Source: Pseudobacteriovorax antillogorgiicola
Lineage (GTDB): Bacteria > Bdellovibrionota_B > Oligoflexia > Oligoflexales > RGVZ01
Length of the DNA: 64,000 bases
Direction of reading: 5' to 3'
Assembly: GCA_945865565.1 (NCBI GenBank)
Contig: CAMBEK010000001.1
Coordinates: forward strand, 289,795-353,794
Positions 1 through 64,000 of the stretch are shown piece by piece. Positions within the stretch are counted from its first letter, which is position 1; every line of letters begins with the position of its first letter. Under the pieces are notes generated by a model. The model saw nothing but the letters and a program-made list of their open reading frames with translations, was not told the origin of the DNA and did no database searches. Both the position numbers and the translations under genes were made by a program.

Positions 1-237
1 GGCCACAATGGAATCCGCAGCATCATTGAGTGCATGGGTTCCGCTGAATTCCCAAGGGTAAAGTTGGGGGTCGGCAAACCGCTCGAGGCGACATTCCAGG
101 TTGCTGTAGCGGACTGGGTTCTGGCTCCTCTGGGAAGTCAGGAACTGGAAAACATGAGATGTGTGATGGCCGATGAGGCTCTTCTGCGATTGAAAAATCT
201 TTTTCAAGGCAGTAGATCAGCTGGGCTTGGAAATTAA
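1..237 (+). CDS. pth: peptidyl-tRNA hydrolase, C-terminal part (cut by window edge)
   Basis: These are the last 78 residues of peptidyl-tRNA hydrolase, the cytoplasmic enzyme that frees tRNA from peptidyl-tRNAs dropped by ribosomes. The reading frame is open from the first base and begins with GHNGIRSI, the family block that carries a substrate-positioning Asn, followed by FPRVKLGVGKP, another family hallmark. The half with the catalytic His lies to the left of the window, so this is an edge cut and not a broken gene. It ends 58 bp before rpsF on the same strand, so the two may be co-transcribed. Confidence 0.93.
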   Translation, partial: GHNGIRSIIECMGSAEFPRVKLGVGKPLEATFQVAVADWVLAPLGSQELENMRCVMADEALLRLKNLFQGSRSAGLGN

Positions 238-245
238 CCTCCTTT

Positions 246-270
246 GCCTGCACCAAAACGTAGTGCAGGC
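246..270 (+). promoter_or_regulatory. hairpin in the rpsF leader
   Basis: A perfect 8-bp inverted repeat, GCCTGCAC and GTGCAGGC, encloses a 9-nt loop between pth and rpsF. No T-run follows, so it does not look like an intrinsic terminator. rpsF leaders in many bacteria bind the S6:S18 complex through a structured RNA. Whether this hairpin is such an element is unproven, and the missing rpsR makes the question more interesting. Confidence 0.4.
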
Positions 271-295
271 TGAGAAACCGTAAAGGAGACGGAAA

Positions 296-694
296 ATGCT
301 TAGAGAATATGAAATGACATTCATCACCCGTTCGGACTTGCCTGAGGCCGACTTCAATGGCGTGCTGGCCAAGTACGAAAAGTACATGACCGCTGATGGT
401 GGTGAAATCCTGAAGAAGGAAGCGTGGGGCTCCCGCAAGTTGGCCTTCCCAATCAACAAGCAGCACCGTGGTAACTTCATGGTTTATGACTTTGCTGGGC
501 TTGCATCTCATCTGACTGAGATGGAACGTCTGATGCGCATCGACGAAAACGTCCTGCGTTATCTTTCGGTCCTGATCAACAAGCAGGTTGATATTGAAAA
601 GCGCAAGGACGAGATCGTTAAGGAAGCTGTTGCGGCGAAAGAGCGTGAAGCTGCAGCCCGCGAAGCCGCAGAAGAGCTCGGCGGCCGGGATTAA
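296..694 (+). CDS. rpsF: 30S ribosomal protein S6
   Basis: S6 is a small-subunit protein that binds 16S rRNA together with S18. The 132-residue protein starts with the typical REYEMTFI strand and has WGSRKLAFPI near residue 45 and the ENVLRYL block near residue 83. The C-terminal tail, rich in Lys, Glu and Ala, is common in proteobacterial S6. The start is set by the SD AAAGGAG just upstream. The next gene is rplI, 44 bp downstream; the usual partner rpsR is absent. Confidence 0.97.
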   Translation: MLREYEMTFITRSDLPEADFNGVLAKYEKYMTADGGEILKKEAWGSRKLAFPINKQHRGNFMVYDFAGLASHLTEMERLMRIDENVLRYLSVLINKQVDIEKRKDEIVKEAVAAKEREAAAREAAEELGGRD

Positions 695-738
695 TTCGAA
701 CGGTTGAACCAGGAACACCGATTCCGGAGTAGTGAATC

Positions 739-1182
739 ATGAAAATTATTTTGAACCACGACGTTGACAGCCTTGGTCGCGTTGGTGACATTGTCAATGT
801 TCGCAGCGGCTATGCCCGCAACTTCCTTTTGCCGCGCGGCCTCTGCATGCAGGCAAACGAAGAAAATAAGGCGGCCTTGGCGCACCACAAGCGCATCCTC
901 GACAAGAAGCGCGCCGGCATGCTGGTTGAAGCCAAAAAAGCTGCAACAGCGATTGAAAAGACCTCTGTCACCGTCACGAAGCAAGTTGGCGAAGATGAGA
1001 AGATTTTCGGTTCAGTGACTACGGCTGAGCTCGAGCAGCTCTTGGCGGCTGAAGGTGTCAAGGTTTCCCGCAAGGACATCACAATCCTTGATGACATCAA
1101 GAAAGTTGGCGTCTACGCTGCACAAGTCAAGTTGCACAGCGATGTCAGCGCCAAATTCAAGGTTTGGGTTGTTGCCGGCTAA
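739..1182 (+). CDS. rplI: 50S ribosomal protein L9
   Basis: L9 is an elongated two-domain large-subunit protein. At 147 residues it is full length. The N-terminal domain shows the family signature VDSLGRVGDIVNVRSGYARNF, given here only as its core GRVGDIV followed by GYARNFLLPRG. A charged helical linker and a C-terminal domain ending in KFKVWV follow. The start follows CGGAGTAGTGAATC. An intrinsic terminator lies between this gene and dnaB, so dnaB is expressed either by read-through or from its own promoter. Confidence 0.97.
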   Translation: MKIILNHDVDSLGRVGDIVNVRSGYARNFLLPRGLCMQANEENKAALAHHKRILDKKRAGMLVEAKKAATAIEKTSVTVTKQVGEDEKIFGSVTTAELEQLLAAEGVKVSRKDITILDDIKKVGVYAAQVKLHSDVSAKFKVWVVAG

Positions 1183-1206
1183 GACCGGTTCTTGTTGAGA
1201 TTCACA

Positions 1207-1265
1207 GGCGCTGGGTTGAGAATGGCCCTTCCTTTGGGAGGGACTCTTTCCCGGCGCTTTTTTTT
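1207..1265 (+). terminator. intrinsic terminator between rplI and dnaB
   Basis: An outer stem GCGCTGGG/CCCGGCGC (one G-U pair) encloses an inner CCCTTCC/GGAGGG hairpin and is followed at once by eight T residues. The dnaB start codon is only 18 bp past the T-run, so this element can reduce read-through from the ribosomal genes into the helicase gene. Confidence 0.75.
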
Positions 1266-1282
1266 GATTTTTTTCGGAAGTA

Positions 1283-2644
1283 ATGGAAAACACAAGAACG
1301 CCATCACCAATAGACGTTGTCGCCCCGCCTCACTCTGTTGAGGCAGAAAAGGCGGTTCTTGGTGCCGTACTGCGTGATCCACCGCTTCTAAGCATGATTT
1401 CCGACAAGATCCGGGAAGACTATTTTTTTCTGGATTATCACCGCAGAATTTTTGCAGTGATGATGGGACTCGATGCCAAGAGCGAACCCTGCGACCTTGT
1501 CACCGTTGCAGATCGTCTGCAACGGCTTGACCAGGATTCCCGCATTTCAGCTCCAGTCTATCTGGTCGACTTGATTCAGCAGGCCCCTGTTGCGCAGAAT
1601 ATCGAACACCACGCCAGGATCGTTGCTGAGTACTACTTTCTCCGAAAGATGATCCGCGTCTGTCAGGATACCATCGGCAAGGCCGCTGCGGCCGAGGGCA
1701 ACATCATGGGATTTGTCGAGGAAGTGGAGAAATCCTTCCTCGAGATCACCAATGAGCAGGACCGTCAGGGTGGGGTCTCAACCCACATGGAGGTTCTTGA
1801 AAGCACGATCAATGAACTTGAGCAGAAGATGCTCCGCGCCGGAGAGCTTAGTGGCGTACCTTCAGGGTTTAACGACCTCGATTCGGTGACTGGTGGTTGG
1901 CAAAAAAGCGACTTGATCATTCTGGCTGCCCGACCCGGCATGGGTAAAACCGCCTTTGCGCTGAACTGCGCCATGAATTCGGTCAAAAAAGGCCACCCAA
2001 CGCTGATTTTTACCCTTGAGATGGCAAAAAATCAGTTGATGACTCGTTTGATCTCCTCTGAGGCGCGGGTGGACTCCGCTAAACTCCGTCGTGGTGACCC
2101 GCTGACCGAGGATGAACGCAACCGGTTGGTCCAAGGGTTCAGATCTTTCAGCGGCCTTCCTGCCATGCTTGGCATCGATGAGACCGGCGGCATCAGCCTT
2201 TCTGAGGTTCGTTCCCGTAGCCGTCGGTTCAAGAAGGAGCATGGCCTATCCCTGATCATTGTGGACTACTTGCAACTCATGACGGCCTCACATGGTCGTC
2301 GTCCTGAGAGCCGGGAACGTGAAATTGCAGAAATTTCAAGCGGACTGAAAAACCTGGCCAAGGAGCTTCAGGTTCCCGTCTTTGCCTTGGCACAGCTGAA
2401 TCGTGAGGCCGACAAGCGCATCGATAAGCGACCCAAGATCAGCGATTTGCGTGAATCTGGTTCGATTGAGATGGATGCCGACGTGATTTTGTTTGTTTAC
2501 CGGGATGAATATTACGATCGTAATTCAGAAGACTCGGGCAAGGCAGAAATCATCTTTGGAAAAAACCGCCACGGCGGTTTGGACACCGTGCCATTGGCTT
2601 ACCAGCCCTCCTTTGTTTCGTTCTATAATTTGCTCAAGGGATAA
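1283..2644 (+). CDS. dnaB: replicative DNA helicase DnaB
   Basis: DnaB is the hexameric 5'-3' helicase that unwinds DNA at the replication fork and binds primase. The 453 residues match the family length. The N-terminal helical domain contains PPHSVEAEKAVLG. The RecA-like motor follows, with Walker A ARPGMGKTAFA near residue 216, Walker B LIIVDYLQLM near residue 328, and the Arg-finger/DNA-loop region SDLRESGSIEMDADVI near residue 385. No intein is present. CGGAAG lies 2-3 bp before the ATG. A strong terminator follows directly. Confidence 0.97.
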   Translation: MENTRTPSPIDVVAPPHSVEAEKAVLGAVLRDPPLLSMISDKIREDYFFLDYHRRIFAVMMGLDAKSEPCDLVTVADRLQRLDQDSRISAPVYLVDLIQQAPVAQNIEHHARIVAEYYFLRKMIRVCQDTIGKAAAAEGNIMGFVEEVEKSFLEITNEQDRQGGVSTHMEVLESTINELEQKMLRAGELSGVPSGFNDLDSVTGGWQKSDLIILAARPGMGKTAFALNCAMNSVKKGHPTLIFTLEMAKNQLMTRLISSEARVDSAKLRRGDPLTEDERNRLVQGFRSFSGLPAMLGIDETGGISLSEVRSRSRRFKKEHGLSLIIVDYLQLMTASHGRRPESREREIAEISSGLKNLAKELQVPVFALAQLNREADKRIDKRPKISDLRESGSIEMDADVILFVYRDEYYDRNSEDSGKAEIIFGKNRHGGLDTVPLAYQPSFVSFYNLLKG

Positions 2645-2647
2645 AAA

Positions 2648-2671
2648 AAACCCGCCAGGTTGGGCGGGTTT
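2648..2671. terminator. bidirectional terminator after dnaB
   Basis: A perfect 9-bp stem, AAACCCGCC/GGCGGGTTT, has a 6-nt loop. It has A residues on its left and T residues on its right, so it can end transcription of dnaB rightwards and of the fis-like gene leftwards. Confidence 0.85.
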
Positions 2672-2696
2672 AACTCTTGCGAAATCCAGGCCTGCT

Positions 2697-3041
2697 TCAG
2701 GGGGCGAAGCCGTGGATCTTCATTTTTTTTCGGAGTGTATTGCGGTTGATTCCGAGGATTTTAGAGGCATGGACCTGGTTGCCCCCGGTTCTTTTCAAGA
2801 TTTGTCCAAGGAGTGGTTTTTCAACCTTGGACATGAGCAGGTCGTAGAGTCCTTCTGGGTAAAATTTTCCCAGCTGATCCAAAAACCGTCCAATCTTCAC
2901 GTCGACAAGATTTTCGAGCGAAAAGCTGTCGATCTTGTCGAGCATGCTTGGGTCGAGATCATTGAGATGTTCTGTTTGAATTACGGCTCCGCCGGAGCGT
3001 ATCGACACAGGTTCTAGGTCGCGAAGGGATTCCACAGTCAT
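2697..3041 (-). CDS. Fis-family DNA-binding protein
   Basis: This 114-residue protein belongs to the Fis family of nucleoid-associated regulators. The C-terminal half carries the dimer helices (LYDLLMSKVEKPLLGQIL, residues about 65-82) and the helix-turn-helix HASKILGINRNTLRKKM (about 92-108), very close to classical Fis. The N-terminal half is longer than in E. coli Fis and is not recognisable. The start has a good SD (GGAGA). The gene is divergent from grpE. Fis-type HTHs also close NtrC regulators, but there is no AAA+ domain here. Confidence 0.88.
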   Translation of the reverse strand: MTVESLRDLEPVSIRSGGAVIQTEHLNDLDPSMLDKIDSFSLENLVDVKIGRFLDQLGKFYPEGLYDLLMSKVEKPLLGQILKRTGGNQVHASKILGINRNTLRKKMKIHGFAP

Positions 3042-3130
3042 TCTTCTCCGTGTAGGGACTGATTTAACTAACAGCAGCTCTTGAGTGCGTCAACGATCAT
3101 AAAATGAGTTTTACAGAAGAAAAATGTTGA

Positions 3131-3153
3131 CTTGAAAAAAGCTGAATCGCCCC
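3131..3153 (+). promoter_or_regulatory. sigma32-like heat-shock promoter of grpE
   Basis: CTTGAAA is followed after 12 bp by CCCC, close to the sigma32 (RpoH) consensus of CTTGAA plus CCCCAT with a 13-17 bp gap. It lies about 135 bp upstream of grpE, a classical heat-shock gene, and points towards it. The match is visible in the sequence; use by RpoH is inference. Confidence 0.5.
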
Positions 3154-3178
3154 TGCAGTTTTTGCCCTCTTCAGAAAA

Positions 3179-3200
3179 TTTATTCGACGTCTAGAATAAA
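3179..3200. promoter_or_regulatory. inverted repeat upstream of grpE (candidate operator)
   Basis: TTTATTC and GAATAAA form a perfect 7-bp inverted repeat around an 8-bp centre that includes the palindrome GACGTC. It sits between the sigma32-like promoter and the grpE start, where an operator or leader hairpin would act. It does not match the CIRCE element bound by HrcA. Confidence 0.35.
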
Positions 3201-3289
3201 AGTATAAACGCCTTGTCTTTTATCGACGGCGATCGGCTCCAGTGGTATTTCCTTGATGCAATATGCCAATCGCGGAGGCTGGAAAAAGC

Positions 3290-3856
3290 ATGACAAGCGT
3301 ACAAAACCAGGAAGGCTTTGGGACAGAAAACGAAAAAGATTCTGCCCCAGAGGATGCTCACGAGATCCGTGAAAATGACCTTCAAAATGAGCTGGAAAAA
3401 AGTCGCGACGAGGCCCGGATGTTCCAAGACAAATATCTACGTCAGGCCGCCGACATGGAAAACTATCGTCGTCGGACGGAGCGCGAGAAGTCGGAACTTT
3501 TGAAGTTTGCAGCCGAAAATCTGGTCAAGGATCTGATCCCCGTGCTCGACAGCTTTAATCAGGCAGCGGGCGCCAGTCGCGGGGTTTCCCCGGAGGGTAC
3601 CCAGGACTCATCTAGCGTTGTGCAAGGCATGGAAATGGTGAGGCAGCAGTTGTTGGCAGCACTTCGAAAACACGGGTTGGAAGAGGTTCCGGCGGTTGGT
3701 TCAGAGTTTGATCCCAACGTGCATCAGGCGATCCAAAGGATTGAGGATGCGGCTTGTGAGTCAGAAGCGGTGGCACAGGAGTTTGCGAAGGGTTATCTGC
3801 TTAATGGCAGGCTCGTCCGTCCTGCCATCGTCAGTGTGACAGTTCCGGGCAAGTAA
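3290..3856 (+). CDS. grpE: nucleotide exchange factor GrpE
   Basis: GrpE releases ADP from the chaperone DnaK. The 188-residue protein has an acidic N-terminal tail, a long helix with QAADMENYRRRTEREK (about residues 50-65), and the C-terminal beta-domain ending in NGRLVRPAIVSV, all family hallmarks. An ATG 27 bp upstream is in frame but has no SD. The chosen start follows GGAGG at 11 bp. dnaK and dnaJ are not beside it; lon follows 213 bp downstream, giving a small protein-quality-control block. Confidence 0.95.
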   Translation: MTSVQNQEGFGTENEKDSAPEDAHEIRENDLQNELEKSRDEARMFQDKYLRQAADMENYRRRTEREKSELLKFAAENLVKDLIPVLDSFNQAAGASRGVSPEGTQDSSSVVQGMEMVRQQLLAALRKHGLEEVPAVGSEFDPNVHQAIQRIEDAACESEAVAQEFAKGYLLNGRLVRPAIVSVTVPGK

Positions 3857-3857
3857 A

Positions 3858-4003
3858 AGTTCCCATTCTTCGGGAACTCGCCGGGCGCCAGGCCGGGCGA
3901 TCTTGTTGTTGTGACAGGCATTCAGCAAAGTCTTTTAGTTCAAACACAAGTTGCGGTAGAGGCAGGTTCAGGTGGGGGACGCTAAGGTTCCCAGGACTGC
4001 CTC
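3858..4003 (+). promoter_or_regulatory. structured region between grpE and lon
   Basis: Two foldable elements lie in this gap. The first, AGTTCCC/GGGAACT with a 7-nt loop (3858-3878), sits right after the grpE stop and has no T-run. The second (3959-4003) has outer arms GAGGCAG/CTGCCTC and an inner GGGGAC/GTTCCC hairpin. It ends 66 bp before the lon start, so it would lie in the lon 5' leader. No coding potential is seen. Confidence 0.4.
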
Positions 4004-4069
4004 CGATACTTCACAAGAGACAGCAGAAAGAATTTTTCTGGCTTCACTTGTTTCCGAAGGAGATTCCGG

Positions 4070-6547
4070 ATGACGGCTGTGGTTGTGACTCAGAGTCCCG
4101 AAATGAGTTTAGAGATCCCACTACTTCCTCTTAAGGATATTGTGGTTTTTCCGCATATGATTGTCCCGGTCTTCGTCAATGAAGATCTCTGCATCAGCGC
4201 CGTCGAGGCAGCGATGATAGGCAACAAAAAGATTTTCCTTTCGGCCTTTAAGGTCGCCGGTGAAGATGGCTCTGGCCTGGATTCGTCGCTGGAACCGCCG
4301 TTTGATGTCTATGCGACCGGCACCGTCTGCTCCATCATGCGCACCCGCAAGCTTCCAGATGGCCGGATGAAGGTCCTGGTTCAAGGCCTGTACAAGGCAC
4401 GGCTTGTTTCCATGATCAAAAATGAAGGGCACCCTACGGTGCTCACCAGGACCGTTCTGGATGACAACTGCGTCAACGGAAATCCGGAAACGGAAGCCCT
4501 GATCCGTGCCGTGCGCGAGAACCTCGAAAAGGTTGTTGGCCTTGGCAAGGTTCTTTCGCCTGATATCTTGATGGTTCTTGAAGATGTGAACGAGCCAGGC
4601 CGGCTTGCCGATCTTGTGGCTGCCAATCTGGGCCTGAAGGTTCACGAGTCGCAGTCCATTTTGGCCCTGGCGAACCCAATTGAGCGTCTGCGCCGCGTTT
4701 ACGGTTTCCTCGCACGGGAAATCGAGGTGTACCAGATGCAGGTCAAGATCCAGTCCCAGGCTAAAGAAGAAATCAGCCGTATGCAGCGCGAGCACTACCT
4801 GCGCGAGCAGATGCGCGTGATCCGCACAGAGCTGGGCGACAATGACGGCAAGGAAGAAATAGAGGCGCTTTGGAAGCGCATGGAGGAGTTAAAGATCAGC
4901 GACGAGGCGAAGGAAGAGGCTTCCCGTCAATTACGTCGCCTGGAGCGGATGCACCAGGACACCAGCGAAGCTGCTCTGACCCGCACCCATGTGGAAACTC
5001 TTCTGACTCTGCCGTGGGGCGTAAAATCTCCTGACGTCTTGGATCTGAAGAACGTCAAAAAGATTTTGGATGAAGATCACTTCGGCCTCGACCAAGTTAA
5101 AGACCGTATCCTTGAGTATCTCGCCGTCAAAAAGTTGAATCCGGAAGCCAAGAGTCCGATTATCTGTTTTGTCGGACCTCCTGGCGTTGGCAAGACCAGC
5201 CTTGGCCGTTCGATTGCACGCGCTGTTGGCCGCCAGTTCTCGCGCATCTCCTTGGGTGGCGTTCGTGATGAAGCCGATATCCGTGGTCATCGCAAGACCT
5301 ACGTAGGGGCATTCCCAGGCCGCGTCATATCCAGCATGAAGTCAGCGAAGAGCATGAATCCTATCATCATGCTTGATGAGATCGACAAGCTTGGCAACGA
5401 TCATCGCGGTGACCCGTCCTCGGCACTTCTTGAGGTTCTCGATCCCGAGCAGAACAAGGCATTTGTCGATCATTACCTGGGCGTGGCTTTTGACCTGTCG
5501 GATGTGATGTTCATCGCGAACGCCAATACCCTTGATACGATCCCTGCTCCGTTGCGCGATCGCCTCGAGATTATTGAAGTGTCGGGGTATTCCGAGGAAG
5601 AAAAAGTGATCATCGCCAACCAGTACTTGATTCCAAAGCAGATCAAAGAGTCTGGCCTGGGTGACGCTGGCGTTGTTTTTGGCAAGGCCGCAGTTTCGAC
5701 GATCATCAATAGTTACACCCGCGAAAGCGGTTTGCGCGGACTTGAGAAGCAGATCGCTTCAATCTGCCGCAAGATTGCCCGTCAGCAGGCAGAAGCTCTT
5801 GATTCTGCGGACATTGAAGATTCGAAAAAGACTTTGGCGGTTCGTTTGACTCCGGCTTTGGTTCAGCGTCACCTTGGTGCGGAGCGATATTCGGCTGATG
5901 CCATCCATCTCGAGTCGACCATCGGAGTCGCCATGGGACTGGCTTACACACCTTACGGTGGTGAAGTCCTGGCCATTGAGACCAACTTGATTCCGACGGG
6001 CAAGGGTCGCCTTGTCTTGACCGGACAACTCGGTGATGTGATGAAGGAGTCAGCACAGACGGCCTTCAGTTATTTACGGTCACGGGCTGTCGATTTCGGA
6101 TTCGATCCAGAATTGCTTAACAAAAACGAGATCCATGTTCACGTTCCTGCCGGCGGTGTTCCAAAGGACGGACCAAGTGCAGGAATTACGATCGCGACGT
6201 CGATCCTGTCGGCTCTCAAGAAAGCAGCACCTTCGCAACACGCCGCCATGACCGGAGAAATTAGCCTTCACGGCAAGGTTCTTCCAATCGGTGGATTACG
6301 CGAGAAGATTTTGGCGGCATTGCGCGAGGGGATCTCATCGGTGCTGGTTCCCGAAAAGAATCGCAGTTCATTTGACGCCTTGCCAGTAAACGTCAAGCGT
6401 CGCATTAGAGTCCGTTTCGTGAAAGAATACACGGAAGTGTTTGAAGAGCTTTTTGGCACGGCTGGCGACCTGGGCAAGTTGGCTTTGGTATCGGATTCTG
6501 AAAAGGTCGACGAATCAGGCATAGCAAGCCAGGACCTCGCTAGCTAA
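4070..6547 (+). CDS. lon: ATP-dependent protease Lon (endopeptidase La)
   Basis: Lon unfolds and degrades damaged and regulatory proteins in the cytoplasm. At 825 residues it has the full LonA layout: an N-terminal substrate-binding domain (about 15-210), a coiled-coil region, an AAA+ motor with Walker A GPPGVGKTS near residue 369 and Walker B IIMLDEIDK, and a C-terminal protease domain. The catalytic Ser703 lies in PKDGPSAGI and the paired Lys746 in GGLREKILAA. SD GAAGGAG precedes the ATG. A short variable tail follows the protease domain. Confidence 0.98.
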   Translation: MTAVVVTQSPEMSLEIPLLPLKDIVVFPHMIVPVFVNEDLCISAVEAAMIGNKKIFLSAFKVAGEDGSGLDSSLEPPFDVYATGTVCSIMRTRKLPDGRMKVLVQGLYKARLVSMIKNEGHPTVLTRTVLDDNCVNGNPETEALIRAVRENLEKVVGLGKVLSPDILMVLEDVNEPGRLADLVAANLGLKVHESQSILALANPIERLRRVYGFLAREIEVYQMQVKIQSQAKEEISRMQREHYLREQMRVIRTELGDNDGKEEIEALWKRMEELKISDEAKEEASRQLRRLERMHQDTSEAALTRTHVETLLTLPWGVKSPDVLDLKNVKKILDEDHFGLDQVKDRILEYLAVKKLNPEAKSPIICFVGPPGVGKTSLGRSIARAVGRQFSRISLGGVRDEADIRGHRKTYVGAFPGRVISSMKSAKSMNPIIMLDEIDKLGNDHRGDPSSALLEVLDPEQNKAFVDHYLGVAFDLSDVMFIANANTLDTIPAPLRDRLEIIEVSGYSEEEKVIIANQYLIPKQIKESGLGDAGVVFGKAAVSTIINSYTRESGLRGLEKQIASICRKIARQQAEALDSADIEDSKKTLAVRLTPALVQRHLGAERYSADAIHLESTIGVAMGLAYTPYGGEVLAIETNLIPTGKGRLVLTGQLGDVMKESAQTAFSYLRSRAVDFGFDPELLNKNEIHVHVPAGGVPKDGPSAGITIATSILSALKKAAPSQHAAMTGEISLHGKVLPIGGLREKILAALREGISSVLVPEKNRSSFDALPVNVKRRIRVRFVKEYTEVFEELFGTAGDLGKLALVSDSEKVDESGIASQDLAS

Positions 6548-6557
6548 AGGGGATACC

Positions 6558-6791
6558 ATGCGCGAAAGATTTGCGGCCCTCGGCCGGATTCTTCTTCAAG
6601 GGGTGATTTGGGTCTTTGTCCTGTCTATTCGCGTTGACGGGCAGACCCTTTTCCACCGCGCCCACGAAGTTCTTGTTAATAATCAGATAGTTGCGGCGAT
6701 TGAAGCCCAGGCAACCAGGGGATTCCGTGCTGCAGTCGACATGGCCACCTCCAGCGCTGGCAGCCTGCTCAAGGGTCGCGGCCAAGGCTGA
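6558..6791 (+). CDS. small putative membrane protein
   Basis: I do not recognise this 77-residue protein. Residues about 7-23 (ALGRILLQGVIWVFVLS) form one likely membrane helix, followed by a polar part rich in Ala, Val and Gln. It begins 10 bp after the lon stop with a good SD (AAAGGGG), which supports it as a real gene in the lon-def series. Another reading frame on the opposite strand covers the same place but lacks such signals. Confidence 0.55.
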   Translation: MRERFAALGRILLQGVIWVFVLSIRVDGQTLFHRAHEVLVNNQIVAAIEAQATRGFRAAVDMATSSAGSLLKGRGQG

Positions 6792-6851
6792 GGAGCCTCG
6801 ATTCCCAATTAATTTTATGCTAACCCTGTGGACTCTCACAGGAGTTGGCAC

Positions 6852-7397
6852 GTGTCTGTATTAGATGTTCTCGTTTGGCCCTCAAAGGTACTTGAAACCA
6901 AGGCAGAGCCTGTAACCCGTTTTGATGACGGTTTGAAGGCATTCGTCGGCAACATGTTTGACACGATGCATGCATCTGGTGGCATCGGGTTGGCGGCAAA
7001 TCAAGTCGGTGATTTGCGCCGCGTGATCGTGATTGAAATCCCTTGGGCCGAGAGCAAGTACGCAGAGCAGGAAGAGAAGCAGGAGCCTTGGCACAACAAG
7101 CGCTGGGTTTTAATCAATCCTGAGATCACAAAAAAAACGGGTAAAATTCGTTGGCAGGAAGGATGCTTGAGCTTCCCCGAGGTTTACGACTTTGTAGATC
7201 GCGCCTCGGAAGTTTGGGTTAAGGCCTTTGACGAGCACGGTAAACCTTTTGAATTCCATGCCAATGACCTTTTCGCTGTTTGTATCCAGCATGAAATAGA
7301 TCACCTTGATGGAATTGTCTTCTTTCAGCGCATGTCGCGATTGAAGGCCGACATCATCAAGAAAAAGATGCTTCGTCGTGGATTGGTAAACCAATAG
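6852..7397 (+). CDS. def: peptide deformylase
   Basis: Def removes the formyl group from the N-terminal Met of new proteins and is a metalloenzyme. All three family motifs are present: GIGLAANQVG, EGCLSFPE (metal-binding Cys) and QHEIDHLDG (two metal-binding His and the catalytic Glu). The protein is 181 residues from the GTG start, which follows AGGAG at 7 bp; an upstream in-frame ATG lacks an SD. A charged insert around AESKYAEQEEKQEPWHNK separates motifs 1 and 2, as in some longer deformylases. Confidence 0.95.
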   Translation: MSVLDVLVWPSKVLETKAEPVTRFDDGLKAFVGNMFDTMHASGGIGLAANQVGDLRRVIVIEIPWAESKYAEQEEKQEPWHNKRWVLINPEITKKTGKIRWQEGCLSFPEVYDFVDRASEVWVKAFDEHGKPFEFHANDLFAVCIQHEIDHLDGIVFFQRMSRLKADIIKKKMLRRGLVNQ

Positions 7398-7418
7398 TCA
7401 CTAAATAAGGAGGCGACT

Positions 7419-8087
7419 GTGACTCATACGGACGTCTTGGTGTCGCCCTCCATCCTGTCAGCTGATTTTTTACACCTCGCTGATGAGATTCGCTCTATTG
7501 AATCGGCCGGCGCAGACTGGCATCACATCGACGTGATGGACGGTCATTTCGTACCCAACCTGACTTTTGGCCTTCCAGTCATTCGTCAGATCAAATCTGT
7601 CGCAACGAAGCCATTGGATGTCCACATCATGGTCGACAATCCGGATGAAGTGGCGGCGGGTTATGTTGAATCAGGTGCGGACTGGTTGACCTTTCATATT
7701 GAAGCGTCAAAGGATGCTATTGCGCTGGCAAAAGTAATTCGGGCAAAGGGCGCCAAGGTTGGGATCTCCCTTCGTCCGACAACCCCAATTGAATCATTGA
7801 AATCAGTACTCCCCCATCTCGATCTGGTTCTGATCATGAGTGTAAATCCGGGTTTTGGTGGACAGTCATTTATGATGGAAGCCCCCGCCCGGATTGCTGC
7901 AATTGCAGCAATGGCCAAGGCGGCGGGTATCCGGCATCAAATCAAAATCAGTGTTGATGGTGGTATCAATCCCGCAACGGCAAAACTCTCTCTGGCGCAT
8001 GGCGCAGACATTCTGGTCGCTGGAACTGCCATTTATGGGGCAAAGGATCGCCGTCTGGCCATCACTACCTTGAAGGAATCCAAATGA
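7419..8087 (+). CDS. rpe: ribulose-phosphate 3-epimerase
   Basis: Rpe interconverts ribulose 5-phosphate and xylulose 5-phosphate in the pentose phosphate pathway. The 222-residue TIM barrel shows the family blocks SPSILSADF, HIDVMDGHFVPN (metal-binding His and Asp), LDVHIMV, MSVNPGFGGQ and VDGGINPATA. The GTG start has a strong SD (AAGGAGG). Its stop overlaps the hutH start by 4 bp, so the two are probably translated in a coupled way. Confidence 0.96.
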   Translation: MTHTDVLVSPSILSADFLHLADEIRSIESAGADWHHIDVMDGHFVPNLTFGLPVIRQIKSVATKPLDVHIMVDNPDEVAAGYVESGADWLTFHIEASKDAIALAKVIRAKGAKVGISLRPTTPIESLKSVLPHLDLVLIMSVNPGFGGQSFMMEAPARIAAIAAMAKAAGIRHQIKISVDGGINPATAKLSLAHGADILVAGTAIYGAKDRRLAITTLKESK

Positions 8088-9625
8088 AGGCCTCTGCATT
8101 TAAACTCGGTACTGACAATTTAACCGCGGCAACGCTGGTGGCCTTGGCGCGTCAAAAGAATCCGCCACTGCGCATTGAGCCAGAGGTCTGGCAACGGCTC
8201 GAGGATTTTCGCGAGGCGGTCGAGGCATTCGCCGGAGCGGAACAAAAAACCTACGGGATCAACACTGGCTTTGGATTTTTGTCGGATGTAAAAATTCCAC
8301 CAGAAAAACTCTCTCAACTGCAAGTGAATTTGATTCGATCTCACGCATGCGGGGTTGGCAGGCACTTGCAACCCGAGGTGGTTCGCGGACTCTTGATTTT
8401 GCGGGCGCATACTTTTTTGCTTGGACACAGCGGGGTTTCTCGCGAGCTCGTGTCGACGGTTCTGGCCTTTTTGGAGCATGACATTTTGCCCGTCATTCCG
8501 GAAAAAGGCAGTGTCGGTGCTTCTGGCGACCTGGCCCCCCTGGCCCATTTGGCAATGGGACTCATGGGCGAGGGCGACGTTTATTTCAAGGGCCGTTTGA
8601 TGCCGGCTTCCGGGGCCTTGGAAGAGGCTCACGTCAAGCCCTTCAAGCCTCGTGCGAAAGAGGGCCTTTCCTGCATCAACGGAACCCACCTGATGGCAAC
8701 CTTGGGAGCCTTCGCCTGTGTTGATGCTCTCACTTTATTTCAGTCGGCTGATGTCATTGCGGCATTAAGCCTGGATGCAATTCGCGGCACCCTCCGCGCG
8801 TTTGATCCGCGTATCCACCAGGTTCGAAGGCAGGCATCGCAGGCGGTCGTGGCAGAAAATTTCAGAAAGTTGTTTGACGGCCACGATGCGATCAGAGATT
8901 CCCATGCTAATTGCGGCAAGGTCCAAGACCCCTACAGTTTCCGTTGCATTCCGCAGGTGCATGGTGCCGCCCGAGGGGCCCTGGAACATATCCGCGGGGT
9001 CATTGAAGGAGACTTGAATTCGGTCACCGACAACCCGCTGATTTTCATGGAAGATGCTGCGCCAAACGACGTGATCAGCGGCGGAAATTTTCACGGGGAG
9101 CCGCTTGCAATGGCCCTTGATTATCTGGCGATTGCTGCCGCAGAGATCGCAAACATTTCAGAACGCCGCATTGAAAAGCTGACGAATCCCACGCAAAGCG
9201 GACTTCCTCCCTTTGTCACCACAGATAGCGGTCTGAATTCTGGGTTCATGATCCCCCACGTGGTGGCTGCAGCCCTTGTCTCCGAAAACAAAATCCTGTG
9301 TCATCCGGCCTCGGTCGACAGCATCCCCACATCGGCAGACAAGGAAGACCACGTCAGCATGGGTCCAATTTCGGCCCGCAAGGCACGCGAGGTGATTGAC
9401 AACGCCATGCATGTCATCGCCATTGAGGCCCTGACGGCGGCCCAGGGGATCGACCTTTTGGCCCCCTTGCAGCCATCTCCTGCGCTGCAAAGGGTCCGGG
9501 TTGAAATTCGCAAAATATCGCCTCGCGTTGAATCGGACCGTTCCATGCACCATGATATCTCAAGGGTTAAAGAGTGGCTTTCCGACGCGAAAGCTGTGAC
9601 CGCTTCGGGTATTGCGCTAAGATAA
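8084..9625 (+). CDS. hutH: histidine ammonia-lyase (HAL-type aromatic amino acid lyase)
   Basis: HAL removes ammonia from His to give urocanate. The 513-residue protein contains the ASG triad (about residues 146-148, in GSVGASGDLAPLAH) that forms the MIO cofactor. It keeps Tyr in YGINTGFG, the His-selecting SH pair in RSHACGVG, YSFR, GGNFHG and the Glu of KEDHVSMG. Two usual Gln residues are changed: NGTQ is NGTH here, and QEDHVSM is KEDHVSM. No hutU, hutI or hutG is nearby, so its place in a full His pathway is not shown. A related Tyr/Phe lyase or aminomutase is less likely because of the SH pair. Confidence 0.88.
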   Translation: MKASAFKLGTDNLTAATLVALARQKNPPLRIEPEVWQRLEDFREAVEAFAGAEQKTYGINTGFGFLSDVKIPPEKLSQLQVNLIRSHACGVGRHLQPEVVRGLLILRAHTFLLGHSGVSRELVSTVLAFLEHDILPVIPEKGSVGASGDLAPLAHLAMGLMGEGDVYFKGRLMPASGALEEAHVKPFKPRAKEGLSCINGTHLMATLGAFACVDALTLFQSADVIAALSLDAIRGTLRAFDPRIHQVRRQASQAVVAENFRKLFDGHDAIRDSHANCGKVQDPYSFRCIPQVHGAARGALEHIRGVIEGDLNSVTDNPLIFMEDAAPNDVISGGNFHGEPLAMALDYLAIAAAEIANISERRIEKLTNPTQSGLPPFVTTDSGLNSGFMIPHVVAAALVSENKILCHPASVDSIPTSADKEDHVSMGPISARKAREVIDNAMHVIAIEALTAAQGIDLLAPLQPSPALQRVRVEIRKISPRVESDRSMHHDISRVKEWLSDAKAVTASGIALR

Positions 9626-9654
9626 CGCTACAAAGACAACGGACGGAGCCCTGC

Positions 9655-10098
9655 GTGTTCAAATCACTTCTAACGATGATCGCGATATCTGTATTTTGCT
9701 GTATTTCTGTTGCTGCCCTGGCCGCAGGAAAGATGGAGCGAATTGGTGGTGACTACCGCCTGCAGGGGATTTCCCGGAAATGTCAGTTCCGTCCGGATGG
9801 ATCCTGCTTTCGCGTGGTCTTTGAGGCCATCCACAAGACAGGCCGCTTCGATGAACTCGTGCTCGAAAGCAACCATGTCAATGTCAGCGTAAAAAAAGGC
9901 GATCGGGTCCGTCTTTCGGCGGAGATAGCAGTCGATCGCGGCAGAAAAGCCGAGGTTTCGCAAGTTGTGCTGTTTGACGACTCCGGAAAATCCCGTCCAC
10001 CCACATGGATGTTATCCAGCAAACACAAGGCAGGCCCCGGGCCCGCGGCGCGTTATATTGACATGCATGTGCCTCAGACTGACTTTTTGGTCCTCTGA
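9655..10098 (+). CDS. secreted hypothetical protein
   Basis: This 147-residue protein is not recognised. It begins with a clear signal peptide (hydrophobic core LLTMIAISVFCCISVAALAA, likely cut after ALAA), so the mature part is periplasmic or secreted. The mature part looks like a beta-sandwich with two Cys near its start (KCQF and SCFR) that could form a disulfide. The GTG start follows ACGGAG; a longer in-frame start inside hutH has no SD. It ends 5 bp before the rhomboid gene. Confidence 0.6.
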   Translation: MFKSLLTMIAISVFCCISVAALAAGKMERIGGDYRLQGISRKCQFRPDGSCFRVVFEAIHKTGRFDELVLESNHVNVSVKKGDRVRLSAEIAVDRGRKAEVSQVVLFDDSGKSRPPTWMLSSKHKAGPGPAARYIDMHVPQTDFLVL

Positions 10099-10103
10099 CA
10101 CAG

Positions 10104-11162
10104 ATGCAAGAACGGCCTCCAACACAAGACGACGGACCCGTTTTGCCGCCGGTGACGCAGCCGGTTGGCTTGAACTATTGGCTTGGCACCGTCTCGGGCC
10201 GGCTGATGTTGATCAACACCGTCGTGTTTCTGATCATGTGCTGGAAGTCCAATTCCATTTTTTTGCCCACGCGCGAAGTTTTGCTTGAGTTTGGAGCGAA
10301 GGACTCTGTCGGGTTGGTGCGCGGGGAAATTTGGCGTTTTTTGACCCCGGTCTTCGTGCACATCGGTGTGATCCATTTCTTTTTTAATTCCATGGGCCTG
10401 TACTACATAGGTTATCAACTGGAGCGCATTCTGGGACGGCGGTGGTTTGTTGCCGTTTATCTCGGGGCGGGAATCTTTGGAAATATTGCCAGTGCGGTTT
10501 CAAGTGTTGCCATGAGCGCCGGCGCATCGGGTGCACTATTTGGTCTGCTTGGCAGCGGCTATGTGTTGGAGCGGGTTGTCGGCCAGCGCCTGGAACAGGT
10601 CACAGGACGACGCCCTAGACGCCGGATCTATGGCGGCATGGTCGTCATCAACATCATTTTTGGTTTGATGATTCCCGGTATTGATAACGCGGCCCACATG
10701 GGCGGTTTGGCGGCAGGTATGGTGCTAACCTGGTCCATGCTGCATCTGCGCCCCAACCGCTTGACCAGGCGAAACAAACCGGCCGCTTATGCTGCAGTTG
10801 CGGCTTTGGCCGCAGCTGCGGTCGCTGGCGCAGGTCTATCAACAAACGCAAATCTATTGGTGGCCCGTTTTGAAAAGTTTGCTGATTCAGCCTCTTCTGC
10901 GCCAGAGGGAATTTACTATTTGGAGCAGGCGTTGCGAATTCTCCCTGGTGATCAGCATCTGATTGCCGAGAAGATCAAATTAATTTTGATGACTGCAGAT
11001 CCTCAGGACGCGATCAGCGACATCCGGCACTTGTCTGAAAATCCAGGCGGACTCGAAGAGTTGCGGCGGCTTCAGCAGGATTTTCAACGTGACGGCCTCA
11101 CCCGACAATCAAAATTTCTTGATTTTTTTCTTAGTGATGGAACCGGTCCGGAACCAATCTGA
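10104..11162 (+). CDS. rhomboid-family intramembrane serine protease
   Basis: Rhomboids cut membrane proteins inside the lipid bilayer. The catalytic Ser142 lies in GASGALFG and the paired His198 in NAAHMGGLAAG, with the HIGVIHFFFNSMGL segment before them. There are about six membrane helices, then a seventh (AAVAALAAAAVAGAG) and a C-terminal soluble tail of about 110 residues that looks helical. The substrate is unknown. Its stop codon is 13 bp from the end of the convergent gene downstream. Confidence 0.9.
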   Translation: MQERPPTQDDGPVLPPVTQPVGLNYWLGTVSGRLMLINTVVFLIMCWKSNSIFLPTREVLLEFGAKDSVGLVRGEIWRFLTPVFVHIGVIHFFFNSMGLYYIGYQLERILGRRWFVAVYLGAGIFGNIASAVSSVAMSAGASGALFGLLGSGYVLERVVGQRLEQVTGRRPRRRIYGGMVVINIIFGLMIPGIDNAAHMGGLAAGMVLTWSMLHLRPNRLTRRNKPAAYAAVAALAAAAVAGAGLSTNANLLVARFEKFADSASSAPEGIYYLEQALRILPGDQHLIAEKIKLILMTADPQDAISDIRHLSENPGGLEELRRLQQDFQRDGLTRQSKFLDFFLSDGTGPEPI

Positions 11163-11175
11163 AATTGGATCCACT

Positions 11176-11850
11176 TCACGCAGCAATTATTGCGGTTTTT
11201 TCAGACCAAGGCAGCCGATAGAGTTCGCGAAGCTTGCCTCTCACGGCTGGTTCCCTCATTCCAAAATCCACACCGTGTGAAATTTGCGGCGCAAGTTTTT
11301 CCTGCCAGAACTGCTCGAAATAATAAGTGGCTTCACGGTAACGAAGGCTATCTTCGAGGCTCAGTCCATCTCGAAGTTTGAACCCCAGAACTATAAAATG
11401 TCGCAGGCCGCGCAGGACAACTCGTGCTCCGCATTCTCCGACAAGTTCTGGCAGTACGATCAGCTTGTCGACCTCGGCCTGCCATTCCATTTCAAGTCGG
11501 GTGGTCGCCAGATCGAACTGTGCCCGTTGGGTGAGAAGGTGAAAGTGGCTAACCTCTTCAATGATCACGAGCAGTGCCGCAATTCGACGGGACGTAAACG
11601 GGTCTAATTCCTCATAAATGACGGCTTGCTCTACGGTGGATCGGCTGAATTTCAGGCCAACATAGAGATCGTCTTCTTGCGCCACCAGCATTTCTCCGGC
11701 AGGCGCAGCTTCCGGTTCGCCCTGCTCCAGGGTAAGGAGGCAATCCGACGCACTAAGCACAATTTCGAATCCATAATATTCCGCAAGGATCCTCTCGATC
11801 CGTGCGATGAGTTCTTTCAATTTCGTGAGGGTGGTCACGGCCACAGTCAC
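11176..11850 (-). CDS. hypothetical protein, second of a coupled pair
   Basis: I do not recognise this 224-residue protein. It has no signal peptide or membrane helix and is predicted by eye to be mixed alpha/beta, with an acidic N-terminal half and a helical C-terminal half (LRYREATYYFEQFWQEKLAP). The ATG overlaps the stop of the upstream gene by 4 bp, so the two proteins are probably made together and may interact. Confidence 0.65.
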   Translation of the reverse strand: MTVAVTTLTKLKELIARIERILAEYYGFEIVLSASDCLLTLEQGEPEAAPAGEMLVAQEDDLYVGLKFSRSTVEQAVIYEELDPFTSRRIAALLVIIEEVSHFHLLTQRAQFDLATTRLEMEWQAEVDKLIVLPELVGECGARVVLRGLRHFIVLGFKLRDGLSLEDSLRYREATYYFEQFWQEKLAPQISHGVDFGMREPAVRGKLRELYRLPWSEKTAIIAA

Positions 11851-12467
11851 TGGGCAATCTTGTAGGGCACTTCAACGGGGTCGATGCCCTGTTCGTTTAG
11901 AATTTTGCGCAACCGGTCCGATTGACTTCTGGTCCAGCGGTCGTAGATATTCAGAATATCTACGGCCTCTCTGCGCCTACCCTGTTCCGAAACTTCAGCG
12001 ACAACATCTACAGCCAAGACAAAATTCACGGCCAGTGCTGTCAAGGTCGCCCTGGTCGCCGACTCAGGCAAATTTGGTGTCATGTGCTGGGCAGCCTGCT
12101 CGTAACCAGTGCTGCCAAGGGCAATGTAGTAGTCAATGTCGAACGTCTTGCGGTTGAAATAATCCTGAAAAAACCCTGTGATGTAGAGGCTGGTATCGCC
12201 CAAGGCCCGGTAGAGGGCAGGCTTTTGGGGAGCCGGTGCCTCGGAGGCATCGCGCAGCATAAAGGCCAACGGTTTCTCAAAAAAGGCCGGCATCCCCGCC
12301 TGCGCGCCAGCTGTGGCTGGCGGCACTGTGATGAAAGAACAGAGCATGTTGACTAAATAAAATTCAACCTCCTCAGGTAAATTTACCTTAAGGTTGTCCT
12401 TTGCCTGGTGCACCCGCTCCTGAAAAAACTCTTGGGGTGTCGCAGTTAAACGGATTTCTTGAACCAT
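11847..12467 (-). CDS. hypothetical protein, first of a coupled pair
   Basis: This 206-residue soluble, mostly helical protein is not recognised. The start is set by a strong SD (GGAGG, 5 bp before ATG); the frame stays open for 15 more codons upstream but without an SD. Landmarks are LPEEVEFYLVNMLCSF near residue 30 and DIDYYIALGSTGYEQAA near residue 110. It overlaps the next gene by 4 bp. A strong hairpin lies just upstream of the SD. Confidence 0.7.
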   Translation of the reverse strand: MVQEIRLTATPQEFFQERVHQAKDNLKVNLPEEVEFYLVNMLCSFITVPPATAGAQAGMPAFFEKPLAFMLRDASEAPAPQKPALYRALGDTSLYITGFFQDYFNRKTFDIDYYIALGSTGYEQAAQHMTPNLPESATRATLTALAVNFVLAVDVVAEVSEQGRRREAVDILNIYDRWTRSQSDRLRKILNEQGIDPVEVPYKIAQ

Positions 12468-12484
12468 CGTTGCCTCCGCCGGGT

Positions 12485-12505
12485 GGTGGCCGGAAACTGG
12501 CCACC
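12485..12505 (-). promoter_or_regulatory. hairpin in the 5' leader of the coupled hypothetical pair
   Basis: GGTGGCC and GGCCACC form a perfect 7-bp inverted repeat with a 7-nt loop. Read leftwards it ends 7 bp upstream of the GGAGG ribosome binding site of the following gene, a position where folding could limit translation. It could also be a protein-binding site for either divergent gene. Confidence 0.35.
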
Positions 12506-12650
12506 TGGCCAATATTCTTATCGGACTCTTTCAGATTTGCTTGAAAGTCCCCTCCTGTCGCGGGGTTGGGGTTGCTGTTTTCGCGACAATTTTTTTGAAT
12601 TTTTCACGAAATTTTTCGCTTAAATCCGGCAATATTGCTATTTTGACCTC

Positions 12651-13043
12651 ATGATGAACGAGACCTTCAAAAAGCACCCTGTGTCCCCCGCTCCAGTGGA
12701 CACATCTGCGTCTGACCGCCTCGGCTTGGAGGAGATCGTTCATTTGGCGAACAAAGTGGGTTTGGAATATGCCTCGGCCAAAAAAGACGCCGATCGTCTG
12801 GAACTACTGAAGCCGACCATCAGGGCGCGCATCATGATCCGTCTCGATGATGGGGAAATGAATGAGACGCGCCTGCGCCGTTTGACTGAAACGGACGCCG
12901 AGTATGTTGAATTTCTGGAAAAGATGGCGGAGACACGCGGCGAGGCTGACAAGCTTCGCATACGCTATGAATCCTACAAGAATTTGTTCGAAGCCAAGAG
13001 AAGCTTACTCAGTTATCACAAGGCCGAAATGAAACTGGTGTGA
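12651..13043 (+). CDS. hypothetical coiled-coil protein
   Basis: This 130-residue, highly charged, helical protein has no recognised family. Residues about 30-130 look like continuous helices, with a basic-acidic pattern ending in RIRYESYKNLFEAKRSLLSYHKAE. It has no signal peptide, so it is probably cytoplasmic. Two adjacent ATG codons could start it and neither has a clear SD. A 10-bp palindrome (GCAATATTGC) lies 12 bp upstream. It is convergent with the TPR lipoprotein gene, 6 bp away. Confidence 0.65.
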   Translation: MMNETFKKHPVSPAPVDTSASDRLGLEEIVHLANKVGLEYASAKKDADRLELLKPTIRARIMIRLDDGEMNETRLRRLTETDAEYVEFLEKMAETRGEADKLRIRYESYKNLFEAKRSLLSYHKAEMKLV

Positions 13044-13049
13044 CCATTT

Positions 13050-14006
13050 TCAATTTCGCACGGTGTTAAGTTTTTTTCTTGTTTGCTCAAGTTGGCTCAA
13101 CAAGTCCGGATCCGTTGCAGCCAGCTTCGAAAAAATTTCAAAATGTTTTTTGGATTGCGCAGCGTCGCTGGATTCCAAGACTTCACCCAGAAGAAAATGA
13201 GCTTCGGCCATTTCGGGACGAACCCGTATTGCTCGTTCTAAAAATCCTGCTGCCTTGTCTTTCTGTCCTTTCTGGCTGGTGATACGCCCCATTCCGTAAA
13301 GCGCGCTGGCCGTAAGGGGTGCGTCACGAAGGGCTGCACCATAGGAGTCGCTTGCCTTGGCTGTGTTGCCGGTTTCAAGCAGGATGTCGCCTTCGACACT
13401 TTTGAGAAACGGCATGGACTCCTTGTCGGCATTCTTGATGGCCGAATGGATGGTGTTGAGGGCTTCGTTAAATCGGCGGAGCTTTATCAGGATCCGTGCC
13501 GCGATCACTGATGCCTGTGTGTCTTTTGAATCGGCCGCAAGCAGCCTTTGGCTGTTGGTCAGGGCTTCCGAATAATAACGGATCTTGTAGAAACTCCAGG
13601 CCAGAGCTTTAAGCGCGCGCGGGTCGTTACCGCGTGCGCGCAGGGCTTGCTGATAGCGGTAAATCCCATCGCCATAACGCCCCTCTGCCCGACAGGCCTC
13701 ACCAAGGTAAAAGTTGGTGTCAAAGTCGGCGGGGAGTTTTTCTGCTGCGGTTTCCAGAACCTTGATCGAGTTGTGATAGTCGCCAGTTTTCACCAGCATG
13801 ATGCCAAGGTTGCGGCTTGCGGCCGCATTCCCCGGATCGATCGCAAGGGACTTCCGGTATTGGTCGATCGCCTCGCGCAAAAGTCCCTGCTTGGCGTATT
13901 CGTTGCCCAGCGATAGTGCGGCGCCTCCCGAGGGTGTTTGGCAGGCAGTGGTCGTTGCCAGGATCACCGCCACGGCAAAAGCGCGAACACTAGTGTAAGT
14001 TTGCAT
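13050..14006 (-). CDS. TPR-repeat lipoprotein
   Basis: This 318-residue protein has a signal peptide ending in the lipobox-like ATTTAC, so it is probably a lipoprotein. It is followed by seven or so tetratricopeptide repeats (for example YAKQGLLREAIDQYRKSLAI and ALYGMGRITSQKGQKDKAAG). TPR lipoproteins such as NlpI and PilW act as scaffolds for cell-wall enzymes or pili; the partner here is unknown. The start follows GGAGG at 8 bp; an ATG five codons upstream overlaps this SD. Confidence 0.85.
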   Translation of the reverse strand: MQTYTSVRAFAVAVILATTTACQTPSGGAALSLGNEYAKQGLLREAIDQYRKSLAIDPGNAAASRNLGIMLVKTGDYHNSIKVLETAAEKLPADFDTNFYLGEACRAEGRYGDGIYRYQQALRARGNDPRALKALAWSFYKIRYYSEALTNSQRLLAADSKDTQASVIAARILIKLRRFNEALNTIHSAIKNADKESMPFLKSVEGDILLETGNTAKASDSYGAALRDAPLTASALYGMGRITSQKGQKDKAAGFLERAIRVRPEMAEAHFLLGEVLESSDAAQSKKHFEIFSKLAATDPDLLSQLEQTRKKLNTVRN

Positions 14007-14066
14007 GTCGAGAACCTCCATTCCAATGGAACGATTCTCTATATTGTAGCAATGACAGAGGGGAAC

Positions 14067-14405
14067 TTACAGGTTGTCTCTGATGTAGCGTTCTTCGTAG
14101 AGGGACCAGCAACGGTCGTCTCCGGAGTAGAATGCCAAGACAACTTGATTGTATTGAGTCTCTTTGTACTTTGCGATTTTATACACATAATATCGCAGTT
14201 TGGCAGAGCCACTGCGGCCACTGACCATCCGGTCGGGCGTCGGCATGAAGTCATCAAGAAAATAACATTCGTTCGGTGTATTCTTCAGGAACGGAAGTGC
14301 CACCGGATCTTCCGGTTTTATGGCCACGCTGGTTTGACAACCGGCCACGAGTGCCAGCGAGCACGCCAGGTAAAACAGCAGCGATGTGGTCCGTACATTT
14401 CTCAT
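14067..14405 (-). CDS. small hypothetical lipoprotein
   Basis: The 112-residue product has an N-terminal signal with the lipobox LVAGC and then a short soluble domain with two Cys (NECYF and DRCWS). The family is not recognised. An alternative ATG seven codons upstream is in frame; neither start has a clear SD, and the shorter one gives a typical 23-residue lipoprotein signal. It lies 60 bp upstream of the TPR lipoprotein on the same strand and may be co-transcribed with it. Confidence 0.6.
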   Translation of the reverse strand: MRNVRTTSLLFYLACSLALVAGCQTSVAIKPEDPVALPFLKNTPNECYFLDDFMPTPDRMVSGRSGSAKLRYYVYKIAKYKETQYNQVVLAFYSGDDRCWSLYEERYIRDNL

Positions 14406-14424
14406 CACCCGGAGAATCGGCGTC

Positions 14425-15417
14425 ATGATGGTAAAGGTTAATCACCTGCGGTCTGAATGGGTTGGGAGTTCGTCAACTTCAAGAAGGTTCTTCAGTATTT
14501 TCTCGGTGCTCGCGGCAGTCATTTTTTTTCAAGAATCCTGCACGGTGCCCGCAAAGAACGTGAAACACAGTTGGGTCGTACTGGACACCAGCCGTGATTT
14601 GGAGTGCTCGCCTTGGCCGGGGGTGGAAGAAATGGCCACGGTATCGGATGTCGTCTTCCATCAGTCTGCAAGCAGGGAAATACTTGCGGCAGGCACAGGA
14701 CTTGATCGAAGTGGCAAGGCCGCCATGGTTGTTTCGCCGATCCTGAAAGACAGCCCAACCGAGGCGGTGATGAGCACCTACAAAGGAGCACCGCCGCGCT
14801 TGTTTCGTGGGTCGTGCCCGCTGCAGGGTCCGGCATCGGGGGCCGTTTCAAGGCTGGAATTGGGCGCACCCGAGAATGGCAGCTGTTTTGTCCTTGGAAG
14901 TGACGCAGGTGATACGCTGGAGTGGAAGGTTTCGTGGGCGAAGGTCATTTCAACAAATGTTATTGATTCCGGGATGTTGAATGCGAAAATGACCTCCCCG
15001 ATTGAAAGCGCAACGGCACTTCCATCCAAAGAAGGGGTTTTCTTGGCAGCCGTCACCGGGGACAGCCTCGTCGGTGATGCAAATATCGAAGTTTTTTTCT
15101 TTCGCTTTGGACTTTCGGACCCCGTTTGGTCGAAGGTGATGAAGTTGCCGCACACGCACCTGGGGGATCCTGTGCTTGTGCTCGATGGAGCCATTGGGCA
15201 CGCCGTGCTGATGGTCCCAAAATGGGTTGACGTTGAGAGCACCATTGGGACATACAGGCTGAGCCCTGAAGGCCTTGTGCCAGCAGCGAATCAGGGGATT
15301 TTCCCCGCTGCATCTGTGGTGGTTGATGTTGCTGAAATCACAGGCGGTGCCGCGGCCATGATCCGCAGCCGGACCAAGGACAAATGGCGATACAGACTTT
15401 GCGAAATGAAATGGTAG
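14425..15417 (+). CDS. hypothetical exported or membrane-anchored protein
   Basis: This 330-residue protein is not recognised. A single hydrophobic segment (FFSIFSVLAAVIFF, residues about 23-36) is followed by Cys in ESCT, which is not a standard lipobox. The remainder looks like beta-strands, possibly a propeller. The ATG follows GGAGA at 9 bp; a longer frame start upstream overlaps the divergent lipoprotein gene. Its 3' end overlaps the start of the ubiA-like gene. Confidence 0.6.
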   Translation: MMVKVNHLRSEWVGSSSTSRRFFSIFSVLAAVIFFQESCTVPAKNVKHSWVVLDTSRDLECSPWPGVEEMATVSDVVFHQSASREILAAGTGLDRSGKAAMVVSPILKDSPTEAVMSTYKGAPPRLFRGSCPLQGPASGAVSRLELGAPENGSCFVLGSDAGDTLEWKVSWAKVISTNVIDSGMLNAKMTSPIESATALPSKEGVFLAAVTGDSLVGDANIEVFFFRFGLSDPVWSKVMKLPHTHLGDPVLVLDGAIGHAVLMVPKWVDVESTIGTYRLSPEGLVPAANQGIFPAASVVVDVAEITGGAAAMIRSRTKDKWRYRLCEMKW

Positions 15418-16316
15418 ATGTCAGCCCTCGTTGGACCCGGATCCTGGGGGCATTTTCTGCGGACATCAAACTAGCCCACTCCGTTTTTGCCATGCCTTTT
15501 GCGGTGGTCGGTCTTGTGCTTTCGGGTGCAGGTTGGCCAAGCCTTTACCAGGCATTTTTTTTGTTGGTGGCAATGGTCTCGGCACGCAGTTTTGCGATGG
15601 GAATGAACCGTTACTTGGACGCTGACATAGATTCCCTCAACGAACGCACGGTTTTACGAGCGATTCCAGCAGGTCGCATTCACCGCCACCAAAGTCTGGC
15701 GATTAGTTTAGCTGCAGCAGCGATTTTTTTAGCGGCGTCATTCGCCCTGTCGACGATGTGCGGTTTTCTGGCGATACCGCTACTGATGATTTTGGCCTTT
15801 TATTCGCAGATGAAGCGGATTGGCTGGATGACTCACTTTTACCTGGGCCTTTGCCTTGCACTTGCCCCCGTGGCCGTGTCGATTGCATTGACGGGTTCAG
15901 TGCCTCTGGCGACCCTTTTGGTGGCGGCGGCAGTAACGTTCTGGACCGCAGGTTTTGACATTCTTTATTCCCTGCAAGACCGGACGTTTGATCAGGCGCA
16001 TGGTTTGGCGAGTATCCCGGCTAGATTTGGTGCACGCAATTCATTGTGGATCAGTCGCCTTTGTTTTGCCGCCATGATGATCTTGCTGGTGTCTGCGGGG
16101 CAAATTTCTGATGCCGGCATTTTTTGGTATGCCGCATTGATCGCAGTTTCAGCCCTTCTATTCTGGGAACATTGGATCCTTCGCAATACGGCTGAACAGG
16201 TTGATGGTCGTTTGATCGACAAGGCTTTTTTTACGGCAAACGCGTGGATCAGTGTGGTTTTCTGTGCGGGTGTTTTGGTTGATCGGCTGGCTTCGGTTTG
16301 GGGGACAATTCCATGA
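15384..16316 (+). CDS. UbiA-family prenyltransferase, probably for menaquinone (MqnP-like)
   Basis: UbiA enzymes attach a polyprenyl chain to an aromatic ring in the membrane. The prenyl-diphosphate motif is visible as N75, D79 and D83 in NRYLDADID, and the second aspartate-rich motif as YSLQDRTFDQA. AHSVFAMPFA near residue 31 is typical. About eight to nine membrane helices are present in 310 residues. A second possible ATG nine codons later overlaps the upstream stop by 7 bp. With ubiX next door and mqnC in the window, a role in futalosine-route menaquinone synthesis is more likely than ubiquinone, but this is inference. Confidence 0.85.
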   Translation: MAIQTLRNEMVDVSPRWTRILGAFSADIKLAHSVFAMPFAVVGLVLSGAGWPSLYQAFFLLVAMVSARSFAMGMNRYLDADIDSLNERTVLRAIPAGRIHRHQSLAISLAAAAIFLAASFALSTMCGFLAIPLLMILAFYSQMKRIGWMTHFYLGLCLALAPVAVSIALTGSVPLATLLVAAAVTFWTAGFDILYSLQDRTFDQAHGLASIPARFGARNSLWISRLCFAAMMILLVSAGQISDAGIFWYAALIAVSALLFWEHWILRNTAEQVDGRLIDKAFFTANAWISVVFCAGVLVDRLASVWGTIP

Positions 16317-16969
16317 CGATACAAATGACGACAAAAATGACGGCAAATCCGACTCCAGGGCGCCGCGTGATGATCGCCGTTACCGGTGCCTCTGGCAGCA
16401 TTTACGCAGAACGCTTGATCCAGCAATGTTTGGCGCGTTTCCCGCGAGTCTACATTGTGGCAACTGATCCGGCGCGGCAGGTGGCCGACCATGAACTTCC
16501 AGAAAATTCTTCAAATGGCGGTGTCTCGCTGCGTAAAATCTTGGCAGGGGATATTCCAGAGGCCCACCGCGAGGTGATTCGTTTGTTGAAAAACGATGAT
16601 CTTTTTGCACCAGTGGCCAGTGGATCCTCTGCGCCAACGGACATGATCGTCGTCCCGTGTTCTATGGGTTCCCTCGCGCGAATTGCCCAGGGCCTGTCGA
16701 CTAACCTGCTGGAGCGCGCCGCCGATGTTGTGTTGAAGCAACGCCGCCGGTTGATTATGGTTCCGCGTGAAACGCCACTCAACGCCATTCATTTGCGCAA
16801 CATGCTGACACTCAGTGAAATGGGCGTGGATATTGTCCCCGCCATGCCGGCCTTTTACCAGCACCCCAAGACCATTGATGACATGGTTGATTTTGTGGTG
16901 GGCAGGATTCTAGAACTTCTCGATGTCGAACACGGCCTCTACCGACCGTGGAATTCCAGGATGCGTTGA
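16313..16969 (+). CDS. ubiX: UbiX-family flavin prenyltransferase
   Basis: UbiX makes prenylated FMN, the cofactor of UbiD-type decarboxylases that act on prenylated aromatic acids. The 218-residue protein has TGASGSIYAERL at the flavin phosphate site, VPCSMGSLARIAQGLS, and the MVPRETPLNAIHLRNML and PAMPAFYQHP blocks. The ATG overlaps the ubiA-like stop (ATGA) and follows GGGGGA; an in-frame TTG 15 bp earlier is less likely. The last 15 codons lie in a 50-bp segment repeated 1.5 kb downstream. Confidence 0.93.
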   Translation: MTIQMTTKMTANPTPGRRVMIAVTGASGSIYAERLIQQCLARFPRVYIVATDPARQVADHELPENSSNGGVSLRKILAGDIPEAHREVIRLLKNDDLFAPVASGSSAPTDMIVVPCSMGSLARIAQGLSTNLLERAADVVLKQRRRLIMVPRETPLNAIHLRNMLTLSEMGVDIVPAMPAFYQHPKTIDDMVDFVVGRILELLDVEHGLYRPWNSRMR

Positions 16970-16973
16970 TTTT
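16924..16973 (+). repeat. 50-bp direct repeat, left copy (3' end of ubiX)
   Basis: This 50-bp segment covers the last codons and stop of ubiX. It is found again at 18446-18495 with 49 of 50 bases identical; the one difference is A at 16945 against G at 18467. The two copies bracket exactly one gene. Confidence 0.95.
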
Positions 16974-17000
16974 CATATGAATGATTTCCGTTCATATGAA
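16972..17000. repeat. paired palindrome TTCATATGAA
   Basis: The self-complementary 10-mer TTCATATGAA occurs twice, at 16972-16981 and 16991-17000, separated by 9 bp. It can fold into a 10-bp hairpin or serve as two operator half-sites. It starts in the last two bases of the left 50-bp repeat, exactly at the edge of the insert. No T-run follows on either strand. Confidence 0.6.
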
Positions 17001-18445
17001 AAGCGGAAATTTGTTTCACCAATATGGATATGTAACAACGGCAGTCATGTAGCATCCCCAGATCGCTGCGATGCTAATTGTGGTGCGACAAAAACGTCGC
17101 TCCTGCAAACCACTTGATGCCGAACCATGAAGTAGCACCAGCAGCCCTGCTCCACTCAGGAAATACCCGAAATCGCTCGCATATCGATCTATGTATGCAC
17201 ACCAAGATGACGTCATCGCCAGCATCACAAGACCAACCAGGGTATAGAGTCCAATTGTTAAATTAAGCTGGCCACCAATGGGTCTCGCATCAATTGATCG
17301 GGGGTTAGATTGGCGAGCATAGATCCAAAATGCTGCTGGAAGCCATGGTGCGACCCACAGGAATCCGAGTGGATTCTCGATGAAGATTCGCCCGTTTCGT
17401 AGGTAGCCAGAGTGTATGCCGACCGGCGCAAGGTATGGAAAATGAGCGATCCGATGGGGCAGATGAATTAGTGAGATCCATAATCCAGATGGAATCCGTG
17501 AAGGGTCAAAGAAAGTGAGGTGACTTTGGTCGACCTCACCCATTTGATATCGGACCCCAAACTCAAAAATATTATCGAATCGAAAATAATTGTAGGCAGC
17601 CATTGTCAGTAAGATCATGCAAAACGGCGTGAACATGGCGAATGCATCAAGGATTTTTTCAGTTAATCGGTTTCCTGTGCTGCTGTAGTTGTCCTTTCTG
17701 AACAGAACCAACATTGTGACGTATATCGCACATATTGCGACGATAAAGTGTGGCCTGCTGGCGATAGCAATTCCGTAAAGCAACGAAGCGATCGCCAAAT
17801 TTTTTCTACGGTTTTCATCGGGTGTCGCGGCCAGGACGGTGGCCCATATCGCCCACGTCATGGCCGCAGCGCAGGCCGCTACCGGGATTTCGTAAGTTCT
17901 TGCGCGGGCAACGAGAATAAACCACAGAGAGTTTGTTACAAGCACAAGTCCTGCCAGACCAAAAATCCATGTTGGGACCAAAGCGAATGATTTTTTGCGA
18001 AGTCTGAGCGTGATGGCTACACAGCCCCCAGTGGTCAGTAAAAGGAGGGTAATTAACGCAAGTCCATCGCTAAGCGCCGTGCCTGTGATCAGTTGGTACG
18101 GCAAGTACAAGAGCAGCGCCGGTGCTGCTCCGAAGTACAGGTAAAGTCTCCCTTTGTAGAGGGAATAGTCCCATAAGGCCAGATGAGGGTGTAGAGTATA
18201 TTTCTTATGTTCTGGTCCGTAAGGGTCCTTTAAAGATGTGATGACTGCCGGTGCTATTCCCACATCCAGTCGGCCCATCGAGAATGCTTTGGCAAGTTTA
18301 TCGTAGTATCCGCCATGGATGGAATGGCCCGTCAAGGATGACGTCGGCATTATCCAAAGAATCATGAATATGGCGATTGCGAAGCATATAGGTGAGACTA
18401 ATCTCAAAAATCCATTTCTCAATTTAATTTCCCTAAGGCATTCAC
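16974..18445. mobile_element. 1,472-bp insert bracketed by 50-bp direct repeats
   Basis: The segment between the two 50-bp repeats carries one leftward gene and nothing else. It separates ubiX from ilvA, which would otherwise face each other almost end to end. No transposase, integrase or inverted terminal repeats are seen. The sequence looks more A/T-rich than the genes on both sides, judged by eye. The repeat of a gene 3' end fits either a site-specific integration with a duplicated attachment site or a recombination that duplicated the end of ubiX. That it moved as a unit is inference. Confidence 0.45.
17016..18422 (-). CDS. multi-pass membrane protein, glycosyltransferase-like (lone cargo of the insert)
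   Basis: The 468-residue protein has about ten to twelve membrane helices and a first outer loop with GGYYDKLAKAF and YGPEHKKYTLHPHLALWDYSLYKG. This layout recalls GT39/ArnT-type enzymes that use lipid-linked sugars, but I cannot assign a family. The frame stays open upstream through the repeat into ilvA, but that part is not protein-like. A TTG preceded by AGGGA at 7 bp is the best start and lies inside the insert. Base composition differs from that of its neighbours. Confidence 0.6.
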   Translation of the reverse strand: MRNGFLRLVSPICFAIAIFMILWIMPTSSLTGHSIHGGYYDKLAKAFSMGRLDVGIAPAVITSLKDPYGPEHKKYTLHPHLALWDYSLYKGRLYLYFGAAPALLLYLPYQLITGTALSDGLALITLLLLTTGGCVAITLRLRKKSFALVPTWIFGLAGLVLVTNSLWFILVARARTYEIPVAACAAAMTWAIWATVLAATPDENRRKNLAIASLLYGIAIASRPHFIVAICAIYVTMLVLFRKDNYSSTGNRLTEKILDAFAMFTPFCMILLTMAAYNYFRFDNIFEFGVRYQMGEVDQSHLTFFDPSRIPSGLWISLIHLPHRIAHFPYLAPVGIHSGYLRNGRIFIENPLGFLWVAPWLPAAFWIYARQSNPRSIDARPIGGQLNLTIGLYTLVGLVMLAMTSSWCAYIDRYASDFGYFLSGAGLLVLLHGSASSGLQERRFCRTTISIAAIWGCYMTAVVTYPYW

Positions 18446-18495
18446 TGTCGAACACGGCCTCTACCGGCCGTGGAATTCCAGGATGCGTTGATTTT
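18446..18495 (+). repeat. 50-bp direct repeat, right copy
   Basis: This is the second copy of the ubiX 3' end, ending one base before the ilvA stop codon. In this copy CACGGCC and GGCCGTG form a perfect 7-bp inverted repeat with a 6-nt loop; the single base change in the left copy breaks one pair of that stem. Confidence 0.95.
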
Positions 18496-19746
18496 TTATA
18501 AGACGGTTTTTGCCTTGAAACCAGCAGTGTGCAGCGCCGCGAGGATCGCCTCCTGCTGCTGACGGTCGGTTGTCTCAAGGTCCACGTCAATCCGCACTTC
18601 ATCGTAATAAGACATGCCAAACATCCGGTTGTGCTCTACCTCGACCAGATTTCCACCTTGTGTGCTCAGGATGTTGAGAAACTCAACCAGCTTTCCTGGG
18701 CGGTCTTCGATGACGCAGGTCAGACGCATGAAACGGCCAGAGCGCAAAAGCCCCCTGGTGGTGATCCGTTGCAGCAGGTTCGTGTCGATGTTCCCGCCAG
18801 AAACAATGCATACCACTGAAGGCGCAGTGCCCTTGGGAAGAGCAGGCGACAGCAAATCTTCTTTTGATAACTTGATCAGGGCTGCCGCTGTGACCGCCCC
18901 GCAACCCTCAGCCAGCAAGTGATCCCGCTCCATAAGGCCCATGAGGGCATCAGCAATTTCATCTTCAGTAACGAGCACGACCTGATCCACGTACTTTTGG
19001 ATCATTGCGAATGTAAGGTCGCTGGGTTGTTTGACGGCGATGCCGTCGGCGATCGTCCGATGGTTGCTTGAAGGTACGATTTTTCCGGCAGCCAGGCTCT
19101 TCACCACGGACGGGTAGGCTTCCGTTTGGACCCCGATCACTTTGACGTTGGGAAACTTTGTCTTGTAGGCACAGGCGATCCCGCTGATCAAACCACCACC
19201 GCCTATGGGAACAATGATGGTTGTTGCATCGGGGACTTGGTCAAATAGTTCAAGGGCCACGGTCCCTTGCCCGGCGATGATCATTGGGTCGTCAAAAGCA
19301 TGGATGAAGTGGCCGCCGGTTTTTGCCTGAAATTCCTTCGCAGCGGTGAAGGCAGCATCGTAGCTTTCGCCGCTCAGGTTGATTGTGGCGCCGAGGTTTT
19401 TTGTCGACTGCGCCTTTACCATCGGTGTTCTGGCCGGCATGAAGATCGTGGCGTGAACGCCCAGGCGTTTGCAAATGTGGGCCACACCTTGGGCGTGATT
19501 TCCTGCGCTGGCGGCGATGACCCCCTTTTCGAGGGTCGCTCGGGGAGCTGACAGCAGGGCGTTGGACGCTCCCCGGATTTTAAAGGAGCCAGACAGATTT
19601 AAATTTTCCAGCTTCAAATGGACTTTAAAATTCGTCAAATCTTCCAGAAAGTAGGAACGCTTTACCGGGGTTGCGGCAACGATCTCGCGGACGCGTGCCC
19701 ATGCTTGTTCAATTTGTGTGATGCCAATCATATTGCCCTGCGCCAT
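18496..19746 (-). CDS. ilvA: threonine ammonia-lyase (threonine dehydratase) with ACT domain
   Basis: IlvA turns Thr into 2-oxobutanoate, the first step towards Ile. The 416-residue protein has the PLP-binding Lys in GSFKIRGA, the substrate loop ASAGNHAQGVA, the phosphate-binding GGGGLISG and the SGGN block. A C-terminal ACT domain of about 80 residues (RLTCVIEDRPGKLVEFL) makes it the shorter, single-ACT type, so feedback control by Ile or Val is possible. Two nearby ATGs are candidates; neither has a strong SD. It ends exactly at the right copy of the 50-bp repeat. Confidence 0.92.
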   Translation of the reverse strand: MAQGNMIGITQIEQAWARVREIVAATPVKRSYFLEDLTNFKVHLKLENLNLSGSFKIRGASNALLSAPRATLEKGVIAASAGNHAQGVAHICKRLGVHATIFMPARTPMVKAQSTKNLGATINLSGESYDAAFTAAKEFQAKTGGHFIHAFDDPMIIAGQGTVALELFDQVPDATTIIVPIGGGGLISGIACAYKTKFPNVKVIGVQTEAYPSVVKSLAAGKIVPSSNHRTIADGIAVKQPSDLTFAMIQKYVDQVVLVTEDEIADALMGLMERDHLLAEGCGAVTAAALIKLSKEDLLSPALPKGTAPSVVCIVSGGNIDTNLLQRITTRGLLRSGRFMRLTCVIEDRPGKLVEFLNILSTQGGNLVEVEHNRMFGMSYYDEVRIDVDLETTDRQQQEAILAALHTAGFKAKTVL

Positions 19747-19831
19747 TGCTGAAGGTGGGTATTTAAGGCTCTTCAGGATAAAATAAGTACCAAAGCTTCT
19801 CAACTTTACAGCGACTTTTCAGAGGTTCGCA

Positions 19832-20608
19832 ATGTCTGTCGTGTGGATCGTTGAAAACCCGGCAGGTGGAACCACCCGCATCACAAACCTGTTGTGTGGT
19901 TTTATTGCCGTAAGGGCCTTTGCGACGTTGCGCTCGATGCTCAGGGTGGCGCAGTGCGAGCCTCATTCGGCCGGCATCACTCCCAGGATTATTCTGCTTG
20001 AGGAGCAGTGCATGGTCGGCTCCGGATCACCGGAGAAGGTCCTTTCCGAAATACGGGCTATGCTCACTAGAAATGGTTGGGATGATGTACAGATCGTCCT
20101 GGTCGACGGTCGTGACGGGGCGTCTGGCATCAGTGAGTTCGGAACTTCCCGCCACGTGAAGATGGAAAATCTCGTAGAATGCGTTCGCCAGCTTACGTCA
20201 ACTGCGTCCAATCGGATGTCGGTAGGAATTCGGCAGTTACATGAAGGTGACCTGAGGCTCGACCTGGACGCGGGCAAGGTGACCTGTCTTGGGTGCGGGC
20301 AAAGCGATACCCTTTCGCCAACCGAGACGCGCTTGTTGCGACTTCTTCTTGAGCATAGGGACCGCATCGTCACCCGGTCAGAGGTTATTGCCAAGGTCTG
20401 GAACGGGACCAAAATCGCGTTGCGCAGTTTGGATGCGCATATTTCCCGCCTGCGCAAACGGATTGGTTTCACTGGGGTGGTGCTGGAATCAGCCTACGGC
20501 GATGGCTACCGTCTCTCGACAGGAAATGGTTGCGAGGCAGTCAGTGGCCGCATAACTGCCTCGCGTGGCGATTCGACCGGTATTAGTCGCACGGCAGAGA
20601 AGGCTTAA
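19832..20608 (+). CDS. OmpR-type winged-helix regulator with a degenerate receiver
   Basis: The C-terminal part (about residues 140-235) is a clear OmpR/PhoB DNA-binding domain, with LSPTETRLLRLLLEHRDRIV, the recognition helix region LDAHISRLRKRI and the wing YGDGYRL. The N-terminal part has the outline of a receiver, but the phospho-accepting Asp is replaced by Glu (E57/E58 in IILLEEQC), while the Lys near RHVKMENL is kept. It probably acts without phosphorylation, or in a locked state. SD AGAGG precedes the ATG. No histidine kinase is nearby; an NtrC-like gene follows. Confidence 0.82.
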   Translation: MSVVWIVENPAGGTTRITNLLCGFIAVRAFATLRSMLRVAQCEPHSAGITPRIILLEEQCMVGSGSPEKVLSEIRAMLTRNGWDDVQIVLVDGRDGASGISEFGTSRHVKMENLVECVRQLTSTASNRMSVGIRQLHEGDLRLDLDAGKVTCLGCGQSDTLSPTETRLLRLLLEHRDRIVTRSEVIAKVWNGTKIALRSLDAHISRLRKRIGFTGVVLESAYGDGYRLSTGNGCEAVSGRITASRGDSTGISRTAEKA

Positions 20609-20718
20609 GCAAACCCGTGTCCAGACGGAACTCCCGGTAATTACTAATTTTAAATTTTTACAGGTCGAATCCGGCGCTAACTTTAGCCACGCCTGGCTGC
20701 CTTTGGAGTCCACACAGA

Positions 20719-22278
20719 ATGCTTAAAAATCGCGAAGAAATGGTCCTGTTGTTTGTCGATGACAATCCTTTTTTGCGTGACAAAGTCAAAGCAGAGCTTC
20801 ATGGAGCGCAGGCTTTTGATGGGCGCAATTTCGCGGTTCAACTTTGTGCAAATTCGGCGGAGGCCGTGGCCCATTCCGATTTAATGGGAAAGGACCGGCG
20901 AGGGGACTTCATCGCTTTGATCGACTTGTCACTAAATGATGTTGATGAAGGCGCTCATGGTAAAAAAGCATCAGGCATCCAACTCATCCGGACCATCCGT
21001 GATCGTCATCCTTTGGCATGTATCATTGCGTTCTCTGATTTTGACGACCCGCGAACGGTACGCGATTGTCTTCAAGCTGGTGCCGACGATTTTGTTTCAA
21101 AAAGGTCAGAAGGCAGCGAGTTGATCCATAGGATCAACATGGCCGGCAATGTTTTGCGCCAGCACTTCGCGACATCAAATCAGGTACCTGCCGGTGGACC
21201 TTCAGCGATCCATCGCGGTCCTACGATGGATGCGTTGGCCCGTCGTGGTGCGAGGATCGTCCCTTCGGCCGTATCCTCTATCTTGATTTACGGCGAGTCT
21301 GGAACCGGCAAAGAAGTCGTCGCCGATGTGTTCGCCGGCATCGTTGGCAAGGCGGTGCCTTTTCTGAGGGTTAACTGCGGCGCCATTTCCCCGACCCTGC
21401 TGGAAAGTGAATTGTTTGGACACATGAGGGGCGCTTTTACGGGTGCTATTTCGGATCGTCGGGGTTTTTTTGAAGCAGCGTCCGGAGGCTGGGTTTTTCT
21501 CGATGAGGTGGCCACCTTGACCGCCTCAGCCCAAGTCGCCCTGCTGCGGGTTCTTGAAAACCATGAAGTGGTGCGGCTGGGTTCCTCGAAGCCTGTCCGG
21601 GTTGACGTCCGAATCATTGCCGCGACCAATGAAAAACTAGATCAATTGGTCGGGGCCGGGCGTTTCAGAAAGGATTTATGGCAAAGATTACGCGAGGTGG
21701 AAATCGAACTTCCGGCACTGAGGGAGCGCCGTGGGGAGATCCCGGGGTTGGTTCACCACTTTTGCAAAGTGATGCCGGGTGGGCCTTACGAAGTGACCGA
21801 GACCGTGATGGATATTCTGGCCGCGGCGCCTTGGTCAGATGGAAATGTCCGGGAGCTGCGCAATTGCTTGCGTGCGATGACAGAGTTTGCAACGCCAGAT
21901 CGTCGTTTGACACCACTGTCGTTGCCAAAGTGGATGTGGTCCGATGATGGAAAAGATGATCAGGAGGTCGACCTCAAGGCGATGGATTTGATCGAAGGAG
22001 GTGCTTCTTTGGTGGAAGGGTGCAGGTCCATGCAGATCGATATACCGGCGGCAGTGGCAAATCCTTATCAGTACGACGACATTTGTGATCTGGCGTTGAT
22101 TGCACTGGTGCGGAGAATTTTTCGAGAACGGGGTAAGGTTTCCCTTCGTTCCCTGTCGCGCCTCATAGGTCTGTCGCGAGGGACAATCACTTTGAAATTA
22201 CGAGCTTCTGTGGACAAAAACCTGGTCGGCATTGACGAGATTCAGAGTTTGTTTGCCATGCAAGCGAAAGACGAATGA
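20719..22278 (+). CDS. sigma54-dependent response regulator (NtrC family)
   Basis: The 519-residue protein has a receiver domain with D14/D15 and the phospho-accepting D69 (IALIDLS), and Lys in DDFVSKR. An AAA+ domain follows, with Walker A GESGTGKE near residue 192, the sigma54-contacting GAFTGA near 238, Walker B GWVFLDEV and WSDGNVRELRN near 375. The C-terminal end has an HTH-like segment (SLRSLSRLIGLSRGTITLKL) that is not a textbook Fis domain. An unusual insert (DVDEGAHGKKASG) follows the phosphorylation site. No partner kinase is in the window. Confidence 0.9.
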   Translation: MLKNREEMVLLFVDDNPFLRDKVKAELHGAQAFDGRNFAVQLCANSAEAVAHSDLMGKDRRGDFIALIDLSLNDVDEGAHGKKASGIQLIRTIRDRHPLACIIAFSDFDDPRTVRDCLQAGADDFVSKRSEGSELIHRINMAGNVLRQHFATSNQVPAGGPSAIHRGPTMDALARRGARIVPSAVSSILIYGESGTGKEVVADVFAGIVGKAVPFLRVNCGAISPTLLESELFGHMRGAFTGAISDRRGFFEAASGGWVFLDEVATLTASAQVALLRVLENHEVVRLGSSKPVRVDVRIIAATNEKLDQLVGAGRFRKDLWQRLREVEIELPALRERRGEIPGLVHHFCKVMPGGPYEVTETVMDILAAAPWSDGNVRELRNCLRAMTEFATPDRRLTPLSLPKWMWSDDGKDDQEVDLKAMDLIEGGASLVEGCRSMQIDIPAAVANPYQYDDICDLALIALVRRIFRERGKVSLRSLSRLIGLSRGTITLKLRASVDKNLVGIDEIQSLFAMQAKDE

Positions 22279-22295
22279 CACTTCTGGTCATTTTC
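22274..22295 (+). terminator. weak terminator between convergent genes
   Basis: AATGAC and GTCATT form a 6-bp stem with a 7-nt loop, and its right arm runs into a short T-run (TTTT). It overlaps the stop codon of the NtrC-like gene, in the short gap before the convergent gene. Confidence 0.4.
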
Positions 22296-22650
22296 AGGAA
22301 AGTCGTTCTTCCCAATCCTTGCGCTTAAAAAACTTTCCGCGAAATTTCTTGTGGTTGGGATTTTCAACAACGAATCCACGTCCCCGTTCATCATCAATCC
22401 AGTCAATGGTGGATCCGCGGACATACTTGGCCGTGTCCAGGTCAATGATGGTGATGACATCGTCAAACGCCGCGACGAGGTCCAAATCCTGGCGGGAGTC
22501 AAAGCTGACTCCGTATTCAAAGCCGTCACATCCTTTTGCGGAAAGATAAACGCGCAGGTCAAAGCCCGCCCATTCTGGATTTCCGGCTCTCAGGGTTCGG
22601 GCGGCTTCGATTGCCCCCGGGGTCAAGGTGACCAGCAGCTCCTGGCTCAT
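22294..22650 (-). CDS. HesB/IscA-family (A-type carrier-like) protein without the C-terminal CGC
   Basis: A-type proteins carry iron-sulfur clusters using one Cys in the middle and a CGC near the end. The 118-residue product has the family fold signatures LTPGAIEAARTL, RVYLSAKGCDGFEYG (C41) and VVENPNHKKF. At the place of the usual CGC it reads KKFRGKFF, with no Cys. Normal cluster binding is therefore unlikely, and it may bind another ligand or act as a regulator. The start chosen follows GAAGG at 7 bp. It begins 3 bp after the end of the transporter gene. Confidence 0.8.
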   Translation of the reverse strand: MSQELLVTLTPGAIEAARTLRAGNPEWAGFDLRVYLSAKGCDGFEYGVSFDSRQDLDLVAAFDDVITIIDLDTAKYVRGSTIDWIDDERGRGFVVENPNHKKFRGKFFKRKDWEERLS

Positions 22651-22652
22651 TT

Positions 22653-23339
22653 TCATACCTTCAACGAGAACGGTGTGAAGTTGGTGTCATAGTCGTAATA
22701 GTCTTCGTTCTCTGCTCGTTTAATGGCAGCTACAATGCGGTAGGTCAAGGGCGTCGCAAGGACTTCCCACAGGACCTTCAGTGTATAATTGGTCAAAGCG
22801 ACCGTGACGAGGGTTTCGTTGCTCCAGATTCCGATAAATGCAAGGGGATAAAAGATAGCTGAATCAACGGCTTCCCCGAAAACCGTGGAACTAATGGTAC
22901 GAATCCAAAGAAACTTCCCCTTGGTCCATATTTTCAGCTTTGCCAGGACAAATGAATTTGTGAATTCGCCGGCGAAATAGGCAATCATCGAGGCGGCGAC
23001 GATCCGCGGGGTTGAGCCGAAGACCTGCTCGATGGCGGACTGGCCTGTATAATCAGCTGCGGGCGGCAGGTGAATGACAACCCACGTCATGAGGGCCGAA
23101 AAAATCAGGGCACCAAATCCGGTCCAAACCACCCGCCGGGAGCGCGCATAGCCGTAAACTTCTGTCAGGATGTCGCCAAAAAGGTAGCTGATCGGAAAAA
23201 ATAAATTGCCCCCTCCAAAGGTCAGACCGCCAACCGTGACCACCTTGCTCACGCCAATCAGGTTTGAGCAAAGAAGGACCGTGACAAAAATGGCCATGAT
23301 CAGGTCATAATATTTGTAGACGCGGCGATGTTCAGACAT
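22653..23339 (-). CDS. yhhQ: queuosine precursor transporter (YhhQ family)
   Basis: YhhQ proteins bring preQ0/preQ1, precursors of the modified tRNA base queuosine, across the inner membrane. The 228-residue protein has six or so membrane helices and the family blocks LLCSNLIGVSKVV, FPISYLFGDILTEVYGY and FGEAVDSAIFYPLAF, plus the YTLKVLWEVLATPLTY segment. No preQ1 riboswitch is evident upstream. It is divergent from the multiheme cytochrome gene, and its stop nearly touches the IscA-like start. Confidence 0.92.
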   Translation of the reverse strand: MSEHRRVYKYYDLIMAIFVTVLLCSNLIGVSKVVTVGGLTFGGGNLFFPISYLFGDILTEVYGYARSRRVVWTGFGALIFSALMTWVVIHLPPAADYTGQSAIEQVFGSTPRIVAASMIAYFAGEFTNSFVLAKLKIWTKGKFLWIRTISSTVFGEAVDSAIFYPLAFIGIWSNETLVTVALTNYTLKVLWEVLATPLTYRIVAAIKRAENEDYYDYDTNFTPFSLKV

Positions 23340-23416
23340 TGCTTTGGTCCTCAGTCTTTCCGGGGTAAAATCTGCGTGTCCGTGGAAACCCTTTAGTACG
23401 TGGGAATGAATTTACC

Positions 23417-24898
23417 TTGCTACGCCAATCACGACAATGGAATCGGTGGTTTTTGCTGGCGTCTTTGCTCGCCCTAACCTCCCCGATCACCTCTCCGACC
23501 ATCGCCGCTGCCCAGTCATATAGCTGGTTGGCCTACGGCGATTTTCGTGGCCAGTTTGAGCCTTGTGGTTGTGATCCTAAAACCGATCTTGGCGGAGTGC
23601 AGCGTCTTGCGGGTTTCGCCCAACGCGAGAGGGCCTTGAATCCAGAGGTTTCGTTTTTTGACCTGGGCAACAACATTGCGCCGCCCGGCGCAGAGGGCGA
23701 CCGGGCCACGCAGGAAATCAAAGACCAATATATTTTAGAGGCACTCGTCCGGATCAATCCAGCCGCCATGCTGCCCGGGCGCTTTGAATTGCTGCGTGCA
23801 AAATGGTTTGGCGAGGCTTGGGGTCGTTTAAAGTCGCAATCAAAAGCGGGCGGTCCCCTGCCCTATGTCCTCTCAAACATAAAGGATGCGTCTGCCCCCA
23901 AGTGGTTGAAAGAGACTGCAAGGTCGTACATCAAGACCAACGGCATGGCCGTGTTTGGTTTCACCTGGGACAAGTCGCTTTCCCCATTCTTGTTGCCGGC
24001 GAATTCATCTGCTGGAATCAAACGGTTCAAGATTCTTGTTGGCAACGAAGAACTCAAAGGCCTGCACAGGATCCTTCTCTTCAGCGGTCCTGACGATCAA
24101 TTAAAAGCCCTGCTCAAGATGAATCTCTTTGACGAGGTGATCGCAAGCAACCGTGCATCCGATGCGGCCAAGCCGGATCAACCGGACCGGGTCAACGAGG
24201 CCCGCGCCATTGTCCGCATGACTTCTGCCCGGGGCGAAAGAGTTTTGCAAACCCAGCTTGGCGGTCAAGGTGTCTTGCGGGGTGGTGCCGCCAGAAGGGC
24301 AGAAGCAAAACCACTCGACGTCCTTTTTTCAAGCAGTAAAACCAGCCCTGGTATTACGGCTCTGCTCTCGTCCAAACCAATCAGCTGGCTTGAACGGGAT
24401 TCCCTGAATCCAGATGTCTGGCGAGGTTTTTTTGCTGCCTACGAAGGGGCCTTGAAAGATAGTTTTGGAGAACGGGCCAAGGTCCGTTTGGCAGACTTGG
24501 CGAATACGCCCTACGCGGGATCGCAGGCCTGCAAGGGGTGCCATGGCCAGGCCTACGATGTCTGGCTGAAGTCAAAGCATTCAAATGCGTTCCAGGATCT
24601 GATCGCGAAAGGCAAAAACCACGATGCCGAATGCGTCGGGTGTCACGTTCTTGGTGGGTCAGAAAAAGGCGGATTTGTCTCGCAAGAGGCATCTCCCCAG
24701 TTCATGAACGTGCAGTGCGAGAATTGCCATGGACCCCGAAAGGAACACGCAATCAACCCGGCCGTCAAACCAACTTGGAGGCCAGCAGGGGATGATTTTT
24801 CAAAAATCTGTGTGGGTTGCCATCATCCGCCCCACAGCCCTGAATTCAACTACAAGGCCTATTGGGGAAAAATAACCCACGGTCCCATGAAAGATTAA
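23417..24898 (+). CDS. periplasmic multiheme cytochrome c with an N-terminal 5'-nucleotidase-like domain
   Basis: A signal peptide (WFLLASLLALTSP, likely cut near AAAQ) sends this 493-residue protein to the periplasm. Residues about 34-330 begin WLAYGDFRGQFEPCGCDPKTDLGGVQRL, a block (split here at GDFRGQFEPCGC) seen in UshA-like domains fused to cytochromes. Four haem sites follow: CKGCH (372), CVGCH (406), CENCH (434) and CVGCH (465), close to the cytochrome c554-type arrangement. Its electron partner is unknown. The start is TTG with a poor SD, so the N-terminus is uncertain. Confidence 0.85.
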   Translation: MLRQSRQWNRWFLLASLLALTSPITSPTIAAAQSYSWLAYGDFRGQFEPCGCDPKTDLGGVQRLAGFAQRERALNPEVSFFDLGNNIAPPGAEGDRATQEIKDQYILEALVRINPAAMLPGRFELLRAKWFGEAWGRLKSQSKAGGPLPYVLSNIKDASAPKWLKETARSYIKTNGMAVFGFTWDKSLSPFLLPANSSAGIKRFKILVGNEELKGLHRILLFSGPDDQLKALLKMNLFDEVIASNRASDAAKPDQPDRVNEARAIVRMTSARGERVLQTQLGGQGVLRGGAARRAEAKPLDVLFSSSKTSPGITALLSSKPISWLERDSLNPDVWRGFFAAYEGALKDSFGERAKVRLADLANTPYAGSQACKGCHGQAYDVWLKSKHSNAFQDLIAKGKNHDAECVGCHVLGGSEKGGFVSQEASPQFMNVQCENCHGPRKEHAINPAVKPTWRPAGDDFSKICVGCHHPPHSPEFNYKAYWGKITHGPMKD

Positions 24899-25179
24899 TT
24901 TTCAGGCGGGCTGCAATCGACGATGAGAGGCGAACAGTAGTAACTCGTCGTCAAGACTCCGGTGACAACCTCTCCCGGATAGCAGGTGATGTTGTTGGTC
25001 AAACGCCTCGTTCCCATTCGCACCGTGCAGTTGCCCCGTTTGAGGGGGTCCGTATTCTCTGCGGAGTTATCGCTGTTTTGAGCATGGCTGGTGACGCTGG
25101 TGAGCGCAAATGCGAAGGCAGCTCCAAAACCAAGGCCCGCCAGAAAAACCCCAAATATTTTTTTCTTAAAAATTTTCAT
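24895..25179 (-). CDS. small secreted protein with four cysteines
   Basis: The 94-residue product has a signal peptide (KIFKKKIFGVFLAGLGFGAA, likely cut near SHAQ). The mature part of about 65 residues holds four Cys (GNCT, ITCY, YYCS, VDCS) that could make two disulfides. It is not a known family to me. The start has SD GGAGA at 5 bp and overlaps the stop of the glycosyltransferase-like gene by 4 bp. Its own stop overlaps that of the convergent cytochrome gene. Confidence 0.65.
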   Translation of the reverse strand: MKIFKKKIFGVFLAGLGFGAAFAFALTSVTSHAQNSDNSAENTDPLKRGNCTVRMGTRRLTNNITCYPGEVVTGVLTTSYYCSPLIVDCSPPEN

Positions 25180-26645
25180 GGTGTCTCCATTTCTTGAGGT
25201 CCGTAAATCCAAAAAGATTCATCTAAAATGCGCCATGCAGATTTCTTGGCGGGGGAAATAAGTTTTAATCCGAACTTTTCGGGATCTATGATGGGCCAGG
25301 TCGACACAAATAATGGTCCATCAGATTTCCCCCAATTTTTGAAATGAGAAGGTAACAGCCGAAGCACTTCATCAATGCCAATTGAATGATTAATTGCCAT
25401 TTCAGTTACCGCATTTGATTTCTTATCCCAAAAATCAAAAGTCCCCTCGCGGTTGATCAGCGGATACCAGAATTTTTGGTCGGAGGACAAGTACGGCAAA
25501 ATTGCCATGCAATTGCGCGGAATCCAACATACGACCTGACGGCCGCTGGCTGGGGCGGAGTTAAGAACCGCTGCCGCTTCATGGGCGTCGGAAAAGTTCC
25601 CAGTCGCCTCGAGCTCCCACACGCTGGCGACAACAGGTAAATTCCAGGCGCAGGCCATCCACATGGCAATGGGCGCGAGGCGGCGACGGTGAAACAGCGG
25701 TAGCCCAGCACTAGCGTGTGTTGGGGCTGTCATCCACATGCACGCGCAGAGCCAGACGAAAAAAAGTCCAGAATGGCGAGGCGCACCGCTGTAATATTTA
25801 AAGATAAATATGGCGGAGATGATGCCCACTCCAGCAAAGAACAGGCCTGCAGTGCGAACAAATTCGCGGTTTGATGCCAGGACCAAGGCATAAACAGAGA
25901 CGGCGAGGGCAAAAGTAAGGGAGGTCGCTGGCTCGAAGGGAAGGATGCTCTGCGCGACCGAATCACGAAAGTTCATGGGTATGAAATGCTCAAAGAAGTC
26001 TGCCGAGAACTGGCCCTTACCGGAAGGCCATAGAATTGCCACTGACAGGACGAAAAGAGGCAGAAAAATTCGTTCTGATTTCAGCCATTCCCTTAAAAAA
26101 TTCATCCAGATTTTGTTTTTTTTGAAAGCCGTGACGCCGCGGTCTAAGAAAAGCACGGCGTTAAGCCCAAGAAAATGCACTGTGCTGAAACACATCAGAA
26201 TATGCGGCAGAATGAGTCGGACAGAGTTGTTCCGGTGCCTGGAACGGTAAATGGCTGAATAGAGAAATAATCCCAGGATTCCCAAACTGTAATTTCGTGC
26301 GACCACCGGAAATTCGTATGAGAAAACGAAAGACAACACGACCGGGGCGACGAAAATCAAATCGAATCCAGATTTAAAAATCAACAGTCCCGTCGCAAGG
26401 CACATCGCAAGCAGATTGATTGCCTGCATCCATCTCCAACTTAGTCCTGCGGAAGCAAATGGTTTTAGCAGCAGGTACCAAAGCGGCGGGTGACCAGCAT
26501 CTGGCATGATCTTGAAAATATCGAGCAACGACCCGTCCCGCGCCAACAACCAGGAGTCTGCCTCATCCCGCCAAAGCTCATGATTAGCCGCGAGCCATAC
26601 CGTCAAGACGACGTAGGCCCCAAAGAGAAGCCAACGCAGGGTCAT
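25176..26645 (-). CDS. membrane glycosyltransferase-like protein (GT39/ArnT type)
   Basis: This 489-residue protein has about ten membrane helices. The first outer loop contains ELWRDEADSWLLARDGSL, with the DE pair typical of GT39-like enzymes, followed by GHPPLWYLLLKPF. Such enzymes move sugars from a lipid carrier to proteins or lipid A on the outer face of the inner membrane. Donor and acceptor are unknown. The ATG directly follows the meaB stop; an earlier in-frame TTG has no SD. Like the insert gene at 17-18.4 kb it looks A/T-rich. Confidence 0.72.
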   Translation of the reverse strand: MTLRWLLFGAYVVLTVWLAANHELWRDEADSWLLARDGSLLDIFKIMPDAGHPPLWYLLLKPFASAGLSWRWMQAINLLAMCLATGLLIFKSGFDLIFVAPVVLSFVFSYEFPVVARNYSLGILGLFLYSAIYRSRHRNNSVRLILPHILMCFSTVHFLGLNAVLFLDRGVTAFKKNKIWMNFLREWLKSERIFLPLFVLSVAILWPSGKGQFSADFFEHFIPMNFRDSVAQSILPFEPATSLTFALAVSVYALVLASNREFVRTAGLFFAGVGIISAIFIFKYYSGAPRHSGLFFVWLCACMWMTAPTHASAGLPLFHRRRLAPIAMWMACAWNLPVVASVWELEATGNFSDAHEAAAVLNSAPASGRQVVCWIPRNCMAILPYLSSDQKFWYPLINREGTFDFWDKKSNAVTEMAINHSIGIDEVLRLLPSHFKNWGKSDGPLFVSTWPIIDPEKFGLKLISPAKKSAWRILDESFWIYGPQEMETP

Positions 26646-26646
26646 G

Positions 26647-27630
26647 TCACGAGATGAATTTTTCAACGATGAGCCCTGCAGCCGTTGATGGTGCGATAGT
26701 GCCTTGTGCCACGGCAGCTTCTGATTCCGAGATTAATTTAGCTAAAGTGGGATTACGTTTGACCGCATCCAGCAACTGATCTTGCACTTCCTGGTGGAAC
26801 CAGTGAAGCATCTGTTCTTTTCGACGCGTTTCAAACCTTCCGCTTTCCTTGCTTGTAGCGTGAGCTTTTAAAAGAACATCAAGCATACTTTCGATGCCAT
26901 CTCCTGTGACACTGGAGCAAGCAATCACCTCTGGTGCGGGTTGTCCTGAGGTCGCAAAATAAGACAGGGCATTCATGAGTTCTGATTGAGCCTTGCGGGC
27001 TGAGGGCAGCAGTTCGCCATCGGCTTTGGTGACAATGACAAAATCGGCAAGTTCGAGATTTCCCCGTTTGATGCCCTGCAGGTCATCCCCGCTGTTTGGT
27101 TGATGCAACAAAAGAAAGAAGTCGACCATGGATGCAACGGCACTTTCGGATTGGCCGACGCCAATGGTTTCCACGATAACGACATCATGTCCGGCGGCTT
27201 CGGCAAGAAAAATACTTTCACGCGTTTGCCGGGCAACACCGCCTGCGGCGTCGCCCCCCGGAGAAGGCCGGATGAAGGCCATCTCGTGACGCGATAGTTC
27301 TTCCATCCTTGTTTTGTCGCCAAGGATACTTCCCCCGCTGATGCGAGAGGTCGGGTCCACGGCCAATACGGCAAGTTTGTGCCTTCCCTGCTGCAGGAAT
27401 TTTTGACCGATGGCCTCGATGAACGTGCTTTTTCCAACTCCTGGGGGACCGCTGATTCCAATGCGCAGGGATTTTCCGGCGTGCGGCATAATGGATGTCA
27501 GGAGGGCGCTTGCAGCTCTGTGATCGCGCTCGGCATGGCTTTCGATCAAGGTTATCGCACGCGCCAGGGCACGGCGGTCACCGGCTAACAAGGGCTTCAA
27601 TAATTCGGGTTCATTTTTTTTCGAGGGCAC
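26647..27630 (-). CDS. meaB: methylmalonyl-CoA mutase-associated GTPase MeaB
   Basis: MeaB is a G3E-type GTPase chaperone that loads and protects the B12 cofactor of methylmalonyl-CoA mutase. The 327-residue protein has Walker [33 protein letters not shown] (switch region), [12 protein letters not shown] and the guanine-binding VTKAD. The GTG start follows GGAG at 7 bp and lies inside the end of the mutase gene (20-bp overlap). The pairing with the mutase confirms the role. Confidence 0.95.
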
Positions 27631-29749
27631 GGATGATCTCCGTTGCGGCCACAGAGATTTGAGTCCCTGGGCCAAAGATTGCAGACACGCCTGACTTTTT
27701 CAAAAAAGCGTGGTCGCCTTCGGGAATGATTCCGCCGACAATGACCCGGATGTCATCCGCCTTTAGTTTTTTCAACTCGGCGATCAACTGCGGTATCAGG
27801 GTTTTATGTCCTGCCGCCTGGGACGAGATGCCAACCACGTGAACATCGTTCTCGACGGCCTGCCGGGCGACTTCTTCTGGAGTTTGGAAGAGGGGGCCTA
27901 TATCGACATCGAAACCAAGATCGGCGAGTCCCGTGGCGATGACCTTTGCTCCGCGGTCGTGGCCATCCTGCCCCATTTTGGCGACAAGGATTCGTGGTTG
28001 GCGCCCGTCCGCTTTGGCGAAGGCGGCAACCAAATCACGCGCAGCATCGAATTGAGCGTTATTTTCCATGCCTCTAGAATACACGCTGCGCACCAATTGT
28101 GTACCTGGCTTGTGGCGTCCAAAGACGCTGGCGAGTGTTTCTGAAATTTCGCCGACCGTAGCACGCACGCGCGTCGCCTTGACGCTTAGCTCGAGGAGGT
28201 TTCCGTTTCCTTCGGCTCCCTTTTTCAGGTCAGCCAGGGCCGCGGCAACCTGATTGGAATCGCGCCGCGCACGAACTTCTGCCAAACGTTTCTTCTGTGA
28301 CTTAAGCACGGCATCGTTATCGATGCTCAACACTTCGACCTTGTGGTCTCCCGTGCGGTCACTGAAGTATTTATTGACGCCAACAATGACATCCCGTCCG
28401 CTATCGATCCTGGCCTGTTTGCGGGCTGCCGATTCCTCAATTCGCAATTTTGGGATTCCAGCCTTGATGGCAGCAACCATACCGCCTGCATCCTCGATCT
28501 CTTTGATCAACTCCCTTGCGCGCTGCACAAGATCTGCGGTGACGCGTTCAATGAACCAACTGCCACCCAATGGATCGACAACATGAGTGATGTCGGTTTC
28601 GTCTTGCAGGATAAGTTGCGTGTTGCGGGCAATGCGCGCGGAAAAATCGGTTGGCAGTCCAATGGCTTCATCGAGGGCATTGGTATGCAAAGACTGGGTT
28701 CCACCAAGGACTCCGGCCATGGCCTCGATCGTGGTGCGGATGACATTGTTGTAGGGGTCTTGCTCGGTCAGAGAGTATCCAGATGTTTGGCAGTGGGTGC
28801 GCAGCATTGCCGATTGTGGATTTTGCGGATTGAAGGGTGCGATCAATTCGTGCCACAGGGTTCTTGCAGCGCGTAATTTTCCGACTTCCATGAAGAAGTT
28901 CATGCCAATGGCAAAAAAGAAGGACAAACGGGGCGCAAACTCGTCGATCGCCAGGCCGCGCGCCATCGCAAGGCGCACATACTCCAGTCCATCTGCCAAG
29001 GTGTAGGCAAGTTCCAGTGCCGAGTCAGCCCCGGCCTCTTGCATGTGGTATCCACTGATGCTGATGGAGTTGAACCGCGGCATATGCCTGGTCGCGTATT
29101 CGATCACATCAGCGACAATACGCATGGATGGTTCTGGCGGGTAAATGAACGTGTTGCGCACCATGTATTCTTTCAGGATGTCATTTTGAATCGTTCCCGA
29201 AAGTTTTTCTGGCGGTACGCCCTGCTCTTCTCCAGCGACAATGTATCCGGCCATGATGGGCAGAACCGCTCCATTCATCGTCATCGATACACTCATCTCG
29301 TCCAACGGGATTCCGTCGAAGAGTATTTTCATATCTTCAACCGAATCGATCGCCACACCAGCTTTGCCCACATCACCAATCACGCGGGGATGGTCGGAGT
29401 CGTAGCCCCGGTGGGTCGCCAGATCAAAGGCGACGCTGAGGCCCTTTTGGCCCGCAGCCAGATTTCGCCGGTAAAAGGCGTTGGATTTTTCGGCGGTCGA
29501 AAATCCTGCGTATTGGCGGATCGTCCATGGCCGGTGGGTGTACATCGTGGCGCGCGGGCCACGGGTATAAGGAGGAAAACCCGGTAAACCAGGACCCGTC
29601 TTGCCAGCCAGATCGCTCACGTCAACGGCCGTATACAGGGGCTTTGTCGCGATGCCTTCCGGGGTCATCCGGTCCAGGGATTTTGTTGGCTTCCCGGACA
29701 GTTCCTTGGCGGCCAGTTTTTCCCATTTTTGTTTGTCTTGATCTGTCAT
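27611..29749 (-). CDS. methylmalonyl-CoA mutase, large B12-binding subunit
   Basis: This enzyme interconverts methylmalonyl-CoA and succinyl-CoA using adenosylcobalamin, linking propionate, odd-chain fatty acid or branched amino acid breakdown to the citric acid cycle. The 712 residues hold the TIM-barrel substrate domain ([25 protein letters not shown]) and the C-terminal cobalamin domain with the DxHxxG motif ([11 protein letters not shown]). No small subunit gene is beside it, so it may be a homodimer like E. coli ScpA. The ATG has a weak SD. It is divergent from cls. Confidence 0.96.
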
Positions 29750-29857
29750 GGCTTCATTTTTCCAGTTTATTTCCGCCGGTGCCGGGAACTTTGTTCCTTC
29801 GTTTCGCGGCTCAATTAACGTAGCATGGGAGACGGTTTGAGGGCGAAGGGAACCATC

Positions 29858-31414
29858 GTGTCACTATCTATGTTATCTGTTCTGCGATCATTTTTTACTG
29901 AATCAACCTGGCATGGATTTTCCTTTGCTGAAGGCTTGCGCATCGTCGAATGGACGATCACGATATTTGCAGCCTTGAGCATCCTCAGCCGTAAGCGTGA
30001 TCCTGTGGCCTGCCTCGGCTGGCTTTTGGCGGTAGTTGCGTTTCCTTTTGTTGGATCTGCACTTTATATCCTTGGTGGAGTCAGCCCCTACGAGGCTCTG
30101 GCCCGTCGCCGCCGCGTGTCCTCGCGTCTGGTCCGTTCAGAGGAACCCCCTGAGGTCCGTGCGTTTGCCCGCGCCGCTGCACTAGAAGAGCTTCAATCTA
30201 GCGACTGCCAAGGGTTTGAAAACACGACGGCATGGTCGGGTTGGGCCGCCGGGCACGGATTTTTTTCCAAGACAGGCGTCGATTTTTTAGAAAATTCCAC
30301 TTCCGTTTATGCGGCGTTCGAGTCGGCCATCGTCAATGCCGAGCGCTATATCCTCGTTCAATTTTACCAAATTGTGCCTGATGCGGTTGGCCGTCATTTC
30401 TACGGCCTCTTGGCAGAAAAGGCCCGTCAGGGGGTCGCTGTCCATGTGCTCTTTGATGCCATGGGTTCTTACCGGATCAGTTCCAAACATTTGAAAATGG
30501 CGCGGGCCGCCGGGGTTCACATCCATAGTTTTATGGGGTTTCACCCGCTCAAGCGCCGCCTGCAAATCAACTGGCGAAACCACCGCAAGCTCCTCATCGC
30601 CGATGGCAAGGTGGCTTTCGTTGGTGGCCTGAATTTGGGTGAGATGTACCTTGAGGGTCAGGACTCGGATAATCCCGTGTGGCGGGATGTGCACTTCAAG
30701 CTTCAAGGCGACGTCGCGACGCATTTGGAACGCGTTTTTCGAGAAGACTGGCACTTTGCCACGGGCGAGGCCCTGGATTTGAGCAGGACTTCCTCTCCCA
30801 TTCGGAGTGCGGCTGTACAAGGCGACAAAAAGCCTGCGGAAAATCCTCCCTCAGGATCCGAATTTTCGGCCCTATGCTTATCGGTTGCATCTGGACCAGC
30901 AGACAGTCGGGCGGCCTTTCATACGAGCCTGCTCAGTGTTTTTTACGAAGCGAAGCGGCGTATTTGGCTGTCGACCGCCTACTTTGTCCCGGACAAGACT
31001 CTTTTACAGGCTCTACGCCAGGCGGTTGCCCGTGGGGTCGACGTGCAGCTCGTCATCCCGCGCCGTTCCAATCACCCGATGACCGATTTTTGCACGACCT
31101 CCTACTACCAGGAACTCCTGGACATTGGCTTGACCGTCCACCATTTCAACCCCGGGATGCTGCACGCCAAACTTCTAATTGCAGATGATGATTTGGTTCT
31201 TACGGGGTCGTCCAATCAGGACTACCGCAGTTTTTTTCTTAATTTTGAACTGGACCTGCTCCTGCGCGACCGTGCTTTGACAGGCCGCATAGAGACGTAC
31301 TTCAATGATTTATTTGTAAAATCTTATGTTTTGACTCGGGAAAAAGTCGACTCGGATTACCGTTCGCTGATGCTGTTGAGGCGGATCAGCCGGCTTTGCT
31401 CACCTCTTATGTAA
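29858..31414 (+). CDS. cls: cardiolipin synthase (phospholipase D family)
   Basis: Cls joins two phosphatidylglycerols into cardiolipin at the inner membrane. The 518-residue protein has two N-terminal membrane helices (IFAALSIL and [20 protein letters not shown]) and two HKD catalytic motifs: [17 protein letters not shown] in the middle and [18 protein letters not shown] near the end. A GTG preceded by AAGGGA is chosen; an ATG 33 bp upstream is also in frame but lacks an SD. A Ser/Pro-rich stretch of about 40 residues separates the two halves. Confidence 0.92.
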
Positions 31415-31548
31415 ACTGCGACCTTTGGGCCATACGTTGCGGGTTCAGCGAATCGTTCTTGAGGTTCATTTTGAGATCGATTATCAATAGGTTGGTACCC
31501 GATCTGGATAGTCGCATCGCCATCAGTTGCGTGAAAGGTCCGTCCATC

Positions 31549-33795
31549 ATGGGTTTTAAGCCAATCAAGCGCCGCCTTTCCGTGGTCTCGGCCGTCTTCA
31601 TTAGTGCGTCTATTTTCAATCTTCTGGCCCCGACGACGCAGGAAGCTCGCGCAGAAGCCAAGTCCAGCTTTGGTGCCGGTCACGATCCTGGACGCAACGG
31701 TCAAAAACCCCAGACCATCGCCGCCGCCAGCATGCGTCAACTCATGAGTCTCGTGGAATACATTGGTGGTGACTATGCCGGAGCCGTCTCGGGTGAAGCC
31801 GGAGCGGTTGGCAAAGTGATCCAGAAGACGGAATACGAGGAAATTACTCAGTTTAGCGAAGCCACCCTGGAAGCTTTTGCCGTGGTGGCCAAGGCCCGCC
31901 CCAAAACCCCCGGCCTTGATTCCATTGAGCAAGAGTTGCGAGACCTTAAGGCAGCCGTTGCGGCCAAAAAAAGTCCCGACGAGGTTCGTACCCTCTCCCG
32001 TTCGGTACGAGAACACCTGATCGATGCCTTTCAGCTGACCTTGGCGCCAGCCCAAGTTCCACAAAAAGCTCTGGCCTCCGCTGCGTTTGAAACCAACTGT
32101 GCGGATTGCCATGGCGCTGCAGGCCACGGCGACGGAGTTCTTTCCGCAAGGCTTGATCCGAAGCCCCGTGATTTTGCCGACAGTAAATTTGCTCAGGGTA
32201 ATTCCCCATTTCGTTCTTTGAACATCCTCCACACGGGTGTGGCAGGAACTCCGATGGCTTCATTTGTCGACCGCCTTTCGGGCAACGAAATGTGGAGCCT
32301 TTCCTTCTGGGTCAGCGGCCTCGCTCATGATCAGAAGGCTGCCCTGGCGAATTTGCCCGAGGCTGTGCAGACCGAACTTAAGTCTAAAATTAGCCTGGAA
32401 CTGCTTTCGCGGGCCTCCGATCAAGAGCTTTCCAATTGGGTAAAGGACAACATTCAAACCCTTTCCAAGTCCAAAACCACGCTCGCCGCTGTCGTTGCAG
32501 CCCTGCGGGTTGATGCCCCCTACGACGGTGATTTGGTTCGTAAGGTTGGTGCGGTGGCTGTGTCCGGCACCATGACACAAAATGACTCAAGTTCAGGAAA
32601 CGGATCTGAAGCCTCGCGTTCGATTTTGAATGCCAGGGCCGGCGTTGCCGAGGCGGTTTCGTTGGCGAATCGGGGTCAGTTTGACCATGCCAAATCAAAG
32701 CTTCTCGACGCCTACCTTGTCGGGTTTGAACCCGCGGAAAAGGCCCTAAGGATGGTAGACCCCGCCACGGTTACCGCGGTGGAAAAACAGTTCGTTGCAG
32801 CACGCTCGGTCTTCAATCTAGATGCACCTGAATCTTTGCGAAATGAGGCGGCTTCGAAATTAAACCAGGCCCTTGATAACGCCATGACTGTCGCTCATCA
32901 AACAAGCGCAGCTGCGTCTGCTAAAAGTGCAGGCACCGGCGACGGCGATCTTGTGATTAAGATATCGCAAAAATCCTTAGCCGATTTTTTTGGTTCGTTC
33001 CTGATTATCTTTCGCGAGGGCTTTGAAGCCTTTTTGATCATCGCCGCCCTTCTGGCCGCTCTCGCCAACATGGGTATGACCAGCGCCCGTAAGTGGATTC
33101 ACGTTGGATGGAGCTCGGCACTGGTCCTTGGAGTGGCAACCTTTTTTGTACTCAATCGATTGGCGCACATTTCGGGTATGGGTCGCGAGATGATGGAGGC
33201 CGTGGCCACTGGTCTTGCCGCCGCCGTTTTATTCTACGTTGGGTTCTGGATGCTATCCCAGGCGGAACGTTCCCATTGGGACAAATTCATCCGCGGTGGG
33301 GCTCGTGAGGCCGTGACTTCGGGGAAGGTTTGGACTTTGGCAGGTTTAGCTTTCATTGCGGTCTACCGGGAAGCCGCCGAGACCGTCCTGTTTTACAACG
33401 CCCTTTCCAACAGCGCATCTTCTGGCACGGCAGTCGCTGGGGGCTTTATCACGGGCGCGGCCAGCCTTGGCGCCATTTGTTTTGGCATCCAGCGCTATGG
33501 CTTGCGTATGCCACTTCGTAAATTTTTCTTGAGCACCAGCGTTCTAATGGTGACGCTAGCCGTTATTTTGGCAGGAAAATCAGTTGCCGAGATTATCGAG
33601 GCCGGCATGTTGGAGCCCGTAAGAATCGGATTTGTCCCAACTTTGGATTTGCTTGGAATCTATCCATACCTTCAGACATTGCTCGCCCAAGGGAGCCTGC
33701 TGGGTCTCGCGGTGGCAATCTGGGCATGGAAGAGGCAGTCGGCCGCCAAAATCACTTCGTTGGCCTTGTCCACCGTTGAGCGGTCTGGTAACTAA
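31549..33795 (+). CDS. cytochrome c-FTR1 iron permease fusion
   Basis: The protein (748 residues) joins a periplasmic cytochrome c to an FTR1-type iron permease. An N-terminal signal or anchor (SVVSAVFISASIFNLLAP) is followed by a helical region, a class I haem site CADCH (C184) with a Met-containing tail GTPMASF, another helical periplasmic region, and seven membrane helices. The permease signatures are REGFEAFLII (R489) and YREAAETVLFY (R607), which bind iron. The haem domain may oxidise Fe(II) for uptake. The frame is open 51 codons further upstream, but a signal sequence fits this ATG best. Confidence 0.9.
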   Translation: MGFKPIKRRLSVVSAVFISASIFNLLAPTTQEARAEAKSSFGAGHDPGRNGQKPQTIAAASMRQLMSLVEYIGGDYAGAVSGEAGAVGKVIQKTEYEEITQFSEATLEAFAVVAKARPKTPGLDSIEQELRDLKAAVAAKKSPDEVRTLSRSVREHLIDAFQLTLAPAQVPQKALASAAFETNCADCHGAAGHGDGVLSARLDPKPRDFADSKFAQGNSPFRSLNILHTGVAGTPMASFVDRLSGNEMWSLSFWVSGLAHDQKAALANLPEAVQTELKSKISLELLSRASDQELSNWVKDNIQTLSKSKTTLAAVVAALRVDAPYDGDLVRKVGAVAVSGTMTQNDSSSGNGSEASRSILNARAGVAEAVSLANRGQFDHAKSKLLDAYLVGFEPAEKALRMVDPATVTAVEKQFVAARSVFNLDAPESLRNEAASKLNQALDNAMTVAHQTSAAASAKSAGTGDGDLVIKISQKSLADFFGSFLIIFREGFEAFLIIAALLAALANMGMTSARKWIHVGWSSALVLGVATFFVLNRLAHISGMGREMMEAVATGLAAAVLFYVGFWMLSQAERSHWDKFIRGGAREAVTSGKVWTLAGLAFIAVYREAAETVLFYNALSNSASSGTAVAGGFITGAASLGAICFGIQRYGLRMPLRKFFLSTSVLMVTLAVILAGKSVAEIIEAGMLEPVRIGFVPTLDLLGIYPYLQTLLAQGSLLGLAVAIWAWKRQSAAKITSLALSTVERSGN

Positions 33796-33811
33796 CGATT
33801 TCCCTTCATTG

Positions 33812-33886
33812 GGTCCCGTAGTGAAACGGATATCATACCGCCCTCCGAAGGCGTAGTTGCAGGTTCGATTCCTGCCGGGACCACCA
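33812..33886 (+). tRNA. tRNA-Arg (anticodon CCG)
   Basis: The acceptor stem GGTCCCG/CGGGACC, a 4-bp D stem, the anticodon loop CTCCGAA (anticodon CCG at 33845-33847), a 4-nt variable loop, and the T arm GCAGG-TTCGATT-CCTGC are all present, with an encoded discriminator A and CCA. It should read the CGG codon. The top pair of the anticodon stem (C27-U43) is a mismatch. The gene starts 16 bp after the FTR1 stop, so it may be co-transcribed with it. Confidence 0.95.
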
Positions 33887-33927
33887 CGTGCTTCTCTTGT
33901 CATCCGTCCAGTGTTTGTGAGTTTCCC

Positions 33928-34098
33928 GTGCCCAGCAAGAAAAAAGAAAACCTCCCGACAAAGTTGTGTGTTGTCTGTGGGCGTCCATTTTCTTGGCGAA
34001 AGAAGTGGGAACGAAACTGGAATGAAGTGAGGTATTGCTCGGAAGCCTGCCGAAAGAATCGAAGCAAACCCCGCGAAGGCATCATCACGGACCGTTAA
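33928..34098 (+). CDS. DUF2256 family small zinc-finger-like protein
   Basis: This 56-residue gene uses GTG and is easy to miss. The product has KLCVVCGRPFSWRKKWERNW followed by VRYCSEACRKNRSK; the two CxxC/CxxxC pairs probably bind zinc. The pattern (CxVCGRPFxWRKKW, then YCSExCR) is that of the DUF2256 family, whose function is unknown. No good SD precedes the GTG, and it is the only usable start. A terminator-like hairpin follows the stop directly. Confidence 0.8.
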   Translation: MPSKKKENLPTKLCVVCGRPFSWRKKWERNWNEVRYCSEACRKNRSKPREGIITDR

Positions 34099-34125
34099 CC
34101 AACCGCAAAGGTTGGGCAAATTTTT
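34099..34125 (+). terminator. terminator after the tRNA-DUF2256 unit
   Basis: CCAACC/GGTTGG forms a 6-bp stem with a 5-nt loop, followed after GCAAA by five T residues. It starts at the base after the DUF2256 stop codon. Confidence 0.55.
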
Positions 34126-34166
34126 GCATCGCCATTCTGTGGTGCGTCCAGGCCTCAACCTGGGCA

Positions 34167-34220
34167 GTCATCCTGAGCGACGGACTGTCGTCATCCTGAG
34201 CGCCAGCGAAGGATCTCTTC
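34167..34220 (+). repeat. short repeat GTCATCCTGAGCG in two copies
   Basis: GTCATCCTGAGCG occurs at 34167-34179 and again at 34190-34202, the second copy running on into CCAGCGAAGGATCTC. The longer form closely resembles an interspersed repeat seen in many bacterial genomes (CATCCTGAGCG, then AGCGAAGGATCT). It fills most of the gap before the peroxidase gene and has no coding potential. Confidence 0.6.
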
Positions 34221-34238
34221 ATTGGGAGTTTTCGTATT

Positions 34239-35333
34239 ATGACAACGTCCCTCAACTTACTAAAAACCATCGGAATAAATTTAGCGTTCGCCTACGCCTT
34301 CGCTTTCTTCGACATAGCCCAGGCCGCCGGCCCGCACTTTTCCCTACCGACTTCAGCGCCAGCACCAGCAGGCAATCCGGTGACTCCAGAGAAAATCGAA
34401 CTGGGAAAAAAACTCTACTTCGATCCGCGCCTTTCGGCAGACGGAACGGTTTCTTGCAACAGCTGTCACAATGTCATGAGTGGTGGTGACGACAACCTGC
34501 CCGTCAGTGTCGGAATCCGTGGGCAAAAGGGCAGGCGTTCATCCCCAACGGTTTGGAACGCAGCTTTCATGTCCGTTCAGTTTTGGGATGGGCGTGCAGC
34601 CTCTTTGGAGGATCAGGCCAAGGGTCCGCTTACCAATCCGATTGAGATGGGAATGAAAGATCACGCGGCCGTTATGAAAGTCGTTTCCGAAATTCCGGAA
34701 TATAACGACGAATTTGGAGTCGCCTTTCCCGGCGAAAAAAATCCGGTAAGCATCGATAATCTGGCAAAGGCCATCGCGACTTTTGAACGGACCCTGATCA
34801 CTCCAAAAAGTCGTTTTGATCAATTTCTGGATGGCAATGAAAGTGCTTTGACGGCTGTGGAAAAGCACGGATATGAAGTAGCACAGGCGGTGGGCTGCTT
34901 TAGTTGCCACTCCGGCGTAAATTTCGCTGGTCCATCCCTACCGGAAGGAACGGGATTTTTTCAGAAGTTCCCGACTTATGAAAACAACAAGTATGTGAAG
35001 CAGTACCGCCTCAAGGATGATGTCGGACGTTTTGCTGTCACGAAAAATCTGTCGGATCGTCACAGGTGGCGCGTCCCGACGTGGCGCAATATTGCTTTGA
35101 CAGCCCCATACTTCCACAACGGTTCGGTGGCCTCTTTGGATGAGGCTGTGCGCGTCATGGCAAAAATGCAACTTGACCGCGATCTGGGCGAAGATGAAGT
35201 GGCTGCTATCGTTGTTTTCATGCGCAGCCTGACCGGCGAATTTCCCAAGATCGAAATGCCACGTTTGCCGGCAACCCCTGGATTCTCAGTATCCGTGAAG
35301 CCGGCCCCGATCGTCTCAAAGAAGCGGCTTTGA
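34239..35333 (+). CDS. dihaem cytochrome c peroxidase (CcpA/MauG family)
   Basis: These periplasmic enzymes use electrons from the respiratory chain to reduce hydrogen peroxide. The 364-residue protein has a signal peptide (cut near AQAAG), haem sites CNSCH (about residue 73) and CFSCH (about 222), and family blocks GIRGQKGRRSSPTVWNAAF and FWDGRAASLEDQAKGP. The C-terminal RVPTWRNIALTAPYFHNG block has the Met/His region used for haem contacts. The ATG follows GGGAG at 11 bp. Confidence 0.93.
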   Translation: MTTSLNLLKTIGINLAFAYAFAFFDIAQAAGPHFSLPTSAPAPAGNPVTPEKIELGKKLYFDPRLSADGTVSCNSCHNVMSGGDDNLPVSVGIRGQKGRRSSPTVWNAAFMSVQFWDGRAASLEDQAKGPLTNPIEMGMKDHAAVMKVVSEIPEYNDEFGVAFPGEKNPVSIDNLAKAIATFERTLITPKSRFDQFLDGNESALTAVEKHGYEVAQAVGCFSCHSGVNFAGPSLPEGTGFFQKFPTYENNKYVKQYRLKDDVGRFAVTKNLSDRHRWRVPTWRNIALTAPYFHNGSVASLDEAVRVMAKMQLDRDLGEDEVAAIVVFMRSLTGEFPKIEMPRLPATPGFSVSVKPAPIVSKKRL

Positions 35334-35355
35334 CTCCTGCTCTGAGGTGCATCGC

Positions 35356-36243
35356 TCAGGATTTTAACGTGATTTTCCAAAGGATGAGGCTGGTCTTTAC
35401 CATGTCGAGGACCACAGGCGGTATGTTGGCGGCACTGGCCGAGGTTACCTTGATTGATTCATCAAACTGAGGAATGCGTTCGGCTTGCAGTCCCTCTGCT
35501 GTTAAAAAGTCCCGGAATTCAATTTCGTTTTCAAAAGCCTCGGATAACATGGCGCGGCCTGTCGCTTCGGCGATTGCTGAAAGGACCTTTTCTGTATCGG
35601 GGCTCATTTTTCCCCACTGTGCCATGCTGGCCCGGAAGTCAAAGTCCGGGGTTATCCAGACGCCGCCATATTTTTTCAACAGGCTCTTGATATTGTGAGT
35701 CGCTTCTATTTTTTCCTGCCGGGAAAAATATTGGAGAAGCCCCTCGTGGATGATTGCGACGGGTTTCTTAGGGTCCAAGCCCTCCGCGGCTTTATCGAGA
35801 TCCAGAGGATTCAACACGTTAGCTTCAGCGAAAATCAAATTAGGCCGTACGCTATTGGCAGATTTCCCCGTAATTGTTTCCACAAGGCGTAACTTCTCCT
35901 GTGTGATTCCGGGAAGGTCTGTTTCGATGTATCGGATTGTGGGGTCTGCCGTCATCGTCAGGCCGCGCAGGGATATTCCACTGGCAAGCTCCATGACCTG
36001 CTTGATGCCTGATTTTTTTATCTCGCGAAGAAGACTTTTGTAGCGGATCTCAAGGATGGGTGCACCCCACAAGGTCTGTTCGGGGGTGATTTGAAGGGGG
36101 GCCATCATTTTATGGACGGCAGTGTATGCGTGCGAAAGCTCAGAAGATTCCTTGGCATAGGGAATGTCCGAATAGGATCTCCACCAGGCAACCAGTTTCG
36201 CTGTTGGACTGATAAGACTATGGTCGGAATGGAATTGATTCAT
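35356..36243 (-). CDS. SAM-dependent methyltransferase, leucine carboxyl methyltransferase-like
   Basis: The 295-residue protein shows a class I SAM-binding fold with MELASGISLRGL (motif I) and YIETDLPGI (motif II), then FAEANVLNPLDLD and IIHEGLLQYFSRQEK. This pattern is that of the leucine carboxyl methyltransferase (PPM1) group, whose bacterial members methylate small carboxylic or hydroxy compounds. The substrate is unknown. It is the last gene of a leftward series, 6 bp after the peptidase, with SD AGGG. Confidence 0.8.
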   Translation of the reverse strand: MNQFHSDHSLISPTAKLVAWWRSYSDIPYAKESSELSHAYTAVHKMMAPLQITPEQTLWGAPILEIRYKSLLREIKKSGIKQVMELASGISLRGLTMTADPTIRYIETDLPGITQEKLRLVETITGKSANSVRPNLIFAEANVLNPLDLDKAAEGLDPKKPVAIIHEGLLQYFSRQEKIEATHNIKSLLKKYGGVWITPDFDFRASMAQWGKMSPDTEKVLSAIAEATGRAMLSEAFENEIEFRDFLTAEGLQAERIPQFDESIKVTSASAANIPPVVLDMVKTSLILWKITLKS

Positions 36244-36249
36244 GATGCC

Positions 36250-38004
36250 CTACTTTTTTAAGAGTGACACGCTGCGGGCGTGGCTTGGTGAATTGTTGGT
36301 ATCGTATCCGAAGGCGCGTTCCGGCGTTGCGTGGGAACCGGCGGGAAATACAACATAGAAGAACTTCCGCCCGCCCGGCGTGGCACCAGATACAATTTCG
36401 GTGCCAATCATGCGATCTGATACGCAGGCTGTTGCAGCGCTCGCTTTGACGCCACAAATCTCCAATGAGGTCATGCTCTGAGGCGCACTGAAGACCGTGA
36501 CAGTTCCGCCGTCGACCAAATCTGAAGGGCGTGCCTCTGTGGGCACCTGGTCGTAATCAAGGACAGCCATCTTTATGTCAGGATCGCGCGATGCGGCGGC
36601 GACTTTGTTTGCGTAGTCCGTTTCAGATCCAACGATGCCGGCGTGGTGTGAAAGAAATGCGAGGATCAGGCGCGATATGCGAACGGCAAGGCCCGGAGAA
36701 GTTGCATTGGCAAGGGTGTCGTTCGCGGTGTGCATGTTCATGTTGTAGGCTGCAGGGTTTTCGAAGGGGAAGACGGTCGGGAACCCAGCGCGGTACCAAC
36801 TCCTGTGGTCGGATGTGCCGATGACGTGTTGTCCCAAATCAGAAAAATTTCCGCCCAGATAAGTCGTCAACAGATCCTTTGCGGAACGGCGCAGGATAGC
36901 GTTCGTATCATCGTGGAACAGGTGGATCGTTTCACTTGCGCCGTCTTTTGCGTAAGACGCCATATCAACTTGGAGCATGGCCGATACTTTTTTGCCGTCT
37001 GCGGCGTAGCTGTTTGCGATTTGTCCGCTGCCGATCAGCCCAATCTCCTCTGCGCCATAGGCATGCCACTCAACACGACGCTTGAAGCGAACGTTGTTTG
37101 CGGCGAGAACGCGCATGGTTTCGGCAAGGATGGCAACACCGGAGGCATTGTCGTCTGCTCCAGGCGCATTACTTTGGTCTGAGTGGTTGATGCTGTCGAG
37201 GTGCGATCCAATGACAACGATTGTTGTATCGTCCGTGGCTCCTGTAAGTCCAGCGACTACAGATGGTTGATTTGCTGCGATTCCCGTGTGGCTGACCTGC
37301 GCCGTGGAAATGATGCCGGACGACCAGCTGGATCCGGCATACGCGCCGCGAAAAATAGCCTCAACCTGATTCGATGCCGCCGGTCCCGATGCCCCTGAGT
37401 AATAACGACTGGATAGACCCTGCAGGGTGGTTATTGTGGAGAGGATGTTGGCGACAGTCGCACTTGAAAAAAGGCTCTCGGCCGCCGAAAGTTTTACGGT
37501 TTCGTCGTAGACTGGTGGCGTAATGGCAGCTGAAGTGGTTTTTACGAGGTTGATTTCACAGGTGGTCAGCCCCGGTCCGCTGATGACTTCGATTCCAGCG
37601 CAGCCGCCTTGACCACCTCCGTGGGTTTTTCCCGCGAGGGCTTCAAGTTCACTGGTTGATTCAATGCGCAGAAAGGTTTCGGACGCAAGGAGCGAAGGCC
37701 CGCGAAAGGACTTCATGCGCACCAGATAAGGAACATTTTGATCCGGCGCCTTAGTACAGTGCGGCGCGGCATTTTTATTTTCCTGGATCAGTTGTGCTGA
37801 AAGGCTTTCTGCTGGATCTGAAACCTCCCAGCGCGATCCCTCCCAATCCGTCGCGCCATCCCATCCTGCAGGAATCAGTGCAGTCATGGAACTGGTGCTG
37901 TGATCTGAATTGCTTGATTTTCCACAATTGGCCGCCGCGCTCAGGCCAACGAATGTGGTGGCGAGAACCGCAATGCGCAATTTCCGTGAAAATTGATCAG
38001 GCAT
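36250..38004 (-). CDS. secreted M28-family zinc aminopeptidase
   Basis: The 584-residue protein has a signal sequence (RIAVLATTFVGLSAAANC; the Cys lacks a standard lipobox) and an N-terminal region of about 160 residues without clear family. The M28 catalytic domain follows: GSHLDSI (zinc His), PGADDNASG (bridging Asp), YGAEEIGLIGS (catalytic Glu pair), QVDMASY and HTANDT. A C-terminal domain of about 120 residues with four Cys may be a propeptide or sorting domain. The chosen ATG has GGGGA at 5 bp, 11 bp after the upstream gene. Confidence 0.88.
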   Translation of the reverse strand: MPDQFSRKLRIAVLATTFVGLSAAANCGKSSNSDHSTSSMTALIPAGWDGATDWEGSRWEVSDPAESLSAQLIQENKNAAPHCTKAPDQNVPYLVRMKSFRGPSLLASETFLRIESTSELEALAGKTHGGGQGGCAGIEVISGPGLTTCEINLVKTTSAAITPPVYDETVKLSAAESLFSSATVANILSTITTLQGLSSRYYSGASGPAASNQVEAIFRGAYAGSSWSSGIISTAQVSHTGIAANQPSVVAGLTGATDDTTIVVIGSHLDSINHSDQSNAPGADDNASGVAILAETMRVLAANNVRFKRRVEWHAYGAEEIGLIGSGQIANSYAADGKKVSAMLQVDMASYAKDGASETIHLFHDDTNAILRRSAKDLLTTYLGGNFSDLGQHVIGTSDHRSWYRAGFPTVFPFENPAAYNMNMHTANDTLANATSPGLAVRISRLILAFLSHHAGIVGSETDYANKVAAASRDPDIKMAVLDYDQVPTEARPSDLVDGGTVTVFSAPQSMTSLEICGVKASAATACVSDRMIGTEIVSGATPGGRKFFYVVFPAGSHATPERAFGYDTNNSPSHARSVSLLKK

Positions 38005-38015
38005 GATCGTCCCCG

Positions 38016-39695
38016 TTAAAATAATGGCGTGCTTTCGCAATCTTTTGGCGTGTTCAGTTTTAGTTGGCGCGCAAAAGTGGGGACAGCCTGCACCAGGGAG
38101 ACGACCGTTTCGCGATGAATTTGTGGTTTAATTCCCGGCCCGCGGAACATCAGTGCGGTCAGCATCGCTGGCGACCCGGGATTGTGCCCGTGCATCCCGG
38201 CAACTTTTGGCGGGAGGAAGGTCTTTTTTTCTAGGGAGTTGTTGTTGAACCAGATGCCCTCTTCCGAGCGGAATGCCCAGATGGCATCGCCATAGTTCCA
38301 GTCTGACGGTTTAGTGGTTGCACGCTCTGTCGCCATTTCCACCAAGGGTTTGCCGTGCCAGGAGATTTTCCCCAAGGCTTCTTTCACGGATTCACCCGTT
38401 TTTTTTGCGAGGACTGGATCGATGAAGTCGTTTTTAGGATAGAGGTAGAGCATCGAATCCGATGCATAAACATCGACGTTTTCCTCGATATTCGTGGGAA
38501 GCAGCGGTGCAACGTTGAAATTCGTCGTTGTTGCAGTCATGCCGTGGTCACCCATAAGGGCAACAACATCATTTTGCCTCATGGTGGAAAGAACTTTTGC
38601 CAGATTGTCATCCACGCGTTTGAAGGCAGCGCGGTATGCCGTCGTGACAGGATCGTTTCCGCTCAGACTTCGTGGATCAGGCAACTTATTTTGGAATCCG
38701 TGTCCTATGGAGTCCAAGAGCGGCTGGTAGAATAAAACAAGATCAGGCTTGAATTCAGGAATGGTGCGGCTTGCAACGTCGGCAAGGAAGTCATCCAGAA
38801 TGCCTTGAACGGCGACAGCTTCTGACGGTGCCAGTTGTGCGTCAAGACCCTTGATATTCACGTCGGGCCAAACAAGGCCCGCCTTCTCAAGGCTGGCACG
38901 GAATGATTCGGGGAAGGCTTTGTTATAAGAAGCACGGGAGATCAAATAGGTGTTCGGCTGGCCGGAAACAAGGCGGATCACGATGCGGCGAAGCCTCTCC
39001 CCATCATGGATCAACAGGTTGGCAGGCTTGTGGGCCTCGGCCGCCCCAGGCAATTTGATTTGATGCGCGGTGCCTTGAAGATCGACATAGTTCGCCGTCG
39101 AGCCGGATCCCGATGCGTGGAAGTGAAGGCTAAATTTAATGTTTTTTTCAGGGTTAAGAACGATATCAGTGTCAACAGGTGTGACACCGCCCCGCGGCAC
39201 CGTGACGACGGCTGGTTTTCCCATTCTGGACTCATCGGGATAAGTAATTCCAAAGTCGGCAGTCCGTTCTGGCGTCGTTCCATCCATGCCGACATAGGCG
39301 AACGAGGCCACCTTGCGTCCTTGGCGGCGTGCGGCTTCCCACATGGTTTCACTTTGGAACGGTTCTTTGAATCCATTTACCTTTTTGTGATTTCGCAGAA
39401 AATGGTTGCCATGAATGCCGTGTCGCGCCGGAGAAGAACAAGTTGACGTTCCAGCGTGGCTCGAGGCTGTGATGGAGATCACATGCGCTTTGGTTTGCGG
39501 ATAAACGTCGCCACCACTCCAAAGCGAGTGAAACCCCATGGGATTGGCTTCGGGGCGACCGACGTAGGACTCGAGTAATTGCGGCTGCAATCCGTCGATT
39601 GAGATGAAGTACCCACGCTGGAGCGGAGCAGCTTGAAGCGTGAAGGTTGCAGCAAGAAGATAAATTGCCGGCAAGGTGATGGTGATTGCGCGCAT
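38016..39695 (-). CDS. secreted alkaline phosphatase-superfamily phosphodiesterase
   Basis: The 559-residue protein has a signal peptide (RAITITLPAIYLLAATFTLQAA). It belongs to the type I phosphodiesterase/nucleotide pyrophosphatase group: metal Asp in FISIDGLQP, a nucleophile region TASSHAGTSTCSSPARHGIHGN (nucleophile Ser or Thr not certain from sequence), DSIGHGFQ, and VALMGDHGM. It probably releases phosphate or nucleotides outside the inner membrane. The start has GGGA upstream; an ATG 14 codons earlier has no signal for use. Confidence 0.85.
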   Translation of the reverse strand: MRAITITLPAIYLLAATFTLQAAPLQRGYFISIDGLQPQLLESYVGRPEANPMGFHSLWSGGDVYPQTKAHVISITASSHAGTSTCSSPARHGIHGNHFLRNHKKVNGFKEPFQSETMWEAARRQGRKVASFAYVGMDGTTPERTADFGITYPDESRMGKPAVVTVPRGGVTPVDTDIVLNPEKNIKFSLHFHASGSGSTANYVDLQGTAHQIKLPGAAEAHKPANLLIHDGERLRRIVIRLVSGQPNTYLISRASYNKAFPESFRASLEKAGLVWPDVNIKGLDAQLAPSEAVAVQGILDDFLADVASRTIPEFKPDLVLFYQPLLDSIGHGFQNKLPDPRSLSGNDPVTTAYRAAFKRVDDNLAKVLSTMRQNDVVALMGDHGMTATTTNFNVAPLLPTNIEENVDVYASDSMLYLYPKNDFIDPVLAKKTGESVKEALGKISWHGKPLVEMATERATTKPSDWNYGDAIWAFRSEEGIWFNNNSLEKKTFLPPKVAGMHGHNPGSPAMLTALMFRGPGIKPQIHRETVVSLVQAVPTFARQLKLNTPKDCESTPLF

Positions 39696-39733
39696 GGATA
39701 TCCCGTCAAAGAAGGCCCTTGGGATAAAGGGCG

Positions 39734-40792
39734 TCAAAGTGGAAATGGATCCCGGTATTGTACCTTGAAACCTGCCGCACGCGCAGCGGAAAGGATTCGC
39801 TCAAAATCGTGGGTTATCGTTGCGCCGGCTTTTTGAGTCACTTCGTCCTCGGTTGGGAGGTCGAAGTCATTGGCCCCGAATTTCAGGCCTTCAAGCCCCT
39901 TTTCATTCTGGGTCAGGACCGAGGTTCGGATGTTCTCGAAGTTATCGAGGAAGATCCGGCAGACGGCCAACCATCTCAGGTATTCCCGCGAACTGATTTC
40001 CGTGCCGCCAAGTTCGTTGTTCCATGGTTTGTAAGTCCAGCACAGAAAGCTCGGGAGTTTCCGTGGGGCGCTGTCCTGAAAGGTACGCAAGGCTTCAAGG
40101 TGATTGAGCCGCTCATCGAGTGATTCATCGAACCCAATGACTTGAGTCGCTGTTGAGCCAAGGCCAGCCCTCAAGATGGCGTTTTGGGCCTTGAAATAAT
40201 CATCAACCTTGAACTTTCCGGGGCTATGACGCATGCGAAAGGCATCGTCCAGGATCTCGGCTCCCCCGCCGGTCACCCAGCGGGTGCCTGCGTCCCTGAG
40301 CATGGCTGCTCCCTCATCATAGGTAAGTTTGCTCAGTTTGCAGGAGAACATGAATTCAGCGACGGTCATTTCAAAGAACTCCAGATCGCCGCGGTAGCGT
40401 TCTCGAACCCGCGAAAAAAGCTCCGCATAGTCCTTGAGTTGAAGTTTTGGATGAAAGCCTCCGTTGAAGCTGACGAGGGTGCCGCCAAAAGCCCGCAGGG
40501 CATCGATCCTTTCGCAAACTTGGTTGAAATTGAGCAGATAGGTCCCGGCTTGGTGAGGCAACCGGTAGAACGAGCAGTAATCGCATTTGGCGACACAGAC
40601 GTTTGTATAATTGACGATGGCCATGATCAGATAGGTTGCAACGTCGCCGGCATGGAACCTTTTTTTTGCCGCAGTGGCGAGTTCTGAAAGGAGCTGGTCG
40701 GATGCTTCGGTGAACAGGAATCTGGCGTCAGAACGGCTGATCCGCTCCTTGTTCCCGACCTTGCTGGCGATGCGATTAAGGTTTTTTTCCAT
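39734..40792 (-). CDS. mqnC: cyclic dehypoxanthinyl futalosine synthase (MqnC)
   Basis: MqnC is a radical SAM enzyme of the futalosine route to menaquinone. The 352-residue protein has the CxxxCxxC cluster motif as C66, C70 and C73 in NYTNVCVAKCDYCSFYR, the SAM-binding GGFHP, WVTGGGAEIL and the tail block LKFGANDFD. NYTNVCV...SFYR and GGGAEIL fit MqnC better than its relatives MqnE and CofH. It is the first gene of the leftward series that runs into the secreted enzymes, which is odd company. Confidence 0.9.
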   Translation of the reverse strand: MEKNLNRIASKVGNKERISRSDARFLFTEASDQLLSELATAAKKRFHAGDVATYLIMAIVNYTNVCVAKCDYCSFYRLPHQAGTYLLNFNQVCERIDALRAFGGTLVSFNGGFHPKLQLKDYAELFSRVRERYRGDLEFFEMTVAEFMFSCKLSKLTYDEGAAMLRDAGTRWVTGGGAEILDDAFRMRHSPGKFKVDDYFKAQNAILRAGLGSTATQVIGFDESLDERLNHLEALRTFQDSAPRKLPSFLCWTYKPWNNELGGTEISSREYLRWLAVCRIFLDNFENIRTSVLTQNEKGLEGLKFGANDFDLPTEDEVTQKAGATITHDFERILSAARAAGFKVQYRDPFPL

Positions 40793-40903
40793 GAGTCACC
40801 TGTCTGTTGAGGCCGAATCTAGCCATTTTCCGGGGGAAATGTCGATCCAAAGGGGCTTGCAATTTGTGTCCATTGCCAATAAAGACCCGGCGACGGAGGC
40901 ACG

Positions 40904-41446
40904 ATGGATATCTTGCAATGGTTGAAGTTGGATCACGAGGCGATGCTCCGATCGGTTGAAAAACTCGGGGATGGCAATCCCGATGACCGTGTGGTTGCGG
41001 CAAAGGGCCCGATCGGGAAGCTGGTAGCAGAGCTAGCCTTCGATCTCTTGGGGCATTTAAAGGCCGAAGAAGAATACCTTTTACCTGAACTTTCCCAGCG
41101 TTTTCCTGGCTCGGACCTGATTATGGACCTTTGCTCGGCAAATCAGAGTGTGATGCGTAAGCACGTTAAATCGCTGATAAAAGCCTCTTCGGGTCAAGAC
41201 CAGGAGGCGATGGAAGGTGCGGTCGCGGGACTACGCAAGGCAGTCCAACAGCACCTTGAGGTTCAGGAAACGCAGCTGATGCCTAAGCTTCGCTTGCATG
41301 TCCCAACCAGTGAGCGGGAGGACCTTGGGCTCCTGATGCAGGATATGATGGAAGACCTGCGCGGCGAAGGCCTCGATATCGCGGCGGAACTGAAAAATGC
41401 CTCTGTCCGTTCGAAACCCGCGTCCGGCGGCCATGCTCGGGCTTGA
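40904..41446 (+). CDS. hemerythrin-like (HHE) domain protein
   Basis: The 180-residue helical protein has the iron ligands expected of an HHE four-helix bundle: LDHEAML (helix 1), HLKAEEEYLLPEL (helix 2), KHVKSL and HLEVQETQLMPKL (helix 4). Such proteins bind a di-iron centre and sense or store oxygen or NO, or repair iron-sulfur centres. No second domain is fused. SD GGAGG at 5 bp. It is divergent from mqnC, 111 bp away, so the two could share a control region. Confidence 0.85.
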   Translation: MDILQWLKLDHEAMLRSVEKLGDGNPDDRVVAAKGPIGKLVAELAFDLLGHLKAEEEYLLPELSQRFPGSDLIMDLCSANQSVMRKHVKSLIKASSGQDQEAMEGAVAGLRKAVQQHLEVQETQLMPKLRLHVPTSEREDLGLLMQDMMEDLRGEGLDIAAELKNASVRSKPASGGHARA

Positions 41447-41529
41447 CGGTCTCCAGTATATTGGGTTAAGAGCGTTTGTTCGAAAGTTAAAGAAAACGTT
41501 ACAGCATCCTCATATAGGTTTCTGAAGCC

Positions 41530-41958
41530 ATGAAAAACAAACTGATTACCCAATTCGAAAAACGCGTATGGACTGGCGTCAAAAAGTTGGCCTCATTCCG
41601 CGCAGGCGATACCGTTCGCGTGCATTATAAAATCCAAGAAGGTGCGGACAAGACCAAGTTCCGGACGCAGCTTTTTGAAGGTGTTGTGATTCGGTTCCGT
41701 AACGGCACCGCCGACGGAAGCTTCACGGTTCGCAAAATCAGCGCGGGCGGTGTTGGCGTTGAGCGCGTGTTCCCTATTTATAGCCCATACGTCGACAAGG
41801 TTGATGTTTTGGCTTCAGGTATCGTTCGTCGTGCACGCCTTTATTATCTTCGTGACCTTGCTGGCAAAGCTGCTCGCATCAGGACGAAGTACGTGGCCAA
41901 GAAGCTTGACGTTGTTGTTGCTGAGACCGCCAGCGAAGATCAGTCTGCTGAGGCATAG
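41530..41958 (+). CDS. rplS: 50S ribosomal protein L19
   Basis: L19 sits at the 30S-50S interface. The 142-residue protein is slightly longer than usual at the C-terminus. It shows [42 protein letters not shown] and [11 protein letters not shown], all family hallmarks. The usual neighbours rpsP, rimM and trmD are absent; here it stands alone, facing yraN and rnhB on the other strand. Confidence 0.97.
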
Positions 41959-41975
41959 CCTTTGATGTCGATGGT

Positions 41976-42389
41976 TCAGGCGTCAATCGCCGGATACCAC
42001 GTGATTTTGAATGGATATTTATCAAGGCCCTCCGGAATTTTTCCGGGGGGCTTTTTTCTTTCTGAAACATCAGAATGTGGCGTGACAATAGCCAGATCAA
42101 TTCTGGTTTTAGCTGCGTTGATACCCAAATGCCGGATTGCTGCATTGAGCCCTTTTTTCAAGGCATGAACTTTGAGTCTTGGTAGTAATTCGCTGACAGA
42201 CGTCATGTCGTTGGTGAATCTTGTTCGGAACTTGACTTCGACGGCAACGAGTGAAGATCCCTTGGTAGCAAGGATGTCAATTTCAGTTCCAATCCAACGG
42301 TAATTGCGCGCGACGATTCGCCAGCTTTGAGAAATCAAAATATTGGCAACGTATTCTTCAGCCTGAGAGGCCAGCAATTTTTGCCGCAC
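41976..42389 (-). CDS. YraN/UPF0102 family nuclease-like protein
   Basis: This 137-residue protein belongs to a widespread family related to endonucleases. The core is visible as AEEYVANIL, IVARNYRW and GTEIDILATKGSSLVAVEVKFR, which carries the E-D-ExK pattern. The ORF stays open to 42494, deep into rnhB, and an ATG at 42476 is possible. The GTG chosen gives a normal N-terminus but has no clear SD. The last part contains the rplS terminator sequence. yraN often follows rnhB, as here. Confidence 0.82.
   Translation of the reverse strand: MRQKLLASQAEEYVANILISQSWRIVARNYRWIGTEIDILATKGSSLVAVEVKFRTRFTNDMTSVSELLPRLKVHALKKGLNAAIRHLGINAAKTRIDLAIVTPHSDVSERKKPPGKIPEGLDKYPFKITWYPAIDA
42027..42057 (+). 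terminator. rplS terminator lying inside the 3' end of yraN
   Basis: An 11-bp stem GCCCTCCGGAA/TTCCGGGGGGC (one G-U pair) with a 3-nt loop is followed by six T residues. It is a strong intrinsic terminator for the rightward rplS transcript, 69 bp past the rplS stop. The same bases encode the KKPPGKIPEGL segment of the convergent yraN gene. Confidence 0.85.
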
Positions 42390-43023
42390 AGATCGATTTA
42401 ACTGGCTCGAATGTCCGCCGGTGCCAATCGCTGACGCCGTGGATTTTGAGATTTTCGATGTGCTCTCTTGTGCCATAACCAACATGCTTTCCAAAACCGT
42501 ATGCAGGAAGGCTATTTCCCAGCTCGTGCATGAACTTGTCGCGGACCTCTTTTGCTATAATTGAGGCTGCAGCAATCGCAAAACACCAGTGGTCGCCCTT
42601 CACCACAGTTTGTTGCGCAATTTTTCGACCGGCGAGAACAGGCTCTGGAATGGCCTGATTGCCATCCACCATCACAAGATCAAAATGAGCGTCGATGGCA
42701 TTGAGCGCCCTGCGCATGGCAATGAATGTCGCGCCAAGAATTCCGTGAGTCTCGATCTCCTGAACGCTTGCACTTCCAGAGGCCCAGCCGCACGCTACGC
42801 TTTCAATGATCGGCACAACCAATCCACGCTGACGCGCACTCAGTGTTTTGGAATCACGAATAAGCTGCAAAGATTTGTCGGGAAGTGCGAACAGTTTGCC
42901 GTAGTCGAGAACAACGGCAGATGTGACCACAGGACCCGCAATGCATCCGCGACCAACCTCATCAATTCCAACAGGGAATTGTCCCCGTGCCAAAGCGGCC
43001 CGTTCGAGGTCTCCGCGTTCCAT
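42358..43023 (-). CDS. rnhB: ribonuclease HII
   Basis: RNase HII removes ribonucleotides from DNA, including single misinserted ones. The 221-residue protein has GIDEVGRGCIAGPVV (metal-binding Asp and Glu), MVDGN, and the KGDHWCFAIAAASIIAKEVRD block with the last catalytic Asp near its start. The C-terminal end reads GYGTREHIENLKIHGVSDWHRRTF. It overlaps the likely yraN start by 32 bp. Confidence 0.96.
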   Translation of the reverse strand: MERGDLERAALARGQFPVGIDEVGRGCIAGPVVTSAVVLDYGKLFALPDKSLQLIRDSKTLSARQRGLVVPIIESVACGWASGSASVQEIETHGILGATFIAMRRALNAIDAHFDLVMVDGNQAIPEPVLAGRKIAQQTVVKGDHWCFAIAAASIIAKEVRDKFMHELGNSLPAYGFGKHVGYGTREHIENLKIHGVSDWHRRTFEPVKSICAAKIAGLSG

Positions 43024-43055
43024 GCAAGTCCTGTAGCTTTAAAAGTGGCAGGGGA

Positions 43056-43382
43056 TCAAAGGACTTTCTTGATCATGTCGATGAGTTTTCCCTTTGGAAC
43101 TGCACCAACAACCGAGTCAACCATTTGACCATTCTTGAATAAAGCCATGAATGGAATCGAACGGACACCAAAGGTCGCAGGCACATGAGCATTTTCATCG
43201 ACATTCATTTTCGCGATGGTGACCTTGCCTTTATATTCCTCGGCAATTGCATCGAGAACCGGCGCGATGGCTACGCACGGGCCACACCATGGGGCCCAGA
43301 AGTCCACAAGCACGGGTTGCGTCGACTTTATTACTGAATTTTCAAAACTGTCGTCATTGATATCGATGGTGTGCTGTCCCAT
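43056..43382 (-). CDS. trxA: thioredoxin
   Basis: A 108-residue classical thioredoxin with the redox pair C33/C36 in WAPWCGPC, the cis-Pro loop RSIPFM and the buried Asp in VDFWAP. It keeps cytoplasmic proteins reduced and serves ribonucleotide reductase and other enzymes. The ATG used has GGGAG at 8 bp; a longer in-frame start exists 16 codons upstream. It is divergent from an NtrC-like gene. Confidence 0.96.
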   Translation of the reverse strand: MGQHTIDINDDSFENSVIKSTQPVLVDFWAPWCGPCVAIAPVLDAIAEEYKGKVTIAKMNVDENAHVPATFGVRSIPFMALFKNGQMVDSVVGAVPKGKLIDMIKKVL

Positions 43383-43543
43383 GGCATGGACTCCCGAAAA
43401 AAATACGGTTTCACCAGCAACTACTGGCATGTTTCCGGATCGTGACTCGGGGGCTTTCCTTTGTCAATCAGGTTGACCGGTATCCTCTTTTTTTTGTATC
43501 TCCCTGCCCGGCGGTTCTCCGGCATCCTGAAAAGGCTGCCAAT

Positions 43544-44455
43544 ATGTTTTTTTCCCAGGGCGTTGCACCTCTTTGGCCTTCCTTGGACTCATCCGCGGTC
43601 CTTCCGGTGGAGGTAGCGACCCTTTTTGACTCCACCGATCAGCTGCTGCGAACTGTGGCGGCATCATTTTTACGGACATGCTTAGCTCCCCCGGGCCAAG
43701 GCGAAAGACTTCTGATTTATTCAGTGCCTGGTGGAGGAGCCGCGGAGGTCTCTCGATATTTGGCGACCGTAGCTTGCCGCACCCGTCGCTGCCGGCTGTT
43801 GTCCGAAAATAGTGCTCAACCCCACAACATCAAAAACGCCGTTTACTATGGGCAATATGAGGGAGGGGGCTCAAATGAGCTCCCTTTGCGCGGGGGCCTG
43901 ACCCTGCTCTTTTCCACAGCATTAGAAGCACCGCTCTTAGCCGCCAGGTCTGGTTTTGTAGTGTTACAAATTCCCCCGCTGGCATCTCGCCCAAAGGACG
44001 CGCTCAAGGCCGCTCTTTTTTTGACCAGATCAATGTTTCCCGCCGGCTCTTTTTTTACGGACGATGCCTGCGAATTGATTCGCGACTACTGCTGGCCGGG
44101 GGATTTGGCCCATATGCGCGTGACTTTGGGGTTAGTCGGCCAAAGGGCTTTTGTCACCAATACCGAAGCCATTGACGCCGAAACAATTCGCTTTGTGTTG
44201 AAACGCAAGGAACTCAATCTCGCAGAGCTCTGCCGCAGAGAAAAGACGGGCTGGGGAATTGCCCTTACTGGCCAAGACCTGCTTCACTTGGCCACATTTA
44301 CAGGCTTTGCCAGAGTTCGCAAGGCACTTGAATTGCTGTTGATTGAAGGTGCCATGACTTCATTTGGAGGCAACACTGCTGATGCGGCCAAGTTTCTCGG
44401 CCTCCCCTACACGACCCTGGTTAGCCGCCAGAAAGCACTGAGGACGGAACATTGA
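43544..44455 (+). CDS. degenerate NtrC-like regulator with Fis-type HTH
   Basis: The 303-residue protein follows the outline of a sigma54 activator but has lost its motor. The Walker A position reads YSVPGGGAAEVSRYL with no Lys, there is no GAFTGA loop, and no Walker B DE pair is seen. DYCWPGDLAHMRVTLG matches the WPGNVRELxN region, and the end (GNTADAAKFLGLPYTTLVSRQKAL) is a Fis-type HTH. It probably binds DNA without ATP-driven action, as a repressor or partner. The frame is open to a GTG at 43442; the ATG chosen follows AAAGG at 9 bp. Confidence 0.7.
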   Translation: MFFSQGVAPLWPSLDSSAVLPVEVATLFDSTDQLLRTVAASFLRTCLAPPGQGERLLIYSVPGGGAAEVSRYLATVACRTRRCRLLSENSAQPHNIKNAVYYGQYEGGGSNELPLRGGLTLLFSTALEAPLLAARSGFVVLQIPPLASRPKDALKAALFLTRSMFPAGSFFTDDACELIRDYCWPGDLAHMRVTLGLVGQRAFVTNTEAIDAETIRFVLKRKELNLAELCRREKTGWGIALTGQDLLHLATFTGFARVRKALELLLIEGAMTSFGGNTADAAKFLGLPYTTLVSRQKALRTEH

Positions 44456-44490
44456 TGGCTCGTCTAAATCTAAATGAATCCGATGGCCCG

Positions 44491-45021
44491 CTATTCGTTG
44501 ATGGCTCTGGAACTTTTTACACTATCCGAAGTCGAAGCCGGCTGCTTCCGATTCTCCTTGCTCAGCTGCTCGGAAAGCTCGTTGAGGTCTTCAGCCATGT
44601 CAGTAAAGGCATCAGTGTCACGCACCGTAATTTTCTGACCATATTGTCCGTTGATCATGGCCCGGATTTGCCGCCTCATTGCCACCGTTGGACCAACAAG
44701 CCGGTGGGTAGTCACCAGAGAAACGGCGATGGAAACGAATACTTGGCTCACAAGTAACGTCAGGGCGGAGATCCGGATCCACTCGAACATTTGATAGGCA
44801 TTGGTGATGGTCTCGTCGTCGAGATGACCTATGTCAGCAAAGGCGTTGGAGATGCTACGCAGGGAATAATAGAACACCAAAGCGATTGCGAAACCGAAGA
44901 TGGCAGAAGCGAAAGCCGACCATGCCGCAATCCTCAGTTGGATAACCGGCTGGAGCAGCAAATTTTTAAATCGATGCTTTTGTTTGGGGTCTTTTGAATT
45001 TGAATAGGTGGCTTTGGTCAT
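44491..45021 (-). CDS. HAMP-domain membrane protein without output domain
   Basis: This 176-residue protein has two membrane helices (WSAFASAIFGFAIALVFYY and ISALTLLVSQVFVSIAVSL) around a short periplasmic loop of about 35 residues, then a HAMP-like unit (LVGPTVAMRRQIRAMINGQYG ... DAFTDMAEDLNELSEQL). There is no kinase, cyclase or methyl-accepting domain after it, so it may be a partner subunit of another sensor. SD AAAGGAG. The 135-bp gap upstream is A/T-rich and probably holds its promoter. Confidence 0.75.
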   Translation of the reverse strand: MTKATYSNSKDPKQKHRFKNLLLQPVIQLRIAAWSAFASAIFGFAIALVFYYSLRSISNAFADIGHLDDETITNAYQMFEWIRISALTLLVSQVFVSIAVSLVTTHRLVGPTVAMRRQIRAMINGQYGQKITVRDTDAFTDMAEDLNELSEQLSKENRKQPASTSDSVKSSRAINE

Positions 45022-45156
45022 TTTTTGCTCCTTTAAATTATGGGTCGGCAGCCCTATTAAAAGGTTAAACGAACGTGTGCAAGTAGCTGTTTTATTTAAT
45101 TAAATAGTCGTGATATCGCGCGTGTTCCCAAGCGCCCTGGCTGGCGTCTAGTGGGG

Positions 45157-46242
45157 TCATTTTTTTTCTATGGGAATCAATTCTGTGTGGAGGCCGCGGT
45201 GAGCGACCCCAGCGGCAAGAACGGTTCCCCCCGCCCCCTCAAGGGCCTTTCGGACACGATCCAGTGATCCAGATGGAGCCAGCACGGCCAACACACCACC
45301 ACCCCCGGCTCCGCATACGCGTGCTGCTTTCGCCCCTGCAGCGATTGCGGCATCAGCCTGGCGCTTGGTTTCGTCCGTGTGGATATTGGGCCAAAGTTCG
45401 CAACGCAGTTTCCATTCCCTTGCGGAGGCAGCGACCATGCCATCGTAATCGCCTTGGCGGACAGCGTCTGCGCATTGCCGTGCAACAGAACCAATCGCAG
45501 ATAGCTTTTTGATAAGCTCGCGGTCGCCGTCGAAAACCCGCTTGAAGATTTCCCAATTATTGATCGCCGACTGCCTGCTTTTTCCAGAGAAACAAAGAAT
45601 CAGCTCATCTTCCAGCCGTCGACTCACGGCTCCTGCAGGGGATTTATCAGCCCGGCCGTGGGTTTCGACGGTGACGCCCCCGGCCGGAAATTCGATGATG
45701 TTCAATCCTCCGCGCACCGCCCCCCAATAGTCTTGGATCCCTGTTGGGGCGTGAATCAATTTGGCTTCAATATCTGAGGCTGTCTGAACCAGTCGCTGCT
45801 CGTCGAGTTTTTCTTGGTTCTTTGTGAGGATGGCTTTGGTGTTCATCAGTGCCCCCCCAAGGGTCACGGCAAGGCATGATGACCCCCCGAGCCCAGCTCC
45901 GGCCGGAGATTTGGCTTCCGTTCGGATGTGCAGGGGGGGCAGTTTTTTAGACCACCAGACCTGCAGAAACAATCCGAGTAGAGGCAGCTTTGTCGTGGCA
46001 ACGCATTCCTCAAAGGTGCCTCGCATTTCGATTTTTTGATCGACACTGTGCAGGGTGAAAAGGCCGTCTTCAGAAGGCGTGATGTCCACTTGGGCTGGCA
46101 AGGTAACGGCGCAGTTGACGGTCGCCTTCTCGTCGAGAAGTTGATGGATTGGCCAAAGGTCAATCGTTCCGCCGGCAAGGTCAATGCGGGTAGGGGCTGA
46201 GGCCCGGATGTGAAACGGCTGATCGAATTGGAATATTGGCAT
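45157..46242 (-). CDS. GHMP-family sugar kinase (heptose 7-phosphate kinase-like)
   Basis: The 361-residue protein has all GHMP kinase motifs: APTRIDLAGGTIDLWPI at the N-terminus, the ATP-binding KSPAGAGLGGSSCLAVTL, and the C-terminal CGAGGGGVLAVLA. The first motif with GGTID is like D-glycero-D-manno-heptose 7-phosphate kinases (HddA) used for lipopolysaccharide or capsule heptose. Mevalonate or galactokinase-like roles are less likely but not excluded. The ATG chosen is followed by a normal family start; the frame stays open 29 codons upstream. Confidence 0.82.
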   Translation of the reverse strand: MPIFQFDQPFHIRASAPTRIDLAGGTIDLWPIHQLLDEKATVNCAVTLPAQVDITPSEDGLFTLHSVDQKIEMRGTFEECVATTKLPLLGLFLQVWWSKKLPPLHIRTEAKSPAGAGLGGSSCLAVTLGGALMNTKAILTKNQEKLDEQRLVQTASDIEAKLIHAPTGIQDYWGAVRGGLNIIEFPAGGVTVETHGRADKSPAGAVSRRLEDELILCFSGKSRQSAINNWEIFKRVFDGDRELIKKLSAIGSVARQCADAVRQGDYDGMVAASAREWKLRCELWPNIHTDETKRQADAAIAAGAKAARVCGAGGGGVLAVLAPSGSLDRVRKALEGAGGTVLAAGVAHRGLHTELIPIEKK

Positions 46243-46310
46243 CTGAATTTTCCACGGGGTTGTCAGGTTTATGGGATAGAATAAACCCGCATTACCCAAG
46301 AAGGAAGACC

Positions 46311-46817
46311 ATGCGTACGAGAAGATCAAGAGCCTGCGTTCTGAATTTGGAGCCGAAGTTCGTTAACCTACCCAAACTCAAGCTTGAAATTGAGCTCAGG
46401 GCCATGGTTGACATCGAACTGGTGGAGATCAAAGGCCTTGATGACAGTGCCTTTCTGCCGTGTGACCTCTTGATCGTTGAAGCCCAAGGCGTTTCGATGG
46501 GCGACTTTCAATTGTGGATCAAAGCCTTTCAGGCGCGCCTGGTCACCCAAGCTGATATTTGGGTGCCTTCTTTGATCGTCGCCGAGTTGCCGGTTAATGA
46601 GGCGCGCTTGCTCATGGAACACGCTATCAAATCAAACTGGTATTTTGACGTGGTTCGCCCAGAACATCTGGACTCATTGCCTGTTCGAGTGGCTAATTTG
46701 CTCCGTATTCACGACCACTTGCATGAACTAAGGCGCTATTCTGAAACGCTGGACCGGTTGCAGGATCGGGTCAACATGCTCGAGCATGAAGTCAATGCCT
46801 TGCGCGCCGGTGGATGA
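46311..46817 (+). CDS. pseudo-receiver protein with C-terminal coiled coil
   Basis: The 168-residue protein resembles a response-regulator receiver: beta3 reads CDLLIVEAQG with Glu57 where the phospho-Asp would be, the following region GDFQLWIKAFQARL fits helix 3, and DVVRPEHLDSLPVRVANLLRI matches the KP-containing beta5 region, with Arg for Lys. The last 35 residues form a coiled coil (ETLDRLQDRVNMLEHEVNAL). It probably works through constitutive protein binding. SD AAGGA. The family assignment is inference from pattern only. Confidence 0.6.
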   Translation: MRTRRSRACVLNLEPKFVNLPKLKLEIELRAMVDIELVEIKGLDDSAFLPCDLLIVEAQGVSMGDFQLWIKAFQARLVTQADIWVPSLIVAELPVNEARLLMEHAIKSNWYFDVVRPEHLDSLPVRVANLLRIHDHLHELRRYSETLDRLQDRVNMLEHEVNALRAGG

Positions 46818-46879
46818 TCGCGGTACATGTCTGGCTTCTACATGACCGCAAAAGATTTTAAAGACGTCAGGATCACGCC

Positions 46880-47140
46880 ATGAGTTTCATGGATCTCGGC
46901 AACGCCAAGCCACAAGAACTCATCAGCCAGTACCTGCTGGAGCTGAAGGGACAAGGCACAATGCTGTGCTATTCGGATCATGAAGTTGTCGAGGCTTGGA
47001 TTGCAGTAGCTCCGAGTGTCGACGATTTGTTGGTCGTCCTGTCCGAACTTGCGCCGTCCTATCTTTCGAAAGATCCGAAGCCGAGGTCCCTTGGCGGACT
47101 TAAGAACCGTGTTCTGAATCGTCTGGCTCAGATGCGCTAG
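46880..47140 (+). CDS. small hypothetical protein
   Basis: The 86-residue soluble protein is not recognised. It has a short alpha/beta look (ELISQYLLELKGQGTMLCYSDHEVVEAWIAV split around LKGQG) and a basic C-terminal end. The ATG follows CAGGA at 8 bp. Its last 41 bp overlap the end of yacG on the other strand, which supports tight packing but leaves some doubt about the exact end of either gene. Confidence 0.6.
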   Translation: MSFMDLGNAKPQELISQYLLELKGQGTMLCYSDHEVVEAWIAVAPSVDDLLVVLSELAPSYLSKDPKPRSLGGLKNRVLNRLAQMR

Positions 47141-47339
47141 GACGTTCTTCCAACTCCTGCTGGGGATCAACCGGAGGTCCCGGGATGCGGTAATTGTCGG
47201 TAGCCCAGTTGGCCGTATCGAAGCTGCGGCAACGTTCGCTGCAAAATGGGCGGAATGGGTTTGTGTCGTCAAACCGACAAGTCGTTTTGCACTTGGGGCA
47301 AGGCCATATCCTGGTTTTTGTTGGGCGCTTTTCAGTCAT
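47100..47339 (-). CDS. yacG: DNA gyrase inhibitor YacG
   Basis: YacG is a small zinc protein that binds GyrB. The 79-residue product has WPCPKCKTTCRF, the block NPFRPFCSERCRSFD and WATDNYRIPG, giving the four zinc Cys and the family signature. The acidic C-terminal tail (ELEERPSASEPDDSE) is typical. A longer ORF reaches back into the upstream oxidoreductase gene; the ATG 10 bp after that gene's stop fits the family start. Confidence 0.92.
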   Translation of the reverse strand: MTEKRPTKTRIWPCPKCKTTCRFDDTNPFRPFCSERCRSFDTANWATDNYRIPGPPVDPQQELEERPSASEPDDSEHGS

Positions 47340-47349
47340 GCCAGTTCTT

Positions 47350-48579
47350 TTACTCCTGATCGGGGAGCGATCGCAAGCGCTCCGGCCAAAGGCGTCGCGG
47401 CAACTCATCACAGCGACCAGTCATCAGCAGCTTGGCCAGGCAGAATCCCGAATAAAATCCGAGGGTCAGTCCCTGACCCATGAATCCTGTCGCGACCAGA
47501 ATGCGTCCTTCTCCATACATTGGTCCAACAACCGGAAGTTCATCGCAAGGATGGCAGTCCAAGCCAGAGGCTTCCAGGATTGGCTCGCAATCCGCCCGCC
47601 AATTAGGGAAAGATTTTTTAGTTTGCTCAACAATGTACTTTGAAATTTTGGCCTCAACCTTGGACTCGGTGGCTTCAAAGCCAGCCCACTTTCTTAGAAT
47701 TCGTCCGCCGCCAAGCAGTATTGTGCCGTTTGGTTGTGTGGCTCCCCATTCGTGATTGTGAAATGCAGACCAGGCAATCCCTGGGGTGTTCCAAGGACTT
47801 TGCGGATCGATTGAATCCAGCGGTCCAGATGTGCTCAGCCACTGATCTGCAGATGACACCAAGGCCGACTTGAGAGAGGGAATCAGGTCACCAATGGCAA
47901 GGTGGCAGGCAGCTATCAGGGAGGAAGTTTTTATGGTTTGAAGTTTTTTGTCCCCGGATTGGGATTCGGGTCCCCTGATCGTCACGCTCAAATCAGGGTC
48001 GGCGTAGCCTGAAATATTTTCCACCGTGCCGTCAATGAATTGGACTGCTGGATTTGTCTCAGCCGCGAGGCGCAATTTACGGCACATGGTGTGTGTATCG
48101 ATCCAGCCACCGCGTTCACCATCGTCTTGCACGGCCAGAATCCGCGGACCGAGGGCTCGTGCCCACGGGGATGCTGTAAGTTTCTTGTCGCTCAAGATTT
48201 GAGATGTGAAGCCAGCTGCATTCATCTCACGAACTGCGATGGTGGCTTCAGTCAGTTCCTCGGGTGTGGCAATCAGGCGCAGGCGCCTGCAGTTGGAGAA
48301 GGGAACTCCTTGATTTCTTGCCCAGTTTGCCGTCAGGTCAAAGGCGCGGTCGCCGAATAGCCAGATTGTTTTTGCAAAATCGGTCTGATGCGCCGCGGCG
48401 ACACGAGTGAAGTTGTCTCTTTGGCCACCGCTGAGCATGCCGGGAGCCGTCATGCTGGTTGGAATTGAGGAGCCCGTAACGATCAAAATTTTCTTAACGC
48501 CGGCTTCCGCAAGGTGCAATGCTGCAGAAAGGCCAGTTACGCCCGCGCCGGCAATGACGACTGGAATTTGATTTGACAT
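47350..48579 (-). CDS. FAD-dependent oxidoreductase (DAO family)
   Basis: The 409-residue protein begins with the FAD-binding VVIAGAGVTGLSAALHLAEAG and ends with the DAO-type DELPVVGPMY and VATGFMGQGLTLGFYSG blocks. Such enzymes oxidise amines or amino acids with FAD. The substrate is unknown; glycine or sarcosine oxidase relatives are possible. The frame is open 76 codons upstream, but the ATG with SD GGAGA at 5 bp directly precedes the dinucleotide-binding strand. It is divergent from the next gene and lies 10 bp before yacG. Confidence 0.85.
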   Translation of the reverse strand: MSNQIPVVIAGAGVTGLSAALHLAEAGVKKILIVTGSSIPTSMTAPGMLSGGQRDNFTRVAAAHQTDFAKTIWLFGDRAFDLTANWARNQGVPFSNCRRLRLIATPEELTEATIAVREMNAAGFTSQILSDKKLTASPWARALGPRILAVQDDGERGGWIDTHTMCRKLRLAAETNPAVQFIDGTVENISGYADPDLSVTIRGPESQSGDKKLQTIKTSSLIAACHLAIGDLIPSLKSALVSSADQWLSTSGPLDSIDPQSPWNTPGIAWSAFHNHEWGATQPNGTILLGGGRILRKWAGFEATESKVEAKISKYIVEQTKKSFPNWRADCEPILEASGLDCHPCDELPVVGPMYGEGRILVATGFMGQGLTLGFYSGFCLAKLLMTGRCDELPRRLWPERLRSLPDQE

Positions 48580-48633
48580 TGCCTCTCCTCGATCAATCTG
48601 AGTTAATAATGCCATCCTGTGGAGCATGCGCAA

Positions 48634-50124
48634 GTGGTCAGATTCTTTTCGAAAAATCCCTTCAGACTTAAGGCGGCTGCCCTTGTCATCTCGGGTTGGC
48701 CGTTTGGTTTTCCCGGTGATCCGGCAACGGGCTACGTCCCTTCGGGAGATGATGCAGCCTTTGGGCGTCTGGCTTGTCCGTCCCTGACCCGCCTTAACCT
48801 GCAGCAAAAAAAATCAGAACCGTTGCTGCTTCGCAGCGTCGAAGTGGAATCACCAAAACACTGGAAATTTACGCTTAAATCAGACTTGTTCTGGTGGAGC
48901 GGTAAACCTGTTTCTAGCGACGATCTAGCGACGTTTTTGCGCAATCAGATTTGCCCGGCGGCGGCCGGAGCGCTTGGAACGGATGCCTCCTGTCCGAAGT
49001 TTGAGGTGAAGGAAATAAATGAGGGCAAGGGTGCCGTTCAAACAGCGACCGTGGTTTGGCAATCTCAACCTGGATTCGGGCCATACGTTTTAAACGACAG
49101 AGCATTTTTTCGTCGATCCGGATCTGCTGCAATCGAGTGCGCGGGATTATACCGGTATCGCAGTACCAGTGCGGGTGAAATGGAATTTTTGCCCGCCCCA
49201 GGCTATCCGCAAAAGCGTCCAGAGCTGCAATTCAAGGCACCACGAGAAGGCAAGCAGGGTCGCAGATCGCGCCTCGAATTTACGTTTGCCTCCGGAATGC
49301 AAAAGGGTCAGACCTGTTCCAAAGAAGGCTTGTTTCCAGCCGTTGCTGGCATACTTTGGAATGATCGGGCGGACGGCAGCCTCGCCACGTCACCACAGGC
49401 TCGAAAGGCGTTGACGCAGATCCTCCCGCGAGGCGAGCTGCTTCGGGCCGGAGCCTTGGGGCTAGGTGAGCTTGTCACCTCATTCATTCCGCGACAGCAC
49501 CCGGGTTACAACCACAGCCTGCGAATCCGTCCCTACAGCGTGGACGATGCGTCGACGGCCTTGGAGAAGATCGGATGGCAGCGCGCAAGGGCCGATGCCC
49601 CGCGGATTGATCGCAAGACTGGCAATCCGGTGGCTCTTCGAATTCTGATCCTCGATCCAGACTCAGCGGGGAGTGACCTGGTGCAAAAAGTTCTTGGAGA
49701 TAGCCTTGCACTGCTCGGAATTCAGACAGAATTTATCGCAGATTCCGCCAATCTGGCCCAGGCTGGCAGCGCCAAATCCTCAACGGAATCAGCCGCCTTT
49801 GATGGAGTAATGGGTGTCTTTGCGGCAGATTGGCCAGCGGTGAATTTCATCCGGTCTGGTGAGTCAAGCCAGATGCTGGCGAAATTTATGCAATCCAATT
49901 TTTATCGCCAGTCCGACAACCTGCGTCTTGCCAGGAATTACGCCACATCATTGACAAATGCGTCACCGGACTTTATGGCACTGCAGCGGTTTCATGAAAA
50001 ACTGTACGAAGCAGAGTTATTCTCTCCGGTCATCCAATTGGGTACCTGCTTGGACCGCTCGGCCTCGTCACCCGCAAAGCTTGATTTTACGGACCCGGAT
50101 TGGCTCAGGCTTCTCTTACTTTAA
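48634..50124 (+). CDS. family 5 extracellular solute-binding protein-like
   Basis: The 496-residue protein resembles periplasmic oligopeptide-binding proteins (SBP family 5), with FGRLACPSLTRLNL, WKFTLKSDLFWWSGKPVSSDDLATFL and PQARKALTQILPRGELL as landmarks. However, no convincing signal peptide is seen; a stop codon 12 bp before the first possible start rules out a longer N-terminus. The GTG chosen follows GGAG at 9 bp. It stands without permease genes and lies just upstream of map. Confidence 0.72.
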   Translation: MVRFFSKNPFRLKAAALVISGWPFGFPGDPATGYVPSGDDAAFGRLACPSLTRLNLQQKKSEPLLLRSVEVESPKHWKFTLKSDLFWWSGKPVSSDDLATFLRNQICPAAAGALGTDASCPKFEVKEINEGKGAVQTATVVWQSQPGFGPYVLNDRAFFRRSGSAAIECAGLYRYRSTSAGEMEFLPAPGYPQKRPELQFKAPREGKQGRRSRLEFTFASGMQKGQTCSKEGLFPAVAGILWNDRADGSLATSPQARKALTQILPRGELLRAGALGLGELVTSFIPRQHPGYNHSLRIRPYSVDDASTALEKIGWQRARADAPRIDRKTGNPVALRILILDPDSAGSDLVQKVLGDSLALLGIQTEFIADSANLAQAGSAKSSTESAAFDGVMGVFAADWPAVNFIRSGESSQMLAKFMQSNFYRQSDNLRLARNYATSLTNASPDFMALQRFHEKLYEAELFSPVIQLGTCLDRSASSPAKLDFTDPDWLRLLLL

Positions 50125-50138
50125 CTTCAGGTGAACCT

Positions 50139-50897
50139 GTGATTGTTCTCAAAAGTGACCAGGAAATTGATGCAATGAAGGCCAGCTGTCAATTGGCGGC
50201 ACAGTGCCTGGTCATGATTCAACCCCATGTGAAGCCAGGGATTACGACCCTCGAGCTGAACGATCTATGCCATGAATTCATCACTAGCCACGGAGCCATT
50301 GCGGCTCCATTGAATTACAAGGGATTTCCCAAGTCGGTCTGCACTTCGGTCAATGAAGTTGTCTGTCATGGAATTCCCAATGCACGGCAGATCCTTAAGG
50401 ACGGTGACATCATCAATGTCGATGTCACGACAATTTTGGACGAATATCATGGGGATACGTCAAAAACATTTTTGGTCGGGCAAGGCCACAAACCCGTTGT
50501 TGCCAAGATCGTGAAGTGTGCGGAAGAGGCCATGTATGCCGGTATTTCAGCGGTTCGGGCCGGCGGACGAATCGGTGACATTGGTGCCGCCATCATGGAG
50601 CGTTGCGATCGGGATGGTTTCAGTGTGGTTCGAGAATTTGTTGGTCACGGCATTGGCAAAGGATTTCATGAAGATCCGCAGGTCCCTCACTACGGGCTGC
50701 GTGGCAAGGGTGCGCGTCTTGAGCCAGGGATGACCTTTACGATCGAGCCGATGGTCAACGAAGGGCATTGGAAAACCAAGGTCTTGGGAGATGGCTGGAC
50801 GGCAGTGACGATTGATCGAAAGTTGTCGGCGCAATTTGAGCACACGATTGCAATCCGGAGTGATGGTAGCGTCGAAATCCTAACCGTTCCCAGGTAA
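50139..50897 (+). CDS. map: methionine aminopeptidase, type I
   Basis: Map removes the initiator Met from new proteins. The 252-residue enzyme shows the five metal ligands in their usual places: NVDVT (Asp), HGDTSK (Asp), FVGHGIG (His), TIEPM (Glu) and AQFEHT (Glu). KGFPKSVCTSVNEVVCHGIP is typical for type I. A GTG preceded by AGGTG at 5 bp is the best start; the frame also stays open into the upstream gene. Confidence 0.96.
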   Translation: MIVLKSDQEIDAMKASCQLAAQCLVMIQPHVKPGITTLELNDLCHEFITSHGAIAAPLNYKGFPKSVCTSVNEVVCHGIPNARQILKDGDIINVDVTTILDEYHGDTSKTFLVGQGHKPVVAKIVKCAEEAMYAGISAVRAGGRIGDIGAAIMERCDRDGFSVVREFVGHGIGKGFHEDPQVPHYGLRGKGARLEPGMTFTIEPMVNEGHWKTKVLGDGWTAVTIDRKLSAQFEHTIAIRSDGSVEILTVPR

Positions 50898-50903
50898 GTC
50901 CGG

Positions 50904-51191
50904 TTACTCAGGGTTGGCGAGAAGTTCCATATAGAGTTCTAGTTCGTCGGCAAAGATCCGGTCTGGATTTTCCATTCTGGATTTCAGGTCCTCGATACGA
51001 CCCTCAATATCCAGCTGCAGCGCCCGCACTTGGGTTCCCGCTGCTCCTAATGCTGCCGCAGTTTTTGTAAGATTTGCGAGCATGTGTTCCAAATTTCCGA
51101 GTCGGATTTCACGGAGCTCGTTGAGCGCGGCAATCGTATCGGGGTGGAAATTTTCCTGAAAAACCAATTCGGTGGCGTTTGTTCCGGGCAT
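50904..51191 (-). CDS. small hypothetical helical protein
   Basis: The 95-residue protein is not recognised. It is nearly all helical and acidic, with a central stretch (RLGNLEHMLANLTKTAAALG) and a C-terminal coiled coil (LQLDIEGRIEDLKSRMENPD). No signal peptide. A strong SD (GGAGGG at 8 bp) supports it as a real gene. It is convergent with map, 6 bp away. The 289-bp gap upstream holds no gene I can support. Confidence 0.6.
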   Translation of the reverse strand: MPGTNATELVFQENFHPDTIAALNELREIRLGNLEHMLANLTKTAAALGAAGTQVRALQLDIEGRIEDLKSRMENPDRIFADELELYMELLANPE

Positions 51192-51480
51192 TGATGGCCC
51201 TCCTCTGCCGTTGACTTAGCAATCTGATGGCCAAGAGTCGGGCCATTCGATTTTAAAAAATAAACAATAAAAACGAGCCGTTGAGATCTAGTTTTGCTGC
51301 TTTTCTGGAGTAGACGGACGGTAAGGTTCCGCCACCTGTCAATCGGTTGGGCAGTCGACGATGAATTTACAAAAGTTGAGATCAATCTTTATGTTGGCTT
51401 AACCAGGCAAGGCTAAGCTTGCAACGAGACAAAAGCTTTGAAATAAAGCCATTCTATGGATCGGGTGTCCGGAGGTTTTT

Positions 51481-52314
51481 ATGCTTTCACAAAGAATCAT
51501 TCAGACTATGCCCGCACTTCGTCGTGCGCCATCCTTTAAAGCCGCCGAACAGGGTGGCAAACTAATTCCTCTGGTTGAGTTCTCGCGTGGCGATTTTCTA
51601 GTGAAAACCGTTCGGTCCAAGCGCGACCTGCGTCAGGTTCAAAGCCTGCGCTACGATGTGTTCCACCGTGAGTACAAGCAGAAGAAATTTCCGTTTGGTT
51701 TGGATCTGGATCGGTTCGACGCCTGGAGCGATCATCTCGTGATCATGGATCAGCGCACAGGATGTTTTGTCGGTACCTACCGCCTCCTGCTTGAGGGTCG
51801 CGCTCCCTATTTTTATTCTGAGACTGAGTTTGACATGAGCCCGCTCATGGCTATTTCTGGCAGAAAGCTCGAACTTTCGCGGGCCTGTATCCACAAGGAC
51901 TATCGCAACGGCGTTGTGATCGGCCTTTTGTGGCGCGGATTGGTTCAGTACGTCCAGGCCAGCGGTGCTGATTACCTGTTCGGAATGAGCAGTTTCAAGT
52001 CGACGAATCCGGCAGAAATCGCCCTTCTTTATCAGCAATTGCGTGCAGAGGGATCTGTCGATGAAAGCCTGCCGTGCATGCCGGCTGGTGATTACAAGAT
52101 CCCAGGTTTTCACAGTTATTTACAGAACCCGGCAAATCCAGATGTTCCAGCTCCAGACTTGGTCCCGCCATTGTTGAAGTCATACCTTCGTGCGGGAGCC
52201 AAGGTCATTGGCGAGCCGGCATTGGATGAAGACTTTAGGTGCGCTGATTTTTTGACCCTTCTTGACATGAAAAAATTGGGCAAGGCTTACGAGAGAAAGT
52301 TCAAACTTTGCTGA
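51481..52314 (+). CDS. olsB: OlsB-type N-acyltransferase (ornithine lipid or related)
   Basis: OlsB enzymes add a 3-hydroxy acyl chain to ornithine, the first step to ornithine lipids. The 277-residue protein has the GNAT/hemolysin-type pattern: QSLRYDVFHREY, DRFDAWSDHLVIMD, VGTYRLLL, YFYSETEFDMSPL, LELSRACIHKDYRN and LLWRGLVQYV. The SD GGAGG is strong. The next gene, which overlaps its end, is a PlsC-type acyltransferase, the expected partner. The exact head group (ornithine, lysine, glycine) cannot be told from sequence. Confidence 0.82.
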   Translation: MLSQRIIQTMPALRRAPSFKAAEQGGKLIPLVEFSRGDFLVKTVRSKRDLRQVQSLRYDVFHREYKQKKFPFGLDLDRFDAWSDHLVIMDQRTGCFVGTYRLLLEGRAPYFYSETEFDMSPLMAISGRKLELSRACIHKDYRNGVVIGLLWRGLVQYVQASGADYLFGMSSFKSTNPAEIALLYQQLRAEGSVDESLPCMPAGDYKIPGFHSYLQNPANPDVPAPDLVPPLLKSYLRAGAKVIGEPALDEDFRCADFLTLLDMKKLGKAYERKFKLC

Positions 52315-53096
52315 TTGGTTACATTCGTTTCGTTACATTGTTCTTTTTCATCGGTGTTTTTGTTGCTGGTGCCATTATCCTGCGACTTCTCTTTGGTGAC
52401 ACCTTACGCGCCCGGCGTTTTGCGGCGCATTGGGTGCATATCAACTGCAGAATTGGCCTCAAAACTTTAGGGGTCAAGGTCGATCAAATTGATGCAACCG
52501 GCGGAATTCGCAATGGAATTCCTGCAGGGGAAGGTCATTTGATCGTGGCCAATCATTTGTCATACCTCGACATTTTGGTTGTCGCCTCGCTTCGGCCAAT
52601 GCTTTTTGTGACATCGAATGAGATTCGCGATTCTGGGTTTCTCGGTTATTTGGCTAAGGCCGGCGGGTGTCACTTTGTCGAGCGCCGCAATCGCGACCAG
52701 ATCCAGCGCGAAGTCGCCGAGATCGCGGGGTCTTTATCTCAAGGCTTGAGTGTCGTCGTATTCCCGGAGGCAACATCAACCAATGGTGCCCAAGTTTTGC
52801 CCTTCAAGGTTGCGCTCATGGATGCCGCAATCGTATCGGGCCGCCCCCTACTGCCACTCTGTTTGAATTACCGGGAGATTGCGGGCCAGCCCGTAGGGGT
52901 ATCAAACCGCGATGAAATTTGCTGGTACGGCGATATGACCTTTCTCAATCACATCATCAATGTGGCCCGGCGCGGGGATATTGTGGTAGCGGTTACGAAG
53001 CTTCGCGAAGTTGGTATAAGACCCGAATCTGACAGGAAAAGTTTAGCGTCAGAGGCCTATGCCCAGATCGTCGGACATTACGTCCAAATCGTCTGA
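52308..53096 (+). CDS. 1-acylglycerol-3-phosphate O-acyltransferase family (OlsA/PlsC)
   Basis: The 262-residue protein has one N-terminal membrane helix (FVTLFFFIGVFVAGAIILRLL) and the acyltransferase motifs NHLSYLD (HxxxxD), FVERRNRD and FPEATSTNG, with PLLPLCLNY near residue 183. In ornithine lipid synthesis OlsA adds the second acyl chain to lyso-ornithine lipid. The TTG start overlaps the upstream stop by 7 bp, so the two proteins are probably coupled. A plain phosphatidic acid role is the alternative. Confidence 0.85.
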   Translation: MLIGYIRFVTLFFFIGVFVAGAIILRLLFGDTLRARRFAAHWVHINCRIGLKTLGVKVDQIDATGGIRNGIPAGEGHLIVANHLSYLDILVVASLRPMLFVTSNEIRDSGFLGYLAKAGGCHFVERRNRDQIQREVAEIAGSLSQGLSVVVFPEATSTNGAQVLPFKVALMDAAIVSGRPLLPLCLNYREIAGQPVGVSNRDEICWYGDMTFLNHIINVARRGDIVVAVTKLREVGIRPESDRKSLASEAYAQIVGHYVQIV

Positions 53097-53163
53097 TCCG
53101 TCGGCGTGAGTTACAGGTTTCCCCGTTTTTTCCGAAGGCCCAGGTACATCCTGAGGGTTTTCA

Positions 53164-54246
53164 ATGGATCTCGTACACCTTTCCAGAAATGTCCCTGAAC
53201 TGATCGAAATCGATCGCCTTGCGGGTGATTTGCCCCGTGGCATGCGGGTGCGTGTTTTGGATTCTGTTATCCACCACGGCGTCGAGTTGCCAATCCACTG
53301 TTTCGAGGCTGGGCCGGACGATCCAGAGACTCCGGTCTTCCTGTTGACGGGTGGGGTCCATGGACTCGAACGCATCGGGACCCATGTCGTTATTGCTTAC
53401 ATGAAGACCCTGTTTAGTCACATGGCATGGGATGAGGCGCAGCACGACCACTTCAAGAAGGCCAGACTGATCATTGTGCCCCTGGTGAATCCTGCGGGAA
53501 TGCTACTCCGCAGTCGTTCGAATGGTCGTGGTGTTGACCTCATGCGAAATGCCCCGGTTGAGGCGGTCCACAACAACTCCTGGGTTCCCTTTGTGGGCGG
53601 TCACCGGCTTGGACCCTTTATGGCATGGTACCGCGGTGCTGGAGCCGACGAGGGTGCCATGGAAAAAGAATCTCAGGCGCTTGAGGAACTTGTTAGGGGG
53701 AAGTTATTTCCAGCTAAAGCTGCCATCTCGTTGGATGTGCACTCAGGATTTGGCACGGTGGATCGCCTTTGGTTCCCTTATGCGAAATCCAGGGACCCTT
53801 TTCCTTCCCTGGCTGAGATTTATCGTCTGAACGCCCTGTTGGATAGTTCATATCCAAACCATATTTACAAAGTGGAACCCCAGTCGCTTAACTATACAAC
53901 CCACGGGGATCTTTGGGATTATTTTTATGATCAGCATTCGGCATCCAAGTTCCGGGGGGGAACATACCTGCCCCTTGCCTTGGAATTGGGGTCGTGGCTT
54001 TGGGTTAAAAAAAACCCCCTTCAGATCTTTTCCCTCCTTGGGGCATTCAACCCGATCATCCGCCATCGCTACCAGAGGATCTTGCGCCGCCACCTTGCTT
54101 TGCTCGACTTCATGACGCGGGCAGCAGCAAGCCACGGGGTCTGGAGCAGGTTCTCTGAAACAGAGCGCAAAGAAATCAACGAGAAAGCCCATGACAGGTG
54201 GTATTCAGAATTCGATGCCGGCCTTCCTTCGTTCGCTGGAAAATAA
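53164..54246 (+). CDS. M14-family zinc carboxypeptidase-like protein
   Basis: The 360-residue protein shows the M14 zinc triad: H66 and E69 in GGVHGLERIG, and H193 in SLDVHSGFG, with a candidate catalytic Glu in LALELGSW. It resembles the MpaA/succinylglutamate desuccinylase branch more than classic carboxypeptidases. No signal peptide is seen, so it may act on cytoplasmic peptides such as cell-wall fragments. SD GAGGG. The S10 operon starts 231 bp downstream. Confidence 0.8.
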   Translation: MDLVHLSRNVPELIEIDRLAGDLPRGMRVRVLDSVIHHGVELPIHCFEAGPDDPETPVFLLTGGVHGLERIGTHVVIAYMKTLFSHMAWDEAQHDHFKKARLIIVPLVNPAGMLLRSRSNGRGVDLMRNAPVEAVHNNSWVPFVGGHRLGPFMAWYRGAGADEGAMEKESQALEELVRGKLFPAKAAISLDVHSGFGTVDRLWFPYAKSRDPFPSLAEIYRLNALLDSSYPNHIYKVEPQSLNYTTHGDLWDYFYDQHSASKFRGGTYLPLALELGSWLWVKKNPLQIFSLLGAFNPIIRHRYQRILRRHLALLDFMTRAAASHGVWSRFSETERKEINEKAHDRWYSEFDAGLPSFAGK

Positions 54247-54261
54247 ATTCCCTCATTTTAC

Positions 54262-54289
54262 TTGACAGGTTCAGCCATCAAAGTTTAGA
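54262..54289 (+). promoter_or_regulatory. sigma70-type promoter of the S10-spc operon
   Basis: A perfect -35 box TTGACA (54262-54267) is followed after 16 bp by TTTAGA (54284-54289), a weak -10 match. It lies at the start of the 231-bp gap before rpsJ and would leave a leader of about 180 nt, which could hold regulatory structure. No other gene is seen in the gap. Confidence 0.5.
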
Positions 54290-54477
54290 ACCTCGCGACT
54301 CGGGTAAGCCTGCTTAACAGCAAGCCAATGCCGTCGATCAGAGAGAACCTCTGCGAATATCGGTGATCAAACAGGTCACAAATCTCCGCAAAAGACCCCT
54401 CCGGCCGTGGCTCGACTTACCCAAGCAAGTTGTTTCAAAAATGTAAACGAACAACGAATGCAGTAGGTTGCTAGAGC

Positions 54478-54789
54478 ATGCAAAGTCAAAAAATCAGAAT
54501 CCGTTTGAGAGGTTACGACTATCGTCTGCTGGACCAAGCTGCCGCAGACATCGTCGAACGTGCCAAGCGCACCGGCGCCCGCGTAGCAGGCCCGATTCCA
54601 CTTCCGACTGCGATTAACCGGTATACGGTACTTCGTAGTCCACACGTCGACAAGAAGTCTCGGGAGCAATTCGAGGTACGCACTCACAAGCGCGTTCTCG
54701 ATATCCTCGAGCCCAAGCAACAAACCATCGACGCGCTCATGAAGCTCGACCTGGCATCCGGTGTGGATGTTGAGATCAAGTTGTACTGA
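54478..54789 (+). CDS. rpsJ: 30S ribosomal protein S10
   Basis: S10 is part of the head of the small subunit and, with NusB, of transcription antitermination. The 103-residue protein has [46 protein letters not shown] (core PLPT...RSPHV) and a normal C-terminus. It is the first gene of the S10 operon here; tuf, fusA, rpsG and rpsL are not upstream, unlike in many bacteria. Confidence 0.98.
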
Positions 54790-54866
54790 ATGAGCCTCCG
54801 TCCATAGATCAGTCACTGAGAATCCTCTAAAGACTCCAGTCACGAACTGAATAGCAGGTTGCGAGA

Positions 54867-55505
54867 ATGAATGTGAAAGCTTTGGTAGCAAAAAAAATCG
54901 GAATGACGCGGATGATGAATCCCGAAGGCCACATGGTCGCGGTAACACTCCTCCAAATCGAAGAGCAAAAGATCACCAAGATCCTCACCTCGGATCGTGA
55001 TGGTTACAGCGCTGTTCAGGTCGGATACTTCACGAAACGTGATACCCGCTTGACCAAGGCTGATCACGCCCGACTGCGCAAGGTCAACGTGGCTGAGAAC
55101 TTTGCTCGTTTCAAGGAATTTCGCTCGGTTCAACCCATTGAAGGGATCGAAGCCGGGGCGAGTTTAACTGCAGCAATTCTTGAAGGCGTGAAAGCCGTTG
55201 ACGTCACCGGCTTCACCAAGGGTCGTGGATTCACGGGTTCAGTAAAACGCTGGAGCGTGGCTTGCGGTCGTATGACCCACGGATCGCGCTTTCACCGTCG
55301 CCCTGGTTCCCTCGGTACGCGCACGACGCCGGGCCGGGTATTCAAGGGTAAGCCCCAGCCTGGCCAATATGGCGACGAGCAGCGCACGATTCAGAATCTT
55401 CGGCTTCTGGATGTGGACACCAAAAACAATGTGATCGCGGTCTACGGTTCCGTCCCGGGTCATCAGAACAATTATCTGTTCGTTAAGCCTTCGATCAAGG
55501 CCTAG
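54867..55505 (+). CDS. rplC: 50S ribosomal protein L3
   Basis: L3 is an early-assembly protein whose long loop reaches the peptidyl transferase centre. At 212 residues it is full length, with KKIGMTRMMNPEG at the start, TGFTKGRGFTGSVKRW in the middle and GSRFHRRPGSLGTRTTPGRVFKGK in the loop (core RPGS). A GCGAGA sequence precedes the ATG. Confidence 0.98.
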   Translation: MNVKALVAKKIGMTRMMNPEGHMVAVTLLQIEEQKITKILTSDRDGYSAVQVGYFTKRDTRLTKADHARLRKVNVAENFARFKEFRSVQPIEGIEAGASLTAAILEGVKAVDVTGFTKGRGFTGSVKRWSVACGRMTHGSRFHRRPGSLGTRTTPGRVFKGKPQPGQYGDEQRTIQNLRLLDVDTKNNVIAVYGSVPGHQNNYLFVKPSIKA

Positions 55506-55516
55506 AGGTACAGACC

Positions 55517-56155
55517 ATGGAAATTCAAATCAAAGACATCAAGGGCAAGGCAGTAAAGTCAGTCAAGCTGCCCGAAGCTATCTACGGCGTTCCAATGAAC
55601 GAGCACGTACTTCATCTTGTGGTGAAGAGCTACCAGGCGGCTCGCCGTCAAGGTACCCATTGCACCAAGACAAGAGCCTACGTTTCCGGCGGCGGCAAGA
55701 AGCCCTTCAAGCAAAAAGGTACGGGTGGAGCCCGTCAGGGTACCAACCGTTCACCTCTTATGCCGGGTGGAGCTGTGGTCTTCGGTCCTCGTCCACGGGA
55801 TTACCGTGAAAAGACCAACCAAAAGCTTCGCCAATTGGCACTTCGGGTGGCTTTGTCGGACAAGGTTCGTCACGGCAAACTTGTTGTAGTTAATGATTTT
55901 GCCCTCAGTAAATACAGCACCAAGCATCTCCTTGGCGCGCTGAGTGCTCTGGGTGTTGGTAAGGCCCTGTTTTCGGATGAGCGCAAGGACGACCTCCTTT
56001 ACAAGTCAGCGCGTAATATCCACGGGGCAACGTCAGTTGCACCTGCGGAACTGAATGCAGAGCATGTGCTTCGTTACGAGTCGCTTGTGATCAGTGAAAC
56101 CGCTCTCAACTCGCTTCACCAGCGTTTCGAGGAGAACCACAGTGAATCTGTATAA
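55517..56155 (+). CDS. rplD: 50S ribosomal protein L4
   Basis: L4 binds 23S rRNA and lines the exit tunnel through a long loop. The 212-residue protein shows that loop as GGGKKPFKQKGTGGARQGTN followed by SPLMPGGAVVFGPRPRDY. In E. coli L4 also represses its own operon through the leader; the 180-nt leader found upstream leaves room for similar control, but no L4 site is identified. It overlaps rplW by 14 bp. Confidence 0.98.
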   Translation: MEIQIKDIKGKAVKSVKLPEAIYGVPMNEHVLHLVVKSYQAARRQGTHCTKTRAYVSGGGKKPFKQKGTGGARQGTNRSPLMPGGAVVFGPRPRDYREKTNQKLRQLALRVALSDKVRHGKLVVVNDFALSKYSTKHLLGALSALGVGKALFSDERKDDLLYKSARNIHGATSVAPAELNAEHVLRYESLVISETALNSLHQRFEENHSESV

Positions 56156-56429
56156 CGTTTTGGTCAGACCCGTGCTCTCTGAAAAGAGCAATGAGGCACG
56201 CGAGCATGGTGGAAAATACACCTTCGAAGTGGCTATGAAGTCGACGAAGGATGATGTTCAGCGCGCCATCGAAAAGATATACAACGTTAAGGTTGCTGGC
56301 GTTCAGACCATGGTAACACGTGGCAAGATTCGTCGTCGTGGCTTGCATCTCTCTCTCGAGAGCAAATGCAAAAAAGCCATTGTGACGCTGGCGGCAGGGG
56401 CCAAGCTCCCACTGTTTGAAGAGCAGTAA
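56142..56429 (+). CDS. rplW: 50S ribosomal protein L23
   Basis: L23 sits at the exit of the ribosomal tunnel and docks trigger factor and SRP. The 95-residue protein has VLVRPVLSEKS at the start, YTFEVAMKSTKDDVQRAIEKIY and VAGVQTMVTRGKIRRRG. The GTG start, preceded by GAGGAGAA inside rplD, fits the family; a longer in-frame ATG start would add 16 foreign residues. Confidence 0.96.
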   Translation: MNLYNVLVRPVLSEKSNEAREHGGKYTFEVAMKSTKDDVQRAIEKIYNVKVAGVQTMVTRGKIRRRGLHLSLESKCKKAIVTLAAGAKLPLFEEQ

Positions 56430-56478
56430 TCGTTGAAACGATGTTCCGCGCAGGCGGAATGAAGAGGGAAGAATAGTT

Positions 56479-57306
56479 ATGGCAGTCAAAATCCTCAAGC
56501 CAACGACCCCAGGCCGCCGCGGCGCCTCAGTTGTTGACTACAGCTCAATCGACAAGGTTGAGCCGTGCGCGTCCCTTCTGGTCGCATTGAAGAAGCACTC
56601 TGGCCGCAACAACACGGGTCGGATCATGGTTCGTCACCAGGGTGGCGGCGTTCGTCGGCACTACCGCATCATCGACTGGCGTCGTGACAAACGCGGAATC
56701 CCGGGTAAAGTCGAGTACATTGAATACGATCCGAACCGTACGGCATTCATTGCCCGCGTAGTTTATTCGGACGGCGAGCGTCGCTATATTCTTGCGCCCG
56801 AGGGCTTGAAAAAAGGCGCAAGTGTTGTTGCTGATGAGACAGCCGACGTGAAGGTTGGCAATGCGATGCCATTGCGTTCCATTCCACTCGGTACTTTTGT
56901 CCACAACATTGAGATGCGTCCGGGCAAGGGCGGCCAAATGGCACGCAGTGCCGGTACGTACGCCCAGTTGATCGGTCGCCTTGACGGTTATGCTCAGCTC
57001 CGTATGCCGAGTGGTGAAATGCGCCGGATCAACGATAGCTGTTTTGCCGTAATCGGCCAGGTCAGCAATCCAGACAACTTCAACGTTACGATCGGTAAAG
57101 CCGGTCGGAGTCGTTGGATGGGTATTCGTCCAACCGTTCGCGGTATGACGATGAACCCCTGCGATCACCCTCACGGTGGTGGTGAAGGTCGTGCGAAAGG
57201 TGGCCGTCACCCGGTAAGCCCATGGGCTCAGCCGGCTAAGGGTTACAAGACACGTAAGAACAAGCGGACCGCAAAAGATATTATTCGGGACCGTCGTCAA
57301 AAATAG
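56479..57306 (+). CDS. rplB: 50S ribosomal protein L2
   Basis: L2 is one of the most conserved ribosomal proteins and is needed for peptidyl transfer. The 275-residue protein has [22 protein letters not shown] split around the conserved [17 protein letters not shown], and the C-terminal [19 protein letters not shown] block with the essential His. The product ends with a basic tail. Confidence 0.98.
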
Positions 57307-57331
57307 TTGAACGAATAGGAGAATGCCCCAG

Positions 57332-57616
57332 ATGGCGCGTTCAATTAAAAAAGGCCCTTTTGTAGACGGATACCTCTTCGGCAAAGCCGAGAAGGCTCGT
57401 CAAGATCGCAAACCAATAAAGACTTGGAGCCGTCGCTCCACGATCTTGCCTGACTTTGTTGGGCTGACGTTTGCGGTGCACAATGGCAACAAGTTTATTC
57501 CGGTTTTCGTCACCGAGAACATGGTTGGTCACAAGCTGGGTGAATTTTCCCAGACTCGGACCTTCCACGGTCACGGCAGTGAGAAAAAAGGCGCCAAGCC
57601 CGGCGCAGGCGCATGA
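57332..57616 (+). CDS. rpsS: 30S ribosomal protein S19
   Basis: S19 forms a complex with S13 in the head of the 30S subunit. The 94-residue protein begins [15 protein letters not shown] and has [24 protein letters not shown] and [14 protein letters not shown] second ATG 9 bp upstream is only one base from the SD AGGAG, so the later ATG at 10 bp is chosen, matching the family N-terminus. Confidence 0.97.
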
Positions 57617-57628
57617 GGTTGACAGGAC

Positions 57629-57967
57629 ATGTCTGAACAATACAAAGCAGTTCTGAGAAACGTTCGCATTGCCCCCCGAAAAGTTCGCCTGGTGGCGGAT
57701 CTGGTTCGCGGCAAGCAGGTTCAAGATGCCTTGGATCTTCTGAAGGTGACGACCAAGCGGTCGGCTCCGGTGGTGTCAGGTCTTCTGACATCAGCGATTG
57801 CCAACGCTACGTCGAAAGCAACAGTGGATGTCGATCGGTTAGTTATTAGTGAGCTGATGGTGGACGGTGGATCTGTGTTGAAGCGCTTCATGCCTCGCGC
57901 TCAGGGTCGTGCTACCCAGATTCGCAAACGCACGTCGCACATCACGATGAAGCTCAAAGAAATCTAA
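57629..57967 (+). CDS. rplV: 50S ribosomal protein L22
   Basis: L22 lines the exit tunnel with an extended hairpin. The 112-residue protein has [17 protein letters not shown] near the start, [17 protein letters not shown] and the hairpin [20 protein letters not shown]. Changes in this hairpin give macrolide resistance in other bacteria; this copy looks standard. Confidence 0.97.
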
Positions 57968-57981
57968 AGGAAGGATACTTC

Positions 57982-58644
57982 GTGGGACAGAAAGTACACC
58001 CAATCGGTTTCCGTCTCGGTGTGATCAAGGGTTGGAGCTCGCGCTGGTACTCGAAAAATGAGTACGCCAAGTTCCTCCAGGAAGACATCCGGATCCGTGC
58101 ATACATCGAGAAGAAATTCAAGGCAGCTGGCGTTGCAACGGTTGAAATCGAGCGCGCCGCTAAAAACTTGAAGATCAATATTCACAGTAGCCGGCCCGGC
58201 ATCATCATCGGGAAAAAAGGCGCTGGAGCAGAAACACTAAAGGACGAGCTTGTCCGCCACTGCAAAATCACCTCTGGCGAGCCAACGCTGAATGTCTTTG
58301 AAGTAAAAAAGCCAGACATGGATGCCAAGCTTGTGGCTGAAAGTATCCGTGAGCAGCTGGAGCGCCGGGTTTCGTTTCGCCGCGCCATGAAGAAGTCTAT
58401 TGGACAGACCATGAAGGCCGGAGCGAAAGGTATCAAGGTTCAGTTGTGTGGCCGCTTGGGCGGCGCCGACATGTCCCGGATGGAGCGTTACATGGAAGGC
58501 CGTGTTCCGCTGCATACCCTACGCGCAGATATTGATTACGGAACTGCAGAAGCCTTGACGACCTTTGGTCTGATTGGCGTAAAAATTTGGATTTTCAAAG
58601 GGGAAATTCTCTCCCGCGATGAATTCAGCAGCAAGCAGAACTAA
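57982..58644 (+). CDS. rpsC: 30S ribosomal protein S3
   Basis: S3 lies at the mRNA entry side of the small subunit. The 220-residue protein has the start [15 protein letters not shown], a KH RNA-binding domain with [18 protein letters not shown] near residue 73 and a C-terminal domain with [31 protein letters not shown] (core GRLGGA). The start codon is GTG after AAGGAAGG. Confidence 0.97.
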
Positions 58645-58677
58645 CACCCGCAGAGACCGACGAGCGAGGACTGAGAC

Positions 58678-59100
58678 ATGCTGGCTCCAAAGAGAATGAA
58701 ATACCGGAAGGCCCACAAGGGCCGGGTCAAAGGCAAAGCCAAGGCCGGCACTGAGCTGACCAAAGGCGAATTTGGCCTGATGGCTATGGAAAGCGGAAAG
58801 ATAACGGCGCGCCAAATTGAGGCAGCCCGTATCGCCATGACCCGTCACTGTAAAAGGGGCGGTTTTGTGTGGATTAAGATCTTCCCGGCCAAGCCGATCA
58901 CCAAGAAACCAGCCGAAACCCGGATGGGTAGCGGAAAAGGTGGCGTAGAGTACTACGTTGCGGTTGTAAAACCCGGCAGAATCCTTTATGAGATGCAGGG
59001 CGTTGAGAAGGCAGTTGCTGAAGAAGCTCTGACGCTTGCTGCTTCCAAGCTCCCGATTAAAACCAAACTAATCCTCCGGTCAGAAGACCCTTGGGCATAA
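58678..59100 (+). CDS. rplP: 50S ribosomal protein L16
   Basis: L16 contacts the aminoacyl-tRNA in the A site. The 140-residue protein begins [16 protein letters not shown] and has the family blocks [37 protein letters not shown] and [21 protein letters not shown]. It is followed closely by rpmC. Confidence 0.98.
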
Positions 59101-59109
59101 GGTTAAGTC

Positions 59110-59331
59110 ATGGATTTGCATAAATTAAAATCTGAGGAAATTCGCGGCTTTGACACCGTACGCTCCGTCGAGTTGGAGCACCAGGTTCGCCGGGAGCTGC
59201 ACGACGCGCGGATGGACATATATAACCCGGCCGCCCGTGCTGGTGGTCGGATTCGGGGATTGAAGCGGACATTGGCTCGCTTGTTGACCCTTCGAGCTCC
59301 GGTGACTAGTTCAGTAGTCAAGCGTAAGTAA
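59110..59331 (+). CDS. rpmC: 50S ribosomal protein L29
   Basis: L29 is a two-helix protein near the exit tunnel. The 73-residue product keeps the core ELEHQVRRELHDARMDIYNP and IRGLKRTLARLLTL. The tail ALRAPVTSSVVKRK-type extension (from residue 60) is a little longer than in many species. The spacing to rplP is 9 bp. Confidence 0.95.
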   Translation: MDLHKLKSEEIRGFDTVRSVELEHQVRRELHDARMDIYNPAARAGGRIRGLKRTLARLLTLRAPVTSSVVKRK

Positions 59332-59367
59332 TTGTTTTTGCAACGTTCTTAGTAGAGAGAGCGAACT

Positions 59368-59643
59368 GTGAGTGAAGTAAATAAAATAGAAGACAGCGTA
59401 GGCCGCACAATCCGGTGCACCGTGACCAGCGACAAGATGGAAAAGTCTCGCGTGGCTGTGGTAGAGCGTCTGGTAAAGCACCCCATGTTTGGCAAGTACA
59501 TCCGTCGGCGTACAAAGCTGATGTTTCACGATGCCACTAACGTGACCAAGACCGGGGATGAAGTCCTCGTTCGGCAGACGCGCCCTCTGAGTGCACGCAA
59601 AAAGTTTGAATTGGTCAAAGTTGTCCGGGAAGCCCGCCGCTAA
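59368..59643 (+). CDS. rpsQ: 30S ribosomal protein S17
   Basis: S17 is a beta-barrel protein that starts assembly of the small subunit body. The 91-residue product has [38 protein letters not shown] (core [11 protein letters not shown]) and [21 protein letters not shown]. The start is GTG with a weak GAGAG ahead of it. Confidence 0.97.
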
Positions 59644-59681
59644 GCGGCCTAACCCTAAGACGTTGTGATACAGGTGATTTC

Positions 59682-60053
59682 ATGATCCAGATGGAAACAG
59701 TACTGAAAAGTGGCGACAACTCGGGCGCAAAGCGCCTGAAGTGTTTCAAAGTTCTTGGCGGAAGCCGCAAGCGCTTTGCAACTGTCGGAGACATCATTGT
59801 CGTCTCGATCAAGGAAGCCTTGCCTAACAGCAAGGTGGAAAAAGGAACCGTCCACAAGGCGGTTGTGGTTCGCACCGCGAAGGAAATCAAGCGCGCCGAT
59901 GGGACGACCATCCGCTTTGATGAAAACGCAGCTGTGTTGATCAAGGGCAAGGAAAACGAACCAGTCGGTACCCGTATCTTCGGACCGGTGGCGCGTGAGG
60001 TGAGGCAGAAGGGCTTCTCTCGCATCGCATCACTGGCACCGGAAGTTCTGTAG
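59682..60053 (+). CDS. rplN: 50S ribosomal protein L14
   Basis: L14 binds 23S rRNA next to L19. The 123-residue protein starts [17 protein letters not shown] and has [37 protein letters not shown] and [24 protein letters not shown] (core FGPVARE). The usual next gene, rplX, is not here; only 81 bp lie between rplN and rplE. Confidence 0.98.
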
Positions 60054-60134
60054 GCAGCGCCCCACAAGGTGATGCCCGGCAGGCCTCCGGAAGGGAAGGA
60101 AGCGGGTCCATTATGAAGGAAGAGAGAAAGTAGA

Positions 60135-60704
60135 ATGGCAAGCAAGACACCAAAAGAAAAACGCGATATGCCGCGCCTCCAGGCACAATTCGGCGAGTTC
60201 CGCGTGCAATTGCAAAAAGAGTTGGGTTTGAAGAACCCGATGCAAGTGCCCCATATCAAGAAGATCGTCGTTAATATCGGCGAGGGCGATGCTGTTGAAA
60301 ACCGTAAGGCCCTCGAGGGCGCTGTGTCGGACATGACGTTGATCACCGGTCAGAAGCCGATCATGACCCGCGCAAAGAAGAGTATCGCAACTTTTAAATT
60401 GCGTCAGGGCATGCCGATTGGCTGCGCAGTGACGCTGCGCCGTCAGCGCATGTATGAATTTTTAGACCGGTTCATTAACGTTGCCGTTCCCCGCATTCGG
60501 GACTTCCGCGGATTTTCCCCAAAGGCATTTGACGGCCGCGGCTGCTACACGCTCGGCGTCAAGGAACAGATCATTTTCCCAGAAATCGACTATGACAAGG
60601 TGGACAAGATCCGCGGCATGGGTATCACGATTGTGACGTCTGCCAGGACCGACGTTGAAGCTAAGGCGCTTCTCGAGAAGTTCAACTTTCCATTCCGGAA
60701 ATAA
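60135..60704 (+). CDS. rplE: 50S ribosomal protein L5
   Basis: L5 binds 5S rRNA and forms the B1b bridge. The 189-residue protein has [63 protein letters not shown] and [18 protein letters not shown], all family blocks. A purine-rich leader (GAAGGAAGAGAGAAAG) precedes it in place of the missing rplX. Confidence 0.98.
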
Positions 60705-60743
60705 AGTACGAAGTCAGCGAGAGCTGAAAGGAGCATAGGAACA

Positions 60744-60929
60744 ATGGCCAAGAAAGCCATGATTGAAAAGTGCAACCGCGAACCAAAGTTCGCCGTGAGG
60801 GCTTACACCCGTTGCACGAAGTGCGGTCGACCGAAGGCTGTGTACCGCAAATTCGGCATTTGCCGGATCTGTTTCCGTACGATGGCGCTTAAGGGCCAGC
60901 TGCCCGGCGTACTTAAAGCTTCCTGGTAA
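60744..60929 (+). CDS. rpsN: 30S ribosomal protein S14, zinc-binding (type Z)
   Basis: This 61-residue protein is the short, zinc form of S14. The four zinc Cys are C24 and C27 in RCTKC and C40 and C43 in [16 protein letters not shown]-like spacing with the end [14 protein letters not shown] is typical. E. coli has the longer form without zinc; the short form is common outside the gamma group and fits a deltaproteobacterial-like host. Confidence 0.97.
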
Positions 60930-60966
60930 TTCAGCACACGAGAAGGCTCTGCCTTAGGAGATATCG

Positions 60967-61365
60967 ATGAACGTATGTGACCCAATTTCTGATCTGCTCG
61001 CAAGGATCCGCAACGGCCAAAAGGCCGGACACGAAGTGGTGTCGGTCCCTGCTTCAGCAATGAAAATTGCTATCACGCACCTTCTGAAAGAAGAAGGTTT
61101 TGTCCGGAATTACAAATGTATCCGCGATCGCAAGCAAGGCATGATCAAGATTGCCTTGAACTACCGCGAAGACGGTGACGGAGTGATCCTGGGTATCAAA
61201 CGCATCAGCAAGCCGAGCCGCCGCGTGTATGTCGGCACGGATAAGATTCCGTTTGTAAAGAACGGTTTTGGAACTGCGATCTTGTCGACTTCGCGTGGAG
61301 TCATGACGTGTCGTGAGGCCCGCAAGCAGCGTTTGGGTGGCGAGCATCTCTGCTCTATATTCTAA
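60967..61365 (+). CDS. rpsH: 30S ribosomal protein S8
   Basis: S8 is a primary 16S rRNA-binding protein. The 132-residue product has DPISDLLARIRNGQKAG near the start, VPASAMKIAITHLLKEEGFV, ISKPSRRVYVG and the C-terminal GTAILSTSRGVMTCREAR (core STSxGVMTxxEA). In E. coli it also represses the spc operon. SD AGGAG at 7 bp. Confidence 0.98.
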   Translation: MNVCDPISDLLARIRNGQKAGHEVVSVPASAMKIAITHLLKEEGFVRNYKCIRDRKQGMIKIALNYREDGDGVILGIKRISKPSRRVYVGTDKIPFVKNGFGTAILSTSRGVMTCREARKQRLGGEHLCSIF

Positions 61366-61421
61366 AATTGGCCTCAGGCGCGTGCCTTGGGGTTTGAGTA
61401 AAGTTTGAAGGGGACTTCAAA

Positions 61422-61964
61422 ATGTCTCGTATCGGTAAAAAGCCAATCGCCTTGCCAAAAGGCGTTGAAGTAAAAATCGACGGCAGCCTGATTCAGGTCA
61501 AGGGGCCAAAGGGTCAGTTGAGCCATAAGGTCCATGACACCATGTCAGTCGTCGTTGATGGCGGTGTGGTTACGGTTGTTCCGAAAAGTGGCCGCAACGA
61601 TATCGGTCAGTTCCACGGATTGACCCGCACCCTAGTCACGAACATGGTGACTGGTGTGTCTGATGGATTCTCAAAAACGCTTACCTTGGTGGGCGTTGGC
61701 TATCGCGCGGCAGTAAAAGGAAAGGGAATATCCCTGAACCTTGGGCACAGCCACCCGATTGACTTCGATGCTCCTGCTGGAATCGACATAAAAGTCGATA
61801 AGTTGACGACGATTATCGTATCCGGTGCTGACAAAGAGTTGGTTGGTCGCGTTTCGGCAACCTTGCGGGGATTGCGCGCTCCTGAGCCATACCATGGTAA
61901 AGGCGCCCGGTACGCGGATGAAGTTATTGCTACGAAGGTTGGTAAGGCTGCTGGTAAGAAGTAA
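61422..61964 (+). CDS. rplF: 50S ribosomal protein L6
   Basis: L6 lies near the factor-binding site of the large subunit. The 180-residue protein starts MSRIGKKPIALPKGVEV and has VKGPKGQLSH, LVGVGYRAAVKGKGISLNLGHSHPI and the C-terminal RAPEPYHGKGARYADEVI (core PEPYKGKG-like). It is followed 41 bp later by rplR. Confidence 0.98.
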   Translation: MSRIGKKPIALPKGVEVKIDGSLIQVKGPKGQLSHKVHDTMSVVVDGGVVTVVPKSGRNDIGQFHGLTRTLVTNMVTGVSDGFSKTLTLVGVGYRAAVKGKGISLNLGHSHPIDFDAPAGIDIKVDKLTTIIVSGADKELVGRVSATLRGLRAPEPYHGKGARYADEVIATKVGKAAGKK

Positions 61965-62005
61965 CCAGTCTCGGATCCAGCGGCGGTCACGATAAGGAAG
62001 TATCT

Positions 62006-62362
62006 ATGAGTTCGATGAATGTTAAGTCAGCAATGCGCGCCCGCAGGAAGCTTCGCGGTCGCAAGAAAATCTCTGGCACTCCAGAGCGCCCCCGGATGTC
62101 GGTATTCCGCTCCGCGCGCCATGTTTTCGTGCAGGTTGTCGATGACAACACTGGCAAGACCTTGGTTTCCGTCGGTACCTTTGCAAAAGGCAAGGCCGAG
62201 CGTGCTAATAAAGATGTCTGCGCAGAAGTCGGCAAAACAGTTGCGGCCAAGTGCAAAGAAAAGAACATAACCAAAGTCGTCTTCGACAAGAACGGTTACA
62301 CATACCACGGCCGCATCAAGGCCTTGGCAGATGGTGCCCGCGAAGCTGGTCTGGATTTCTAA
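62006..62362 (+). CDS. rplR: 50S ribosomal protein L18
   Basis: L18 binds 5S rRNA and brings it to the large subunit. The 118-residue protein has the basic start RARRKLRGRKKISGTPERPRM, FRSARHVFVQVVDDNTGKTLVSVGT and VFDKNGYTYHGRIKALADGAREAGLDF (core YHGRxKALADGAREAGL). SD AAGGAAG precedes the ATG; a second ATG three codons later is also possible. Confidence 0.97.
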   Translation: MSSMNVKSAMRARRKLRGRKKISGTPERPRMSVFRSARHVFVQVVDDNTGKTLVSVGTFAKGKAERANKDVCAEVGKTVAAKCKEKNITKVVFDKNGYTYHGRIKALADGAREAGLDF

Positions 62363-62383
62363 AGGACTCCCGAGAGGTAACCT

Positions 62384-62986
62384 GTGTCAAAAGAAACCAA
62401 AGAGCCAAGAAAAGTAGATGAACGGGACAACGATGGTCTTCAGGATCGGGTTGTTCACATTGCTCGCGTTGCGAAGGTCGTGAAGGGCGGTCGCCGCTTC
62501 AGCTTCAGTGCGCTGGTGGTGGTGGGCGATGGCCGCGAGAAGGTCGGTTTCGGACTGGGTAAAGCCAGCGAAGTGCCGGACGCGATTCGCAAGGCGTCGG
62601 AACAGGCAAAAAAGAACATGACCAAAATCCCGATGGTCGACGGAACGATTCCGTTTGATGTAACGGGTAAGTTCGGTTCCGCTCGCGTTATCATGTTCCC
62701 AGCCAAAAAAGGTAAAGGGATCATTGCCGGTGGTGCAGTTCGGATTCTGGTTGAACTTGGTGGTGTTCAAGACATCATCTGCAAAGTTCACGGAACAAAA
62801 AACCACCAAAACGTGGTTCGCGCGGCAATGGACGGCCTGAAACAACTGATGCTTCCGGAGCAGTACGCCGCCTACCGCGGCAAGGTTGCGGAAGAAACCA
62901 GGCAGATTCGCCAAAGCAAGTCTGAAATCCGTCGCTCAACCAAGGTTGCTGCCAGCAAATCTGGTACGGCCAAGGCGAAGAAGTAA
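62384..62986 (+). CDS. rpsE: 30S ribosomal protein S5
   Basis: S5 helps keep translation accurate and opens mRNA structure at the entry site. The 200-residue protein has VAKVVKGGRRFSFSALVVVGD, GFGLGKASEVPDAIRKA and the C-terminal block RSKSEIRRST within a long basic tail of about 40 residues. The start is GTG. The tail is longer than in E. coli S5. Confidence 0.97.
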   Translation: MSKETKEPRKVDERDNDGLQDRVVHIARVAKVVKGGRRFSFSALVVVGDGREKVGFGLGKASEVPDAIRKASEQAKKNMTKIPMVDGTIPFDVTGKFGSARVIMFPAKKGKGIIAGGAVRILVELGGVQDIICKVHGTKNHQNVVRAAMDGLKQLMLPEQYAAYRGKVAEETRQIRQSKSEIRRSTKVAASKSGTAKAKK

Positions 62987-63007
62987 GGTCTGAAAGGGAA
63001 CTGGGAA

Positions 63008-63190
63008 ATGTCAGAGATCGTCGTTAAGCAACATCGCAGCCTGATTGGTCAGTCGGAAGCCAACAGGAAAGTTGTCAAAGCCCTTGGTTTAGGCCGTATC
63101 GGTCGTACCAAGATTCACAAGGACAATAACTGCATCCGTGGAATGATCAACAAGGTGAAGCACCTTGTTACGTATGAGCTGAAGGGTTGA
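63008..63190 (+). CDS. rpmD: 50S ribosomal protein L30
   Basis: L30 is a small two-helix, three-strand protein. The 60-residue product has VKQHRSLIGQSEANRKVVKALGLGRIGRT and INKVKHLVTYEL (cores SLIG and HLVTYE). SD AAAGGGAAC. Its stop is 2 bp before the rplO start. Confidence 0.96.
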   Translation: MSEIVVKQHRSLIGQSEANRKVVKALGLGRIGRTKIHKDNNCIRGMINKVKHLVTYELKG

Positions 63191-63192
63191 AC

Positions 63193-63666
63193 ATGCCAAC
63201 CAAAAAACCTGAAACAGCAGTGATGAAAACTCTTGGAAACGTGGCTCCAGCGAAGGGCTCCAACACCAAGATCAAGCGTATCGGACGCGGTATTGGTAGC
63301 GGTTTGGGCAAAACGTCTGCCCATGGCGGTAAAGGCCAGACGGCTCGCGCCGGTGGTGGCATCCGGGCCGGTTTTGAAGGTGGCCAAATGCCTCTTTATC
63401 GCCGTCTTCCAAAGCGTGGATTCACCAATTTGTTCGCTAGACGTTTTAATGCGATCAATGTTTCTGACTTGAATCGTTTTGAATCCGGCGCACGTGTTGA
63501 TCGTGAGGCTCTTGCCAAGGCTGGACTCGTCAGATTTGATGATCTCCCGATGAAGCTGCTGGGTAATGGCAAGCTGGAGAAGAAGCTGACGGTTTTGGTC
63601 AATAAGGCGAGTGCATCGGCCAAGCAGGCCGTTGAAAAATTGGGCGGTAAAGTCGAGGAGATCTAA
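63193..63666 (+). CDS. rplO: 50S ribosomal protein L15
   Basis: L15 joins late in 50S assembly and contacts 23S rRNA widely. The 157-residue protein has RIGRGIGSGLGKTSAHGGKGQTAR near residue 30, GGQMPLYRRLPKRGF and LGNGKLEKKLTV. The ATG follows GAAGGG at 6 bp; the TTG two codons before it overlaps the rpmD stop and is less likely. Confidence 0.97.
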   Translation: MPTKKPETAVMKTLGNVAPAKGSNTKIKRIGRGIGSGLGKTSAHGGKGQTARAGGGIRAGFEGGQMPLYRRLPKRGFTNLFARRFNAINVSDLNRFESGARVDREALAKAGLVRFDDLPMKLLGNGKLEKKLTVLVNKASASAKQAVEKLGGKVEEI

Positions 63667-63668
63667 GA

Positions 63669-64000
63669 GTGGCCCAGGCGATTTCGAAGCTACCGGAAGG
63701 CACGCTGAACCACCTGCAGAAGAAAATCCTGTACACACTGGGATTTCTTGCGATCTACCGAATTGGGGTGCATGTCCCGATTCCCGGCGTAGATACTGAG
63801 GCTCTTAGTGAGTTTTTCAAGACACAAGGCGCGAACCTGTTCGGCATGTTCAACATGTTTTCAGGTGGGGCCCTCGAGAGGTTCTCGGTCTTCGCCCTTG
63901 GGGTGATGCCTTACATTTCGGCGTCTATTATTGCGCAGTTGCTGACTGTGGTTGTTCCGCACCTTGAGGCCCTATCCAAAGAGGGTGAAGCCGGGCGCCG
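63669..64000 (+). CDS. secY: protein translocase subunit SecY, N-terminal part (cut by window edge)
   Basis: SecY is the channel of the Sec export system. The first 110 residues are visible: IYRIGVHVPIPGVD after the first helix, LFGMFNMFSGGALERFSVFALGVMPYISASI (core SGGALxRFSVFALGVMPYISA), and QLLTVVVPHLEALSKEGE. The GTG start lies 2 bp after the rplO stop. The gene runs past the right edge, as expected at the end of a spc operon. Confidence 0.95.
   Translation, partial: MAQAISKLPEGTLNHLQKKILYTLGFLAIYRIGVHVPIPGVDTEALSEFFKTQGANLFGMFNMFSGGALERFSVFALGVMPYISASIIAQLLTVVVPHLEALSKEGEAGR

Follow-up and report, generated by a model that had tools for sequence, protein, structure and literature searches.

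A single-gene insert bracketed by a duplicated ubiX 3' end at the ubiX-ilvA junction

PMC2884548 and PMC5361080 cite reports on Acinetobacter, Pseudomonas stutzeri and Streptococcus pneumoniae in which foreign DNA was incorporated by illegitimate recombination, in its homology-facilitated or double form. Small variable segments in E. coli and other bacteria, some of them flanked by repeats, have likewise been ascribed to illegitimate recombination; 10-18% of these segments are flanked by direct repeats, and repeats mostly shorter than 30 bp were attributed to slippage deletion (PMC2884548). For the T6SS loci of Vibrio, insertion of modules by homology-facilitated illegitimate recombination has been proposed (PMC5361080).

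The kind of process considered here is thus already known, and we would place the insert found between ubiX and ilvA, in a window of 64 kb (the whole stretch of DNA that was analysed), with the cases of PMC2884548 and PMC5361080. With the homology-facilitated and double illegitimate events it shares the lack of a dedicated recombinase and the short or absent homology at one end, but it arose naturally, is a complete insert of one gene, and has the target gene end cleanly duplicated over 50 bp. Like the variable segments of PMC2884548 it is small, non-mobile and present or absent between relatives, whereas here an empty site in three congeners identifies an insertion and the repeat consists of 50 bp of host gene. 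The orphan-gene arrays of the Vibrio T6SS loci (PMC5361080) resemble it in the addition of single gene modules, in displaced gene ends and in the lack of an integrase; there, however, an old effector was replaced, while here both neighbouring genes are intact. It stands out in combining a clean 50-bp target duplication with empty sites that are documented and with a second case from the same genome. For the entry of single genes without mobile-element enzymes the evidence is usually indirect; a recent insert together with three empty sites, a 50-bp target copy and a second case gives a picture of such an event, and the genus is a place to count enzyme-free gene entries, the genome of this freshwater bacterium holding at least one further insertion of the same kind (C5).

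The insert, its flanks and the empty sites

The locus comprises the following features (window positions).
16298-16969, + strand: ubiX (flavin prenyltransferase), intact; TIGR00421/NF004685 above cut-off, Pfam Flavoprotein
16924-16973, + strand: left repeat copy; final 46 bases of ubiX up to and including its stop codon (in-frame), then TTTT
16970-17002, unstranded: palindrome at the left insert end; 14-nt arms, 13/14 Watson-Crick paired, 5-nt loop
16974-18445, unstranded: foreign insert of 1,472 bp, GC 0.479; missing at the ubiX-ilvA junction in three congeners
17016-18422, - strand: cargo gene; product a multi-pass membrane protein of 468 aa, TTG start with an AGGGA-like ribosome site upstream
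18446-18495, + strand: right repeat copy, orphan; ends beside the ilvA stop codon and separates ilvA from the co-directional cargo gene
18496-19803, - strand: ilvA (threonine ammonia-lyase), TIGR01127 above cut-off; convergent with ubiX, co-directional with the cargo gene

In all three congeners (G001, G002 and G003), ubiX and ilvA are convergent and about 11-21 bp apart with the 50-mer in single copy, and in a neighbouring genus three genomes also have ubiX beside ilvA. A preliminary description of this DNA had supposed that the two genes once faced each other across one copy, which is the arrangement seen in the congeners; comparison of the junction in relatives thus revealed an empty site with one 50-mer copy, and the opposite possibility, that all relatives share the arrangement of this genome, does not hold. 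Because the empty site is single-copy in the three congeners and the cargo gene went undetected in all 57 relatives searched (the phylum is represented by 58 genomes in the collection), this genome has, judged by sequence comparison, undergone an insertion in which the ubiX 3' end was duplicated.

The cargo gene is the only gene in the insert, of which it occupies 95.6%, in agreement with the single multi-pass membrane gene described previously. The expected A/T-richness was also borne out, as the GC content of the insert lies below the window mean (0.528) and below the lowest sampled 1,472-bp bin (0.486), and the cargo gene ranks among the lowest 3% of the long ORFs of the genome in GC and the lowest 4% in GC3. 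Its protein matched no family in Pfam or NCBIfam above cut-off, and homologues were found neither in genome and viral contigs, searched by pattern, nor in plasmids. Two weak matches were obtained in records labelled phage, the better one being an ORF in MT836133 (28% identity over 71%), likewise without a Pfam family. By eye, the genes of MT836133.1 (locus L231) include one like RecJ, one for a GT-C-like membrane protein and one like an acyltransferase. As the neighbouring frames resemble RecJ and acyltransferase, this record, although labelled phage, is probably bacterial DNA. The layout of the cargo sequence suggests that the protein is possibly a GT-C-type envelope glycosyltransferase; a single-sequence structure model (pLDDT 40) was too poor to use. 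The gene is likely transcribed by read-through from ilvA, since the two are co-directional, the cargo start is preceded by just 23 bp of insert, and promoter-like matches in the region were not above chance.

The direct 50-bp copies at 16924-16973 and 18446-18495 are 49/50 identical at a spacing of 1522, and the right copy ends directly at the ilvA stop (18495, with the ilvA ORF from 18496), both as given in the preliminary description. No other direct repeat in the 64-kb window reaches 28 bp, the boundaries of the pair are sharp at both sides, and the repeat core pattern gave 0 matches in 100 shuffles. No third copy of the 25-bp core was present in the genome with 3 mismatches allowed, so that the 50-mer is not a dispersed repeat, and it had no match in viral, phage and plasmid collections. 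The lone A/G mismatch between the copies is synonymous and in third position (CGA/CGG), the congeners carrying G (G003) or T (G001 and G002) at this place. The right-copy hairpin CACGGCC-TCTACC-GGCCGTG (7-bp arms, 6-bp spacer, -14.3 kcal/mol), to which attention had been drawn earlier, is indeed present there and broken in the left copy by the single A/G difference, but it stems from coding sequence and does not fold clearly better than shuffled sequence (z -0.76, unremarkable). The window contains no second palindrome like that at the left insert end (fold z -3.78), whose outer TTTT forms the final 4 bases of the left repeat. In the simplest reading, the TTTT common to the host and the insert end would be a 4-nt microhomology at the left junction, and 46 bp of unique ubiX sequence would have been copied twice. 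A terminator role of the repeat or the palindrome was rejected, no terminator-like site being found.

Mechanism of the insertion

The mechanism that we favour is an enzyme-free illegitimate recombination that copied host sequence back, and we lean towards the view that a single foreign gene entered the 4-bp ubiX-ilvA gap by this route, without a dedicated recombinase. It is preferred because of the variable length of the duplications, the unrelated targets and cargos, the lack of a recombinase in the insert and the microhomology at the T-tract. What is seen at the locus is a foreign segment with an empty form in relatives and no dedicated recombinase in the insert; duplication length varies, with 50 bp and at least 85 bp in the two proven cases (see below) and no long repeat in a case from G003. 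A copying strand would have run on the chromosome as far as the TTTT behind the ubiX stop, switched at this 4-nt microhomology to the incoming DNA and copied the cargo gene, and then rejoined the chromosome about 50 bp back within ubiX, so that the gene end was copied twice. It counts against this course that the microhomologies usually reported are shorter than the 50-bp back-step. A homology-facilitated event during DNA uptake would leave a product identical to that of a template switch in repair or replication. A ComEC match was found in 4/4 genomes of the genus, which permits natural transformation without proving competence.

Survivors of such events would be those that leave both neighbouring genes intact. 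A surviving insert would therefore be expected at a gene end, since the duplication keeps both genes of a near-gapless convergent pair intact. In the two proven cases the insert sits at the 3' ends of convergent genes, and a site preference could also be at work. Homologous recombination had been named earlier as an alternative agent; recombination without a dedicated enzyme does fit better, but not as a plain homologous exchange, and an illegitimate or template-switch event is preferred because the 50 bp are unique host sequence.

A different origin is suggested by the position of the repeat. Tyrosine-integrase elements at gene 3' ends restore the gene end and leave an orphan copy at the far side. 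The outcome is alike here, and the 50-mer could be attL and attR of such an element, with the ubiX 3' end as attB and the element either moved in trans or decayed to one gene. The length of the repeat, its location at a gene 3' end and the restored target gene match integrase att sites, and further support comes from the inverted repeat in the right copy, whose 7-bp arms enclose a 6-bp spacer. Against this, the ORF list and the Pfam and NCBIfam profiles revealed no integrase or transposase in the insert, as noted in the preliminary description, whose attachment-site reading is not supported; moreover, neither an attP-bearing relative nor any element bearing the 50-mer was found, the viral, phage and plasmid collections included. 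The inverted repeat that is broken in the left copy is also altered in G001, and the cargo gene fills so much of the insert that little decayed sequence is left. The genome (G000) gave one weak tyrosine-recombinase match, a 356-aa frame, which is probably the housekeeping Xer because similar matches occur in G001 and G003, and no second tyrosine recombinase was found in it. We therefore regard an integrase origin as unlikely.

Two further candidates were rejected: an integron gene cassette, as the palindrome is without a GTTRRRY core (by eye) and no second tyrosine recombinase was found in the genome, and NHEJ fill-in of a staggered break, as Ku was not found in the genus. The recombinase and Ku negatives, like all statements on these genomes and the favoured explanation itself, rest on draft MAG assemblies of about 90% completeness. 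In G003, a tyrosine integrase split over two frames was observed at contig C6:58628-59109, resembling a degraded element.

The same product could have arisen from a circle, made up of the cargo gene and one 50-bp ubiX end and derived from a cell already so arranged, that re-entered by a single homologous crossover, the 49/50 identity being sufficient for rare recombination. This very unlikely course merely shifts the question to the origin of the first arrangement, which was found in no other genome among the relatives searched. Unusually long target-site duplications are known for a few insertion sequences, and foreign DNA flanked by a direct host duplication would also be the outcome of transposition in trans with such a duplication. 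However, no terminal inverted repeats join the insert ends, the palindrome being at one end only; the insert is without a transposase, the genome holds no multi-copy relatives of it, and 50 bp is far longer than the usual duplication, all of which makes transposition highly improbable. Finally, an already modified locus could have been imported homologously from an unsampled congener with an earlier insert. Exchange between lineages is plausible as such, since G000 and G001 are 77-95% identical in this part of the window and 97-98% identical at two other loci; there is, however, no step in identity at the insert edges, and import would leave the original event unexplained, so that we rate it the most improbable of the explanations considered.

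Other insertions in the genus

A direct-repeat scan for isolated repeats covered about 2.36 of the 2.50 Mb of the genome. At C5:89827-90425 (locus L197, C5:89720-90544) it carries a DUF4258 and DUF2283-like gene pair of 599-633 bp and GC 0.46, the DUF2283-like gene being just under the curated cut-off, which is flanked by two copies of the last 85 bp (119 bp with gaps) of a 671-aa gene. The site is empty in G003 and G002, and its target sequence is unrelated to the ubiX repeat. On these alignments of occupied and empty sites, C5 is a second proven insertion with gene-end duplication in this genome. Relatives of the gene pair lie at other loci in G003, G006, G010 and G029, where they are without a flanking repeat, so the duplication belongs to the event and not to the cargo. 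In G003, a 1.42-kb one-gene histidine-kinase insert of GC 0.471 (L046:1131-2556) occupies the equivalent of window positions 13043-13048; the gene is missing at that place in G000, and the G003 insert has no long flanking repeat.

Further repeat-bracketed low-GC segments were encountered on C3, C4 and C6. At C3:128714-130069, a 163-bp near-identical repeat of the start of a photolyase-like gene encloses a segment of one gene that G001 also has; next comes a 1.24-kb ATPase-like gene that is 96.6% identical to a G002 gene in different surroundings (around the ubiX locus, G000 and G002 are 65-81% identical). A further ATPase-like gene, on C6, shares 95.7% identity with one located near the same kinase in G003. 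C6:34646-37772, an insertion hot spot next to a uridine-kinase-like gene, holds a 59-bp orphan piece of the kinase gene and two extra genes in G000; this region has other gene content in G003 and is empty in G001. On C9, 48 bp from the 3' end of a NifU-like gene recur 9 kb away (18833-18880 and 27943-27990), where they follow immediately on a convergent thioesterase-like gene. At C4:122741-123955, part of the 3' end of an ABC-F gene is repeated, with an internal deletion, about 1 kb downstream of the gene, and the low-GC segment in between has a GC of 0.446. The C9, C3 and C4 loci were rejected as proven insertions, since relatives have either other surroundings there or the segment itself; at C9, no empty site could be demonstrated.

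Several small segments thus appear to have entered the genus as one- or two-gene units. An unrecognised insertion process in this Oligoflexales genus, in which compact one- or two-gene cassettes settle at convergent gene ends with 50-110 bp duplicated by a host or helper enzyme in trans, may be envisaged but seems quite unlikely. Over the inserts of the genus, repeat length ranges from none to over 85 bp and the target sequences are unrelated, which further opposes the attachment-site reading; the C5 case with its unrelated target and the same-genus insertions of variable length, partly seen, likewise count against an integrase.

Two minor observations concern repeated sequences elsewhere in the genome. 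At C1:44392-46181, an ArnT-like membrane glycosyltransferase gene is followed by a scrambled remnant consisting of three pieces of the same gene. Dispersed short repeats around CCGTCATCCTGAGC...GAAGGATCCTTTCTT, REP-like and clustered, occur on C1, C3, C6, C9, C19 and C20.
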